The position numbers and the translations under genes were made by a program. From an uncultured Paraprevotella sp. (GTDB lineage: Bacteria; Bacteroidota; Bacteroidia; Bacteroidales; Bacteroidaceae), in the NCBI GenBank assembly GCA_947177395.1, contig CAMWUI010000019.1, positions 1 to 51,902 on the forward strand: a stretch of 51,902 bases of DNA, given 5' to 3'. The notes under the pieces were generated by a model. That model was not told the origin of the DNA. It saw nothing but the letters and a program-made list of their open reading frames with translations, and made no database searches. The number at the start of each line of letters is the position of its first letter. The first letter of the stretch is position 1. This document shows positions 1 through 51,902 of this stretch, piece after piece.

Positions 1-395
1 CGCCTTCCTGAACCATTACCCGTTGAAGCACAACGCGTTCCGCACGTTGGTTGCCAGTGCAACCAAACGGGCATCCCCTATACACAAATGTTTGCGGGAA
101 ATGGTTTCAATGGTTCAGACTCACTGGAAATCAACGAGTAATGGTTCACAAATGGTTCAGCGATGGTTCATACCTGCTGGAAATCAGCGGACAATGGTTC
201 AGGAATTACCGCTTTTGGCGTGCCGCCGCGGCCGGACACTGAATCACAGGACGGAAAAACTGAAGGATGGATGAAGAAAAAGTGAAGGATAAATGAACCA
301 TTTGTCACTGTCAATCAAACAGTTTGAACCATTGAAGCATTTTTCCGCAAACATGTGTGTAGGGAAAAGGGCGGCGACGGCCGAAGGCGGCTTCC
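1..395. other. Repeat-rich region without a convincing gene
   Basis: Open frames here are short and their codons follow the repeats, so I call no gene. A frame from base 2 to 274 runs in from the left edge and its first 30 codons could be the end of a gene outside the window, but nothing in it is recognisable. The 8-mer ATGGTTCA occurs at 110-117, 141-148, 152-159, 163-170 and 194-201, and its complement TGAACCAT at 9-16, 294-301 and 325-332. A GC-rich stretch with hairpin potential lies at about 368-408. Confidence 0.5.
101..201. repeat. ATGGTTCA repeat cluster with 11-bp core period
   Basis: Three ATGGTTCA copies at 141, 152 and 163 are spaced exactly 11 bp apart. A larger module of about 40 bp, made of ATGGTTCA, then CTGGAAATCA about 14 bp later, then ATGGTTCA, starts at 110 and again at 163. 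A near copy (ATGGTTTCA) starts at 101. It may be a degenerate tandem array or a set of protein-binding sites; the sequence alone does not decide. Confidence 0.7.
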
Positions 396-557
396 CGCCC
401 GCAGGCGGTTCATTTGTCAAGTGGAGTGCTGTCCACTTGTCGAGCCGCAAGCTGTCCACTTATCAAGCCGTGCGCTGTTCACTCATCAAATGGAACGCTG
501 TTCACTATGGGTAGTGGAGTGCGGTTCATTAGGTATAGTGAAGTGCTGTCCACTCGG
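396..557. repeat. Degenerate 23-bp tandem array A
   Basis: Seven units start at 396, 419, 442, 465, 488, 511 and 534, each 23 bp except the last (24). The shared core is GCTGTYCACT, with the variant GCGGTTCATT in two units. Several units hold an imperfect dyad; the clearest is GTGGA-N6-TCCAC at 421-436. The units have diverged but keep length and phase, which suggests an old tandem duplication or spacing kept for binding on one face of the helix. There are no spacers, so it is not CRISPR. Confidence 0.75.
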
Positions 558-587
558 GGAATGAAACACTGTCGGCAGGGGCTTACG

Positions 588-702
588 AATGCATTCCTTA
601 CCTCCTAAGAATAGTATTCCTTACACCATTAAAACCGTATTTCTTAGCACCTTACGATAGTATTCGTTAAACCCTAAGGATAGTATTCCTAAGGATGGCA
701 TT
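588..702. repeat. 23-bp tandem array B, left part
   Basis: Five units of exactly 23 bp begin at 588, 611, 634, 657 and 680. The leading motif is ATAGTATTC (exact at 611, 657 and 680; AATGCATTC and ACCGTATTTC in the other two), often followed by CTTA. It lies about 160 bp upstream of the ATPase start at 861. Related units reappear at 2508-2576 on the other side of that gene. Bases 703-860 hold no other feature that I recognise. Confidence 0.8.
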
Positions 703-860
703 TCAGTTCATTCATAAGCATCTGAAAATCAAAGGATGTTATTACAAAACGGTTTCCAGTCCCTAACATAAGTCATAAAGTTTCATAAAAACGATGGTAT
801 TTGATATTTTTCTTCATAAATTTACAAAGCAAAAGCCATACACTTTATGCATCGACAAGG

Positions 861-2438
861 ATGAAGAGGTTCAATATAACGGGGACTTGCCGCCCCAACG
901 AGCACTATATGGTGGACATCACCGAACGTTTGGAAATCATTAAAAAGATGGTTGCCAAAGGCGATTATTTCTGTATCAATCGAGGCAGGCAATACGGCAA
1001 GACAACCACACTGAATGCCATCAAGTCCACCCTGGAGAATGAAAACTACACCGTATTCTCCTTGTCTTTTGAAGATTTAGGGCAGGGATTATTCTGCTCT
1101 GATGAGAAATTTTGTGCCGCTGTATTATGGCTCATGAAGGACGCAATAGAGAATGGCGATGTGTGCGGGCTTTCAGACAAGTCACGAGATTTGATTTTGA
1201 ACTCCGTCGATGATTCAATCAGTCCTGTCGAAACCGTGATATTGTCAAGCATCTTCAGCAAAGTATGCAAGTTCAACGACAAGCCTGTTGTTCTTGCCAT
1301 TGATGAGATAGATAAAGCCTCAGACAACAGCAGTTTGATTGTGTTGTTGAGTATTTTACGCAAGTTGTTTCTTGACAGGCAGAATAAGGCCACTTTCCAA
1401 TCAGTAATCCTTGCAGGTGTATATGACATCAAGAATCTCAAGTTAAAAATTCGTCCAGAAGAGCAACACCAGTACAATTCACCTTGGAATATTGCTGCGC
1501 CATTCAACGTTGACATGAGTCTTTCTGCCGAAGGCATCAAGGGTATGCTCGATGAATATGAGGCCGACCACCGCAAAGGGATGAATACGGGAGAGGTGGC
1601 TACTTGGATTCGTGATTACACAGGTGGCTACCCATTCTTGGTTTCTCGTCTATGCCTGCAAATGGATGAGCAGAACGATTGGAGCCATGAAGGGTTGCTC
1701 AATGCCGTGAAGGTGATACTCAACGAGCGAAACACGCTTTTTGATGACATGATCAAGCAGATAGAGAAGTTCCCTGATTTGAAGTCATTGCTTAGGGATT
1801 ATCTTTTCTCGGGTGAGAAGAAGAAGTACAATCCAGACAACAAGGCTTTCCAATTGGCAGAACAGTTCAATATCATCTGTACATCCCACCTTGGGACTTT
1901 CAGCATAGCTTGCAGAATAATGGAAACCCGAATCTACGAGTATTTTATGGCAGAAGAGAATGAATCGGAGATTTACGCTGCAGGCTCCATAGAGAAAACA
2001 CAGTTCATCAAGGGCACCGGCTTGGACATGCCATTGCTCCTGCAAAAGTTTTCTGAACATTTCAATGAAATCTTCCGCACAAAAGACGGAACCATGGATG
2101 CCAAGTTCGTTGAGAAGCATGGGCGAAAACAGTTCCAACTTTATATACGTCCGATTATTAATGGTGTCGGCCACTACTATGTAGAGGCTGAGACACGTGA
2201 TGAAACCCGTACCGACCTCATCATCAATTACAACAATCACGAGTATATCATCGAATTGAAAATATGGCGAGGCGACAGCTATAACACCAAGGGCGAGAAC
2301 CAGCTGTTTGAGTATCTAAAGCTCAAAAATCAGAAGGAAGGTTATCTTGTATCATTCTGTTTCAACAAGGGTAAAACTCCAGGCCTGCTTCCATCCGTTG
2401 AACAAGATGGAAGCATTCTCGTAGAAGTAATTGTGTAA
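861..2438 (+). CDS. AAA-like ATPase with C-terminal PD-(D/E)XK nuclease motif
   Basis: A protein of 525 residues if translation starts at the ATG at 861; the open frame extends to a TTG at 801, but the extra 20 residues look like translated leader. The N-terminal half is a P-loop ATPase: Walker A RGRQYGKTT at residues 41-49 and Walker B VVLAIDEIDK with D148-E149. The C-terminus has the pattern RTDLIINY, then IIELKIW, giving D452, E465 and K467 as a candidate PD-(D/E)XK metal site. ATPases with this tail are frequent in Bacteroidetes in many paralogues, and their role is not settled; defence or mobile-element maintenance is possible. It stands alone, between arrays related to each other, just upstream of a restriction locus. 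The fold assignment is fairly safe, the function unknown. Confidence 0.85.
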   Translation: MKRFNITGTCRPNEHYMVDITERLEIIKKMVAKGDYFCINRGRQYGKTTTLNAIKSTLENENYTVFSLSFEDLGQGLFCSDEKFCAAVLWLMKDAIENGDVCGLSDKSRDLILNSVDDSISPVETVILSSIFSKVCKFNDKPVVLAIDEIDKASDNSSLIVLLSILRKLFLDRQNKATFQSVILAGVYDIKNLKLKIRPEEQHQYNSPWNIAAPFNVDMSLSAEGIKGMLDEYEADHRKGMNTGEVATWIRDYTGGYPFLVSRLCLQMDEQNDWSHEGLLNAVKVILNERNTLFDDMIKQIEKFPDLKSLLRDYLFSGEKKKYNPDNKAFQLAEQFNIICTSHLGTFSIACRIMETRIYEYFMAEENESEIYAAGSIEKTQFIKGTGLDMPLLLQKFSEHFNEIFRTKDGTMDAKFVEKHGRKQFQLYIRPIINGVGHYYVEAETRDETRTDLIINYNNHEYIIELKIWRGDSYNTKGENQLFEYLKLKNQKEGYLVSFCFNKGKTPGLLPSVEQDGSILVEVIV

Positions 2439-2476
2439 ATTATTATTAGTGCCCGGTAAACGTTATTACCTCCCAT

Positions 2477-2505
2477 TTTGACAGGCCGCCATAGTTTGAC
2501 AAGCC
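2477..2505. repeat. Short direct repeat TTTGACARGCC
   Basis: TTTGACAGGCC (2477-2487) and TTTGACAAGCC (2495-2505) start 18 bp apart in the gap between the ATPase gene and hsdM. Function unknown; a regulator binding pair is one possibility. Confidence 0.5.
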
Positions 2506-2507
2506 CA

Positions 2508-2576
2508 CGATTGCACCTTACCTCTTTACAACCGTATTCCTTAGCGCTTCACGATAGCATTCCTAAGGATTAGAGT
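2508..2576. repeat. 23-bp tandem array B, right part
   Basis: Three 23-bp units start at 2508, 2531 and 2554. They match units of the left part in order: 2508 shares CCTTACCTC with the unit at 588, 2531 matches 634, and 2554 (ATAGCATTCCTAAGGAT) matches 680. Together with the left part they form an imperfect direct repeat around the ATPase gene. The array ends about 65 bp before the hsdM promoter box, so it could also influence hsdM. Confidence 0.75.
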
Positions 2577-2640
2577 AAAGTTTTGGCAAACTTTTATAAC
2601 CTTTTGAGGTGATTATGTCAGATATCTGAAGGATAAGTAC

Positions 2641-2648
2641 TATATTTG
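2641..2648 (+). promoter_or_regulatory. Bacteroidetes -7 promoter box of the prr-type hsd operon
   Basis: TATATTTG fits TAnnTTTG exactly and lies 24 bp before the hsdM ATG. No good -33 TTTG at 18-21 bp spacing was found, so promoter strength is uncertain. AAAAAAGGA at 2662-2670 may serve as ribosome contact. Confidence 0.6.
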
Positions 2649-2672
2649 TGAATATAAAATTAAAAAAGGATA

Positions 2673-4235
2673 ATGACAAGCAGTATACAAAGAGCTCAAT
2701 TACAGGCTCAAATATGGAAAATAGCGAATGAAGTGCGTGGGGCTGTTGATGGATGGGACTTCAAGCAGTTTGTCTTAGGCACGTTGTTTTACCGCTTCAT
2801 TAGCGAAAATTTTGCCGACTACATTGAGGGAGGGGACGAAAGCATTGATTATGCAAGCCTGTCGGACAGCGTCATAACTCCCGAGATAAAGGACGATGCC
2901 ATCAAGACCAAGGGATATTTCATCTATCCAAGCCAACTTTTTGAGAATGTAGCAAAGGCTGCGGGGAACAATCCGAATCTGAATACAGACCTGAAAAACA
3001 TCTTCACCTCCATTGAGGCGTCTGCTGTCGGCTACGATTCGGAAAACAACATCAAAGGGCTGTTTGCCGACTTCGATACGACAAGCACCCGACTGGGCAA
3101 TACCGTTGAGGACAAGAACAGCCGTTTGGCAGCCGTCATAAAAGGTGTTGAGGGATTGAACTTTGGCAGTTTCGAGGACAACCAAATAGACTTGTTTGGC
3201 GATGCCTATGAGTTTTTGATACACAACTATGCTGCAAATGCAGGAAAGTCTGGTGGAGAGTTCTTTACTCCGCAGAATGTCTCAAGGCTCATCTCACGCC
3301 TTGCCATGCACAATCAATCTGTGGTTAATAAAATCTACGACCCGGCAGCCGGTTCAGGCTCCCTGTTGTTACAGGCCAAGAAGCAGTTTGACGAGCATAT
3401 AATCGAAGAGGGGTTCTTTGGTCAGGAGATAAACCATACCACCTACAACCTTGCCCGTATGAACATGTTCCTGCACAACATCAATTACGACAAGTTTCAT
3501 ATTGCATTGGGAGACACTCTTAAGAATCCTCAATTTGGTGACGACAAGCCGTTTGACGCCATTGTCTCCAATCCTCCTTATTCTGTAAGTTGGGTAGGTT
3601 CTGACGACCCGACTTTGATCAACGATGACCGTTTTGCTCCTGCTGGCGTGTTGGCTCCCAAGTCCAAGGCTGATTTTGCTTTTGTGCTGCACGCGTTGAG
3701 CTATCTTTCCGGCAGGGGAAGGGCGGCAATAGTATGTTTCCCCGGCATCTTCTACCGTGGAGGAGCGGAGCAGAAAATCAGGAAATACCTGGTGGACAGC
3801 AATTATGTGGAGACTATCATTTCATTGCCTCCCAACTTATTCTACGGCACGTCCATAGCCGTGAACATCCTGGTGTTATCAAAACACAAGGGCAATGATA
3901 CCACAGTCCAGTTTATAAACGCGAGCGGTGACGGCTTCTTCACGAAGGGGACAAATAACAATGTGCTCGAGGACAAGCATATAGACAGGATTATAGAAAT
4001 CTTCGACAAGAAGGAGGATGTTGACTATATAGCAAGGTCTGTTGACAATAATGTTATTGCTGAAAATGACTATAACCTGTCGGTGAGCAGTTACATTGAG
4101 GTTGAAGATACGCGTCCGAAGACTGACATCAAGGAGTTGAACGAACGAATCCGCTGCATTGTGGCAAGGGAGAACGAACTGCGTGCAGAAATAGACAAGA
4201 TAATAGCAGAATTGGAGGAGGAGGACGAGGCATGA
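2673..4235 (+). CDS. hsdM: Type IC restriction-modification methyltransferase HsdM
   Basis: N6-adenine DNA methyltransferase subunit of a type I enzyme; two copies join one HsdS to methylate a split target, and HsdR is added for restriction. The protein has 520 residues, the size of EcoR124I HsdM. Visible parts are the N-terminal helical HsdM domain (about 5-140), GEFFTP at 195-200, the S-adenosylmethionine motif DPAAGSGS at 223-230 and the catalytic NPPY at 300-303. The length, and the order hsdM-hsdS-prrC-hsdR, place it in the type IC family. The stop codon overlaps an ATG at 4232 as ATGA, the usual way hsdS would begin; the complete hsdS start is now 157 bp further on. The locus looks more AT-rich than the oad operon that follows, which fits acquisition by transfer. 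Confidence 0.97.
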
Positions 4236-4375
4236 GCAAACTGCAAATAGAATCAAATATTTGGGGGCATAGACAGATTATATGTTTGTACTGTATTCTA
4301 AGAAAGCGGTTGTTTTGTGGTCGAAAATTTCGACTACAAAACACCTCAAGAAATCAAGTAAGCAAATTGAATTGA
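4232..4375 (+). pseudogene. Duplicated hsdS start, 47-codon remnant
   Basis: The ATG overlaps the hsdM stop (ATGA) and the first codons read MSKLQ, identical to the start of the real hsdS at 4389 (the 14 bases ATGAGCAAACTGCA occur at both places). After that the frame continues for 47 codons with no resemblance to HsdS and ends at 4375. The simplest reading is that about 157 bp were inserted or duplicated at the hsdM-hsdS junction, leaving a decapitated start. It might be translated as a short leader peptide coupled to hsdM. Confidence 0.6.
4312..4342. repeat. 31-bp near-perfect palindrome between hsdM and hsdS
   Basis: Arms GTTTTGTGGTCGAAA (4312-4326) and TTTCGACTACAAAAC (4328-4342) are complementary around a single base, with one G-T pair that still pairs as RNA. 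Being inside the inserted piece, it could be a recombination or transposition footprint, an RNA hairpin affecting downstream hsdS, or a protein site. There is no T run directly after it, so it is not a classical terminator. Confidence 0.8.
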
Positions 4376-4388
4376 AGGAGGGATAGAT

Positions 4389-4985
4389 ATGAGCAAACTG
4401 CAGGAGTTGATACAAGATCTTTGTCCCAACGGCGTGGAATATAAACAATTAGGCGATAAAACAGTTTCTACAATGCAACGTGGAACATCGTTGTCTAAAA
4501 AGGATTCTATGGAAGGGGTATATCCTGTAATATCAGGTGGTAGGGTTCCGGCATTTTATTGTGATCGGTTTAACAGGGATGGGGAAACAATTACTGTCGC
4601 TGGAAGTGGGGCTGGGGCTGGTTATGTACAGTATTGGAACGAAAAAATATTTGTATGTGATGCCTTTTCAGTAAAAGGAGTAAATGATATTTCCACAAAA
4701 TACCTCTATTACTGTTTAACAAGCTTACAGGATAAAATTTACGCTACGAAAAAAGGAGGAGGGGTACCTCATGTTCATATATCGAGTATTGATAAATTTC
4801 TTATTCCAATCCCCCCTCTTGCCGTGCAAGAAGAAATAGTAAGGATTCTCGACCGCTTCACGGAATATGCAGCGGAGCTGCAAGCGGAGCTGCAAGCGGA
4901 GCTGCAAGCGAGACAGGAACAGTATGAGTATTATAGGAATAGACTGTTGACATTCAGCAAAATAGGGGGGGGGGTAAATGGATAA
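4389..4985 (+). CDS. hsdS: HsdS N-terminal half (TRD1 plus central helix), current phase
   Basis: The specificity subunit of a type I enzyme normally has two target recognition domains, each followed by a conserved helix. This frame of 198 residues has only the first: TRD1 at about 1-150 and the helix with AELQ repeats and EQYEYYRNRLLTF at about 158-190. It stops soon after a run of ten G at 4965-4974. One more G (or two fewer) would join it to the next frame and give 396 residues, the size of EcoR124I HsdS, through the junction [15 protein letters not shown]; such K-W-x-K segments normally open the second TRD. In type IC enzymes, half subunits of this kind (EcoDXXI truncation, NgoAV) can pair and recognise a new symmetric target, so the product may be active. 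GAAGGAGGGAT precedes the ATG. Confidence 0.93.
   Translation: MSKLQELIQDLCPNGVEYKQLGDKTVSTMQRGTSLSKKDSMEGVYPVISGGRVPAFYCDRFNRDGETITVAGSGAGAGYVQYWNEKIFVCDAFSVKGVNDISTKYLYYCLTSLQDKIYATKKGGGVPHVHISSIDKFLIPIPPLAVQEEIVRILDRFTEYAAELQAELQAELQARQEQYEYYRNRLLTFSKIGGGVNG
4872..4907 (+). repeat. Three 12-bp repeats in the HsdS central helix (AELQ x3)
   Basis: GCGGAGCTGCAA is repeated three times without change and encodes AELQ-AELQ-AELQ in the helix that separates the two recognition domains. In EcoR124I and EcoR124/3 a repeat of the same size and place (TAEL, two or three copies) sets the spacer length between the two halves of the DNA target. Copy number is a multiple of three bases, so changes would keep the frame. 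Confidence 0.93.
4965..4974 (+). repeat. G10 homopolymer, putative phase-variation switch of hsdS
   Basis: Ten consecutive G inside hsdS. With G10 the frame ends at 4985; with G9 it ends directly at TAA after the tract; with G11 or G8 it runs on to 5578. Tracts of this type slip during replication in many phase-variable genes, including hsdS of NgoAV. The true length distribution in the population cannot be seen from one assembled sequence. Confidence 0.9.
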
Positions 4986-4987
4986 AG

Positions 4988-5578
4988 ATGAGTGAGATAG
5001 GTACATTTATAAGAGGAAAACGGTTTGTAAGGACAGACATTGTGAATGATGGTGTTCCTTGCATTCATTATGGTGATATGTACACACATTATGGATTATA
5101 TGCAACAAAAAGTATAGGCATGCTTAGAAAAGAGTTTGCCTCAAAAATGAGATATGCTCAAAAAAATGATGTTGTGATTGTTGCTGCCGGTGAGAATAAA
5201 GAAGATATTGGTATTGGTTTAGCTTGGCTTGGAGATGAGCCTGCGGCAGTACATGATGCTTGTTTCATATTTAGGAGTGATTTATATCCTCAATATGTCT
5301 CTCATTATTTGCGTTCAAATTATTATCATAAACAAATAGTTAAGTATGTATCGGAAGGAAAAATCTGCTCTATATCTGCAAAAGGTTTAGGTAATGCTAT
5401 TATCCCAATTCCTACCTATGAGGAACAGGTGAGAATAGCCACTTTGCTAAATAAATTTGATGCTTTAGTCAATGACTTGACTATAGGTCTTCCGGCAGAG
5501 ATAGCCGCAGTGCAGGAGCAGTATGAGTATTACAGAGACAAACTATTATCATTTCCGAACTCTAAAATAAGTGCATAA
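4988..5578 (+). CDS. hsdS: HsdS C-terminal half (TRD2 plus C-terminal helix), out of frame
   Basis: A frame of 196 residues holding the second recognition domain (about 1-145) and a C-terminal conserved helix with [13 protein letters not shown]. It lies in the +2 frame relative to the first half and starts 2 bp after its stop. The same frame is open upstream through the G tract, giving KWIK before the ATG, so it is better read as the second half of one gene than as an independent gene. It could still be translated alone from ATG 4988 by coupling. The identical 14-mer CAGTATGAGTATTA lies 531 bp after the start of each half (4920 and 5519); recombination between the copies would delete TRD2 and leave an in-frame half HsdS. 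Confidence 0.9.
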
Positions 5579-5579
5579 T

Positions 5580-6764
5580 ATGGGAAAGACATTGAGGGAA
5601 ATAGCTCAAACGCTTAAAGACACTAATAAAAAGGTGCAATTGATATATGCCTTTAATGGTGTTGGAAAGACTCGCCTTTCACGTGAGTTTAAGGAATTGA
5701 TTGCGCCAAAAAACGAAGGAAAAGAGGAAGAACAGCTTATAAAAGTCCTTTATTATAATGCTTTTACTGAAGACTTGTTCTATTGGGACAATGATTTGGA
5801 TAGAGACAGGGACAGGAAGATAATAATACATCCAAATAATTTCACGGATTGGGTACTTAGGGTTCAAGGTCAAGAGGCCAATGTAATCACTTATTTCCAG
5901 CGTTACACGAATGATAAGCTTACCCCTTCGTTCAACGAGGAGTACGTGACGAAGGATGCTGAGAATAAAGATGTAGTGGTGAGGGCGTACTCGGAGATTA
6001 GATTTTCGTTAGAGCGTGGCAATGAGGAGAAGATTGATAGCATCAAAATCTCAAAGGGAGAGGAGAGTTGTTTAATTTGGTGTGTCTTTTACAGTTTGCT
6101 GAAACAGATTGTGGAGACACTGAACGTGGCAGAGGATGACCTCCGGGAGACAGACCAATTTAATGATTTGGAATATATATTCATAGATGACCCGGTAAGT
6201 TCGTTAGACGAGAACCATCTGATAGAGTTGGCTGTGGATATTGCGGAGTTGATTAGAGACAGCCAATCTAAAGTGAAGTTTATTATTACAACGCATAACC
6301 CGTTATTTTATAATGTGCTGTATAATGAATTGAATAATGCAGATAAAGAGACTGACGATAAGGCAAAGAAATCTCTAAAAAAGCGTTTGGAGAAATTGGA
6401 TGACGGCACTTTTCTGCTTCATGATTCCAATGACTCGCCGTTCTCTTATCATCTGTTTCTCTTGTCTGAGCTTGATAAGGCTATCCAATCTGGCGACATA
6501 AAGAAGTATCATTACAACTTCCTTCGCCAGATATTGGAAAAGACCTCAACATTTCTTGGGTATAAGAAATGGAGAGATTTATTGCTCCTGTTGCCTGACG
6601 ACTCTCACGAGGCATATTATAACCGTATAATAAATCTTTGCAGCCATGGGAAACATTCAGGGGAAGAGACTTCTTTCATAGATGATAATGACAAGAGGGT
6701 GTTAGGCTATCTTGTACGGGAGATAAGAAACATATATCACTTCAAAGACGACAAAAAATCATAA
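5580..6764 (+). CDS. prrC: PrrC-type anticodon nuclease
   Basis: E. coli PrrC cleaves tRNA-Lys at the anticodon when a phage inhibits the type IC enzyme that keeps it silent. This protein has 394 residues from the ATG at 5580 (E. coli PrrC has 396) and begins [10 protein letters not shown] like it. The ABC-type ATPase half has Walker A NGVGKT at 26-31, signature ISKGEES at 157-163, Walker B FIDDP at 201-205, D-loop SSLD and H239. The nuclease half keeps the triad as R316, E320 and H356, and [12 protein letters not shown] at 281-292 aligns with the tRNA-Lys recognition segment of PrrC. An insert of about 15 charged residues (254-270) precedes that segment. It starts 1 bp after the hsdS stop and precedes hsdR, as in the prr locus. 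It appears intact; an alternative GTG start at 5571 would overlap hsdS. Confidence 0.95.
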
Positions 6765-6775
6765 TAATAGGGCAA

Positions 6776-9700
6776 ATGGCACAGTATAGCACAATAGCAG
6801 AGTCCAACAATTTTATAGTACTTGATGAGTACGACAAAAGTTGTGTGGCGTGCGAACCTTCCGCTGTTTATCAGACAGAGGCATCGTTGGAGCGTGAGTT
6901 TATCCAGGACTTGAGAAATCTGGGATATGACTATCTCCCTGACCTTACTACACCGGAGGCATTACTTGATAACATAAGAGAGCAACTCCAGCATCTAAAT
7001 AATGTCACTTTTACTGATAGCGAATGGAAGCGGTATGTGGAAGAATATCTGGATAAGCCAAGTGACTCTCTTGTTGAGAAAACAAGAAAATTGCAGGATA
7101 ACCATATCTATGACTTTGTTTTTGATGACGGCCATATAAAGAACATCTATTTGGTGGACAAACGGAATCTGACCAGAAACAAGGTGCAGGTTATATCTCA
7201 GTTTACCCAGGAGGGGCAGCATGCCAACCGCTATGATGTAACAATCTTGGTGAACGGATTGCCTTTGGTTCAGGTAGAGTTGAAGAAGCGAGGTGTGGCA
7301 ATAAGAGAAGCCTTCAATCAGGTACACCGCTATTCGAAGGAAAGTCTTAACACGAACAATTCATTATATAAATACATTCAGGTTTTTGTCATATCCAATG
7401 GCACGGACAGCCGATATTTCGCCAACACCGTAGAGCGGAACAAGAACAGTTTCGACTTTACGATGAACTGGGCCACGGCAAACAATAATTTGATTAAGGA
7501 CTTGAAGGACTTTACCGCAACATTCTTCCAGAAGAATACACTCTTGAACGTGATATTCACATACGCCGTGTTTGATACCAACAACACGCTGCTGGTGATG
7601 CGTCCCTATCAAATTGCGGCAACGGAAAGAATATTGTGGAAGATCAGAAGTTCGTATCAGGCAAAAAGGTGGTCAACGACTGACGGGGGGGGCTATGTGT
7701 GGCATACAACAGGCTCAGGCAAGACACTTACGAGTTTCAAGGCTGCAAGATTGGCGACCCAACTTGATTTTATAGACAAGGTGTTTTTTGTGGTTGACAG
7801 AAAAGACCTTGACCACCAAACGATGAAAGAATATCAGCGATTCTCTCCAGACAGCGTTAATGGTTCGGAAAGTACTGCGGGATTGAAACGAAACATAGAC
7901 AAAGACGATAATAAAATCATTGTTACAACGATTCAAAAGCTGAATAATCTGATGAAGAGCAAGGACGATTTGCCCATTTATCAGAAACAGGTGGTCTTTA
8001 TCTTTGACGAAGCACATCGCTCGCAGTTTGGTGAAGCCCAAAAGCAGTTGAAGAAGAAGTTTAAGAAATACTATCAGTTCGGATTTACCGGTACCCCCAT
8101 CTTCCCCGAAAATGCACATGGTTCAGAAACTACGGCAAATGTATTCGGAAGGGAACTGCACTCGTATGTCATTACGGATGCTATCCGCGACGAAAAGGTG
8201 TTGAAGTTCAAGGTGGATTATAATGATGTCCGACCACGATTCAAAGGAATAGAGACAGAGCGAGATGAGGAAAAACTGAGTGCGGCGGAAAACAAGTCGG
8301 CATTGCTTCACCCTGAGCGTATCAAAGAAATATCCCAATACATATTGGACAACTTTAGGATAAAGACGCACAGAAGCCTTGGGGCAAACAAGGGTTTTAA
8401 CGCAATGTTTGCCGTTAGCAGTGTGGATGCTGCCAAGTGCTATTATGAGGAACTGAACAGGCTACAGAAAGACTCCGACAAGCGATTAAAGATAGCAACC
8501 ATTTTCTCTTTTGCTGCAAATGAGGAGCAAACCGCAATTGGTGACATTCTGGACGAAAACTTCGAGCCGACGGCAATGAACGTGAGTGCCAAGGAATTCT
8601 TGACGAATGCCATCAACGACTATAATGCGATGTTCAAAACAAATTATGGGGTTGACAGCAGAGAGTTTCAGAATTACTATAGGGATTTGGCAAAAAAGGT
8701 TAAGAATAAAGATATTGACCTTGTGATTGTTGTCGGAATGTTCCTGACCGGTTTTGACGCACCAACCTTAAACACGCTGTTTGTCGATAAGAATCTTCGT
8801 TACCACGGTCTGATTCAGGCGTTCTCTCGAACAAACCGAATATTCGATGCTACCAAGACATTTGGCAATATCGTTACCTTCAGAGACTTGGAGCAGCACA
8901 CTATTGATGCTATAACGTTATTTGGTGACAGCAATACCAGAAATGTAGTGCTGGAAAGAAGCTACAAGGAGTATTTAGAAGGATTTAAGGATGTCACTTC
9001 AGGAGAAGTTCGCAGGGGGTATGTTGAAATCGTAAAAGAGTTGAACGAAAGATTTCCCGATGTTGATAGGATAGAGACGGAGCAAGAGGAAAAAGAATTC
9101 GTCAAATTGTTTGGCGAGTACCTGAAAATAGAGAACATCCTGCAGAACTATGACGAATATACACACCTCAAGGCATTGCAGGCAATAGACTTGAATGACC
9201 CCGATGCTGTCGAGGAGTTCAAAAGCACTCACTATGTGACAGATGAGGATATTAAGGAAATGCGACGAGTAGAAGTGTTGGCAGAACGGAAAGTTCAGGA
9301 TTACAAATCTACGTACAACGATATTAGAGATTGGCTAAGATGTCAGAAAGAAGGTGCCGCAACAGAACAGTCTAAGATTGACTGGGACGATGTAGTTTTT
9401 GAGATTGACCTGCTCAAATCTCAGGAAATCAACCTTGACTACATTCTTGAATTGATTTTTGAACACAATAAGAAGATAAAGGACAAGTCGTCTTTAATAG
9501 CTGAAATACGTGGAGTCATTCGGGCAAGTGTTGGCAATAGGGCAAAAGAGAGCCTTATTGTGGATTTCATTAACGAGACAAACTTAGATGCCATGACGGA
9601 CAAAGCAAACATCATTGAGTCGTTCTTTGAATATGCACAACGCAAGCAGAAACAGGAGGCTGCCGATTTAATTACGTCAGAAAACCTAAATGAGGAAGAT

Positions 9701-9883
9701 GCAAAGCGGTACATCACAGTTTCCTTAAAACGTGAGTATGTCAGTGAGAACGGAACAGATTTTAATAAGATTCTACCAAAGATGAGTCCATTGAATTCTA
9801 TGTACCTGCCTAAGAAACATAAGGTGTTTCAACTGATTGCTGCTTTTGTCGAGAAATTCAAGGGTGTAGGAGGACAATTATAA
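6776..9883 (+). CDS. hsdR: Type IC restriction-modification motor and nuclease subunit HsdR
   Basis: HsdR translocates DNA with ATP and cuts unmethylated targets when bound to the M2S core. Its 1035 residues match EcoR124I HsdR (1038). The N-terminal PD-(D/E)XK site is D154, E168, K170 in the segment [10 protein letters not shown] to VQVELKKRG. The SF2 helicase part has Walker A TTGSGKT at 311-317, DEAH at 411-414, FTGTP as motif III, and [12 protein letters not shown] further on. The C-terminal helical region that binds the methylase core covers about 850-1035. The ATG follows the prrC stop by 11 bp, so hsdM to hsdR are probably one transcript. No frameshift or missing motif was found; restriction ability then depends on the state of hsdS. 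Confidence 0.97.
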
Positions 9884-9914
9884 ATTTATTATGGACACAT
9901 TGTTTAAAAGCCCC

Positions 9915-10072
9915 ATGGAAAACAACAAAAGAATCATCTGTACGATAACGAGATAACGCGGGTGTCTGTACGTTTTGCCAAGGAGGCTTTGTAGCTTACA
10001 TAAAAGCAGTTGGCAAAGATTTACGGATAGTGCTTCAGCAAGTCTGCCTCAGACACACTTACTGAAACACTA
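9915..10072 (+). pseudogene. Decayed RhuM-family gene after hsdR
   Basis: RhuM proteins are frequently encoded in or beside type I restriction loci. An ATG at 9915 reads MENNKRII; after one frameshift near 9936 the frame reads LYDNEITRVSVRFAKEAL, then TAG, LT, TAA and KQLAKIYG. If the TAG at 9992 were TGG and the TAA at 10001 were CAA, this would read LWLTQKQLAKIYG, the conserved start of RhuM (VRF..E.LWLTQ.Q.A.L.G). More stops follow, and only about 50 codons of the usual 300 or so remain. An ATG at 9891 could be the original start. The match is by memory of the family. Confidence 0.6.
9974..10017. repeat. Inverted repeat TTTGCCAA / TTGGCAAA
   Basis: Eight-base arms at 9974-9981 and 10010-10017 with a 28-base loop. 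It falls within the RhuM-like remnant, so it may be chance. No T run follows. Confidence 0.35.
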
Positions 10073-10110
10073 CCATTTCCCTTATTTTTATAAGACTTTT
10101 AAACCGATTC

Positions 10111-10141
10111 TTTCAAGAAAGAAAGAAAATACGTAACTTCG
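10111..10141 (+). promoter_or_regulatory. Promoter of the oadGAB operon
   Basis: TTTC (10111-10114) and TAACTTCG (10134-10141) with 19 bp between them match the Bacteroidetes -33/-7 pattern TTTG-N19-21-TAnnTTTG with one mismatch in each box. The leader to the oadG ATG would be about 60 bases. Confidence 0.55.
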
Positions 10142-10209
10142 CACGGGCAAAATAAGCCACGACATAATTTAAGGTAAAAGAAACTATCATATAAAAACTA
10201 AATAAGAGA

Positions 10210-10473
10210 ATGGAGAATATAGGTATTGCACTGCAACTCATGGTTGTGGGTATGGCTACGGTTTTCATTATCCTGATGATCGTCATCCAGTTGGGCAAGC
10301 TACTGATCGGTATCGTGAACAAGGTGGCCCCGGAAGAGGCGCAGGCCCCTGCACGGCAGACCAAAGCTGCAGCACCGACGGCCGTAGACGCTCAGACGAT
10401 GGCCGTGATACAGGCGGTCGTAGGACAAATCACAGGCGGCAAGGGCGCCGTGAAGAACGTGGAAAGAGTATAA
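10210..10473 (+). CDS. oadG: OadG-type gamma subunit of a sodium-pumping decarboxylase
   Basis: Small membrane subunit (87 residues) that in oxaloacetate decarboxylase joins the cytoplasmic alpha subunit to the membrane beta subunit. One transmembrane helix is seen at about residues 9-35 (MVVGMATVFIILMIVIQLG), followed by a proline- and alanine-rich linker typical of gamma subunits and a short hydrophilic C-terminus. It is the first gene of the oadG-oadA-oadB operon, 37 bp ahead of oadA. The identification rests mainly on length, topology and operon context. Confidence 0.88.
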   Translation: MENIGIALQLMVVGMATVFIILMIVIQLGKLLIGIVNKVAPEEAQAPARQTKAAAPTAVDAQTMAVIQAVVGQITGGKGAVKNVERV

Positions 10474-10510
10474 CATGAACACAGTTTGAAATTTAAAGTA
10501 AAAAGATACA

Positions 10511-12361
10511 ATGGAAAGAAAAGAAGTAAAATTCAGTCTGGTATTTCGTGATATGTGGCAAAGCGCAGGAAAATACGTCCCGCGTGTAGACCAGTTGGTC
10601 AAAGTAGCCCCCGCCATCATCCGGATGGGATGTTTCGACCGTGTGGAAACCAATGGTGGAGGTTTCGAGCAGGTGAACCTGCTGTTCGGCGAGAACCCTA
10701 ACAACGCTGTACGCCAATGGACCAAGCCGTTTCATGAAGCTGGCATTCAGACACACATGCTTGACCGTGCCCTCAACGGCCTGCGCATGAGTCCTGTCCC
10801 GGCTGACGTGCGCCGCCTGTTCTACAAGGTGAAGAAAGCGCAGGGTACGGACATCACCCGCACATTCTGCGGACTGAACGACATACGCAATATCGCCCCC
10901 AGCATCACATACGCCAAAGAAGCCGGCATGATTTCCCAATGCAGCCTCTGCATCACCCACTCTCCCATCCACACGGTAGAGTATTACGTGAACCTTGCCA
11001 AGCAACTCATCGATCTGGGTGCTGATGAAATCTGCCTCAAAGACATGGCGGGCATCGGCCGTCCCGAAACACTCGGCCAGATCTGTGCCGGCATCAAAGC
11101 ATACAAACAGGACATTGTCATACAGTATCACTCCCATGCCGGCCCCGGCTTCAATATGGCTTCCATCCTGGAAGTCTGCAAAAACGGATGCGACTATGTG
11201 GACACGGGTATGGCTCCGCTTTCGTGGGGAACGGGACACGCCGACATCCTGGCCGTACAGGCTATGCTGAAGGACGCAGGATTCAAAGTGAAGGAAATCA
11301 ACATGGCCGCCTATATGGAGGTGCGTACGCAAATACAGGAGATGATGGACGATTTCCTCGGCCTGTACTGCAACCCGCTGAACCGCATCAACAACTCCCT
11401 GCTCATCGCTCCCGGACTGCCCGGCGGCATGATGGGCTCACTGATGGCCGACCTGGAGAGCAACCTGGAATCCCTCAACAAATGGAAAAAGAAACACGGG
11501 GAGAAGGAGTTGTCGGAGGACGACTTGCTCGTAAAACTGTTTGACGAAGTGGCCCACATCTGGCCCAAGGTGGGATATCCCTGCCTTGTGACTCCGTTCA
11601 GCCAATACGTGAAGAATCTGGCCCTGATGAATGTCATCCAGATGGAGAAGGGCAAGGAGCGCTGGAGCATGATTGCCGACGACATCTGGGATATGATTCT
11701 GGGCAAGGCCGGCCGTCTGCCGGGCGAAGTGGCTCCGGAACTCAAGCAACTGGCCGCCGAACAGGGTCGCTTGTTCTCCGACACGGACCCGCAGTCCAAC
11801 TATCCCGACGAACTGGACAAGTACCGCAAGCTCATGGCCGAAAAAGGTTGGGAGACGGGACAGGATGACGAAGAGCTGTTCGAATACGCCATGCACCCGT
11901 CTCAGTATGAAGCATACAAGAGCGGCAAAGCGAAGAGCGACTTCCTGGCCGATGTGGAAAAGCGTCGTGCCGAGGCTCAGGCGCCGGCCGCCGGTGCGGC
12001 TCCCGCACAGCCCTCTACCGTAACCGTCACTGTAAACGGACAGCAATACAAAGTGGACATCGCTTACGGCGAAGTTCCCGCCACACAGACGGCCGCCACA
12101 ACGGCACAACCGGTTGCCGCCGGCGAGGGCGAAGACATCCTCGCTCCACTGGAGGGCAAATTCTTCCGCGTGAAGAATGCACAGGAAACAGCCAAGAACG
12201 TGGGCGACACGGTGAAAGCCGGAGACATCCTGGGCTATATCGAGGCGATGAAAACCTACAATGCCATCCGTGCCGAATTCGACGGAACCCTTACCGCAAT
12301 CCTGGTAAACTCGGGCGATGCCGTGGAAGAAGATGACGTAATCATGAAAATCGCGAAGTAA
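10511..12361 (+). CDS. oadA: Biotin-dependent carboxyltransferase, oxaloacetate decarboxylase alpha-like
   Basis: Transfers a carboxyl group from a keto acid, probably oxaloacetate, to its own biotin; the membrane subunit then decarboxylates carboxybiotin and exports sodium. The protein has 616 residues: a TIM-barrel carboxyltransferase domain (about 1-300) with CLKDMAG and YHSHAGPGF, which keeps the two metal-binding histidines; a conserved carboxylase domain with VTPFSQ; an alanine- and proline-rich linker (about 488-500); and a C-terminal biotinyl domain. The biotin site is EAMKT with K581, not the usual EAMKM. The metal loop also differs from the common HTHDTSG. These differences leave the substrate less certain than the reaction type. 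It sits between the gamma and beta subunit genes. Confidence 0.9.
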   Translation: MERKEVKFSLVFRDMWQSAGKYVPRVDQLVKVAPAIIRMGCFDRVETNGGGFEQVNLLFGENPNNAVRQWTKPFHEAGIQTHMLDRALNGLRMSPVPADVRRLFYKVKKAQGTDITRTFCGLNDIRNIAPSITYAKEAGMISQCSLCITHSPIHTVEYYVNLAKQLIDLGADEICLKDMAGIGRPETLGQICAGIKAYKQDIVIQYHSHAGPGFNMASILEVCKNGCDYVDTGMAPLSWGTGHADILAVQAMLKDAGFKVKEINMAAYMEVRTQIQEMMDDFLGLYCNPLNRINNSLLIAPGLPGGMMGSLMADLESNLESLNKWKKKHGEKELSEDDLLVKLFDEVAHIWPKVGYPCLVTPFSQYVKNLALMNVIQMEKGKERWSMIADDIWDMILGKAGRLPGEVAPELKQLAAEQGRLFSDTDPQSNYPDELDKYRKLMAEKGWETGQDDEELFEYAMHPSQYEAYKSGKAKSDFLADVEKRRAEAQAPAAGAAPAQPSTVTVTVNGQQYKVDIAYGEVPATQTAATTAQPVAAGEGEDILAPLEGKFFRVKNAQETAKNVGDTVKAGDILGYIEAMKTYNAIRAEFDGTLTAILVNSGDAVEEDDVIMKIAK

Positions 12362-12366
12362 GAGCC

Positions 12367-13614
12367 ATGGAACAGTTAATGGAAATTTTGAACAAGCTGT
12401 ATCAGATGACGGCTTTCAGCAATATCATCGCCGACCCGTCATTCCTGATCATGTATGCCTTGGCGTTCGTATTGCTATATCTCGGCATCGTGAAAAAGTA
12501 TGAACCGCTGTTGCTCATCCCCATCGCTTTCGGTGTGTTGCTGGCCAACTTTCCCGGAGGTGAAATGGGAGTCATACAGGCTGACTCGGAAGGATATGTG
12601 ACATTGGCCAACGGAACGAAGAAAGTAATCTGGGACATGCCTTTGCATGACATCGCGCATGAGCTGGGACTGATGAACTTCCTTTATTATATGCTCATCA
12701 AGACGGGCTTCCTGCCCCCTGTCATCTTCATGGGGGTGGGCGCACTGACGGACTTCGGTCCGATGTTGCGCAACCTGCGTCTGTCCATTTTCGGAGCCGC
12801 CGCCCAGATGGGTATCTTCACCGTTCTGCTGGTGGCCATCCTGATGGGATTCACGCCCAAGGAAGCTGCCTCACTGGGTATCATCGGCGGTGCCGACGGT
12901 CCCACGGCTATCTTCACCACCATCAAACTGGCTCCTCATCTGCTGGGTCCCATCGCCATTGCGGCTTATTCCTACATGGCGCTGGTTCCGGTCATCATCC
13001 CGCTGGTAGTACGGTTCACCTGCACAAAGAAGGAACTGAAAATTAACATGAAAGAACAGGAGAAACTGCATCCGTCCAACACGGAAATCAAGAACCTACG
13101 CGTACTGAAGATTATCTTCCCCATCGCCGTGACCACCGTCGTGGCACTGTTCGTACCTACGGCAGTTCCCTTGGTCGGCATGCTCATGTTCGGTAACCTC
13201 ATCAAGGAAATCGGTTCTGACACGTCCCGTCTGTTCGATGCGGCATCCAACTCCATCATGAATGCGGCAACCATCTTTCTGGGACTTTGCGTGGGCGGCA
13301 CTATGACGGCAGAGGCATTCCTCAACCTGACCACCATCGGTATCGTCATCGGAGGTTTCCTCGCCTTTGCCTTGTCCATCGCCTCTGGCGTATTCATGGT
13401 AAAACTGTTCAACCTGTTCTCCAAAAAGAAAATCAATCCGCTGATCGGCGCCACGGGACTGAGTGCCGTACCTATGGCCAGCCGTGTGTGCAACGAGATC
13501 GCCACCAAGTACGACCCGAAGAACCATGTGCTGAACTATTGCATGGCTTCCAACATATCGGGTGTCATCGGTTCGGCTGTAGCTGCCGGCGTACTGATTT
13601 CGTTCTTAGGATAA
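12367..13614 (+). CDS. oadB: Sodium-translocating decarboxylase beta subunit OadB
   Basis: Integral membrane subunit (415 residues) that decarboxylates carboxybiotin and pumps sodium outward. It is strongly hydrophobic with about nine to eleven predicted membrane segments and carries family signatures: MGVGALTDFGPMLRN near 121-135, GIIGGADGPTAIF near 173-185 and GATGLSAVPMASRV near 359-372. The gene starts 5 bp after the oadA stop, so translation is probably coupled, and a strong terminator follows. Known homologues act in fermentation of citrate, succinate or amino acids and generate a sodium gradient. Confidence 0.95.
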   Translation: MEQLMEILNKLYQMTAFSNIIADPSFLIMYALAFVLLYLGIVKKYEPLLLIPIAFGVLLANFPGGEMGVIQADSEGYVTLANGTKKVIWDMPLHDIAHELGLMNFLYYMLIKTGFLPPVIFMGVGALTDFGPMLRNLRLSIFGAAAQMGIFTVLLVAILMGFTPKEAASLGIIGGADGPTAIFTTIKLAPHLLGPIAIAAYSYMALVPVIIPLVVRFTCTKKELKINMKEQEKLHPSNTEIKNLRVLKIIFPIAVTTVVALFVPTAVPLVGMLMFGNLIKEIGSDTSRLFDAASNSIMNAATIFLGLCVGGTMTAEAFLNLTTIGIVIGGFLAFALSIASGVFMVKLFNLFSKKKINPLIGATGLSAVPMASRVCNEIATKYDPKNHVLNYCMASNISGVIGSAVAAGVLISFLG

Positions 13615-13617
13615 AAG

Positions 13618-13690
13618 GACATATCCCATATAAAAACCGCTATGGCCGCCCTGCCCTTGCAGGTACTCCCATAGCGGTTTTTGTATGTCC
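13618..13690 (+). terminator. Intrinsic terminator of the oad operon
   Basis: AAAAACCGCTATGG (13632-13645) pairs with CCATAGCGGTTTTT (13669-13682). An outer pair GGACATA (13618-13624) and TATGTCC (13684-13690) extends the stem. The T-rich arm ends the hairpin, 3 bp or more after the oadB stop. Confidence 0.88.
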
Positions 13691-13722
13691 GCATCGCTTG
13701 GCGCGATGATACTAAAACTGTA

Positions 13723-13784
13723 GGTTACAACCAACACTTTTTTGTGTTTTTTGTTGGTTACAACCAACACTTTTGATATATTTG
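13723..13784 (+). promoter_or_regulatory. Promoter with repeated GGTTACAACC operator-like sites
   Basis: GGTTACAACCAACACTTTT is present twice (13723-13741 and 13756-13774), with a partial third copy at 13789-13798. The second copy forms the dyad GTTGGTT-AC-AACCAAC (13753-13768). A -7 box TATATTTG (13777-13784) follows; TTTG at 13750-13753 could be the -33 box at 23 bp spacing. The dyad lies between the two boxes, where a bound repressor would block transcription. Confidence 0.6.
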
Positions 13785-13807
13785 CATCGGTTACAACATA
13801 CAGAATC

Positions 13808-15010
13808 GTGGATACACTCTTTGCCCGGCACGACAGACAGATTAAGTCTGCATCACTGAAATTCATACGCAGCTACATGACAAGCATCAACTGGACAACC
13901 CGCCTGCTGGCCATCCGTGGAGCCCGAGGCATTGGAAAAACCACCCTGATGCTGCAATACATCAAGCAGAATTACAAAGCATTGGACAGACAGGTGCTGT
14001 TTTGTTCCCTGGATTCCGTATACTTCTCCACACACACCATCTTAGAACTGGCAGACCGGTTTTATAAGATGGGAGGCAAACATTTGTTTTTGGACGAAGT
14101 GCACAAATACGCCAACTGGAGCCAAGAAATAAAAGAAGTATATGATGCCTACCCCGACATGCGCATCGTGCTCAGCGGTTCTTCTGCCCTGAAACTGCAA
14201 CAGGGCGATGCCGACCTGTCACGCCGCTGCGTGAACTACGACATGCAAGGACTCTCGTTCCGCGAATACCTGGGTATCTATGCCAAAGTCAACATACCTG
14301 TTTTCTTATTGGAAGACATCCTGCACCATCCGTCCGACTTATGCGCCGCCGTTTATGACAAATGCCGGCCGCTACAACATTTTCAGCAATACCTCCGCTA
14401 TGGGTATTATCCGTTTTATCTGGACAATTCGACTGATTATTACACTCTGATAGACCAAGTGGCGGGCTTTATCATAGAAACGGAACTTCCCCTGTTATGC
14501 AAAGTGGATCCGGCCAATACCAGAAAAATCAAAGCATTGCTGAACGTATTGGCCATGAACGTGCCTTACCAGCTTGACATGACCAAATTAGCCGGCATGA
14601 TCCAAGTGATACGCACCACAGTACAGGAATACCTGCAACACCTACAGTCCGCCCGCCTGCTCAACCTGCTCTACAGCGACCTTATCTCGGTCAAGAAAAT
14701 GCAGAAGCCCGACAAGATTTACTTGGAGAATCCCAATCTGCTCTATGCCCTCTCTCCCGTAAAGGAGCCGCATATCGGCACGGTAAGGGAATGCTTCGCC
14801 GTCAACCAACTGTCAGCCTCCCATATCGTGGAATATGGGAAAGCGAACGGCGACTTCAAAGTCGACAGCCGCTATGTATTGGAGATTGGCGGCGAAGACA
14901 AGACATTCAAACAGATAGCAAATATCCCGGAGTCGTACATCCTTGCCGATGACATAGAAACACCGGCAGGCAACAAGTTACCGCTTTGGGTGCTGGGCTT
15001 CCTATATTGA
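13808..15010 (+). CDS. AAA_14-type ATPase
   Basis: A P-loop ATPase of 400 residues. I chose the GTG at 13808 because the -7 box at 13777-13784 implies transcription from about 13790; the frame is open back to a TTG at 13742 inside the promoter. Walker A is RGARGIGKTT (37-46), Walker B HLFLDEVHKY with D96-E97, and VLSGSSA is the sensor segment. The C-terminal part resembles the winged-helix DUF4143-like domain of this family. These genes occur in many copies in Bacteroidetes and move often; their function is unknown. It is flanked by the oad terminator and, convergently, by the cupin gene 47 bp away. Confidence 0.85.
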   Translation: MDTLFARHDRQIKSASLKFIRSYMTSINWTTRLLAIRGARGIGKTTLMLQYIKQNYKALDRQVLFCSLDSVYFSTHTILELADRFYKMGGKHLFLDEVHKYANWSQEIKEVYDAYPDMRIVLSGSSALKLQQGDADLSRRCVNYDMQGLSFREYLGIYAKVNIPVFLLEDILHHPSDLCAAVYDKCRPLQHFQQYLRYGYYPFYLDNSTDYYTLIDQVAGFIIETELPLLCKVDPANTRKIKALLNVLAMNVPYQLDMTKLAGMIQVIRTTVQEYLQHLQSARLLNLLYSDLISVKKMQKPDKIYLENPNLLYALSPVKEPHIGTVRECFAVNQLSASHIVEYGKANGDFKVDSRYVLEIGGEDKTFKQIANIPESYILADDIETPAGNKLPLWVLGFLY

Positions 15011-15057
15011 AACGCACCCGCCATATTGCCACAGCATTCGCCCTGTATAGGCTTCGC

Positions 15058-15873
15058 TTATTTGAGTTTATCGTATTCTTCGTCGCCCACAGGTTCGAGC
15101 CATACGTTGTCCGTCTTCTCGCCGGGTACGGCGAATGCAAGATGGGCAAACCACGAGTCGCGGGCCGCACCGTGCCAATGCTTTACGTTGGCCGGAATAT
15201 GGATGACCGTACCGGGAAGGATTTCTACAGCCGGCTTGCCTTCTTCCTGATACCAACCGCGTCCGGCAACCCCGACAAGCAGCTGCCCGCCGCCCTTGTC
15301 CGCTTTATGGACATGCCAGTTGTTGCGGCAACCCGGCTCGAATGTCACGTTGGCAAAGGGTACCTGCTTGGTTGAAACCTGTGCAAGATAACTGTTTCCG
15401 ATGAAATATTTCGCATAAGCCGTGTTCGGTTCACCAATCGGGAATATCATCTCGCGCTGGAAACGGGCTTTGGCATCATCGCCTTTGATGTCGTCGTTCC
15501 ACACCTCTTTGGCAAGGCGGAAAGCGCCCCACGCCTTAGGCCATCCGGCATAGAAAGCGATATGGGTGATTATCTCCGCGGCCTCCGTGCGGGTGATTCC
15601 GTTCTTTTTCGCTTCCTGAAGATGATAAGTCAGCGAACTGTCGGTAATGCCCTGCGAGATGAGCGATGTGATTGTGACAAGACTCCGGTCGCGCAGCGAC
15701 AACAGGTCGTTGCGACTCCATACTTCCCCAAAGAGGATGTCGTCATTGAGGCGTGCGAATTCGGGTGCGAACTCTCCGAGAGCGTCGCGCCCGGCTGTCT
15801 GAACTACTTTTTGCTGTGCCATACTGTTGATTGCTAATATCAATAATAACTGTGTGAATATAAACTTCTTCAT
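15058..15873 (-). CDS. Secreted carboxymuconolactone decarboxylase-like / cupin protein
   Basis: A protein of 271 residues with a signal peptide (MKKFIFTQLLLILAINSMAQ, cleavage near residue 20). Residues about 30-130 form a carboxymuconolactone decarboxylase-like helical domain with the pattern EAAEIITHIAFYAGWP; the usual redox cysteines are absent there. Residues about 165-260 form a cupin barrel with NWHVHKADKGGGQ and HWHG as metal ligands. The pairing suggests a metal enzyme acting on a small quinone-like or aromatic compound in the periplasm, but no substrate can be named. It starts 27 bp after the acetyltransferase stop, so it is probably the second gene of that transcript and under the AraC regulator. 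Confidence 0.85.
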   Translation of the reverse strand: MKKFIFTQLLLILAINSMAQQKVVQTAGRDALGEFAPEFARLNDDILFGEVWSRNDLLSLRDRSLVTITSLISQGITDSSLTYHLQEAKKNGITRTEAAEIITHIAFYAGWPKAWGAFRLAKEVWNDDIKGDDAKARFQREMIFPIGEPNTAYAKYFIGNSYLAQVSTKQVPFANVTFEPGCRNNWHVHKADKGGGQLLVGVAGRGWYQEEGKPAVEILPGTVIHIPANVKHWHGAARDSWFAHLAFAVPGEKTDNVWLEPVGDEEYDKLK

Positions 15874-15900
15874 TGTGAGATATTCTTTTAAACTTTATTC

Positions 15901-16467
15901 TTATAGCTCTATCTTTTTGATAATTCTTGCCGGATTACCGGCTACTATGGTCATCGGCGGGACATCGCGGGTCACTACACTCTGCGCACCGACAATCGAA
16001 CCATACCCGATCTTCACCCCGGGAAGGATTGTAGAATTGATGCCAATCCATACTTTATCCTCAATCACAATCGGACGCCCGTAAGTGGCACTTCGGTTTT
16101 CCGGATCGACATCATGGTTGATGGTAATAAGATTACACTTCGGACCGATAAAGACCCCATTGCCGATGGTTATACCCCCGCGTCCGAAGATGGTACAGCA
16201 CTGCTGTATGAAGCAATCCTTTCCGATAGTCACAGGCTTGCCGTAGTCAATATAAAGAGGAGGCAAAAGCGTTGTGCTGTCATCCAGAGGTTTGCCGAGG
16301 ATTATTTCCATCAGTTCATGTACTCTTTTCTGGTCGCGAACGCTGACCGTAGCCAGCTCCTGCGCCGTCTCCATGGTCGATAATATATCATTTATCAGGA
16401 GTTCATATCCCGGTTCATTGGGTGACACCATCTCACCGCTGAGATCTTTTGCAAAAATATCATTCAT
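15901..16467 (-). CDS. Hexapeptide-repeat sugar O-acetyltransferase
   Basis: Acetyl-CoA-dependent transferase of the maltose/galactoside acetyltransferase family, 188 residues. A helical N-terminal part (about 1-60) precedes a left-handed beta-helix built from hexapeptide repeats (for example GGITIGNGVFIGPK). The catalytic histidine is probably H118 in LITINHDVDPENR. The C-terminus AGNPARIIKKIEL closes the helix as in the family. It is the first gene behind a promoter with two AraC-type sites and is followed by the cupin gene. Confidence 0.92.
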   Translation of the reverse strand: MNDIFAKDLSGEMVSPNEPGYELLINDILSTMETAQELATVSVRDQKRVHELMEIILGKPLDDSTTLLPPLYIDYGKPVTIGKDCFIQQCCTIFGRGGITIGNGVFIGPKCNLITINHDVDPENRSATYGRPIVIEDKVWIGINSTILPGVKIGYGSIVGAQSVVTRDVPPMTIVAGNPARIIKKIEL

Positions 16468-16490
16468 AACTTTTCCATTTAATTACGCTG

Positions 16491-16557
16491 CAAAATTACA
16501 GAAGATGTTCCGCAACTACTTTGCTGTAAGGCTCAATCTTCTTTGCTCCCAGGCTCA
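16491..16557 (-). promoter_or_regulatory. AraC-type operators and promoter of the acetyltransferase operon
   Basis: On the plus strand CTTTGCTGTAAGGCTCA (16519-16535) and CTTTGCTCCCAGGCTCA (16541-16557) are direct repeats 22 bp apart, about two helix turns. The -7 box (TAATTTTG on the minus strand) is at 16491-16498. The near site starts 21 bp from the box, overlapping the -33 position, a layout expected for activation by an AraC-family protein. The distal copy ends one base before the araC stop codon. Confidence 0.8.
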
Positions 16558-16558
16558 C

Positions 16559-17374
16559 TCATGAAAAAGTAGGTGCCAATCCGTAAGTCTCTTTGTAGAG
16601 TTTGGAGAAATGAGACAGATTCTTGAAGCCTACATCGAAACATATTTCCGAGACTTTACCCCCTCCTTTGCGAATAAGTTCGCGGGCGGCTTCCAGACGA
16701 CGGCGGATAAGCCACTTCTGAGGAGTAAGTTCACTTATTTTCTTGAAATCACGTTTAAAAGTGGCAAGACTGCGCCCGGTGTAATACGCCATTTCTTTCA
16801 TCGAAAGATCATTCATGTAGTTCTTCTCCATAAAATCCACAATGTCTATTTTCCACGGCTCTACAAAATCGAACAATGAAGCATACAGATTTTCGTCGGT
16901 TTTAAGAATGGCAAACATTCCCTCCTCCATCTTCATTTTCAGTACCTCATTATCGGGCGTAGTTTCTGTATCAAAATAAGGGACAAGCGACTCAAACAGA
17001 CTGCGCACATCCTGCCGGTCTGACGGAAATTTCACAAGACTTGCCTTCTCGCGTCTGGCATCCGCCGGGATTTCCCTACGGCTCAACGTCTGGAAGAACT
17101 CCTTCAGATATTCACGCGAGAATTTCATGACTACGGAACGATACGGACTTCCGTCCTTGACACGCTTTTGAAGCCACATCCTGTTGTCGCGCCTCATAAA
17201 AGCACAATCGCCGGGACGGAGAATCGTCTTCCGCCCTTCGCCGGTAATTTCAAGTTCGCCGGAGTGAATATAGATGAGTGTATGTTCACGATTACAATGG
17301 GCGCACCCGCGGTCATCCGTAAAGTAGCTCGCTATAAACACATTGGAGCAATCGAACACATCCAATTTTTCCAT
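16559..17374 (-). CDS. AraC-family transcriptional regulator
   Basis: A regulator of 271 residues with an N-terminal cupin-like sensing domain (about 15-150; HSGELEI, LRPGDCAFM) and a C-terminal AraC DNA-binding domain (about 175-271). The second helix-turn-helix region carries the family signature ending in CFDVGFKNLSHFSKLYKETYG. The same 17-bp site is present upstream of its own gene and twice in front of the next operon, so it very probably regulates itself and the acetyltransferase-cupin pair. The inducer is unknown; a small organic molecule handled by the cupin enzyme is a guess. Confidence 0.93.
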   Translation of the reverse strand: MEKLDVFDCSNVFIASYFTDDRGCAHCNREHTLIYIHSGELEITGEGRKTILRPGDCAFMRRDNRMWLQKRVKDGSPYRSVVMKFSREYLKEFFQTLSRREIPADARREKASLVKFPSDRQDVRSLFESLVPYFDTETTPDNEVLKMKMEEGMFAILKTDENLYASLFDFVEPWKIDIVDFMEKNYMNDLSMKEMAYYTGRSLATFKRDFKKISELTPQKWLIRRRLEAARELIRKGGGKVSEICFDVGFKNLSHFSKLYKETYGLAPTFS

Positions 17375-17393
17375 ATCGGAGGATTATTATATG

Positions 17394-17438
17394 CAAATAT
17401 ACTGCAAACGATCCGGATTTGCTTTGTTGTGAGGCTCA
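17394..17438 (-). promoter_or_regulatory. AraC autoregulation site and promoter
   Basis: CTTTGTTGTGAGGCTCA (17422-17438) is the third copy of the operator. The -7 box (TATATTTG on the minus strand) lies at 17394-17401. The 21-bp step from box to operator equals that in the acetyltransferase promoter. No second copy is visible here. Bases 17439-17639 hold no other feature that I can support. Confidence 0.75.
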
Positions 17439-17639
17439 AATAAAATCCCTTCATATTCGCAATCATCGATTAACAATATGGATTCTCATGTCTAATCCCA
17501 CAGAACAAAGAACCTTCATAAATGTCGTACACTCTGCAGAATGCCTGCTACATCATTCTCCCCAGGATGAATATTCCGACTTTTATCCCTCGTGTTCTTG
17601 ACACTTACGTTCTCAAAAGGCATAGCTCCCGCGGCAGTA

Positions 17640-20108
17640 TCAATCCTGATAATACACGCGCTTCACACGAGTGCTGACTCCTGTCAGCATCTCATAGGGA
17701 ATCGTACCTACGGCATCACTCAGCACCGTTACGGGCAGACCGTCGCCGAAGATGACGACCGTATCCCCTTCCCGGCAATCGATGTCCGTCACGTCTATCA
17801 TACAGACATCCATGCAGATATTGCCTACGTAGGGAGCTTTCCGCCCGTTGACTATACAATAGGCGTTCCCGTTGCCCAGTTTGCGGTCCAAGCCGTCGGC
17901 ATAACCGATGGGAAGGGCGGCAATACGACTGTCACGGGTGAGACGTCCCCGGCGGCTGTAACCCACGGTGTCATCCTTCGGCACGTCGTGTATTTGGAGT
18001 ATCGTGGTCTTCAACGTGCCCACATTGTGCAACACCTCATTGTTACGCGAATTGATGCCATACAGTCCAAGTCCCAGGCGCACCATGTCCAGATGGCGTT
18101 CGGGGAAATGCTCTATGCCCGCACTGTTACAGATGTGGCGGATTATCTTGTGGGAATATGCCTCTTGCAAACGACTGCTGCCATACAGGAACGCCTCATA
18201 CTGACGGGCAGAGAAGGCATCGAAGTCATCGCTGTCGCTCCCCACGAAATGCGAGAACACGGAACGGGGGATCAAAGCCGTCTGATGCCGCAACCGCTCA
18301 ACGAGCGCGGGCATGTCCTTCATCGGGTCGAAACCCAGCCGGTGCATGCCGGTATCCAGTTTCACGTGTATGGGGAAATGAGTGATGCCTTCTTTCTCAG
18401 CTGCACGTATCAGTGCGTCGAGCAGACGGAAACTATAGACCTCCGGTTCCAGTTCGTATTCAAACAGCGTCTTGAAACTGCTCATCTCGGGATTCATAAT
18501 CATGATGTTCGAGGTGATCCCCGCTTTCCGCAACTCCATACCTTCGTCGGCCACGGCCACGGCCAAATAGTCCACCCGATGGTCCTGAAGCGTTTTGGCT
18601 ATCTCCACCGAACCCGCCCCATACGCCGAGGCCTTCACCATACAAACCATCTTGGTTTCCGGTTTCATGAAACTCCGGTAATAGTTCAGGTTGTCCATCA
18701 CGGCATTCAGGTTTACCTCCAGTATCGTTTCGTGTACCTTCAGCTCCAGCTGCTCCGTCAGTTCCTCAAAACGAAACGCCCGGGCACCTTTTATCAATAT
18801 CACTTCATTCCTCAGCCGTGCCATCTCGGGACTTTGCAACAGTTCCGTACAGGACGCGAAGAAATACGACTCCATGTGCAGACGATCACGCATCCGGGCA
18901 ACTTCTGTTCCCACGCCGACAAACTTTTCCACTCCGCGACTGCTTATCAGTTGCGCCACTTTGGCATAAAATACGTCCGGTTCCTCTCCATACTGATAAA
19001 TATCGCTCAATATCAGCGTGCGCCGCTTTCCGGAACAGTCGGGACGACGGTTCATGAAATCAAGCGCGATATCCAGTGAATTGTAGTCGGAATTGTAACT
19101 ATCGTTAATCAGGGTACAGCCGTTGCGTCCCTCCTTCACTTCCAGACGCATCGCCACAGGCTCCAGTCCGGCCATGCGCTGCTCGAGCACCCGCTGTTCC
19201 ACTCCCAACCACAGAGCCACGGCCAGACAATGGATGGAATTTTCCACCGAAGCTGCATCAATGAACGGAAGAGTATACCGGCCATCCTGACCCTGCCAGC
19301 GATAAGTAATCAACGAACCCGCTTCCGTCTTCTCCACGGAAAGGACCTGCAAAGGCACGTCCGTACGCTTCCGGCTCCATGCCAGATGTTTGCCGGCAAA
19401 CGCGCTCTCCGGCAGGCAGGCAGTCACACAGTCATCGTCCGCACAATACACCAGTGCTTCGCATTCGCGGAAGAGCTTCAGTTTTTCCCTGCATTTCTGT
19501 TCCGCCGATACAAAATGTTCCTGATGTGCCGCACCTATATTGGTCAGCACCCCGACCGTAGGCTGGATGATAGCCTGCAAGGCATCCATTTCTCCCTCCT
19601 GCGAGATTCCAGCCTCGAACAAAGCCACTTCATCGCGTGCCGTCAACGACCATACCGAAAGTGGAACACCTATCTGCGAATTGTAACTGCGGGGAGAACG
19701 CACCACGGCACGGTCTGCCGCCAACAACTGGTAGAGCCATTCCTTGACCACCGTCTTCCCGTTACTCCCCGTGATACCGACCACCGGCAATGAGAACTCC
19801 TCGCGGTGACGCTCTGCCAGCCGCTGCAAAGCTTTCAAGGGATTCTGCACAAACAGGAATACGGCTTCCGGGCATTCCGCCAGACATTCCGTTCCTTCCT
19901 CCACGACAAAGGCTCTTACGCCTCGTCTGTACAAGTCGACCAAATACCTGCGCCCATCGTTCCGCCGGCTTTTCAGTGCAAAAAACAATGTTTCCTCGGG
20001 AAAACACAGCGAACGGCTGTCCGTCAGCAGCCAATCAATACAGCCTTCTCCCTCTCCTATTTTACGCGCTCCCGTAAGGGCCGCAATCTTTTCCAATGTA
20101 TAAGCCAT
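17640..20108 (-). CDS. murF: Bifunctional MurF ligase / alanine racemase
   Basis: Joins D-Ala-D-Ala to the UDP-MurNAc-tripeptide and also makes D-alanine from L-alanine, so two steps of peptidoglycan precursor synthesis are in one 822-residue protein. This fusion is normal in Bacteroidetes. The MurF part (about 1-455) has the ATP loop GITGSNGKT (111-119), the Mur domain motif LINDSYNS and a C-terminal ligase domain. The racemase part (about 458-822) has the pyridoxal phosphate lysine K492 in MVKASAYGAGS and the GYADGLDRK segment of the beta domain. The GSCFA gene ends 23 bp upstream on the same strand, so the two are probably cotranscribed. Confidence 0.96.
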   Translation of the reverse strand: MAYTLEKIAALTGARKIGEGEGCIDWLLTDSRSLCFPEETLFFALKSRRNDGRRYLVDLYRRGVRAFVVEEGTECLAECPEAVFLFVQNPLKALQRLAERHREEFSLPVVGITGSNGKTVVKEWLYQLLAADRAVVRSPRSYNSQIGVPLSVWSLTARDEVALFEAGISQEGEMDALQAIIQPTVGVLTNIGAAHQEHFVSAEQKCREKLKLFRECEALVYCADDDCVTACLPESAFAGKHLAWSRKRTDVPLQVLSVEKTEAGSLITYRWQGQDGRYTLPFIDAASVENSIHCLAVALWLGVEQRVLEQRMAGLEPVAMRLEVKEGRNGCTLINDSYNSDYNSLDIALDFMNRRPDCSGKRRTLILSDIYQYGEEPDVFYAKVAQLISSRGVEKFVGVGTEVARMRDRLHMESYFFASCTELLQSPEMARLRNEVILIKGARAFRFEELTEQLELKVHETILEVNLNAVMDNLNYYRSFMKPETKMVCMVKASAYGAGSVEIAKTLQDHRVDYLAVAVADEGMELRKAGITSNIMIMNPEMSSFKTLFEYELEPEVYSFRLLDALIRAAEKEGITHFPIHVKLDTGMHRLGFDPMKDMPALVERLRHQTALIPRSVFSHFVGSDSDDFDAFSARQYEAFLYGSSRLQEAYSHKIIRHICNSAGIEHFPERHLDMVRLGLGLYGINSRNNEVLHNVGTLKTTILQIHDVPKDDTVGYSRRGRLTRDSRIAALPIGYADGLDRKLGNGNAYCIVNGRKAPYVGNICMDVCMIDVTDIDCREGDTVVIFGDGLPVTVLSDAVGTIPYEMLTGVSTRVKRVYYQD

Positions 20109-20131
20109 GATACTTTTCTACCTATAATATA

Positions 20132-21115
20132 TTATAACATAGCGGACAACCGCCGCATCTCGTCCGACACAACTATTCCGGGGTATTTCTTTTGCAATAA
20201 TTCCAGTTTCTCCATCGTGTGTCGCACAAAGTTCCGGTGCTCCTCCGAACCGGGATGCAGAGGTCGGTGCTCCAGTGCGCGCGTTACGGCTTCCCAGTCT
20301 TTCTGAAACATCCGCGCCTCCTCCGTAAAGAACACCTGCGAGAAGCATTCCCGGATATACTGCACCGCCCGGCCGGAAGGATGCAGCATATCGTCGGCAT
20401 AGAAACGATAGTCCCGCAGTTCGTCAAGAAGAAGTTCGTAAGCCGGAAAATACATGCAACGTTCCGGATATTCCCGACACAAAGCATCCGCTGCCAGCAG
20501 AAGAACCGACTTACCGAGCTGGCTCTCGTGAAACCCGTACTTGGCGTACCGGTAGGGACTGACCGTAAACACGACTTTCAGTTGCGGTGCAACCTGCCAT
20601 ACCGCAGTCAAGGCTTCCCCGAGCACACGCACAGTTTCCTCCACCGTCAGCACACGTTCTTCAAATAACCGGGCCGGCTGCTTGTGACAGTTGCCCACAG
20701 CCCGACCGGTTTCCCTATGAACATACAGACGGTTCGTTCCCAAAGTCAGAAACAAAGCCTTCCGTTTACGCCATCCTGTCCGTACATCCTCCAGTACCTT
20801 TTCCAGCCCGGCCTTGCAATCGGCCAAACTGTCCGCATCAAAAGAACTGTCGTTAAGCCAGCTGCACCAACGCCCGCCGGCTTCAAAAAAGTCCGGTTCC
20901 GCTGGCTTTTCTTCACTGACTGACAGACACAACAGTGCAGCTATACTCACCGGATTATAAAGTACTCCAAAAGGATTGACGCTGCAACGGAAACGGCTGT
21001 CGGCCAGAAAACGTCCCACATTCTCTGCAAAACAAGAACCGGCAAACAATGTCTCGTCCGCCGGCGACAGGTGAAACAAAGGCTCGGGCAGAGCCACACG
21101 CGTTCTAAAGTCCAT
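20132..21115 (-). CDS. GSCFA-domain protein
   Basis: A 327-residue protein named for its motif, seen here as FAGSCFAENVG near residues 24-34. The family is an SGNH-like hydrolase fold found mainly in Bacteroidetes and often encoded beside the murF-alr fusion, as here. No signal peptide is visible. The substrate is unknown; acyl ester hydrolysis in envelope metabolism is a reasonable but unproven guess. It is transcribed away from dxs from overlapping promoters. Confidence 0.92.
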   Translation of the reverse strand: MDFRTRVALPEPLFHLSPADETLFAGSCFAENVGRFLADSRFRCSVNPFGVLYNPVSIAALLCLSVSEEKPAEPDFFEAGGRWCSWLNDSSFDADSLADCKAGLEKVLEDVRTGWRKRKALFLTLGTNRLYVHRETGRAVGNCHKQPARLFEERVLTVEETVRVLGEALTAVWQVAPQLKVVFTVSPYRYAKYGFHESQLGKSVLLLAADALCREYPERCMYFPAYELLLDELRDYRFYADDMLHPSGRAVQYIRECFSQVFFTEEARMFQKDWEAVTRALEHRPLHPGSEEHRNFVRHTMEKLELLQKKYPGIVVSDEMRRLSAML

Positions 21116-21152
21116 ATTCCCTCCTTTCGGTCGCAGTACGCAAAATTCCCTG

Positions 21153-21190
21153 CAAATTTAAAGAACTTATACGATTTTGTCGTACATTTG
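21153..21190. promoter_or_regulatory. Divergent promoters of GSCFA-murF/alr and dxs
   Basis: On the plus strand TACATTTG (21183-21190) is a -7 box 19 bp before the dxs ATG. On the minus strand TAAATTTG (21153-21160) is a -7 box about 38 bp before the GSCFA start. The two promoters overlap face to back, so polymerase binding at one would interfere with the other. Confidence 0.65.
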
Positions 21191-21208
21191 CAGTAATATC
21201 TCAGAAGA

Positions 21209-23140
21209 ATGAACAAGAAATGTACCTACCGTCTGCTACGCAGTTTGGAATATCCGTCGGATTTGCGCAAACTGCCCGTAGACCAGTTACCGGAAGTCTG
21301 CAACGAACTCCGGCAGGACATCATCGACGAATTGGCGGACAATCCCGGCCACTTCGCATCCAGTCTGGGCGTAGTGGAACTGACCGTGGCACTGCACTAC
21401 GTATACGACACGCCTTACGACCGCATCGTCTGGGACGTGGGGCATCAGGCCTACGGACACAAAATCCTGACCGGAAGACGGGAAGCATTCTCTACCAACC
21501 GTAAACTGAACGGCCTGCGCCCGTTCCCTTCGCCGGCAGAAAGCGAATACGACACATTCACCTGCGGACATGCGTCCAACTCCATATCGGCCGCCCTTGG
21601 TATGGCCGTCGCCACCCGGCGGCTCGACCGGAAACAACGTCATATCATTGCCGTCATCGGTGACGGCTCCATGAGCGGCGGACTGGCCTTCGAAGGCCTC
21701 AACAACGCAGCCTCCACTCCCAACGACATCCTCATCATACTCAACGACAACAACATGAGCATAGACCGAAGCGTGGGAGGCATGAAGCAATATCTGCACC
21801 AGCTGCACACCAGCCGGTGGTATAACCGGTGGAGATTCAAGACTTCGCAGAAACTGTTCGACTGGGGACTCCTGAACGAACAGCGACGCAAGAGCATCAT
21901 CCGGTTCAACAATTCCGTCAAGTCGCTTATCGGCAACCAGCAGAATATATTCGAGGGACTGAACATCCGTTATTTCGGACCGAGCGACGGGCACAATGTC
22001 ATCGAGCTTGTACAGACCTTGCAACGCATCAAGGACATGAAAGGTCCCAAACTGCTACACATCAACACGATAAAGGGAAAAGGATTCGAACCGGCCGAAG
22101 AAGAGGCCACCCTGTGGCACGCTCCCGGCAAATTTGACAAGGAAACCGGTCAGCGCCTGCAAAACGATACAACCGGACTGCCGCCCCTCTATCAGGAAGT
22201 ATTCGGACATACTTTATTGGAACTGGCGCAACAGAATCCCAGAATCATCGGCGTCACTCCGGCCATGGCCTCGGGCTGTTCCATGAACATCCTGATGAAA
22301 GAAATGCCCGGTCGGGCGTTCGATGTAGGCATAGCCGAAGGGCATGCCGTCACGTTTTCCGGTGGTATGGCACGGGACGGCCTGCTTCCTTTCTGCAACA
22401 TTTATTCATCGTTTGCCCAGCGAGCATACGACAACCTAATACATGACGTGGCCATTCAGGGCCTCAACGTCGTGCTTTGCCTGGACCGTGCCGGACTGGT
22501 CGGCGAAGACGGGCCGACCCATCACGGTGCATTTGACCTGGCCGCCTTGCGTCCCATTCCGAACCTTACAATTTCGTCACCAATGGACGAACGGGAGTTG
22601 CGACGCCTTATGTATACGGCACAATTGCCGGATCAGGGACCGTTCGTCATCCGCTATCCAAGAGGACGCGGGGTAAACAACGACTGGCGATGCGCCTTGG
22701 AACCGGTGGCAGTGGGAAAAGGACGCAAACTGAAAGATGGGGAAAAGATTGCCGTTCTCAGCATCGGCCCGATGGGACATACCGTAGAGAAAGCCATATG
22801 CATGGCCGAAACACAGGCCGAACAATCGGGAGTCCCCTTACATGTTGCCCATTACGACATGCGTTTTCTCAAACCTATTGACAAAGACTTGCTGAACGAA
22901 GTCGGACGCACATTCAGCCACATCATCACCGTGGAAGACGGGGTTATAAAGGGTGGATTAGGTTCCGCCGTCCTGGAATTCATGGCCGACCACGGTTACA
23001 GACCGTACATAAAACGGCTGGGACTGCCCGACTCATTTGTGGAACACGGCCCGGTGGGCGAACTGCATAAACTGACAGGTCTGGATGCCGACAGCATCGC
23101 CCGCTCTATCATTCAAACCGTCACATCCGAAGTTTCATGA
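21209..23140 (+). CDS. dxs: 1-deoxy-D-xylulose-5-phosphate synthase
   Basis: Condenses pyruvate with glyceraldehyde 3-phosphate using thiamine diphosphate, the entry step of the non-mevalonate isoprenoid pathway; also supplies thiamine and pyridoxal synthesis. The 643 residues are of normal length. The thiamine-binding segment is GDGSMSGG (151-158) to NDNN (179-182), and the histidines in [10 protein letters not shown] and VGHQAYGHK are present. The transketolase pyrimidine domain follows ([15 protein letters not shown]), then a C-terminal domain with MRFLKPID. Its stop overlaps the trkA start as ATGA, which implies coupled translation. Confidence 0.97.
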
Positions 23141-24480
23141 AAATCATTATTGCCGGTGCCGGTGCCGTAGGCACACATGTGGCCGAACTTTTATCCAAGG
23201 AGGATCAGGACATCGTCCTGCTCGATGCCAATGAAGAGAAACTGATGAAAATGGCGGGAAACTATGACCTGATGACACTGAACGTCTCCCCAACCTCCCT
23301 CAGCGGACTGAAAGAGGCTGGAACAGCCAAAGCGGATCTGTTTATAGCCGTCACCCCTTACGAAACCACCAACATGACTTGTTGCATGCTGGCCAGCGCA
23401 ATGGGAGCCAAGAAAACCGTAGCCCGCATCGACAACTCGGAATACCTGAATCCGCAGAACAAGGAGTTTTTTAAGAAAATGGGAGTGGACTCACTGGTTT
23501 ATCCGGAAATGCTGGCTGCAGAAGACATTGCAGAAGGCATCAAGCGCAGTTGGGTACGCCAGTGGTGGGAGGTGCATAACGGAGCACTTGTCATGCTGGG
23601 AATCAAACTGCGCGATACGGCAAAAATACTGGATATTCCCCTTAAAGACCTTTGCGGACCGGAATCCACCTATCATATCGTGGCTATCAAACGAAACGAC
23701 GAGACTATCATACCGAACGGAAATGACTGTCTGAAACTGGGCGACATTGCCTATTTCATGTCCATCAAGAAATACATTCCTTACATCCGTGAGATTGTGG
23801 GCAAGGAACACTATCCGGATGTAAAGAACGTCATGATCATGGGCGGAGGACGGACTGCGGCACAGGCTGCGCTCAAACTGCCGGCCTACATGGAAGTCAA
23901 AATCATCGAACAGGACGAGAGACGCTGTCTGCGCCTGAACGAGATTCTGGCGGAAAAAGATACCATGATTATCCACGGTGACGGCCGTGACACCAACCTG
24001 CTCATCGACGAAGGCATCCATCATACGGAAGCTTTTGCCGCCCTGACCGGACACACGGAGACCAATATTCTGGCTTGTCTGGCCGCCAAACGCATGGGGG
24101 TGCGCAAAACCGTGGCGCTGGTGGATAACTTCGAATATGTATCGATGGCCGAACGGCTGGATATCGGTACCATCATCAACAAAAAAGCCATAGCCGCCAG
24201 CCACATCTACCAGATGATGCTGAAAGCCGATGTCACGAATGTGAAGTGTCTCACACTGGCCAATGCGGACGTAGCGGAATTTGTTGTCAAACCCAACGCC
24301 CGTGTCACGCGCAAAGCAGTGAAAGACTTAGGAATGCCGCCCGGAGTCACCATCGGCGGTCTGGTACGCAACGGAGAGGGACAGCGTGTAAACGGTATGA
24401 CACGCATTCAGGCGGGAGACAGCGTTGTCGTGTTCTGCAAAGGGATGCTTATCAAACGACTGGACAAATATTTCAACTGA
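23137..24480 (+). CDS. trkA: Trk potassium uptake regulator TrkA
   Basis: Cytoplasmic NAD-binding gating subunit of the Trk potassium channel, 447 residues. It has two RCK units in tandem: the first Rossmann motif is [13 protein letters not shown] (7-19), the second [14 protein letters not shown] near 230, each followed by a TrkA-C domain. The start overlaps the dxs stop. In many Bacteroides genomes trkH, the membrane partner, follows directly; here the next gene is on the other strand and trkH is not in the window. The last 8 bp overlap the end of the DUF4435 gene. Confidence 0.95.
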
Positions 24481-25525
24481 CAGATTCTTCTTTCGGGTCG
24501 GCAGCCTGAGACGCGGCCTTTTCCCGGATGCGTGCCAGCAGTTTCCGTATATCCGTCCGCATGCGCTGGTAGGGAGGAGCCGACTTGAAATTCGTATTTT
24601 TCCGCAACATGCAGTCCACCGGATTCTGACTATGCTGATAACCGGCCAGTTCGTTCTGCCGTTGCATCTCGTGTCCCGCCAGACGGCGGATTTCCTTTTC
24701 ACGCTCTTTCCGCAGAAAAGTGCACACCGGCCCCACCAGCGGCAATACGACATTGTCAAACAGTGTATGCCCCTGTATATAAAGATACGTCGTATCGGAC
24801 GTCAGCCCCAACTCCACCATTTCCTTTTTCAAGGATTCATAATCTTTCTTCGCCTGAGGGAAACGATGCTGCAAGGCCGATATCTTGCGGTTTACCCTGC
24901 GGCGCACCGCCGCCAAGGTCTCTTCCGGATGGAATATATTCACCTCGCCGATGCCTACCACCTGTCCGAACTCCGTCATGGTAAATTCACGGTAACGCTC
25001 ATGCCGATACACCCAGACAGACCATACGAACAGAGGCCATACGATTTCGGAATACTCTCTCAGAAACCCCTCCATGTCTATCAGCCTGCGGTCGTTAAGA
25101 GTGGCCATTACACAGACTCCGTGCAGCGCCGGAGCATAACACTGATAGTTCTCTATGGCATAAGCATACGTATGGAGCACATAAGGACTCCTGTTGAGAA
25201 ACCGGGAAGTCGGCGTCGTATCCTGCAACAGATAATCGTAATCAGCATCCACGCAGGCCACCATATTGGCTCCCAACTGCTCGCCGAGCCGATTGGACAA
25301 GGCAATCTTTTTTCCCTTACCCAGATTGGTACGGGAAGGTAACATCACCTCAAAATAATATTGTCCGTCCTCAAACTCATCAAAAAAGGTCCGCCAGAAA
25401 AATATGTCATCGTAACTCTCCACATACGCCACAATACGATGACGGGCCACCTTCGGTTTCATCCGATTGGCCGCTCCGATATAATGAGAGGTAAGGTTCT
25501 CCGTCAGACGCTTAGCCATAAACAA
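24473..25525 (-). CDS. DUF4435 (TOPRIM-like) protein, AriB-like candidate effector
   Basis: A 350-residue protein with features of DUF4435, a TOPRIM-fold nuclease family. The metal site is visible as E36 and D39/D40 in AYVESYDDIFFW and as D93, D95 and D97 in VACVDADYD. In the PARIS defence system the DUF4435 protein AriB is a TOPRIM RNase released by the ATPase AriA after an anti-restriction protein is sensed; E. coli tRNA-Lys is a reported target. Here the gene lies 22 bp after an ABC-type ATPase gene and was probably cotranscribed with it. The pair may instead be a non-PARIS relative of housekeeping or overcoming-lysogenization-defect type, because the ATPase is short for AriA. Its end overlaps trkA by 8 bp. 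Confidence 0.75.
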   Translation of the reverse strand: MFMAKRLTENLTSHYIGAANRMKPKVARHRIVAYVESYDDIFFWRTFFDEFEDGQYYFEVMLPSRTNLGKGKKIALSNRLGEQLGANMVACVDADYDYLLQDTTPTSRFLNRSPYVLHTYAYAIENYQCYAPALHGVCVMATLNDRRLIDMEGFLREYSEIVWPLFVWSVWVYRHERYREFTMTEFGQVVGIGEVNIFHPEETLAAVRRRVNRKISALQHRFPQAKKDYESLKKEMVELGLTSDTTYLYIQGHTLFDNVVLPLVGPVCTFLRKEREKEIRRLAGHEMQRQNELAGYQHSQNPVDCMLRKNTNFKSAPPYQRMRTDIRKLLARIREKAASQAADPKEESVS

Positions 25526-25547
25526 ATTCCCTGCTACAGTTCATGAA

Positions 25548-26366
25548 CTACTGGACTATATCGGATACCTCCGTCACCACGTCCATCCATCCGTCCATAA
25601 TCACAGCCGGCGAATGAGTGGTCAGGACAATCTGCACATTAGGATTCAGTTCGCGAATCAGCGCGATAAGCCGCTGTTGCCATTCAATATGCAGACTTAT
25701 CTCCGGTTCATCCATGAAAAGCACATACGGCTGCTTATCCTCCACCAGCACCGTGAGCAGAATGACAAGCATCTGTTTCTCGCCCGACGAAAGCTGGTAA
25801 GGCGAAAGAGTATCTCCCGTCTGGGTAAAAAAGATCTCATTGCTTCCCCGCACGATCTTCTTGCCGGTTTCGCTAAACAGTTCGTCTATACGGTCCTGGA
25901 AAACAGTCTTCGCCCGCGCCTCTTCCTGCGCCCGCAGATGCGCGTCGGGCGCGCCGCCGGTCAGTATCTCTATCATCCGGTTACCTATATTCACCTGATA
26001 GTCCAGATAACGGCGCTGCAACTGGTAAAGCTGCCAGTCAAGTTCCGTGGCCACACGTGCGTCAGCCAGTTTCTCCAGCAGTCCCCCGTGTATCAGCGGA
26101 CGGTCAATACTCCGTATCACATCATAGCGAACCGACGTGGCGTCCTCGGGATAAAACGTCAGTTTCACTCCGGGCAGATTACGTTCCAGTTCGGGCGACC
26201 GCTGCACCAACCGGTGAATGGCTCTGTTCAGAATGGTGCTCTTGCCCACCCCGTTCACACCGCTCAGCACATTCACATCGCGCCGCAGATTCCATATAAC
26301 ATGCTTGCGCCCGCTCCACAAAGAAGCAATCTCAATACGCCGGATGTATTCACCTTGTTTTCCCAT
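25548..26366 (-). CDS. ABC/OLD-type ATPase, AriA-like candidate sensor
   Basis: A 272-residue ATPase of the RecF/OLD/AAA_15-21 group. Walker A is GVNGVGKST (36-44), the signature is LSSGEKQ (192-198), Walker B is VLFMDEPE with D219-E220, and the switch histidine is H251 in LTTHSP. The region between Walker A and the signature is short (about 150 residues), so there is no Rad50-length coiled coil. The ATPase plus DUF4435 order matches PARIS operons (ariA then ariB), but those ATPases are usually larger. A divergent promoter region separates it from the helicase gene. Confidence 0.8.
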   Translation of the reverse strand: MGKQGEYIRRIEIASLWSGRKHVIWNLRRDVNVLSGVNGVGKSTILNRAIHRLVQRSPELERNLPGVKLTFYPEDATSVRYDVIRSIDRPLIHGGLLEKLADARVATELDWQLYQLQRRYLDYQVNIGNRMIEILTGGAPDAHLRAQEEARAKTVFQDRIDELFSETGKKIVRGSNEIFFTQTGDTLSPYQLSSGEKQMLVILLTVLVEDKQPYVLFMDEPEISLHIEWQQRLIALIRELNPNVQIVLTTHSPAVIMDGWMDVVTEVSDIVQ

Positions 26367-26395
26367 GACGTTCGTTTTAAGGTTTTGTCTGTCAA

Positions 26396-26466
26396 CAAAG
26401 ATAAATCTTCCCGTTCAACAAAGCAACCCGACAGACCGAATCTTTTCACAAAAAGCCGTAACTTTG
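26396..26466. promoter_or_regulatory. Divergent promoters of the ATPase-DUF4435 pair and the helicase
   Basis: Minus strand -7 box TATCTTTG at 26396-26403, 30 bp before the ATPase start. Plus strand -7 box TAACTTTG at 26459-26466, 66 bp before the helicase ATG. The -33 boxes are not convincing for either. The shared 165-bp region suggests possible joint control. Confidence 0.6.
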
Positions 26467-26531
26467 CAAACCTTAACAGGAAACCCTCATAGAAAAAGGC
26501 AAAAACATCCGGAACAATAACCTACCACATC

Positions 26532-28475
26532 ATGATTCAGTCTCCTATCCTCATCCTGCAAAAACAAAAGGAACTGCTGCAACAGGAATACGCCTACGAG
26601 AAAGAGCAGTTCCAGCGGCAAACGGAAACCGTCGGTGTGACGCGCAAGGTGAAACGCGGCGTGTGCTGGTATCCGCTACGCACGGGACGCAGTTACTACA
26701 ATTCGCTCAACCAACTGGTCATCGAAGTGGAACGGACGGAAAACCTGGACACGGACCACTCTTTCGAACCCGGGAAACCGGTCTGCTTCTTCACCCAGGA
26801 TGCTTCCGGCGACAGCCGACGGGGCGGAGACGGTTTTCTGCATTACCTGCCGTTCACGGCTTCGGTCAGTTACGTGGATGAAAATCGGATGGTTGTGGCC
26901 TTGCCTTCTTCCGAAGCGCTGGCACAGTTGTCCGAAGCAGACCGCTTGGGCGTTCAGTTGTATCTGGACGAGACAACCTACCGACTGATGTTTGAGGCTC
27001 TCGACCGGGTGATACAAGCCCGGGCGGGGAGACTGGCGGAACTGCGGGATGTCTTCCACGGAACCGCCGCCCCCGGGAAGTTCGCGTTCGCCCCCGTCCG
27101 TTTCCCATGGCTGAACGCCACACAGCAGGATGCCGTCAACGAAGTTCTCCGCGCCAAGGATGTGGCTGTGGTACACGGCCCTCCGGGTACCGGCAAGACC
27201 ACGACTCTGGTAGAAGCCATTTATGAAACCCTGAGACGGGAAAGCCAAGTGATGGTATGCGCACAAAGCAATATGGCCGTAGACTGGATAGCGGAACAAC
27301 TGACCGACCGGGGTGTAGCCGTGCTACGCATAGGAAACCCGACCCGCATCACCGACCAAATGCTGTCTTTCACTTACGAAAGACGGTTTGAGAACCATCC
27401 GCAATACACCCAGTTGTGGGCTATCCGTAAGGCCATTCGCGACTTGTATGCAGCCCGTTCCAACGGCCATCAGAATCGGGATGCGTTTCACCAGAAGGTG
27501 GCGAGACTGCGCGACCGGGCCACAGAAATTGAAATTGCCATTCAACAGGATCTGTTTGCCGATGCAAGGGTCATCGCCTGTACGCTTACGGGATCGGCCA
27601 ACCGGGTGCTGGAGGGCATGAAATTCTCCACACTGTTCATCGACGAGGCGGCACAGGCTTTGGAAGCGGCCTGCTGGATTGCCATCCGGAAAGCCGGCCG
27701 TGTCATCCTGGCCGGAGATCACCAGCAACTGCCGCCCACGCTGAAAAGTCCGGAGGCACAACACGGCGGACTGGACCGGACACTGATGCAGAGCATCGTG
27801 GAAAACAAACCCGGTTGTGTCAGTCTGCTGGAAGTGCAATATCGCATGAACGACCGTATCATGCAGTTTTCCAGCGAATGGTTTTACGAAGGCCGGCTGA
27901 AGAGCGCCCCCGAAATCCGCTACCGCGGCATACTGGACTGGGACAATCCGATGGAATGGATAGACACGGCGGACGAAACCGACATACAGGTTTATCTGCC
28001 GGACGAAGAACAAGCTGCATTGAACTTCGGAGAAGAAAGTTACGAGGACGGGGCAAGCCGGTTCAACCGTCAGGAAGCGCAGCTCACCCTGAATGTCCTG
28101 AAACAATATTTTATCCGGATAGGAAAAACACGGATCTTGGGGGAACGAATCGACACCGGTATCATTTCGCCTTATAAGGGACAAGTACAGCTATTGCGCC
28201 ATCTGCTGAAACAGGATGCTTTCTTCAAACCGTTCCGCCCGTTGATCTCCGTCAACACCGTCGACGGTTTCCAGGGACAGGAACGAGACGTCATTCTCAT
28301 CAGCATGGTACGGAGCAACAGCGAAGGACGCATCGGTTTCCTCTCCGATCTGCGCCGTATGAACGTGGCCATCACACGCGCCCGCATGAAACTCATCATA
28401 CTAGGAGACAGCCATACGCTGGGACGTCAACCGTTCTATCGCCGGTTGCTGCAATACGTGCGACAGCAGGAATGA
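26532..28475 (+). CDS. SF1B helicase of the IGHMBP2/Upf1 type
   Basis: A 647-residue DNA or RNA helicase of the AAA_11/AAA_12 class. An N-terminal beta-barrel region (about 40-130) precedes the helicase core: Q-motif ATQQDAV, Walker A GPPGTGKTT (216-224), motif II DEAA (371-374), GDHQQLPPT as motif III, QYRMND as motif IV region, and VDGFQGQERDVIL and NVAITRARMKL as motifs V and VI. It is complete. Such helicases are common single genes in Bacteroides and are thought to resolve nucleic acid structures. Its stop is 18 bp from the converging hsdR of the second restriction locus. Confidence 0.93.
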   Translation: MIQSPILILQKQKELLQQEYAYEKEQFQRQTETVGVTRKVKRGVCWYPLRTGRSYYNSLNQLVIEVERTENLDTDHSFEPGKPVCFFTQDASGDSRRGGDGFLHYLPFTASVSYVDENRMVVALPSSEALAQLSEADRLGVQLYLDETTYRLMFEALDRVIQARAGRLAELRDVFHGTAAPGKFAFAPVRFPWLNATQQDAVNEVLRAKDVAVVHGPPGTGKTTTLVEAIYETLRRESQVMVCAQSNMAVDWIAEQLTDRGVAVLRIGNPTRITDQMLSFTYERRFENHPQYTQLWAIRKAIRDLYAARSNGHQNRDAFHQKVARLRDRATEIEIAIQQDLFADARVIACTLTGSANRVLEGMKFSTLFIDEAAQALEAACWIAIRKAGRVILAGDHQQLPPTLKSPEAQHGGLDRTLMQSIVENKPGCVSLLEVQYRMNDRIMQFSSEWFYEGRLKSAPEIRYRGILDWDNPMEWIDTADETDIQVYLPDEEQAALNFGEESYEDGASRFNRQEAQLTLNVLKQYFIRIGKTRILGERIDTGIISPYKGQVQLLRHLLKQDAFFKPFRPLISVNTVDGFQGQERDVILISMVRSNSEGRIGFLSDLRRMNVAITRARMKLIILGDSHTLGRQPFYRRLLQYVRQQE

Positions 28476-28493
28476 GGCTGTCGAATGAAATGC

Positions 28494-31400
28494 CTACACC
28501 GTAAGCCAACCGTAACCTTGTATTGCCATGTCGATGAAATGATTCATCAGCAAATTTGTTTTTGCGGCAAACACTTCGCGGTCGTACGATTCCGGTAAGT
28601 CATTATTCAGAGAGACTTTAATGATGTCCATAACCTTTTGTTTGGGTTGGGCATCTTTGTGCCAGTCCACACCCATTACATTATTCTCTTCAGAGAGCCT
28701 CTTGTACAAATTCTTGGCGGCTAACTTAACCTTCTGTTCTTCTTTCTGCGTCAGTTTGCGGTCTTTGACAAGCAGGTCGAAGATTTCAAGTTCTTCCTCC
28801 TCCAGTTCCATTTCGGTGGCACGATTCTGTTCGCGCTTCAGATCTTCAATAAGTTGAAGAAGTTTCTCGTAATAATCCTCGTTCTCGCTGCCTCCGGCAT
28901 TATAACGGCCGATAATATTCTTATATCGTTCCGAGAATGCGATACGAGTACAATTCTTGTTGATAAGCCGCTTCAATGTATCTTCAATATATTCACGCAA
29001 ACTATCTATTTCAAGCGCTTTATAGGGAGATTCACGTATAACCTTGCGTACAGCATCCACATCAAGCTTACTAAGGTCGATAACCTTGCTTTTATATATA
29101 CCGCATCTGTCAGCGACAACAGCCGACACGCTGTCATCAAGCGTATCGACCATTCTTGCCTTGGCCCGGTTCAGTTTTTCATCGTCTATCCGGTTGCAGG
29201 AAAGTCCGTGCAGATAACTAATAGGCGCAAACTTGTCGTTAGCCCAACCTCTTTCGAATATCTCCGGTTTGCTTGCGTCATAAAGATTCATCAGCAGGTT
29301 ACCCAAAACTTTGAATCTGTCTTTCCATTCGTCTTTTTCGAGTATCTTCACGTACGCCAGCCGTAAAAGTTCAAGTTGGTCAAGCGTATTGGATTCTGCT
29401 ATAATATCTTCTATGCTTATGCCCAACTGCATAAGGAACACTTCGCACTCCGTGATACATTCATCTATATTCTGGATAAGCGTCTCAATGTCTTTTGCCG
29501 GATATTCCGAACCGTTGTCATTGGACGCATAGTCGCTCAATGCCCGTTGCATATACTTGAATACATTGACATAATCAACCACGATACCGCAACTCTTGCC
29601 GGGGAATACGCGATTCGCACGGGCTATCGCCTGCATCAGCGTGTGCCCCTTCATCGGTTTGTCAAGATAGAGCGTGGAGAGCGACGGCACATCAAAGCCG
29701 GTCAGCCACATAGCGCACACAAATACGAGGCACAACGGATTGTCCGGGTCTTTAAAGCGGTCTTCTATGTCTTTGCCATCCGGCGTTATCTCATTCAGTT
29801 TCTTGCGGTGAAGTGTAATGTCGAGTCCCTGTGCAGCAAATTTCCCAGCTTCATCGGCATCTTCACTGATTACCACCGCCATTTCAACATTATTCATATA
29901 ATTGAGCATCGCCGTGAGGCGGTCGCGTTCTTCCTGGGTCGTTGTATGACTGCGCTCTTTGACAAGCTTCTTTTTCTCCTCTGCCCAATACTTTTGCACC
30001 TTGTCGTACATTTTCACCGCAGTGTACTTGTCTACGCTCACTACCATTCCTTTGCCAAGAAAACCGCGGCGCGGGAAATGATGCGCGATGTCTTGTGCAA
30101 TCTTATCTAAGCGTTCGTCGCGTTTTATCACTTCCAGAATACGGGACGACGAGTTTTCAAGCAACTCCTTTTCACGGTCGTTCAGGTTTTCATCCTCCAC
30201 TATCTGGTCGATGTCGGTGTCGAGCCAGTCATTGGTAAGCCCGACTTCGGGGACTCGGCGGCTGTAGAACAAGGGTACGGTGCTGCCGTCTTCAATGGCC
30301 TGGGCAAAGTTATACTCAGACACATAGTCGCCGAACCATTGGTTTGTCAGGCGCTTGCTGCCCAACAGCGGTGTCCCCGTAAATGCAATGTAATTGGCGT
30401 TGGGCAGTCCGGTATGCATATTCTCCGCCAACTGCTTGTATTGCGTGCGGTGCGCCTCATCTACAAGCACGAAGATGTCATTTCGTTCCGAGAGAATGGG
30501 ATATTTCTTCGTCTTATCATATTGGAACTTATGGATGAGGGTGAACACCATCGGCTTGTTGCCCGACAGGAATTCCCGGAGTTGTGCGGCATTCTTCGGC
30601 TGGCACTCCTCCTTGTCCCCTATCATTTCTGCCCGCACGAAAGTCTTGTGTATCTGTGCGTCGAGGTCTTCACGGTCGGTAACCACCAGGAAAGTGAAGT
30701 TCCCGTGCAGTTTGCGCTTCACCTTGCGCACAAACATCACCATCGAATAGCTTTTTCCCGAACCTTGCGTATGCCAGAATACGCCTAATTTCCCTTTCAG
30801 TTCATCCCGGTTCCAAACGCTTTTCATCAGATTGTTGACTCCCAGATACTGGTGGTTTTTGGCGATAATCTTGATGCGTTTGTTGTCGAAGAAGATAAAA
30901 TTCTCTATGTAATCAAGCAACCGCTCCTTGCGGAAAAGGCCGTCAATCAGGTTGGTGATGCTCAGACCGTAGTCTTCAATTTGTTTGCGATCCACCTTCT
31001 CTTTCTCATCATCCACCCGCAGCCACTCAAAGAAAAACTCATATCCGGCATTCCACGCCCCTATTTTCGTTTGCAAACCATTCGAGAGAACGCATATCTG
31101 GTTTAGAGCAAACAGGTTAGGGATGTCTGCCCGATATGAAACAAGGTTTTTGTTGTAGGATTCCTCTAACTTCACCGTTGAGTTCTTCAACTCTATGAAT
31201 ACCAACGGCAGGCCATTTACGAAAAGCAATACATCCGGACGACGGTAACGGAAACGCCCTTTTATCCACATCTGGTTGACGCAGTGGAAGTCATTGTTCT
31301 CCGGATTGTCGAAGTCAATCAACCGTACAATATCAAAATCTTCCCGGTTTTGCTTGCGTGTCTTCACCTTGATACCGTTGCGAATCTGGTTGTAGAACTT

Positions 31401-31688
31401 ATAGTTCGTGTCCACCATATCCGCACCGGTATAATCTTTCCGGTAGTCGCGCACAATATCTTCAAGAATCTCCGGGGCTATTTGAGGGTTCAAACGCTTC
31501 AGGGCATTTAGGTATATTTCAGGAAGAATGCACTCTTCTACGTTCGCGCGTCCTGTCTTCAACAGATCATTCTGCCCCTCAACGCTGGGGTCGCATTCAA
31601 TGCGCTGCCATCCATACTCCGGTTGCGACAGCCGGGTGCATATCGCCTGTTCGATATTGTCTTCGCTGATGAATGATTTCATAGCCAT
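28494..31688 (-). CDS. hsdR: Type I restriction subunit HsdR (second system)
   Basis: Motor and nuclease subunit, 1064 residues. The PD-(D/E)XK site is D152, E166 and K168 in [11 protein letters not shown] to VFIELKN. The SF2 motor has Walker A QGSGKS at 308-313, DEAH at 410-413, FTGTPLL, and [14 protein letters not shown]. The C-terminal part is helical. It differs throughout from the HsdR of the first locus, so the two systems are separate and not duplicates. It is the last gene of the operon and begins 123 bp after the AlbA_2 gene, across two 11-bp repeat arrays. No terminator is seen before the converging helicase gene. Confidence 0.97.
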
Positions 31689-31691
31689 ATA

Positions 31692-31734
31692 CTTAAAGCT
31701 CGCTTAAACTCACTTGAAACTCACTTGAAACTTA
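31692..31734. repeat. 11-bp tandem array, copy 1
   Basis: Four units beginning CTTAAAGCTCG (31692), CTTAAACTCA (31703, 10 bp), CTTGAAACTCA (31713) and CTTGAAACTTA (31724). They resemble the second array 44 bp away and share the 11-bp step. The array lies in the leader of hsdR on the minus strand, within 45 bp of its start codon. Confidence 0.8.
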
Positions 31735-31777
31735 ATATTATTACAAGCTGTAAAACAACAAGATATATTACCTTCCA

Positions 31778-31815
31778 CTTAAAAGTCGCTTAAAAGTCGC
31801 TTAAAAGTCGCTTAA
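31778..31815. repeat. 11-bp tandem array, copy 2
   Basis: CTTAAAAGTCG is repeated three times exactly (31778, 31789, 31800), and a partial fourth unit overlaps the stop codon (31812-31814) of the AlbA_2 gene. Changes in copy number would alter the spacing between that gene and hsdR without changing either protein. Confidence 0.88.
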
Positions 31816-33494
31816 CATAGAATCCACTTTTTTTCCGTATTACTCTGAATTTTTCCCTGCATTCTCAGTTTGGTAAGAATATTACCCACCTTGCTTTTCT
31901 TTTGTTTATCAGTGAGCACATCCGAGAGTTTGTCCATTATCAATAAATCAATATCATGGCGAGAAGCCTGTTTGAACTTCTTCAAATATTCAAGAATCAT
32001 ATCCATAAAGTAATCATCATCAAAACTACGATTCTTGACATAGGTGGTTTTCAAACCCACCTGCCGACTGTATCCCGCAATTTTGGCAGAAAGATATATA
32101 TTCGGCTTACGCCCTTCGATATACCCTTTCTTTCGGAACAGGGCAATGGTATCATCCGTTATTGGCTGATGCTTCTGCACCTTGTCAAGCAGGATTATTT
32201 CAGGTAACTTGAGGTCTGGATTATTCACCAGAATCTTTGCAAAGTTTTCATCAAGGACATTTCCTTGTATCTTACACACGACCTTACCATCGCTCAAATC
32301 GTATTCAGGCATAGGAAAGAAACGATTCTTCTGCTGAATATAAAGTTTACGTATTCCACCGCCTTCCGTTTCCACCATTTTTACATTCCTCATAGCTTCA
32401 ACCAAAAACGGATTACGATATTCTGACTCTGGGAAGTTGTGCTCTACCACATCTTCAACTGATGAAGGAAGAAACTCGCCATAGTTTCTGAACAGTAGCG
32501 ACTCGTCTTCGTGCTCTATTACTTCTATTCTTGTTTTTCTTCCATAGTCTTGGTGTGCGATACAGTTGCAGAGTGGCTCTCTTAGGGTAAACACGTCATA
32601 GCGTTGCATCATTTCTGGGAACATATTTCCACTAATCGTAAAAGTGTAGTTGGCATTTCTAACCAAATGCTGGAAATCCTCCACTGCCTGTATCATAGGA
32701 ATAGACAAAATTCTAAAATCCTTGTTCTCATCGCCGCCGTCTTTCAATTGCCAGCGAATCTGACACACAGCGGGCGAAATGAAATGGCTCGCCTCTTCTC
32801 TGCCGACAAGTATGATGGCAGTATTGGTGATTTTCCCTTGGCGTGTGATATGCGCTTTATTCAAGAAAGTCATATCGTCCCATGAGTCAATCTCTTCTAT
32901 GCGATTGGAGTGCAATTCCTTATACTTATCGCGCGCCAAGCGTATCGCTTTGGGGTCAAGGTCTTGCAAGGTGGCATCTGGGATGATTTCTGCTGACCAG
33001 TCCTTACCTGCAATAGGTTCACTCAGAATGGCCTCCATGCGCTCTTTGGTCATTGGAACCAAAGAGTCTTTGATGCGCTGCCACGCTTTCTTATGAGCAA
33101 TAACCGGTCTGCGAGGGAAATGCTTGGGAATGTGAAATACCCAGACTTTTTTCTTACTATCTTCTGTTACAAATTCCTCTATATTCAGTCCTTCACTCGA
33201 AAGATTGGTGCAATGTTCGGTCAGTTTGAATGTAGCAGACTCTTTTGTGGCAGGCAGACCATTGAAAGTAAGTCCCGAATAGTCAGTTCCAACGATATTG
33301 AGGGTTTGGTCTTCCACACCAATGACAAGGTGCCCTCCGTGCATATTACTGATGGCACTGACGTATGAGACCACATCCTTCCCTTCACTACCAGAAAACA
33401 TATTCTTCAAGTTGCGGAATTCTTTCCACTCGCATTTCTCATTCTCGCGTGGATAATTGAGAAGCAAATATTCTTGTAATGCTTTTTCTGTCAT
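31812..33494 (-). CDS. AlbA_2/Schlafen-like and HATPase_c_4 protein of the type I locus
   Basis: A 560-residue protein of the group once named divergent AAA-4 or RecG-related. Residues about 15-130 form an AlbA_2 domain (ISNMHGGHLVIGVED), about 285-370 an HATPase_c_4-like region (LREPLCNCIAHQDYGRKTRIEVIE), and the C-terminus is a winged-helix-like segment. Genes of this kind are common passengers between hsdS and hsdR in type I loci; regulation or defence roles have been proposed without a settled mechanism. It lies 36 bp after hsdS and is intact, so it is probably part of the operon. Confidence 0.85.
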   Translation of the reverse strand: MTEKALQEYLLLNYPRENEKCEWKEFRNLKNMFSGSEGKDVVSYVSAISNMHGGHLVIGVEDQTLNIVGTDYSGLTFNGLPATKESATFKLTEHCTNLSSEGLNIEEFVTEDSKKKVWVFHIPKHFPRRPVIAHKKAWQRIKDSLVPMTKERMEAILSEPIAGKDWSAEIIPDATLQDLDPKAIRLARDKYKELHSNRIEEIDSWDDMTFLNKAHITRQGKITNTAIILVGREEASHFISPAVCQIRWQLKDGGDENKDFRILSIPMIQAVEDFQHLVRNANYTFTISGNMFPEMMQRYDVFTLREPLCNCIAHQDYGRKTRIEVIEHEDESLLFRNYGEFLPSSVEDVVEHNFPESEYRNPFLVEAMRNVKMVETEGGGIRKLYIQQKNRFFPMPEYDLSDGKVVCKIQGNVLDENFAKILVNNPDLKLPEIILLDKVQKHQPITDDTIALFRKKGYIEGRKPNIYLSAKIAGYSRQVGLKTTYVKNRSFDDDYFMDMILEYLKKFKQASRHDIDLLIMDKLSDVLTDKQKKSKVGNILTKLRMQGKIQSNTEKKWILC

Positions 33495-33530
33495 AATCTG
33501 AAATAAATTTAGATATGTTTTATATCGCTT

Positions 33531-34877
33531 TCAAAACTCATATCCGCAGCAATACCATTCTCTGTGTCGGTTGTCTTGTTCACGCCTTCCAAATTTAGTT
33601 TTTACTTCTAATTTTCCGCTCATCAGGCGAGGTAAAAGAGCGTCCCGTTGCTTTATGAGATTTTCATTCTGCATTGCCAGTTTGTTGATTTCTTTAATAA
33701 TCGGAATAATTTGACTCTCAAATATGTTCATTATGTCCATTGGTGGTAACATAACCAATCCCTTGCGAAGGAATGCCTCGAACTTAAAATTAATAATGCC
33801 GGTAGACTGTAATTGAAATCTATCTATTATACGTGTACAATATAAATATTGCATCCAATAATAAAAAAAGTATGGAGAGGCTACCGCTTTGTTCAATCGA
33901 ATTAACTTGCAGAAACTAGCACATATAACTTTCCCATCTTTGAATCGATCTATCATTTCTTGAGTTACAAGGACGGTTCTCCCGACAGGCTGTTCCGAAG
34001 TGCCTCCGGAGATTTCCATGACAATATCACCCTCCACAAGTTGGCGAGACTTATAATTGCTGATTTTATGGTAGCGTCTTGGGCAACTTGATAAATCATA
34101 GCGCCAAACACTGGGAAAATCTGCACCTCTTATAACTCTGGCTTCAATAGGATAATCTTCTGAATAATCATCATTTCCCCAACCTCCGCCAATGTAATAT
34201 TCAAATATAGAATTCATATTTGTAACTTGGAAAGTAGCCGGTAGTCTTCCAAGTTTACTTCCTACGAACTCAGTGTTTTCATATCCAGGGAAGCGGAAAC
34301 GGACGAACCATTCCTTATAGAGATTCTCTGCCATTTGTTCCAGCAAACGAATCCGCTTTGTGTTGTTCTCTATTAAAGAGTCGTATGCGGAGAGGATAGA
34401 GGCTATCTTACGTTGTTTCTGTAAGTTTGGCTCTATTGGAAATTTGAGTTTAGCAAATTTATTCTTACTGATTATAGGAGTGCCGGAGCCAGATCCTCCT
34501 CCAATCAGTTGAAAATAAGGCAGAGCTTCTCTAATTAAATAATAGATATATCTATAATCGTTGTCTTTATTAGGGATTATGGTGTTTATTTGTTGATTAG
34601 TTATTGATGCTGATTTTGTAATACACGGTTTCCCTATAGTAGACCCAATGCAGGTGACGCAAACGGTATTTGGAGGTAATAGTGTTTTTTGTTGTCTTGA
34701 CGCACCATAAGCAGATACTGTGCGTTCTGTCGATTCCTGGTAGTAAGTATCATATCCTTCTATGTCTGTGGGAGTAATAAATGGAATTGTTCCACCCCAC
34801 AATTCATTATTTGTGGTAGACGGTGTCTTACCCGTAACAATACCACCTAGTTCAGACAACTGCTTATACATTTTCAT
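33531..34877 (-). CDS. hsdS: Type I specificity subunit HsdS (second system)
   Basis: A full-length specificity subunit of 448 residues with two recognition domains. TRD1 covers about 1-150 and is followed by the conserved helix NLQKQRKIASILSAYDSLIE; TRD2 covers about 205-375 and is followed by a second helix ending in LLPRLMSGKLEV. No homopolymer of note was seen. About 26 residues after LMSGKLEV are unusual, rich in R and W; the +1 frame there reads NGIAADMSFESDIKHI before its own stop, so a late frameshift is possible. The start is 3 bp after the hsdM stop, with GGGAGGGAT as ribosome site. Confidence 0.95.
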   Translation of the reverse strand: MKMYKQLSELGGIVTGKTPSTTNNELWGGTIPFITPTDIEGYDTYYQESTERTVSAYGASRQQKTLLPPNTVCVTCIGSTIGKPCITKSASITNQQINTIIPNKDNDYRYIYYLIREALPYFQLIGGGSGSGTPIISKNKFAKLKFPIEPNLQKQRKIASILSAYDSLIENNTKRIRLLEQMAENLYKEWFVRFRFPGYENTEFVGSKLGRLPATFQVTNMNSIFEYYIGGGWGNDDYSEDYPIEARVIRGADFPSVWRYDLSSCPRRYHKISNYKSRQLVEGDIVMEISGGTSEQPVGRTVLVTQEMIDRFKDGKVICASFCKLIRLNKAVASPYFFYYWMQYLYCTRIIDRFQLQSTGIINFKFEAFLRKGLVMLPPMDIMNIFESQIIPIIKEINKLAMQNENLIKQRDALLPRLMSGKLEVKTKFGRREQDNRHREWYCCGYEF

Positions 34878-34880
34878 ATA

Positions 34881-36563
34881 TTATCCCTCCCCAAACAATT
34901 CCTTCATATTCTTCTCTATCTCCGCCATCAGCGTCTCTGCCTCGGCATTGAGGGCTTTGAGTTCAGCGTGACCAGCCTTCATTGTCTCGGCAAACTCCTC
35001 TTCCGTCATACCGTCGTCCTCAATCACCACGCCCACATAGCGTCCGGCATTGAGCGAATAATCCTGGTCAATGATTCCGTCCTCGCCTTCGAGTTTCGCC
35101 ACTTTGCACAAACCAATAATATCCCGGTAAATACCATCGGGCCAACGCTCCAGTAGCCAATCGACGTGCTCCTGCTTGCCTGTCTGTTTGTATTCATCCA
35201 CGAGTGCCCAAAAGGCAGTGCTGTCTCCCTCGTAAAGGCGGGTAATGATACCGAGATTCTTTATCTGCTCGTCGCTGAATTTGCGGTGGGCACGATCGAC
35301 CTGGGTAAAGATGTTCCTTGCATCAATGAACAGGATTTCGTCCTTGTTCTTTTTCTCCTTATTGAAGAACCATAGCGTGGCCGGCAGCGTTACTGTCGAG
35401 AACATATTGCTTGGCAACGTCACCATCTGCGAAATGATGCCGTCCTCAATCATCTTCTTGCGGATTTCCAATTCCGAACCGCCTGCGTCGCTGGCGGAAT
35501 TTGCCATTACAAGCGCCGCCTTGCCGGTGGCATTCAGCGATGTGGCAAAAAGTCCTATCCAAAGGTAGTTGGCATTCGGAACCGTTTCCTTTTTATCAGA
35601 AGCCTTTTTGCCGGACTTGGTTTTGTTGCGGGGCACACCGTAGGTGTTGAACCGCTTGTCATCAATGACTTTGTCCACCACAACTTCATCCACATTGAAC
35701 GGCGGATTTGCCATCACATAGTCGAAGTTTCCGAACTCGTCGTGAGGGTCGGAGTAGAAGGAATTGGCCTCGATAATATCTCCCCGCACATTGTTCAACA
35801 GCAAGTTCATCTTAGCCAGCTTGACCGTGTCGGGATCCTTCTCCACACCGTAGCAACGGAAGCGCATCATGTCGCTGTTGGTGGCATTATGGCGGTGCAT
35901 ATAACGGGCAGCCTGGACAAACATACCGCCGGAACCACAGGCCGGGTCAAGGAATCTCTTTTCTCCGATAACGGGCCGCAGAACCTCCACCATATACTGC
36001 ACCACCGAAGCCGGCGTATAGAAGACACCGCCGCCCTGCCCCTCGCTCAGCGCAAACTCGCCGAGGAAATACTCATATATTTCGCCGAAAAGGTCTATGC
36101 CGATATCTTCCGGTATGTCCTTGAACACACGGATAATCTTGCTGAGCAGTTCAGGCTCCTCCTCCGGAACCAATTGCCCATACACTTCCTTCGGAAGCAC
36201 CCCGTCCATTCTCGGGTTTTCCTGCTCGATGGCCTGCATGGCGTTCTTGACAAGCACTGCCTTGTTCGCATCATCGGGAGCATTGTTCAGCGTGTCGAAA
36301 TACGCACATTCGGGAAGAAAGAAACCACACTCCCCGATGGCGATATCCTTGTAGGATTTCTCCATTCGGGTGCCTTTATACTTGTTATATTCCGCCTCTA
36401 TCTTTTCCTTGTGCTGCTTGAAGAGCACATCGGCATAACGCAAAAAGATGAGTCCGAGAATAGGTTGCCCATATTTATTGGCAGAAAGATGGGCGCTGGC
36501 ACGAAGCATGTCTGCCGAGTGCCAAAGATTATCTTTGAGTTGTTTGAGTTCCTGATCTGTCAC
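34881..36563 (-). CDS. hsdM: Type I methyltransferase HsdM (second system)
   Basis: N6-adenine methylase subunit, 560 residues from the GTG at 36563. This start gives MTDQELKQLKDNLW, typical of the family; the frame is open to a TTG at 36617, but that TTG lies upstream of the -7 box (36606-36613). Motif I is DPACGSGG (206-213) and the catalytic motif is NPPF (286-289). FYTPASVV precedes motif I. A C-terminal helical stretch rich in E and K ends the protein. It differs in length and motifs from the first HsdM, so it belongs to another type I family. It leads the hsdM-hsdS-AlbA_2-hsdR operon. Confidence 0.95.
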   Translation of the reverse strand: MTDQELKQLKDNLWHSADMLRASAHLSANKYGQPILGLIFLRYADVLFKQHKEKIEAEYNKYKGTRMEKSYKDIAIGECGFFLPECAYFDTLNNAPDDANKAVLVKNAMQAIEQENPRMDGVLPKEVYGQLVPEEEPELLSKIIRVFKDIPEDIGIDLFGEIYEYFLGEFALSEGQGGGVFYTPASVVQYMVEVLRPVIGEKRFLDPACGSGGMFVQAARYMHRHNATNSDMMRFRCYGVEKDPDTVKLAKMNLLLNNVRGDIIEANSFYSDPHDEFGNFDYVMANPPFNVDEVVVDKVIDDKRFNTYGVPRNKTKSGKKASDKKETVPNANYLWIGLFATSLNATGKAALVMANSASDAGGSELEIRKKMIEDGIISQMVTLPSNMFSTVTLPATLWFFNKEKKNKDEILFIDARNIFTQVDRAHRKFSDEQIKNLGIITRLYEGDSTAFWALVDEYKQTGKQEHVDWLLERWPDGIYRDIIGLCKVAKLEGEDGIIDQDYSLNAGRYVGVVIEDDGMTEEEFAETMKAGHAELKALNAEAETLMAEIEKNMKELFGEG

Positions 36564-36605
36564 AGCCGCGCTATTGAAGATTAACTTTTGCTTATTTTCT
36601 AATGA

Positions 36606-36613
36606 CAAATATA
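36606..36613 (-). promoter_or_regulatory. -7 box of the second hsd operon
   Basis: TATATTTG on the minus strand, 43 bp before the GTG start of hsdM. No -33 TTTG at the usual distance. It supports the GTG start over the upstream TTG. Confidence 0.6.
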
Positions 36614-36617
36614 ACAA

Positions 36618-36904
36618 TAAATTAAGTTATTCTCTATTTATTACCCCGAAATCCGACAAAAGACAAGAGTTTGGGAATTATCCTTTATAAGCAAACATTC
36701 ATTTTCCGTGTTATCCGTATGCCTGTTTATAGGCTCCCCATTGGCATTTCAATCCAGCCTTTCGGGTTTAAAATTATCGATTGCATCTGTTTGACAATCC
36801 GGCCTACATCATACACAGCAATATATTAAGAATAAATGCATTATATTAGTCCAGCGCAAATTAAAAACAGCTGAACAGTTCGTTTATTTCAATCCGGTTT
36901 TATA
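36618..36904. other. AT-rich intergenic stretch, no gene seen
   Basis: No frame of note, no RNA gene and no strong hairpin was recognised. It separates the hsdM promoter from the 23-bp array. Confidence 0.5.
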
Positions 36905-37019
36905 TGGACGTTCTGTACAGAACCTGTTGTACGGAGTGTACAGTAACTATTGTACAGAGTGTACAGAGCCTGTTGTACAGAGTGTACAGCAACTATTGTA
37001 CGGAGTGTACAGTAACTAT
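36905..37019. repeat. 23-bp tandem array C with TGTAC-N5-GTACA dyads
   Basis: Five units of 23 bp start at 36905, 36928, 36951, 36974 and 36997. The last four each hold the perfect dyad TGTAC-N5-GTACA, and the first is degenerate. Units at 36928 and 36997 are identical. The dyads face the same side of the helix every two turns, as expected for a multi-site operator. The array sits between the GH95 terminator and the second hsdM promoter, about 290 bp from the latter. It is much better preserved than array A. Confidence 0.92.
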
Positions 37020-37112
37020 TGCACGAATACCAAAAACTGTTCTATCGGATATTTGAAATTACCAAAAGGAGGAAGCAAGAAATCGATCATTTCCCAGGAA
37101 AAGCCCCAAAAG

Positions 37113-37146
37113 GACGATGCCGCGGGTCTTCACTCGCGGCATCGTC
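37113..37146 (-). terminator. Terminator after the GH95 gene
   Basis: GACGATGCCGCG (37113-37124) and CGCGGCATCGTC (37135-37146) form a 12-bp stem. On the minus strand the stem is followed by CCTTTTGGGGCTTTT, a moderately T-rich tail. It lies 25 bp after the GH95 stop. Confidence 0.75.
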
Positions 37147-37170
37147 TCCTTTAAGGATAAATACAAATCT

Positions 37171-40100
37171 TTATTTCACAACGATTTTATGGCTTTCCGT
37201 ATGCCCGTCGGCGGCAAGGATACTTACCAGAAGCACCTTGCCCCAAGAAGGGTTTACGGTAACGACAGACGAAGCGGCCGAAGCCAGTTTACAACCGGAC
37301 ACGTCGGTTACAGTCATCTCGACCAATCCGTTTCCTGCAGCACGGATGCCACCGTTCACAACCGATACAGAAAAAGCCTGCATAGGTTCCACAGCAGGTG
37401 CTTGGATACCCGTAGCCGTCTGAGTGAAATCAATCGTATAGGTTCCGCCTTCCGTCGTAGTAAACAAGATGGTGTTTTCACCCACAACATCAGCTTTCAC
37501 TTCACTGCCTGCCGCATTCGTTACCAGACGATCCGTAATACCGGGATAATTCACAGCACAAGGTATGCCGGCACGGGAACGGATAACGGCTTTCTGCAAC
37601 TTTCCGGCCGTCCATTCCTCATCGACTTCAAAATTGCCGACCGCACACAGTCCCGTCACTTTACCGGAAGCCCATACGGAAGGAAGGGCCGGCAACAACT
37701 GCAACGTATCCGTATGACTCTGCAACAGCATCTCCGCCACGCTGGAGCATACTCCGAAGTTACCGTCAATCTGGAAGGGGGCATGCGAATCGAAGAGGTT
37801 GTAATACACACCGCCGGCATACTGATTGGTTCCGTATGCGGTGGAATGTTTCAGGGCTGCTTTCATGATGACATGGGCATGGTCGCCGTCAAGCGCACGG
37901 GCCCAGAGGTTTATCTTCCATCCCATAGACCATCCCGTAGCTCCGTCACCACGCGCTTTCAGTGCATTCACAGCCGGTATGAAATAAGGGCTGTCCTTGG
38001 ATATCTGGTTACAAGGATAAAGACACATCAGATGGGATAGGTGACGATGTCCCTGTTCGTTGCCGTTACCGGTCGCATAGTCGGTATATTTCCATTCGCG
38101 CAACATGAGGTCTCCCGTCTTGATGCCGTTGAAACTGCTTCCAAACGTACCCTTATACTCCTCCGTATGCAAACCGTCGTCCAAATGGGCAAACTTATCT
38201 TTCAGTTCGCCGACAAAAGCATCATCCACTTCCGCCTCGTCTCCCAATATATCCAGCGCCTTCAAGGTGCTGGCGAACAAGTCCCACACCAACTGCTGTG
38301 CATGTGTTACCGCATTCTCGCTGCCGGGTCCATGCTCGGGCGACCATTCCTTCGGACACTCCCATGTGCCGTCGCTTCCTTTCACCAGACGTTCCATCCA
38401 ATATTGCGTACAACTCAGCATCACGGGGAACGCTTTCGTCTTCAAATACTCCCGGTCCAGCGTATATCGATAATGCTGCCACATGTGACAACAATACCAG
38501 GCATTGGCTATCACATAATTATTGGCGAAACTGGTACAATGACCGAAGATGTTGTTTTCCGTGAAACAGGTCCATCCCACCGTCTGACCGGATTGTTTGG
38601 CATACTTTTTCCATTCGGCATGGTCTATGGCCATACTATATATATAATTAAGGAATGGCTCGTGCAACTCGGACAGATTCGTCGGTTCCGCCGGCCAATA
38701 ATTCATCTGCACATTGATATTGGCATGGATGTCCGACTGCCATGGGGGAGCCGCCTGATTGTTCCAGATACCCTGCAGATTGGCCGGCGTGTCCATACCC
38801 CGGGAAGAAGAAATCAACAGATAGCGGCCATAGTTGAAATACAATTCCTCCAACATCAGCGAACTGCCCTCGCGCCCCGTATTGCCGGCACGGTTGTAAG
38901 TCGTGATAAGTTCCTGAGTATCCATCTTGTTCTCCGCACCGGTCAAAGTAAGCGCCATACGGTCATACAAACTCTTGTAATCTTTTACATGGTCGGAATA
39001 GAGTGCATCCCATCCTTTTCCTGCGGCAACATCGGCCCTTTGATCCACCATCGCTTTCATGGCTGCCACATTGCTGATGTACGACAATTGGGACGGATCG
39101 AAATTCGTCGCACCGGCCAAAACGACCAGCAATTCGTCAGCTCCGCTCACTTCTATGCCCTCGTCCGTTGTCGTCATCGTTCCGTTGATCGGCACAAGCT
39201 TTGCACAGGCACGGAAGCTCACAAGATCCAGTTTCCCCTCGAAGGACGCCATGCCGTCAGCATACGTCACAAGAGCCGAGTTGGCATTATTGCCCAGCGA
39301 CACACGCACATTGATGTGTCCCGGCTGTGAAGCCGTCAACCGCACGGCCATCACCTTGTCCGGATAGCTACTGATGTATTCGCGCTTGTAGGTAACAGCC
39401 TTGTCCGGACTGCGAAACGAAACAGTAGCCGTAGCATTGGACAAATCGAGCTGACGATAATAATCCTGCACCGCATTTGAATCAAAGAAACCGAACGTGT
39501 CATCCATATTCTCGATGAACAGATCGCCGAAATTCTGATATGCGCCGCGCGATGTGGAACTTCCCGTCCACAAAGACTTATCGTTGAACTGCACCTGATC
39601 CTTCAGGACACCGCCGTATACCATACCTCCGAACTCACCGTTACCGATAGGCAGGGCATACTCCATCCACGGATTGGCCACTGTGGCTTTTGTCACCGGC
39701 TCGCGGTACCACAACGTATATTTGCTCTCCGGCACATAGCCTTCGATGCCGACCACCTTGTATTCCGGCAATTGTATATTGTCCGGATCCAACAATTCAA
39801 TCACATTGTTACCGTCATCGGCATTCCATACTCCCAATTCCACACCGGCACCATAAGCCCCGAACTGGTTCATTCCCTTGGTGCCTGTCGAGGGTGTACG
39901 GATTTCCCAACCCGGGAAGAACGAGACATTGGCAGTCTGATACAGCGAAAAGTCAGTCTGCGTCTGCGTCGATGAGGCATAAAAGCGGTCTCCCTTGAAA
40001 ACAAGATTATGTCCGGCCTTGCTCACCAGTGCGAAAGCATCTTTGTTTCCAACAAATTTCCATTTCTGCCCATCCGCCTCATCTATCACGGCAGTCATGA

Positions 40101-40701
40101 CTTTCTTACCGTCTCCCATATCCTGCAAGACGGCATTGCCACGCTTGAAACGCAGATAGTACCATTGCTCCTTCTCTGCCGTACTGAACACCGGTAGCGG
40201 CGCACTTACCAGAAACTCCAGCGGATTGTTCGCATCGCCTGCTGTCCACTGTCCGAGTTCCTTGTTGACACCGGCTCCCCCCCACTGATTCATGGACTGA
40301 CTGCCGGATTTCAACTGGATTTCCCAAGCATCCGTATTCCCGGCATGAGTAGAATGTACCAGTTTCAGTTCCGCCCCATCCGCATTTCCGGTCTGGAAAC
40401 GGCTTCCATTCCATGTAAGCGCATGCCCGGCACGACTTATCATCCGGAACGAGGCTGCATCGCCTACCAGTTTCCACTGCTGCTCTTCCGTACCCAAAGC
40501 CAATGTTTTCGTCAGGACAGACGAACCGGCACCCATATCCTGCAATACGGCGCCACCGGTCCGAAACCGAACATAATGCCAGACTTCCTCGTCACCGGCA
40601 CTGAACGTCGGCGACTGTGCCCGAACTTGCAATGCCACGGTACCAATCACCGCCAGCATCAAGCACGTCACTCTTTTCCAATACGATAAAAACTTTCTCA
40701 T
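37171..40701 (-). CDS. Secreted GH95 alpha-L-fucosidase with lectin-like repeats
   Basis: Removes alpha-1,2-linked fucose (or galactose in some members) from glycans such as mucin O-glycans. I start it at the ATG at 40701, giving 1176 residues and a signal peptide ([20 protein letters not shown]); the frame is open 24 codons further. Two ricin-like repeats occupy about 35-160 and 175-310, each with GGAVLQDMG or GNAVLQDMG. The GH95 part has [30 protein letters not shown] and FQIDGNFG, the known active-site segments. The last 70 residues resemble a weak type IX secretion or sorting tail. It stands alone, with no SusC/D genes nearby. Confidence 0.95.
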
Positions 40702-40799
40702 AAATACATTATATAATAAAAGGTTAACTATGAATTTCATTCCGAACCGCAAGAACAATCGGCAAAGATCCACCGCACCTCTACCACACCTTGTATTTA

Positions 40800-40807
40800 C
40801 AAAAATA
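40800..40807 (-). promoter_or_regulatory. -7 box of the GH95 gene
   Basis: TATTTTTG on the minus strand, about 99 bp before the start codon chosen for the fucosidase. No convincing -33 box. Confidence 0.4.
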
Positions 40808-40907
40808 AAACAATATATTCATATCTGATAACTCTTTTCCCTATTTTTTCATATCCGTCGGCAAAAGATTAAAGATTCCGGACAAAAGATCGGATATCCG
40901 ACGTCCA

Positions 40908-40953
40908 CATACAAGCAGGTCCGGCTCCCGAGAGAACCAGACCTGCCTGTATG
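40908..40953 (-). terminator. Hairpin after the lipoprotein gene
   Basis: CATACAAGCAGGTC (40908-40921) pairs with GACCTGCCTGTATG (40940-40953) except for one A-C position. It lies just after the stop of the lipoprotein gene. No clear T run follows on the minus strand, so it may be an RNA-stabilising hairpin or a weak terminator of the fabH-to-lipoprotein block. Confidence 0.6.
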
Positions 40954-40971
40954 CGCACCACAAAAATATAA

Positions 40972-41361
40972 TCACTGAATTTTCCAGCCTTCACCGCTAC
41001 GTACCATCGGCAAGACTATTTCCTCACTGGTACTATCCGCATAAACAGCTTCGAGAAAAACATGTCCCACTTCCTCCATTATCGTATCGGATAACACTCG
41101 CACAGCAACCAATCCTCCTGTCCGGCATTTTTCCCGCTCGGCATATTGCGCCAGCAGATCTATCAACTGACTCCGGTATTCGTCCGTCATGCTGTCCCTG
41201 TAGACAATGGCATCCACACATTGTGCATACTCTCCAGCAATAAAATGACCGTAATAGTCCACCGCCGCACTTCGCAGACGATCGCTTTCCGTAGCCCGTC
41301 GACAACCGATGATACTCCCTGTCAGCAAAACCGACAGAAACAAATATAAAAACGTCCGCAT
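40972..41361 (-). CDS. Small lipoprotein of unknown function
   Basis: A 129-residue protein with a lipoprotein signal peptide: hydrophobic core LYLFLSVLLTGSIIG and lipobox cysteine C20. The mature part has a pattern like an NTF2-like DUF4878 fold (YYGHFIAGEYAQCVDAIVY, then SGEGWKIQ at the end). It starts 1 bp after the der stop, so it is cotranscribed with der. Function unknown. Confidence 0.82.
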   Translation of the reverse strand: MRTFLYLFLSVLLTGSIIGCRRATESDRLRSAAVDYYGHFIAGEYAQCVDAIVYRDSMTDEYRSQLIDLLAQYAEREKCRTGGLVAVRVLSDTIMEEVGHVFLEAVYADSTSEEIVLPMVRSGEGWKIQ

Positions 41362-41362
41362 C

Positions 41363-42676
41363 TTATTTCTGACGAATAAATATGTTCATTGGGGTACCAC
41401 AGAAATCCCAGCGTTCACGTATCTTGTTTTCCAAGAAACGCTTATAAGGTTCCTTCACATACTGCGGCAGATTCGCATAAAACACAAACGACGGTATCTG
41501 CGTATCGGGCAACTGCATGCAATATTTTATCTTAATGTACTTCCCTTTGATCGAAGGAGGCGGATAAGCCTCTATGAGCGGCAACATTTCCTCGTTCAGT
41601 CTGGCCGTTGAAACGCGCATCTTACGGTTCAGATAAACATCTTTAGCCGTTTCCAACACCTTAAAGATACGCTGTTTGGTAAGAGCGGAACCGAACACAA
41701 TAGGAAAATCGTCAAAAGGCGCCATACGGTTGCGAATAGCGTATTCGAATTCCTTCATCACCTTCGTATCCTTGTTTTCGACCAGGTCCCACTTGTTTAC
41801 TACAACCACCAGACTTTTCTGGTTCCGTTGGATAAGCTGAAAGATGTTCAGGTCCTGCGACTCGATGCCGCGTGTGGCATCTATCATGAGAATACAAACG
41901 TCCGAATTCTCAATCGAGCGAATAGAACGCAGGACGGAGTAGTATTCTAGATCCTCATTCACCTTGCTTTTCCGGCGGATACCGGCCGTATCTACCAGAT
42001 AAAAATCAAAACCGAACTTGTCATACCGCGTATAGATGGAATCGCGCGTCGTACCCGCGATGTCCGTCACGATGTTGCGTTCCTCACCGATGAAGGCGTT
42101 CACGATACTGGACTTACCGGCATTGGGACGCCCGACCACTGCAAAACGGGGGATATTATCCTCCACCTCTTCCGTCACTGGCTTGGGAAACTTACTTACC
42201 ACCAGATCCAACAGATCGCCCGTACCGCTACCGGTAGCCGCTGAAATACAATAGGGATCTCCCAGTCCGAGAGAATAAAATTCAGCAGAACTGTATATCC
42301 ACTCGTTCGTATCCGCCTTGTTTGCCACCAGTATCACCGGTTTTTTGGAACGCCGCAGGATACCGGCCACAGCCTGATCCAGATCCGTCACGCCATTGGT
42401 CACATCCACCAAAAACAATATAACATCTGCTTCTTCTGTGGCCAACGTCACTTGTTTGCGTATCTCTTCTTCAAATATATCATCCGAATTGACAACCCAT
42501 CCGCCCGTATCCACGACGGAAAACTCCTTGCCGATCCATTCGGATTTTCCATACTGACGGTCACGTGTCGTACCGGCATGCTCACTCACGATGGCGTGAC
42601 GCGTCTGGGTCAGCCGGTTGAACAATGTAGACTTACCTACATTCGGACGTCCCACTATCGCTACTAAATTTCCCAT
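41363..42676 (-). CDS. der: Ribosome biogenesis GTPase Der (EngA)
   Basis: Essential GTPase with two G domains in tandem that helps assemble the 50S subunit; 437 residues. The first P-loop is GRPNVGKST (9-17) with DTGGW as G3 and NKAD as G4; the second is GRPNAGKSS near 183 with DTAGIR and NKWD. The C-terminal KH-like domain ends in [12 protein letters not shown]. It follows era by 39 bp and precedes the lipoprotein gene. Confidence 0.97.
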
Positions 42677-42715
42677 ATCAAAATCTCTCTTTTACGGCTT
42701 CACAGCCTGTGTTTG

Positions 42716-43600
42716 TTACTCTAAATTATATCCATACATTTTCAAAGCTCTCTCAGAACTGCGCCAGTCCTTGTCGACCTTGACAAATGTTTCCAAGTAA
42801 ATCGACTTGCCGAAAAAGGTCTCCAGAGCCTTACGGGCTTCCGTGGATACTTTTTTCAGCGCGACTCCCCGATGACCGATAATAATGCCTTTCTGCGATT
42901 CCCGCTCCACAAAGATAACGGCATGGATACGGATGTGATGTTCCTCCTCCTTGAACTGCTCTACCACCACTTCCACCGAATAGGGAATCTCCTTATCATA
43001 ATAAAGAAGTATCTTTTCTCTGATAATTTCCGTAACGAAAAAACGGGCAGGCTTGTCTGTCCACTGTTCTTTACCAAAATAAGGCGGCGAATCGGGCAAC
43101 AAATCCCGGATACGTCCCAATACAGTATCGACGTTAAATTTACAAAGAGCGGATATCGGAATAATTTCCGCCTGCGGCAGTACTTCATGCCATTCCTCCA
43201 CCTTGCTCGTCAATGCCTTTTGGTCACTCAGATCTATCTTGTTAATCAACACCAGCACAGGCACAGCCATCCGGGCCACCTTTGCCAGAAAATCCTGATT
43301 CTTGTCCGGTGTCTCCACCATATCGGTCACATAAAGCAAAACATCCGCATCCTGCAAGGCCGATTCCGAAAAGTTCAGCATAGACTCCTGCAACTTATAG
43401 TTCGGCTTCAGCACGCCTGGCGTATCCGAAAAGCATATTTGCATATCATCGGTATTAAGAATACCCATAATACGGTGACGCGTCGTCTGTGCCTTAAAAG
43501 TGGCTATAGAAATGCGTTCTCCCACCAACAAATTCATCAGCGTAGACTTGCCTACATTGGGGTTTCCCACGATGTTTACGAATCCGGCCTTGTGTCCCAT
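42716..43600 (-). CDS. era: GTPase Era
   Basis: Essential GTPase that binds 16S rRNA near its 3' end and guides 30S maturation; 294 residues. The P-loop is GNPNVGKST (12-20), G3 is DTPG, G4 is NKID, and the C-terminal KH domain contains IIIGHRGVALKKV. A terminator hairpin lies 28 bp upstream, so era either depends on readthrough from fabH or on a promoter that I could not see. Confidence 0.97.
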   Translation of the reverse strand: MGHKAGFVNIVGNPNVGKSTLMNLLVGERISIATFKAQTTRHRIMGILNTDDMQICFSDTPGVLKPNYKLQESMLNFSESALQDADVLLYVTDMVETPDKNQDFLAKVARMAVPVLVLINKIDLSDQKALTSKVEEWHEVLPQAEIIPISALCKFNVDTVLGRIRDLLPDSPPYFGKEQWTDKPARFFVTEIIREKILLYYDKEIPYSVEVVVEQFKEEEHHIRIHAVIFVERESQKGIIIGHRGVALKKVSTEARKALETFFGKSIYLETFVKVDKDWRSSERALKMYGYNLE

Positions 43601-43628
43601 CTGTCTTTCTTATTTAATCTATCAGAAC

Positions 43629-43662
43629 AAAAAAACGCACCGGATTGGGGATGCGTTTTTTT
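43629..43662. terminator. Terminator between fabH and era
   Basis: AAAAAAACGCA (43629-43639) and TGCGTTTTTTT (43652-43662) form an 11-bp stem with a T run on both strands. In the minus direction it would end fabH transcription 31 bp after its stop. Confidence 0.85.
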
Positions 43663-43693
43663 GCTGTATGTTCTTTAAATCCCAACGTATGCC

Positions 43694-44701
43694 TTATCCA
43701 TTTACAGCACCGTCGTATCCCCATTTCATATAAGCTGCTCCCCAGGTGAAGCCTGCTCCGAAAGCCGTAAAAATAAGATTGTCGCCTTTCTTCAACTGTT
43801 TTTCATATTCCCACAAAGCCAAGGGCAGGGTCGCAGCCGATGTATTACCGAAATGCTGAATATTCAGCATTACTTTTTCCATCGGCAACTCCAGACGGTG
43901 GGCCACAGCCTCGATGATACGAACATTGGCCTGATGAGGAATCACCCAGGCAATATTGTCCTTGTCAAGCCCGTTACGTTCGGCCACAAGTGCCGAAGCA
44001 TCACTCATATTCGTCACGGCAAATTTGAATACGGTACGGCCTTCCTGATGGAGGTAATGCAAACGATGATCTATCGTAAAATAAGACGGAGGACAAGCCG
44101 ATCCGCCGGCCTTCATGCACAGGAAAGGCAGTCCCTTACCGTCGGTACGCAGATAAGCGTCTTTCCAACCATAATCCTCAGTAGTGGGCTCAACCAGCAC
44201 TGCCGCCGCCCCGTCGCCGAAAATCGGACATGTAGCCCGGTCGGTATAATCTACCATGGATGACATTTTATCCGCACCGACAACGACGATGCGTTTGTAA
44301 CGACCGCTCTCTATAAGCGCAGACGCCGTGTCCATGGCAAAAAGGAAGCCGCTGCAGGCAGCCTGCAAATCATAGGCGAAAGCATTGGTCATACCCAGTT
44401 TGCCAATGACTATAGAAGCTGTCGAAGGGAAATGATAGTCCGGTGTCGAAGTACTTACGATAACACAATCGATGGAATCAGGCTCCGCTCCTGTTTTCTG
44501 CAACAATTGTTTGACAGCCTTGCGGGCCATATAACTCGTGCCAAGCCCCTCTTCGTTCAGAATGCGTCTTTCCTTCACACCGATGCGTGTCATAATCCAC
44601 TCATCGTTGGTATCCACCATGTGCGACAATTCCTCATTTGTGAGAATATAGTCGGGTACATATCCTCCAATACCAGTGATTACTGCATGTATTTTTTCCA
44701 T
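43694..44701 (-). CDS. fabH: Beta-ketoacyl-ACP synthase III
   Basis: Starts fatty acid synthesis by condensing acetyl-CoA with malonyl-ACP; 335 residues. The catalytic triad is C116 (DLQAACSGF), H256 ([11 protein letters not shown]) and N286 (HFGNTSAAT). The neighbours rpmF and DUF177 upstream, and era and der downstream, form the usual Bacteroidetes order; plsX is not present between rpmF and fabH. Confidence 0.97.
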
Positions 44702-44720
44702 TTCTTGCTATTCTTATCTT

Positions 44721-44760
44721 AAAAAAGTAGCCGGAGAAACTGCTTTGAGTTCTCTGGCTA
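44721..44760 (-). terminator. Terminator or attenuator between rpmF and fabH
   Basis: TAGCCGGAGAA (44728-44738) and TTCTCTGGCTA (44750-44760) pair with one mismatch, and CTTTTTTAAG follows on the minus strand. It could limit how much of the abundant rpmF message continues into fabH. Confidence 0.75.
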
Positions 44761-44779
44761 TATTCTGCTTCCGCGTTAT

Positions 44780-44968
44780 TTAAACCGCCGCTTCTTCTTT
44801 CACGATGGCCAACTTGCCTCTATAATATCCGCAGGTCGGGCAAACAGTGTGATAGATGTGGAATGCGCCGCAGTTCGGGCAGATGGCCAACGTTGGAGCT
44901 ACCGCCTTGTCATGCGTTCTTCTTTTCAGCGTTCTCGTTTTCGATTGTCTTCTTTTAGGATGTGCCAT
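44780..44968 (-). CDS. rpmF: 50S ribosomal protein L32
   Basis: A 62-residue ribosomal protein with a basic N-terminus (MAHPKRRQSKTRTLKRRTHD) and a zinc ribbon of four cysteines, C30, C33, C43 and C46. It follows DUF177 by 12 bp, the arrangement found in most bacteria. Confidence 0.97.
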   Translation of the reverse strand: MAHPKRRQSKTRTLKRRTHDKAVAPTLAICPNCGAFHIYHTVCPTCGYYRGKLAIVKEEAAV

Positions 44969-44980
44969 TTCTTTATCAGT

Positions 44981-45505
44981 TTAATTATTATCTATTATTT
45001 TTTTCAATTCATTCCATCGTGGATCTGTCGGCGCTTCCGATTTCTCTTCCGCTCCAGCCGTATGATACCCCAATATCTCCATCATTTCCGGATCACACTC
45101 TCCATCTCCATGCACACGTTGCAAAGGTAATTCCAATGCAATAAACTCATACACGTGCCATGCCACATTCAGGCATCCGTCGTCAGCGGGGACTTTAACC
45201 CAATCGCCTTCGTCCGCATAGACATCACCGAAAGCGACGTTGAGTTCCCGCTCAGCCTCTATATCGCAGTCCATATCTTCCAGACAACGATCACAAGTCA
45301 CCGTCACTGTTCCCCGCAATACAAATGTCAGCAGAAACGTATCACCGGCTGCTTTCCTGACCGTCAGGTCCACCACGACATTTCCGGCATGGATGTCCGT
45401 ATTGCCCACCACAGCAAAGAAATCGTCATCAGCCACAAAGCGGCGAGTCTCCACCTCACTGCGCAAGCCCTTCAAATCGATTCTATAGATGCCAAGTGTA
45501 TCCAT
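44981..45505 (-). CDS. DUF177 (YceD) family protein
   Basis: A 174-residue protein of the YceD family, linked in other bacteria and plants to 23S rRNA processing and accumulation. The CDRCLEDMD segment carries the CxxC of the family. The -7 box TAACTTTG ends only 8 bp before the ATG, so the transcript would have almost no leader. Confidence 0.92.
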   Translation of the reverse strand: MDTLGIYRIDLKGLRSEVETRRFVADDDFFAVVGNTDIHAGNVVVDLTVRKAAGDTFLLTFVLRGTVTVTCDRCLEDMDCDIEAERELNVAFGDVYADEGDWVKVPADDGCLNVAWHVYEFIALELPLQRVHGDGECDPEMMEILGYHTAGAEEKSEAPTDPRWNELKKIIDNN

Positions 45506-45513
45506 TTGGGCTG

Positions 45514-45521
45514 CAAAGTTA
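45514..45521 (-). promoter_or_regulatory. -7 box of the DUF177-rpmF transcript
   Basis: TAACTTTG on the minus strand. Its 3' edge is 8 bp from the DUF177 start codon, leaving room for a leader of only a few bases. Confidence 0.65.
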
Positions 45522-45569
45522 CGAATTTTTAAATAACGGAAAAATAAAAGATTCTTTTTTCTTTGTATT

Positions 45570-46748
45570 TTAATACTTTTTCAGCTCAATACGAAAAGTC
45601 GTCCCTTTGCCCAAATCGGAGGACTTTACAAAAATACGTCCCTGATGATATTCTTCTACAATACGTTTGGCCAAAGAAAGCCCCAGTCCCCAGCCTCGTT
45701 CTTTTGTCGTAAATCCCGGAGTAAACACACTTTTGAAATGATTTCGGGAAATACCTTTGCCCGTATCGCTTATCTCCACCACATAACGGCCCGTCTCCTC
45801 GAATGCGGAAAGCGTAAGACGCCCACAACCGTTCATCGCATCAATGGCATTCTTACACAAGTTCTCTACGACCCACTCAAACAAAGGTGCGCACAAATTG
45901 ACCATCAACGGTTCCCGGGGTAAACTGCATTGAAGAACGATCTTGTTGGATGTCCGCCGGGTTATATATTCAGCCACGTGAGAAATAACGTCATTCATAT
46001 TTTCCGGTTTTGCCTCAGGAAGAGAACCTATCTTGGAAAAACGTTCGGCAATACGCTGCAGACGTTTCACATCTTCGTCCATTTCTGGAATCAACTCATC
46101 ATCCGGATAATTTTCATGCAATATCTCTACCCAGGCCATTAACGAAGATATAGGGGTACCGAGCTGATGGGCCGTTTCCTTGGACAGTCCCACCCATACC
46201 TTGTTTTGTTCCGCCTTCTTGGAACTGAGCAAAGCAAAAATAGCCACGACCACAAAAATAAGCACCACTCCCAACTGCACATAAGGATAAGAGGCCAGTC
46301 GCTTGAGCATGATAGACTCGTCAAAACATATCTCAATGTAATCCTCCGGCTGCGGAATTGTGTCTGCGGACGTAAGCGACAGACGTATCACGTCTCCTGC
46401 CTGTTTCATGCTCCGTGCCTGCCGGAGTACCGCTGCCAGAGAGTCTTCCGCACAAGAAGCCTGCACCGACAGATTCCGGTAGGTGAGCACTTCTTCGCTG
46501 CGGTCAAGCACAATCACCGGAATCGTGTTATTCCCGTTGATGACTTTCAGCACAAGGGTCAAATCGGTCTCGCCGTCAGCGTTGTTCAGCGTACGCATGG
46601 CTTCGGCCCATACCTCCATCTTATTTCGCTCTTCGATCGAAAGGTCTTTCACCAGTATATGGGAAACCACAAGCGAAGCCACTGATATCATCACAGCCAT
46701 CACCACCAATATGATTTTTACTTGCCTGATACGGTCCACCCACTGCAT
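45570..46748 (-). CDS. Membrane sensor histidine kinase, orphan
   Basis: A 392-residue two-component kinase. Membrane segments at about 11-33 and 157-175 enclose a periplasmic sensor of about 120 residues with no recognised ligand. The H box is ETAHQLGTPISSL with H194. The N box (ENLCKNAIDAM), G1 (DTGKGI), F (VFTPGFTTKERG) and G2 (GLGLSLAKRIV) are complete, so it should be an active kinase. No response regulator lies next to it. Confidence 0.94.
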   Translation of the reverse strand: MQWVDRIRQVKIILVVMAVMISVASLVVSHILVKDLSIEERNKMEVWAEAMRTLNNADGETDLTLVLKVINGNNTIPVIVLDRSEEVLTYRNLSVQASCAEDSLAAVLRQARSMKQAGDVIRLSLTSADTIPQPEDYIEICFDESIMLKRLASYPYVQLGVVLIFVVVAIFALLSSKKAEQNKVWVGLSKETAHQLGTPISSLMAWVEILHENYPDDELIPEMDEDVKRLQRIAERFSKIGSLPEAKPENMNDVISHVAEYITRRTSNKIVLQCSLPREPLMVNLCAPLFEWVVENLCKNAIDAMNGCGRLTLSAFEETGRYVVEISDTGKGISRNHFKSVFTPGFTTKERGWGLGLSLAKRIVEEYHQGRIFVKSSDLGKGTTFRIELKKY

Positions 46749-46861
46749 AATCTTCTGTCTTATCTATCGTAGTAGAAACGGGAATATATGCGTTTTATTG
46801 CAGACATAAACACAATCCTGCCTTACAGAAATACAGGCTTCCGCCTATCACCAATATACAA

Positions 46862-46909
46862 AAAGAATGTCCGCAGATACCCCTCAGGACAAGTCTGCGA
46901 ACATTTCTT
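46862..46909 (-). terminator. Terminator of the GH20 gene
   Basis: AAAGAATGTCCGCAGA (46862-46877) pairs with TCTGCGAACATTTCTT (46894-46909) with one mismatch, and CTTTTTGTAT follows on the minus strand. The stem is 27 bp after the GH20 stop. Bases 46749-46861 hold nothing else that I can name. Confidence 0.75.
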
Positions 46910-46935
46910 CATATCCATTCAGAAAGTTTTTCCGT

Positions 46936-49872
46936 TCACCTTACAATCACTTTGCGCCCGTCAATGATATAAAGGCCGGAAACCGTAACGGCATTCACCC
47001 GGCGACCTTGAAGATCATAAACAACACCAGCATCCTCACCTTTGCCAGCAACAGCCTCGATACCAGTCGGTGTCGTCACCTCGGGCTCAAACGTATAAAG
47101 CCCGGCATTCTGGTCTGTAGGATCGCTATACAAATGAATAGCAAACCCCTGCCCGGCAGCGGAAGTATTCATATACCATCCTTCAGCCGCGTCCTTACTC
47201 GTCAAGGCTGAATAAAATCCTTTTTCATCAACGCCCTGAGTTATCTTAGCTCCGATCTTATCGACAAGACGAAAACCATAATGTTTGCCTGCTTCATCGT
47301 AATCCCAGCGTGCCGTATTGGAATTGTTTGCAACCGAAGGAACCGAATTCACTGAACCGGTTGGTTTTGCCTTGCACACAAGGGCGTAATAACCGGAACC
47401 GGCCGGATCTGCCTCAAAAGAGAACCATTGGTAATCGTAATTCTCCGCGTCATTTTCTGCCGGGACATTGCTCCACAAACGACCGGCCTGTGCGTTATTC
47501 CCCTTACCGGCATCGTCACGCAACAATTCGATACAGGAACCGTAACGTGCCTGAGACTGATCGCCGTTGAAACGGGTAAGCAGGCGATAATAAACACCGG
47601 CAACCGGTACTTCGCCCGTTACAGGAGGATTTGGGTCTTCGGGGGTTTCCTCCTCGCCCCCTTCAATAAAAAGGATAACGCCCCCGTTTCCGTCACCGGG
47701 ATTCGTATACACGTTAATCGCCAGCCCCTGCCCGTTGCGTGAGAAATTGAGATAATTATTTCCGCCGCCTACGGGACGAATGGCATACTGAATCTGTTCT
47801 ACCTGCGGATTATAATACGAACGATCGAATTCAAAACCATAAGTCACTGTTGAGGACTGATAATTCCAGCGACCTGACGTGTTCGTTGCCGTAGGAACGG
47901 GATCGAGCGATCCTTCGGGCTGTGCCTTGCAGACAATGGCATAGTGCCCGGCATTGTCCGGATCTTCTATAAAACGGAACAACTGCCAATCATTGCCAGC
48001 GGCAGACGTGTTTGACCACAGACGGCCAGCCTGCGCTCCCTTACCGCTGTTCTGACTTATGAGCGGCGACTCCGGACTAAGCACTTCCCACACACGCTCT
48101 ACCCGTTCGTCCGTGGCCGTAGATGTCAATCTGTACCATTTTTGGGGATCCGGTTTCAAATAGTTCGCACTGCTGATAAGCTGATGACGACCATAATTAT
48201 AACCGGCCTGATTCAACAACACGGAATCAGCACAGGCGCGCTCCATAAAATCATCGTAATTCATCAACTCAGCAGGAGTCCATCCATGCTCGGCTATGGC
48301 AAGCAGACGGGGCAAGGTCAGGTATTCGAGGTCACGGTCACGGTCGACCTGTTCACACCAGAACGTACCCTGCACACCGATACAAAGATCCGTGGCTGGA
48401 GGATTCGTATTATAAGAAAGACTGATAGAACCATCTCCTACAGCTCCGACTTTGTCAAAACCACGATAACAACGATTTATATAATAACCGCCGTCATGCG
48501 GAGTAAAGATATGCTTTAGACCATTCTGCTGAGACACGTTGGCCGCATTATTCGCTCCCACCCAGCACATGATGACGGGATCGAGCGAGCGTGTCGCGTT
48601 CAGGTCGACACCGCCGGCTGTCACAAGTTCATTCCATCCCATAACCTTACGTCCATATCGTTCGGCGGCATAATCGGCAATTTGTTTGGTAAACCATGAT
48701 TGCAACGCACGGAAACTTCCCAGACCGAGCTCATTCTTCAACGCCTGGCACGACGCACTCTGCTCCCATGCGTAAGTGGGACACTCGTCACCTCCGATAT
48801 GAATGTATTCATAAGGAAATACGTCGGCCAATACGTCCACGACTTCCTTAACGAATTGGAGAACCTGGGGATTGGACACATCAAGCACATCGCGTGAAAC
48901 ACCTCCGATATTCCAAATATTGTGAGTAAAGTGAGAGGCGACATTGCCTGCCACCGGTTCTGAATTAAGATCTACCCCTGCAGCAATGGCTATCTTGCTT
49001 TCCGGGTCGGTACTAAATTCCGGATAGGCGTGAATGGCGGCCACCATGTGCCCCGGCATGTCTATCTCCGGCATCACCTCAATATGGCGCTCCTTGGCGT
49101 AAGCCACCACTTCTTTCAATTCATCTATGGTATAGGCATAAGGGCCATAACTCACATCCAACCCCTCACGCCACTGACGCTGCTCGTCAAAATCCGTACG
49201 CAGAATATTACGGTTCGTAGCACCCTCGTTCGTAAGTTTCGGATAGTTGGGAACAGGCATACGCCATCCTTGATCGTCGGTCAGATGCCAATGAAAACGG
49301 TTTAACTTGTACATAGCCATCACGTCCAGCATTTTCTTTACTTGTTCCACACTAAAGAAATGACGGCTGACATCAAGCATGTAGCCACGATACTCATAAC
49401 GAGGTGCATCGGTTATTTCAACCGCAGGAAGCGCGTATACAACAGATTCGCTACCACTCACCCCCGCCATCACATTGACAGGCAGGAGTTTCTTAACGGT
49501 CTGGAACGCATAGAAGAGCCCTGCAGCCGTCGAAGCCTTGACTTCTGCACTCACATTCGTAACATTCAGCACATAGCCTTCTGCCGGAATGGTTTTGTCA
49601 AGCGACACTTGAACCGGCCCTTCGCCAACTTCAGCCACAACACCAAGTCCTGTGGCAACATTCAGCGCATTGACAAATTTAGTCACTTCGGCAATCATCG
49701 GTTCAGGAAGATCCGCTGCATAACCGACCTTCATCCCTGCCGTAAGTTCCAACTCACCGGTTCCTTTGACAAGCTGTGCCGGACGGGGAGTAAGGTTAAT
49801 GATCTCCGCACCTCGGGATACGCCGAAGCACATCATCATCGCCATCAATAAAATAGAAAATTTGTTTCTCAT
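46936..49872 (-). CDS. Secreted GH20 beta-N-acetylhexosaminidase with lectin-like repeats
   Basis: Removes terminal GlcNAc or GalNAc from glycans. The 978 residues begin with a signal peptide (MRNKFSILLMAMMMCFGVSRG). A GH20b domain (about 25-150) precedes the GH20 barrel (about 155-520) with the catalytic pair D362-E363 in YIHIGGDECPTYAWEQ. Two homologous repeats of about 160 residues follow (about 590-760 and 775-930), both with AGRLWSN and IVCKAQP or LVCKAKP; they are probably carbohydrate-binding. The C-terminus VYDLQGRRVNAV to GRKVIVR resembles a type IX secretion tail. Fucosidase and hexosaminidase together suggest use of host mucin glycans. Confidence 0.95.
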   Translation of the reverse strand: MRNKFSILLMAMMMCFGVSRGAEIINLTPRPAQLVKGTGELELTAGMKVGYAADLPEPMIAEVTKFVNALNVATGLGVVAEVGEGPVQVSLDKTIPAEGYVLNVTNVSAEVKASTAAGLFYAFQTVKKLLPVNVMAGVSGSESVVYALPAVEITDAPRYEYRGYMLDVSRHFFSVEQVKKMLDVMAMYKLNRFHWHLTDDQGWRMPVPNYPKLTNEGATNRNILRTDFDEQRQWREGLDVSYGPYAYTIDELKEVVAYAKERHIEVMPEIDMPGHMVAAIHAYPEFSTDPESKIAIAAGVDLNSEPVAGNVASHFTHNIWNIGGVSRDVLDVSNPQVLQFVKEVVDVLADVFPYEYIHIGGDECPTYAWEQSASCQALKNELGLGSFRALQSWFTKQIADYAAERYGRKVMGWNELVTAGGVDLNATRSLDPVIMCWVGANNAANVSQQNGLKHIFTPHDGGYYINRCYRGFDKVGAVGDGSISLSYNTNPPATDLCIGVQGTFWCEQVDRDRDLEYLTLPRLLAIAEHGWTPAELMNYDDFMERACADSVLLNQAGYNYGRHQLISSANYLKPDPQKWYRLTSTATDERVERVWEVLSPESPLISQNSGKGAQAGRLWSNTSAAGNDWQLFRFIEDPDNAGHYAIVCKAQPEGSLDPVPTATNTSGRWNYQSSTVTYGFEFDRSYYNPQVEQIQYAIRPVGGGNNYLNFSRNGQGLAINVYTNPGDGNGGVILFIEGGEEETPEDPNPPVTGEVPVAGVYYRLLTRFNGDQSQARYGSCIELLRDDAGKGNNAQAGRLWSNVPAENDAENYDYQWFSFEADPAGSGYYALVCKAKPTGSVNSVPSVANNSNTARWDYDEAGKHYGFRLVDKIGAKITQGVDEKGFYSALTSKDAAEGWYMNTSAAGQGFAIHLYSDPTDQNAGLYTFEPEVTTPTGIEAVAGKGEDAGVVYDLQGRRVNAVTVSGLYIIDGRKVIVR

Positions 49873-49931
49873 GTAGATAATAAAAAGGGTTAATTAAAAT
49901 ACTATAACGCCCTTTGCGGGACATTTATCGG

Positions 49932-49939
49932 CAAATATA
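49932..49939 (-). promoter_or_regulatory. -7 box of the GH20 gene
   Basis: TATATTTG on the minus strand, 59 bp before the start codon. Confidence 0.5.
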
Positions 49940-50014
49940 CAAATAATCCCCATAATACGCCTTTTCTTAAGATGATATTTACCTTTTCATAATTAAATAT
50001 ATAATTGTTTTTAG

Positions 50015-50022
50015 TACTTTTG
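50015..50022 (+). promoter_or_regulatory. -7 box of the clostripain-family gene
   Basis: TACTTTTG ends 5 bp before the ATG at 50028, so a transcript from it would be leaderless or nearly so. Confidence 0.55.
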
Positions 50023-50027
50023 CAACT

Positions 50028-51209
50028 ATGACAAAGTTCCGTATACTTCTCACCATCATTGTATGCACTGCATTGGGAGCCTGTCAGGATGACCCCATAA
50101 AAGAAAATGAAAAGTTTTCCAGCAAAACCGTCATTGTATATATGGCTGCCGAGAACTCTTTGAGCGGGGTTGTACAAGGTGATTTGGCCGAAATGACACG
50201 CGGGACTGCACAACTGTCTCCAGGGCAACAGATAGTTGTTTTTCTCGATGACACAAAGAGACCCCGTCTCTACAGGATAGACCGTAATGGAATACAGCAA
50301 CTCCGGGAATACAACGAAGATTTTTGCAGTACGGATTCCACTCGTATGGAAGATGTCCTGACCGACATTTTCACGGCTTATCCGGCCAACAACTATGGGC
50401 TTGTCCTATGGTCACACGGCAGCGGATGGTCTCCGGCAGCGAGTTCCGCACGCACAACACAGCCCCGTTCGTTCGGTATAGACAATGAGCAGAACACCTA
50501 CTCCAATTCCGGTAAAGAAATGGAAATAACGACATTGTCACATATTTTAAGCCATCATCCCCACACAGACTTTATCATGTTTGATGCCTGCTTGATGCAA
50601 AGTATAGAAGTGGCCTACGAACTGAAAGATGTCACGGATTATATTATCGGTTCACCGGCAGAGACCCCCGGCCCCGGTGCCCCGTATCACACCGTCATAC
50701 CCTCCATGTTTCAATCCCCGACGGATGTGGCCGGTATCGTGAACAACTATTTCTCCTATTACGAAACAAGCTATGGAATGCTGATCTCAGCTATCCGTAC
50801 CGACCGTACGGAACGACTGGCCACACTCACCCGACAACATCTGACTCCCCGATGCAATGACAGAATGACTTTGAGCACGGAAGACGTACAGGCTTATTAT
50901 GCCTTCCACCGCACTACCGGTTACAAGCCCGAGTTTTTCGACATGAACGGAATCATGCACCGCTATCTCCCCGAGGAAGAATACGACGCATGGCATACGG
51001 CATTGGAAGAGGCCGTACCTTTCCGACGGGCCACTCCTACATGGCTAACCAGTTTTACGGCTGTTGACAATCGCGTCCGGGATTTGTCGCTTTACAGCGG
51101 AATTACCATGTTCATTCCCAATGAAAAATATATTTCCCCTGATTTAAACAAAGCCTTGCACGCATATAAATGGTACAAGGCCGCTGGATGGGACACTACC
51201 GGATGGTAA
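50028..51209 (+). CDS. Clostripain-family (C11) cysteine peptidase lipoprotein
   Basis: A 393-residue peptidase of family C11. A lipoprotein signal (MTKFRILLTIIVCTALGAC) ends at C19, so it is anchored to a membrane facing the periplasm or the outside. The catalytic pair is H130 in LVLWSHGSGW and C188 in IMFDACLM. Related Bacteroides proteins (fragipain group) cut after arginine or lysine and can activate toxins, but no toxin gene is in this window. The gene stands alone; DoxX converges on it 11 bp after the stop. Confidence 0.92.
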   Translation: MTKFRILLTIIVCTALGACQDDPIKENEKFSSKTVIVYMAAENSLSGVVQGDLAEMTRGTAQLSPGQQIVVFLDDTKRPRLYRIDRNGIQQLREYNEDFCSTDSTRMEDVLTDIFTAYPANNYGLVLWSHGSGWSPAASSARTTQPRSFGIDNEQNTYSNSGKEMEITTLSHILSHHPHTDFIMFDACLMQSIEVAYELKDVTDYIIGSPAETPGPGAPYHTVIPSMFQSPTDVAGIVNNYFSYYETSYGMLISAIRTDRTERLATLTRQHLTPRCNDRMTLSTEDVQAYYAFHRTTGYKPEFFDMNGIMHRYLPEEEYDAWHTALEEAVPFRRATPTWLTSFTAVDNRVRDLSLYSGITMFIPNEKYISPDLNKALHAYKWYKAAGWDTTGW

Positions 51210-51220
51210 CCGGTTCGGTA

Positions 51221-51655
51221 TCACTTTTTATTTTTTCTGCAAGGAGCTGTCAATAGTGAATCCAATGAAAAACGTCCCGGACCGGCTAACCACATCAAGC
51301 AATATGCAACCAGATAAGCCAACGCCAACTCTTTAACAGAAAACGGGTCACCGGCATGAATGACAAAAAAGGCCATCCCCATGGTAAATATCATCGGGAG
51401 CAAGGCGAGACGATAGAACAAACCTGCAATACATGCCACCGAACAAATCACTTCGGCAAAAATAGCCAACATAAGAGACAAGTTAGACCCAATTCCCAAC
51501 GGATCGGGAAACACAAGAGACAGTTCCTGAAAATCATTCCATTTTCCCAGTCCATGCCACAGCAACAACAAACCAAATCCTACACGGGCGATTAATACAA
51601 TCAACGAACCTGTCCAGGTTGAAGGGCGCTGCGGAAATAAAAATTTGTATAACAT
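51221..51655 (-). CDS. DoxX-family membrane protein
   Basis: A 144-residue protein with four predicted membrane helices (about 18-36, 57-77, 83-100 and 109-124) and the DoxX segment GLLLLWHGLGKW. The family occurs in redox and stress-related membrane complexes; the role of this member is unknown. Confidence 0.88.
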   Translation of the reverse strand: MLYKFLFPQRPSTWTGSLIVLIARVGFGLLLLWHGLGKWNDFQELSLVFPDPLGIGSNLSLMLAIFAEVICSVACIAGLFYRLALLPMIFTMGMAFFVIHAGDPFSVKELALAYLVAYCLMWLAGPGRFSLDSLLTAPCRKNKK

Positions 51656-51830
51656 AAACAGTTTTTTTAAAATTAAACATATCCTGTGCCTCTCTCCTCA
51701 AGGACACAAGACAAATATAAAGGACAGATTACTATTCCAAATAAAAATAGCCGCACATTTCACATACATTGCGAAAAATCATCGGAATTCATGCCAAATT
51801 CAACAGAATAACAGACATTTTAAAGAAGCT
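51656..51830. promoter_or_regulatory. Intergenic region with DoxX promoter
   Basis: On the minus strand TTTG (51738-51741) and TATATTTG (51712-51719) are 18 bp apart, the best -33/-7 pair in the window. The leader to the DoxX start is about 50 bases. No other feature was seen. Confidence 0.6.
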
Positions 51831-51902
51831 TTATTCTTTAAATAAATTTATAAATTCCCCCACGTCCAGGAAGGGGACGGGATAAAGCCAATGGCAATAG
51901 AA
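51831..51902 (-). CDS. Possible C-terminal end of a gene cut by the window edge
   Basis: A minus-strand frame enters from the right edge and ends at the TAA (51831-51833) after 23 codons reading YPVPFLDVGEFINLFKE at its end. The composition is protein-like, but the piece is too short to identify. Confidence 0.3.
   Translation of the reverse strand, partial: FYCHWLYPVPFLDVGEFINLFKE

Follow-up and report, generated by a model that had tools for sequence, protein, structure and literature searches.

The window, by which we mean the whole stretch of 51,902 bases under study, originates from an uncultured Paraprevotella sp. and carries a restriction-modification (R-M) operon of the EcoR124I (type IC) kind, with the gene order hsdM-hsdS-prrC-hsdR (Table 1). 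The hsdS gene is split into two half genes, S1 and S2, at a run of ten G residues. Membership of type IC, which a preliminary description of the same DNA had proposed, is borne out by the HsdM subunit (TIGR00497), by the EcoR124_C domain of HsdR and by the architecture of HsdS, in which each half contributes one TRD and, behind it, a conserved helix similar in both, with the HsdS of EcoR124I (7bst) as the best solved relative of both halves. An enzyme of this family would methylate and cut DNA at a bipartite target. The reading frames of hsdM, prrC and hsdR are open in the window.

Table 1. Features of the type IC operon, with their positions in the window and the evidence for each.
Feature	Position	Strand	Evidence or remark
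hsdM, N6-adenine methyltransferase subunit, 520 aa	2673..4235	+	TIGR00497 hsdM E 1.1e-194; N6_Mtase, HsdM_N
hsdM-hsdS spacer, short ORF and uninterrupted 15-bp hairpin	4236..4388	+	one copy in own genome; fold z -5.3
S1, first hsdS half, N-terminal TRD and conserved helix, 198 aa, stop at 4985	4389..4985	+	Methylase_S E 5.2e-22; 7bst E 1.1e-25; AF2 pLDDT 87.9
12-bp tandem repeat (AELQ), 3.3 copies, in conserved helix; EcoR124I TAEL equivalent	4871..4910	+	TRF
G10 tract, S1/S2 junction	4965..4974	+	sequence; 14 other loci with tract at same junction
S2, second hsdS half, C-terminal TRD and conserved helix, 196 aa	4988..5578	+	Methylase_S E 8e-9; 7bst E 1.3e-22; AF2 pLDDT 89.6
prrC-like anticodon nuclease gene, 394 aa, ATPase part and C-terminal nuclease part	5580..6764	+	PADLOC PrrC E 2.9e-140; AAA_13
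hsdR, type IC restriction/translocation subunit, 1035 aa	6776..9883	+	EcoR124_C E 2.9e-70; TIGR00348
G8 run in hsdR, directly 5' of HTTGSGKT motif, frame open	7685..7692	+	candidate second slippage site

The G10 tract starts at codon 193 of hsdS and lies immediately past the first conserved helix, which ends in LLTF. S2 is in the +2 frame relative to S1 and has an ATG two bases past the S1 stop; its frame is already open upstream of the tract (211 codons from stop to stop). The preliminary description had placed the ten G residues and the limits of both frames at the same positions, which the sequence and an ORF check confirm. Equally correct were its frame arithmetic, by which one G more or two fewer would join the halves, the joined length of 396 residues (the EcoR124I HsdS chain has 404 aa) and the residues at the junction.

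The 12-bp repeat encoding AELQ is present in three copies in the window and in two copies in the related loci L124 and L125. The helix residues F157, L168, E171, Q178, Y182 and R183 have identical numbering in S1 and S2, so that, with three AELQ repeats, both helices are of equal length over that stretch. In the AlphaFold models each half consists of a complete TRD plus one long helix, and both are predicted to fold completely. When the folds of the halves were compared, the matches were type I S subunits of the ordinary kind and Esub1, a chain of half size. The residues encoded by the tract belong to the tail past the S1 helix, where the confidence of the model falls, and a change of frame there would thus alter the linker alone. 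Between the window and L125, both of which are split alleles, the dN/dS of S2 is 0.043 (dS 1.54). Such a low value indicates constraint, but says nothing of a separate function, as it is expected too if the joined form alone mattered.

A first-order Markov model predicts 0.019 runs of ten or more G and 0.34 runs of eight or more in 51,902 bases, where one and two were seen, respectively; both runs of at least eight lie within the R-M operon. In 80 loci of HsdM relatives (1,255,611 bases) ten G/C runs of at least eight were counted, five of them at the hsdS junction. The codon GGG makes up 11.8% of the 203 glycine codons in six genes of the window. The assembly to which the window belongs (2,652,470 bases in 72 contigs, 87.7% complete) has runs of at least eight at 22 places, some of which are likely contig-end artefacts. 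Long poly-C/G runs (C53, C12, C17) stand at or near the ends of contigs C35, C57 and C60 and are probably sequencing artefacts; the exact length of any homopolymer in this assembly is therefore to be taken with caution.

The same junction was studied in the best 80 HsdM relatives, in 64 of which it could be read by motif. Seven of these 64 have a tract (G6-G9), five more tract loci came from genome searches (L124-L128) and two from further close HsdM relatives (L171 and L173), which together with the window gives 15 loci with G6-G10 at the hsdS junction. The gene is split in seven (window G10, L125 G10, L126 G9, L128 G7, L015 G8, L028 G8, L047 G7) and joined in eight (L124 G8, L127 G8, L016 G6, L017 G8, L023 G8, L026 G9, L171 G8, L173 G8). 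The preliminary description had suggested, as a check, to compare the tract across strains; the comparison made here is one between species, in which alleles in different states differ elsewhere too and the tree accounts for part of the pattern of states. All seven split loci have an open downstream half, over 188-211 codons in six of them and up to the contig end in L015. The closest approach to a same-allele comparison that was found is the pair L124 (G8, joined; 82% identity to the window in S1 and 89% in S2) and L125 (G10, split; 80% and 89%). A run of G6 in L087 lies in a different linker, with no S2-frame ATG within 18 codons, and this locus is outside the 15. In L171 the gene continues in frame into the second domain and is then broken by an insertion, presumably IS21-like. 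L128 is an orphan split hsdS (5342-6606, minus strand) in which the target domains of the two halves are very similar by eye; no match to the HsdM or HsdR of the window was found within its 10.5 kb.

HsdM proteins with at least 77% identity occur in 13 of 399 genomes of the family. Ten junctions were read, six with a tract (G000, G213, G715, G280, G722, G150) and four without (G101, G026, G077, G747), this count leaving out G143 (contig edge), G296 (partial match) and G247. In a quickly built tree of 87 HsdM rows, nine of the 12 rows known at that point to have a tract fall, in both states, into one Bacteroidales clade of 12 rows (SH-aLRT 98); its other rows are L018, which is free of a tract, and L013 and L014, which end before the junction. 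The states are unevenly spread within this clade, one sub-clade having three split loci and the other five joined loci plus one split locus (L125). The tract rows L026, L028 and L047 fall outside it. The tract label changes at least seven times on the tree if unreadable rows are counted as lacking it, and five times over the readable rows, which suggests a tract inherited in some lines and regained or moved in others.

Searches with the junction pattern itself gave mixed returns. A strict pattern matched 13 places in 12 of 399 genomes, five of which are hsdS junctions according to tblastn, and the reversed control pattern gave nine matches, so that the pattern alone counts for little as evidence. 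Another search hit ten places in ten of 395 genomes, none of the nine besides the window being hsdS, and a further one hit nine places in seven of 393 genomes, of which one (G506) has an hsdS. The exact pattern had no match in viral contigs. The HsdM sequence matched 1,162 plasmid records, and among the best 15 of these the top one reaches 78% identity over almost the full query.

An S2-frame ATG within 18 codons is found at 13 of 14 junctions with at least six G, L087 being the exception, and at 12 of 62 other junctions (Fisher 3.9e-7), an association that is unsupported once relatedness is allowed for, as it then comes down to three (starred) to five independent pairs on the HsdM tree. A measure combining ATG and stops, which included stops 5' of the tract as well, gave 4 of 13 against 5 of 57, and on the tree the opposite direction was seen more often than the same one. 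In each of 13 tract loci (all but L171 and L173), the stops closing both off-frames after the tract lie within -25 to +14 nt of the first ATG in the S2 frame, an arrangement that would permit a restart. Both off-frames are closed within 18 codons at all 13 tract junctions and at 36 of 57 other junctions (p 0.007), and the stop distances of the two groups do not differ (p 0.54). Because the ATG excess is lost in the relatedness check and early stops are common also where there is no tract, we can only infer a restart at S2.

The gene between hsdS and hsdR is assigned to prrC by its sequence family and by this location within a type IC operon. The residues R316, E320 and H356, which we take to be the PrrC nuclease residues, are invariant in 33 of 33 aligned rows (four partial matches were dropped, and two genomes are present twice). 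In the excerpts of the literature that we consulted, the PrrC nuclease triad is mentioned (PMC3874168), a role is given for its arginine and histidine (PMC3710099), and PrrC is described as silenced by its R-M partner and freed by inhibition of this partner or by a rise in dTTP or in unmodified DNA (PMC3710099). A comparison of PrrC with solved structures gave nothing at E<=1. PrrC is matched in 24 of the 80 best HsdM-relative loci, and prrC stands beside a tract-bearing hsdS in seven loci: the window, L125, L028, L016, L017, L124 and L127.

The G8 run in hsdR is the sole run of that length among 69 motif sites examined. A second tract at no more than 7.2 kb from the first one has a probability of about 0.055 (Poisson, from the 22 places in the assembly), a borderline value, and the run accordingly stays a candidate second switch. 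The prrC gene, the 12-bp repeat and this run were absent from the preliminary description.

The spacer between hsdM and hsdS repeats, at its upstream edge, 14 bases of the hsdS start (ATGAGCAAACTGCA). BLAST searches of the fetched loci gave no match to it other than at its edges. The idea that it is a repeated mobile element is unsupported, as the genome has a single copy. The corresponding gap is 2 nt in L124, L125, L016, L026 and L047; the gaps of L126, L127, L015, L023 and L028 hold differing genes of about 1 kb (nuclease-like, Fic-like and RhuM-like, by eye). Just upstream of the operon (801-2438) lies a gene for an AAA-ATPase with a PD-(D/E)XK nuclease-like C-terminus (AAA_35, PDDEXK_3). 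A second, different type I system is encoded on the minus strand at 28494-36617, with hsdM (34881-36617), an unsplit hsdS (33531-34877, 448 aa), another gene (31812-33494) and hsdR (28494-31688); its hsdS was identified by Pfam and its remaining genes by eye from the translations. A 23-bp tandem unit containing TGTACAG (4.9 copies, 36914-37025) is situated upstream of the second hsdM and could be a regulatory repeat. Shuffling of hsdS by inversion was considered and rejected: a second cassette was not found, the Methylase_S matches in the assembly, at its completeness of 87.7%, being limited to the split pair and 34335-34868 of the separate system.

The tract has the position known from NgoAV, and its homologues are joined or split at differing tract lengths, which makes a frame switch the best reading. 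It is probable, judging from the sequences compared, that we are dealing with a phase-variable type IC R-M locus with a PrrC-type gene, in which slippage toggles between a one-chain and a two-half HsdS and in which the split state is probably two-piece. Since such a G run occurs among relatives in split as well as in joined genes, the cell probably alternates between recognition proteins made of one piece and of two. The change of frame would come about through slipped-strand mispairing in the tract that separates the HsdS domains. In the joined state there would be one HsdS chain, with a fixed 1:1 pairing of the TRDs and a hybrid target only, whereas G10, as sequenced, would represent the split state with two separate half-subunits. 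Here ribosomes would translate S1 to its stop and then probably reinitiate at the ATG of S2, two bases further on. With both halves likely made and able to re-pair, for which EcoDXXI offers a precedent, the pairings S1.S1, S2.S2 and S1.S2 would all become possible and the methylome could widen or shift. Slippage in the living population, the restart at S2, a function of each pairing and the change of the methylome are what we infer from this comparison.

The preliminary description had proposed that the locus alternates between a full HsdS and a lone half with a symmetric target. The frame switch it contained is supported by the joined and split homologous loci with their differing tract lengths. 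Its lone half fares less well, given that S2 is open, has a low dN/dS, is predicted to form a complete fold and has an ATG directly behind the S1 stop; on balance a two-piece HsdS appears more likely than one lone half in the split state. Since the restart at S2 is itself presumed, the lone half is retained as a rival. It would correspond to strict NgoAV behaviour, in which the split state makes S1 alone, S1.S1 recognizes a symmetric target and S2 stays silent until the frames join. Such behaviour is on record for NgoAV, where hsdS1 alone gives a symmetric specificity and hsdS2 is reported as inactive (PMC9577141, in the excerpt consulted). It would also suit an S1 that ends directly past its helix, a presumed restart and an ATG association that failed the relatedness check. 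The openness of S2 with a nearby ATG in the seven split loci (in L015 up to the contig end) speaks against it, the C-terminal part of NgoAV being described as incomplete in the excerpt of PMC3874165, and we regard a silent S2 as rather unlikely, though worth keeping in mind.

Simpler accounts of the split gene do without any switching. If hsdS were a decayed or OFF allele, with the tract as the scar of a pseudogene, one would understand why the frames are separate as sequenced, why an hsdS of related kind (L171) was broken by an insertion and why L128 is an orphan with no window-HsdM match nearby; decay is nevertheless very improbable in view of both halves being open in all seven split loci, the low dN/dS, the open hsdM, prrC and hsdR in the window and the retention of the tract across diverged loci. 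An assembly error, with frames joined at the real tract length and an hsdS fixed at full length, would be in keeping with a draft in 72 contigs that has poly-G/C runs (C53 and C17) at contig ends. It is nonetheless improbable: six other assemblies hold split versions with tracts of G7-G10, and a fixed gene would leave the recurrence of a tract at one spot unexplained. Little likelihood is also given to a neutral run of glycine codons in the linker, without selected switching. A low-confidence linker resembles a disordered tail, for which tolerance of length is expected, the tract belongs largely to one inherited lineage and the state partly follows the tree; against this, GGG is a minor glycine codon, half of the ten long G/C runs in 1.26 Mb of related loci fall at the hsdS junction and both states occur with open halves.

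The frame switch between a one-piece and a two-piece HsdS can be carried further, to a proposal that we put forward only tentatively and hold to be doubtful as a whole. The two half-subunits of the split state might provide up to three specificities at once, with the original one kept by re-pairing, and three slippage sites (the hsdS tract, the G8 run in hsdR and the 12-bp repeat) may adjust the target, the spacing and the cutting of a PrrC-guarded system. The presence of S1.S2 in both phases would then shield a switching cell both from self-restriction and from PrrC; that a switch keeping S1.S2 in both phases is safer than one losing it is speculation. A split state in two pieces would mean that one slip yields several methylation patterns while the old protection is kept. 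If true, this bears on two questions: for what reason the halves of HsdS are usually found in one chain, and how a restriction system with a guard copes with a change of its own specificity.

Phase variation by simple sequence repeats (SSR) in type I systems was surveyed in REBASE (Atack 2020) and concerns 7.9% of hsdS genes, as cited in the excerpt of PMC7394358; the present locus resembles those systems in having an SSR in hsdS for which phase variation is predicted. According to the same excerpt, SSR-driven phase variation of hsdS had been demonstrated in N. gonorrhoeae alone as of that 2020 paper. No description of phase variation of a PrrC-linked hsdS was found in a partial literature search, which did not extend to the Atack 2020 survey, the source likeliest to list such loci; the 'PrrC' of PMC5530802 and PMC5183652 is the name of a plasmid. 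The E. coli prr locus (EcoprrI-PrrC) likewise has an anticodon nuclease of the PrrC family within a type IC hsd locus, and a PrrC of this kind would cleave tRNA-Lys when the R-M enzyme is inhibited. The excerpts of PMC3710099 and PMC12707154 on EcoprrI-PrrC mention no phase variation of the prr locus.

Half-HsdS subunits of type IC enzymes are able to pair in EcoDXXI and EcoR124I. The N and C halves of EcoDXXI each act as homodimers and restore the wild-type activity when co-expressed, as described in the excerpt of PMC3874165. The halves of those two enzymes are transposon-made or deliberate truncations, whereas a natural switch is proposed here. In EcoR124I and EcoR124II, according to the same excerpt, a 12-bp repeat (TAEL) in the conserved helix, in two or three copies, sets the target spacer, and EcoPrrI has three copies. 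The unit in the window is AELQ, and its three copies, against two in L124 and L125, would be a candidate for a comparable effect on the spacer.

The closest parallel is NgoAV of Neisseria gonorrhoeae, a type IC system in which a poly-G switch between hsdS1 and hsdS2 (6-9 G in 92 strains) changes the methylation target (PMC9577141, excerpt). The parallel drawn in the preliminary description proved sound, the tract having an equivalent position: it closes the first hsdS half, and a change of its length fuses or separates the halves. The hsdR run of G8 falls within the NgoAV range in length. What is found here is an NgoAV-like device, equivalently placed, in several loci of Bacteroidota whose second half has stayed open. 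The hsdS2 of NgoAV is reported to encode no active protein in the excerpt of PMC9577141, in contrast to the S2 described here, which is open with an ATG nearby. That S2 is open, conserved and predicted to fold tends to argue against an inactive C-terminal half. According to the same excerpt, HsdS2 may be functional in one gonococcal strain, and an active second half may therefore not be new. The prrC gene, the hsdR tract and the 12-bp repeat are features of the window for which that excerpt has no counterpart in NgoAV. As far as its sequence goes, the locus has a probably phase-variable hsdS of the NgoAV kind, set apart in that S2 is open, that prrC belongs to the operon and that further repeats are present.
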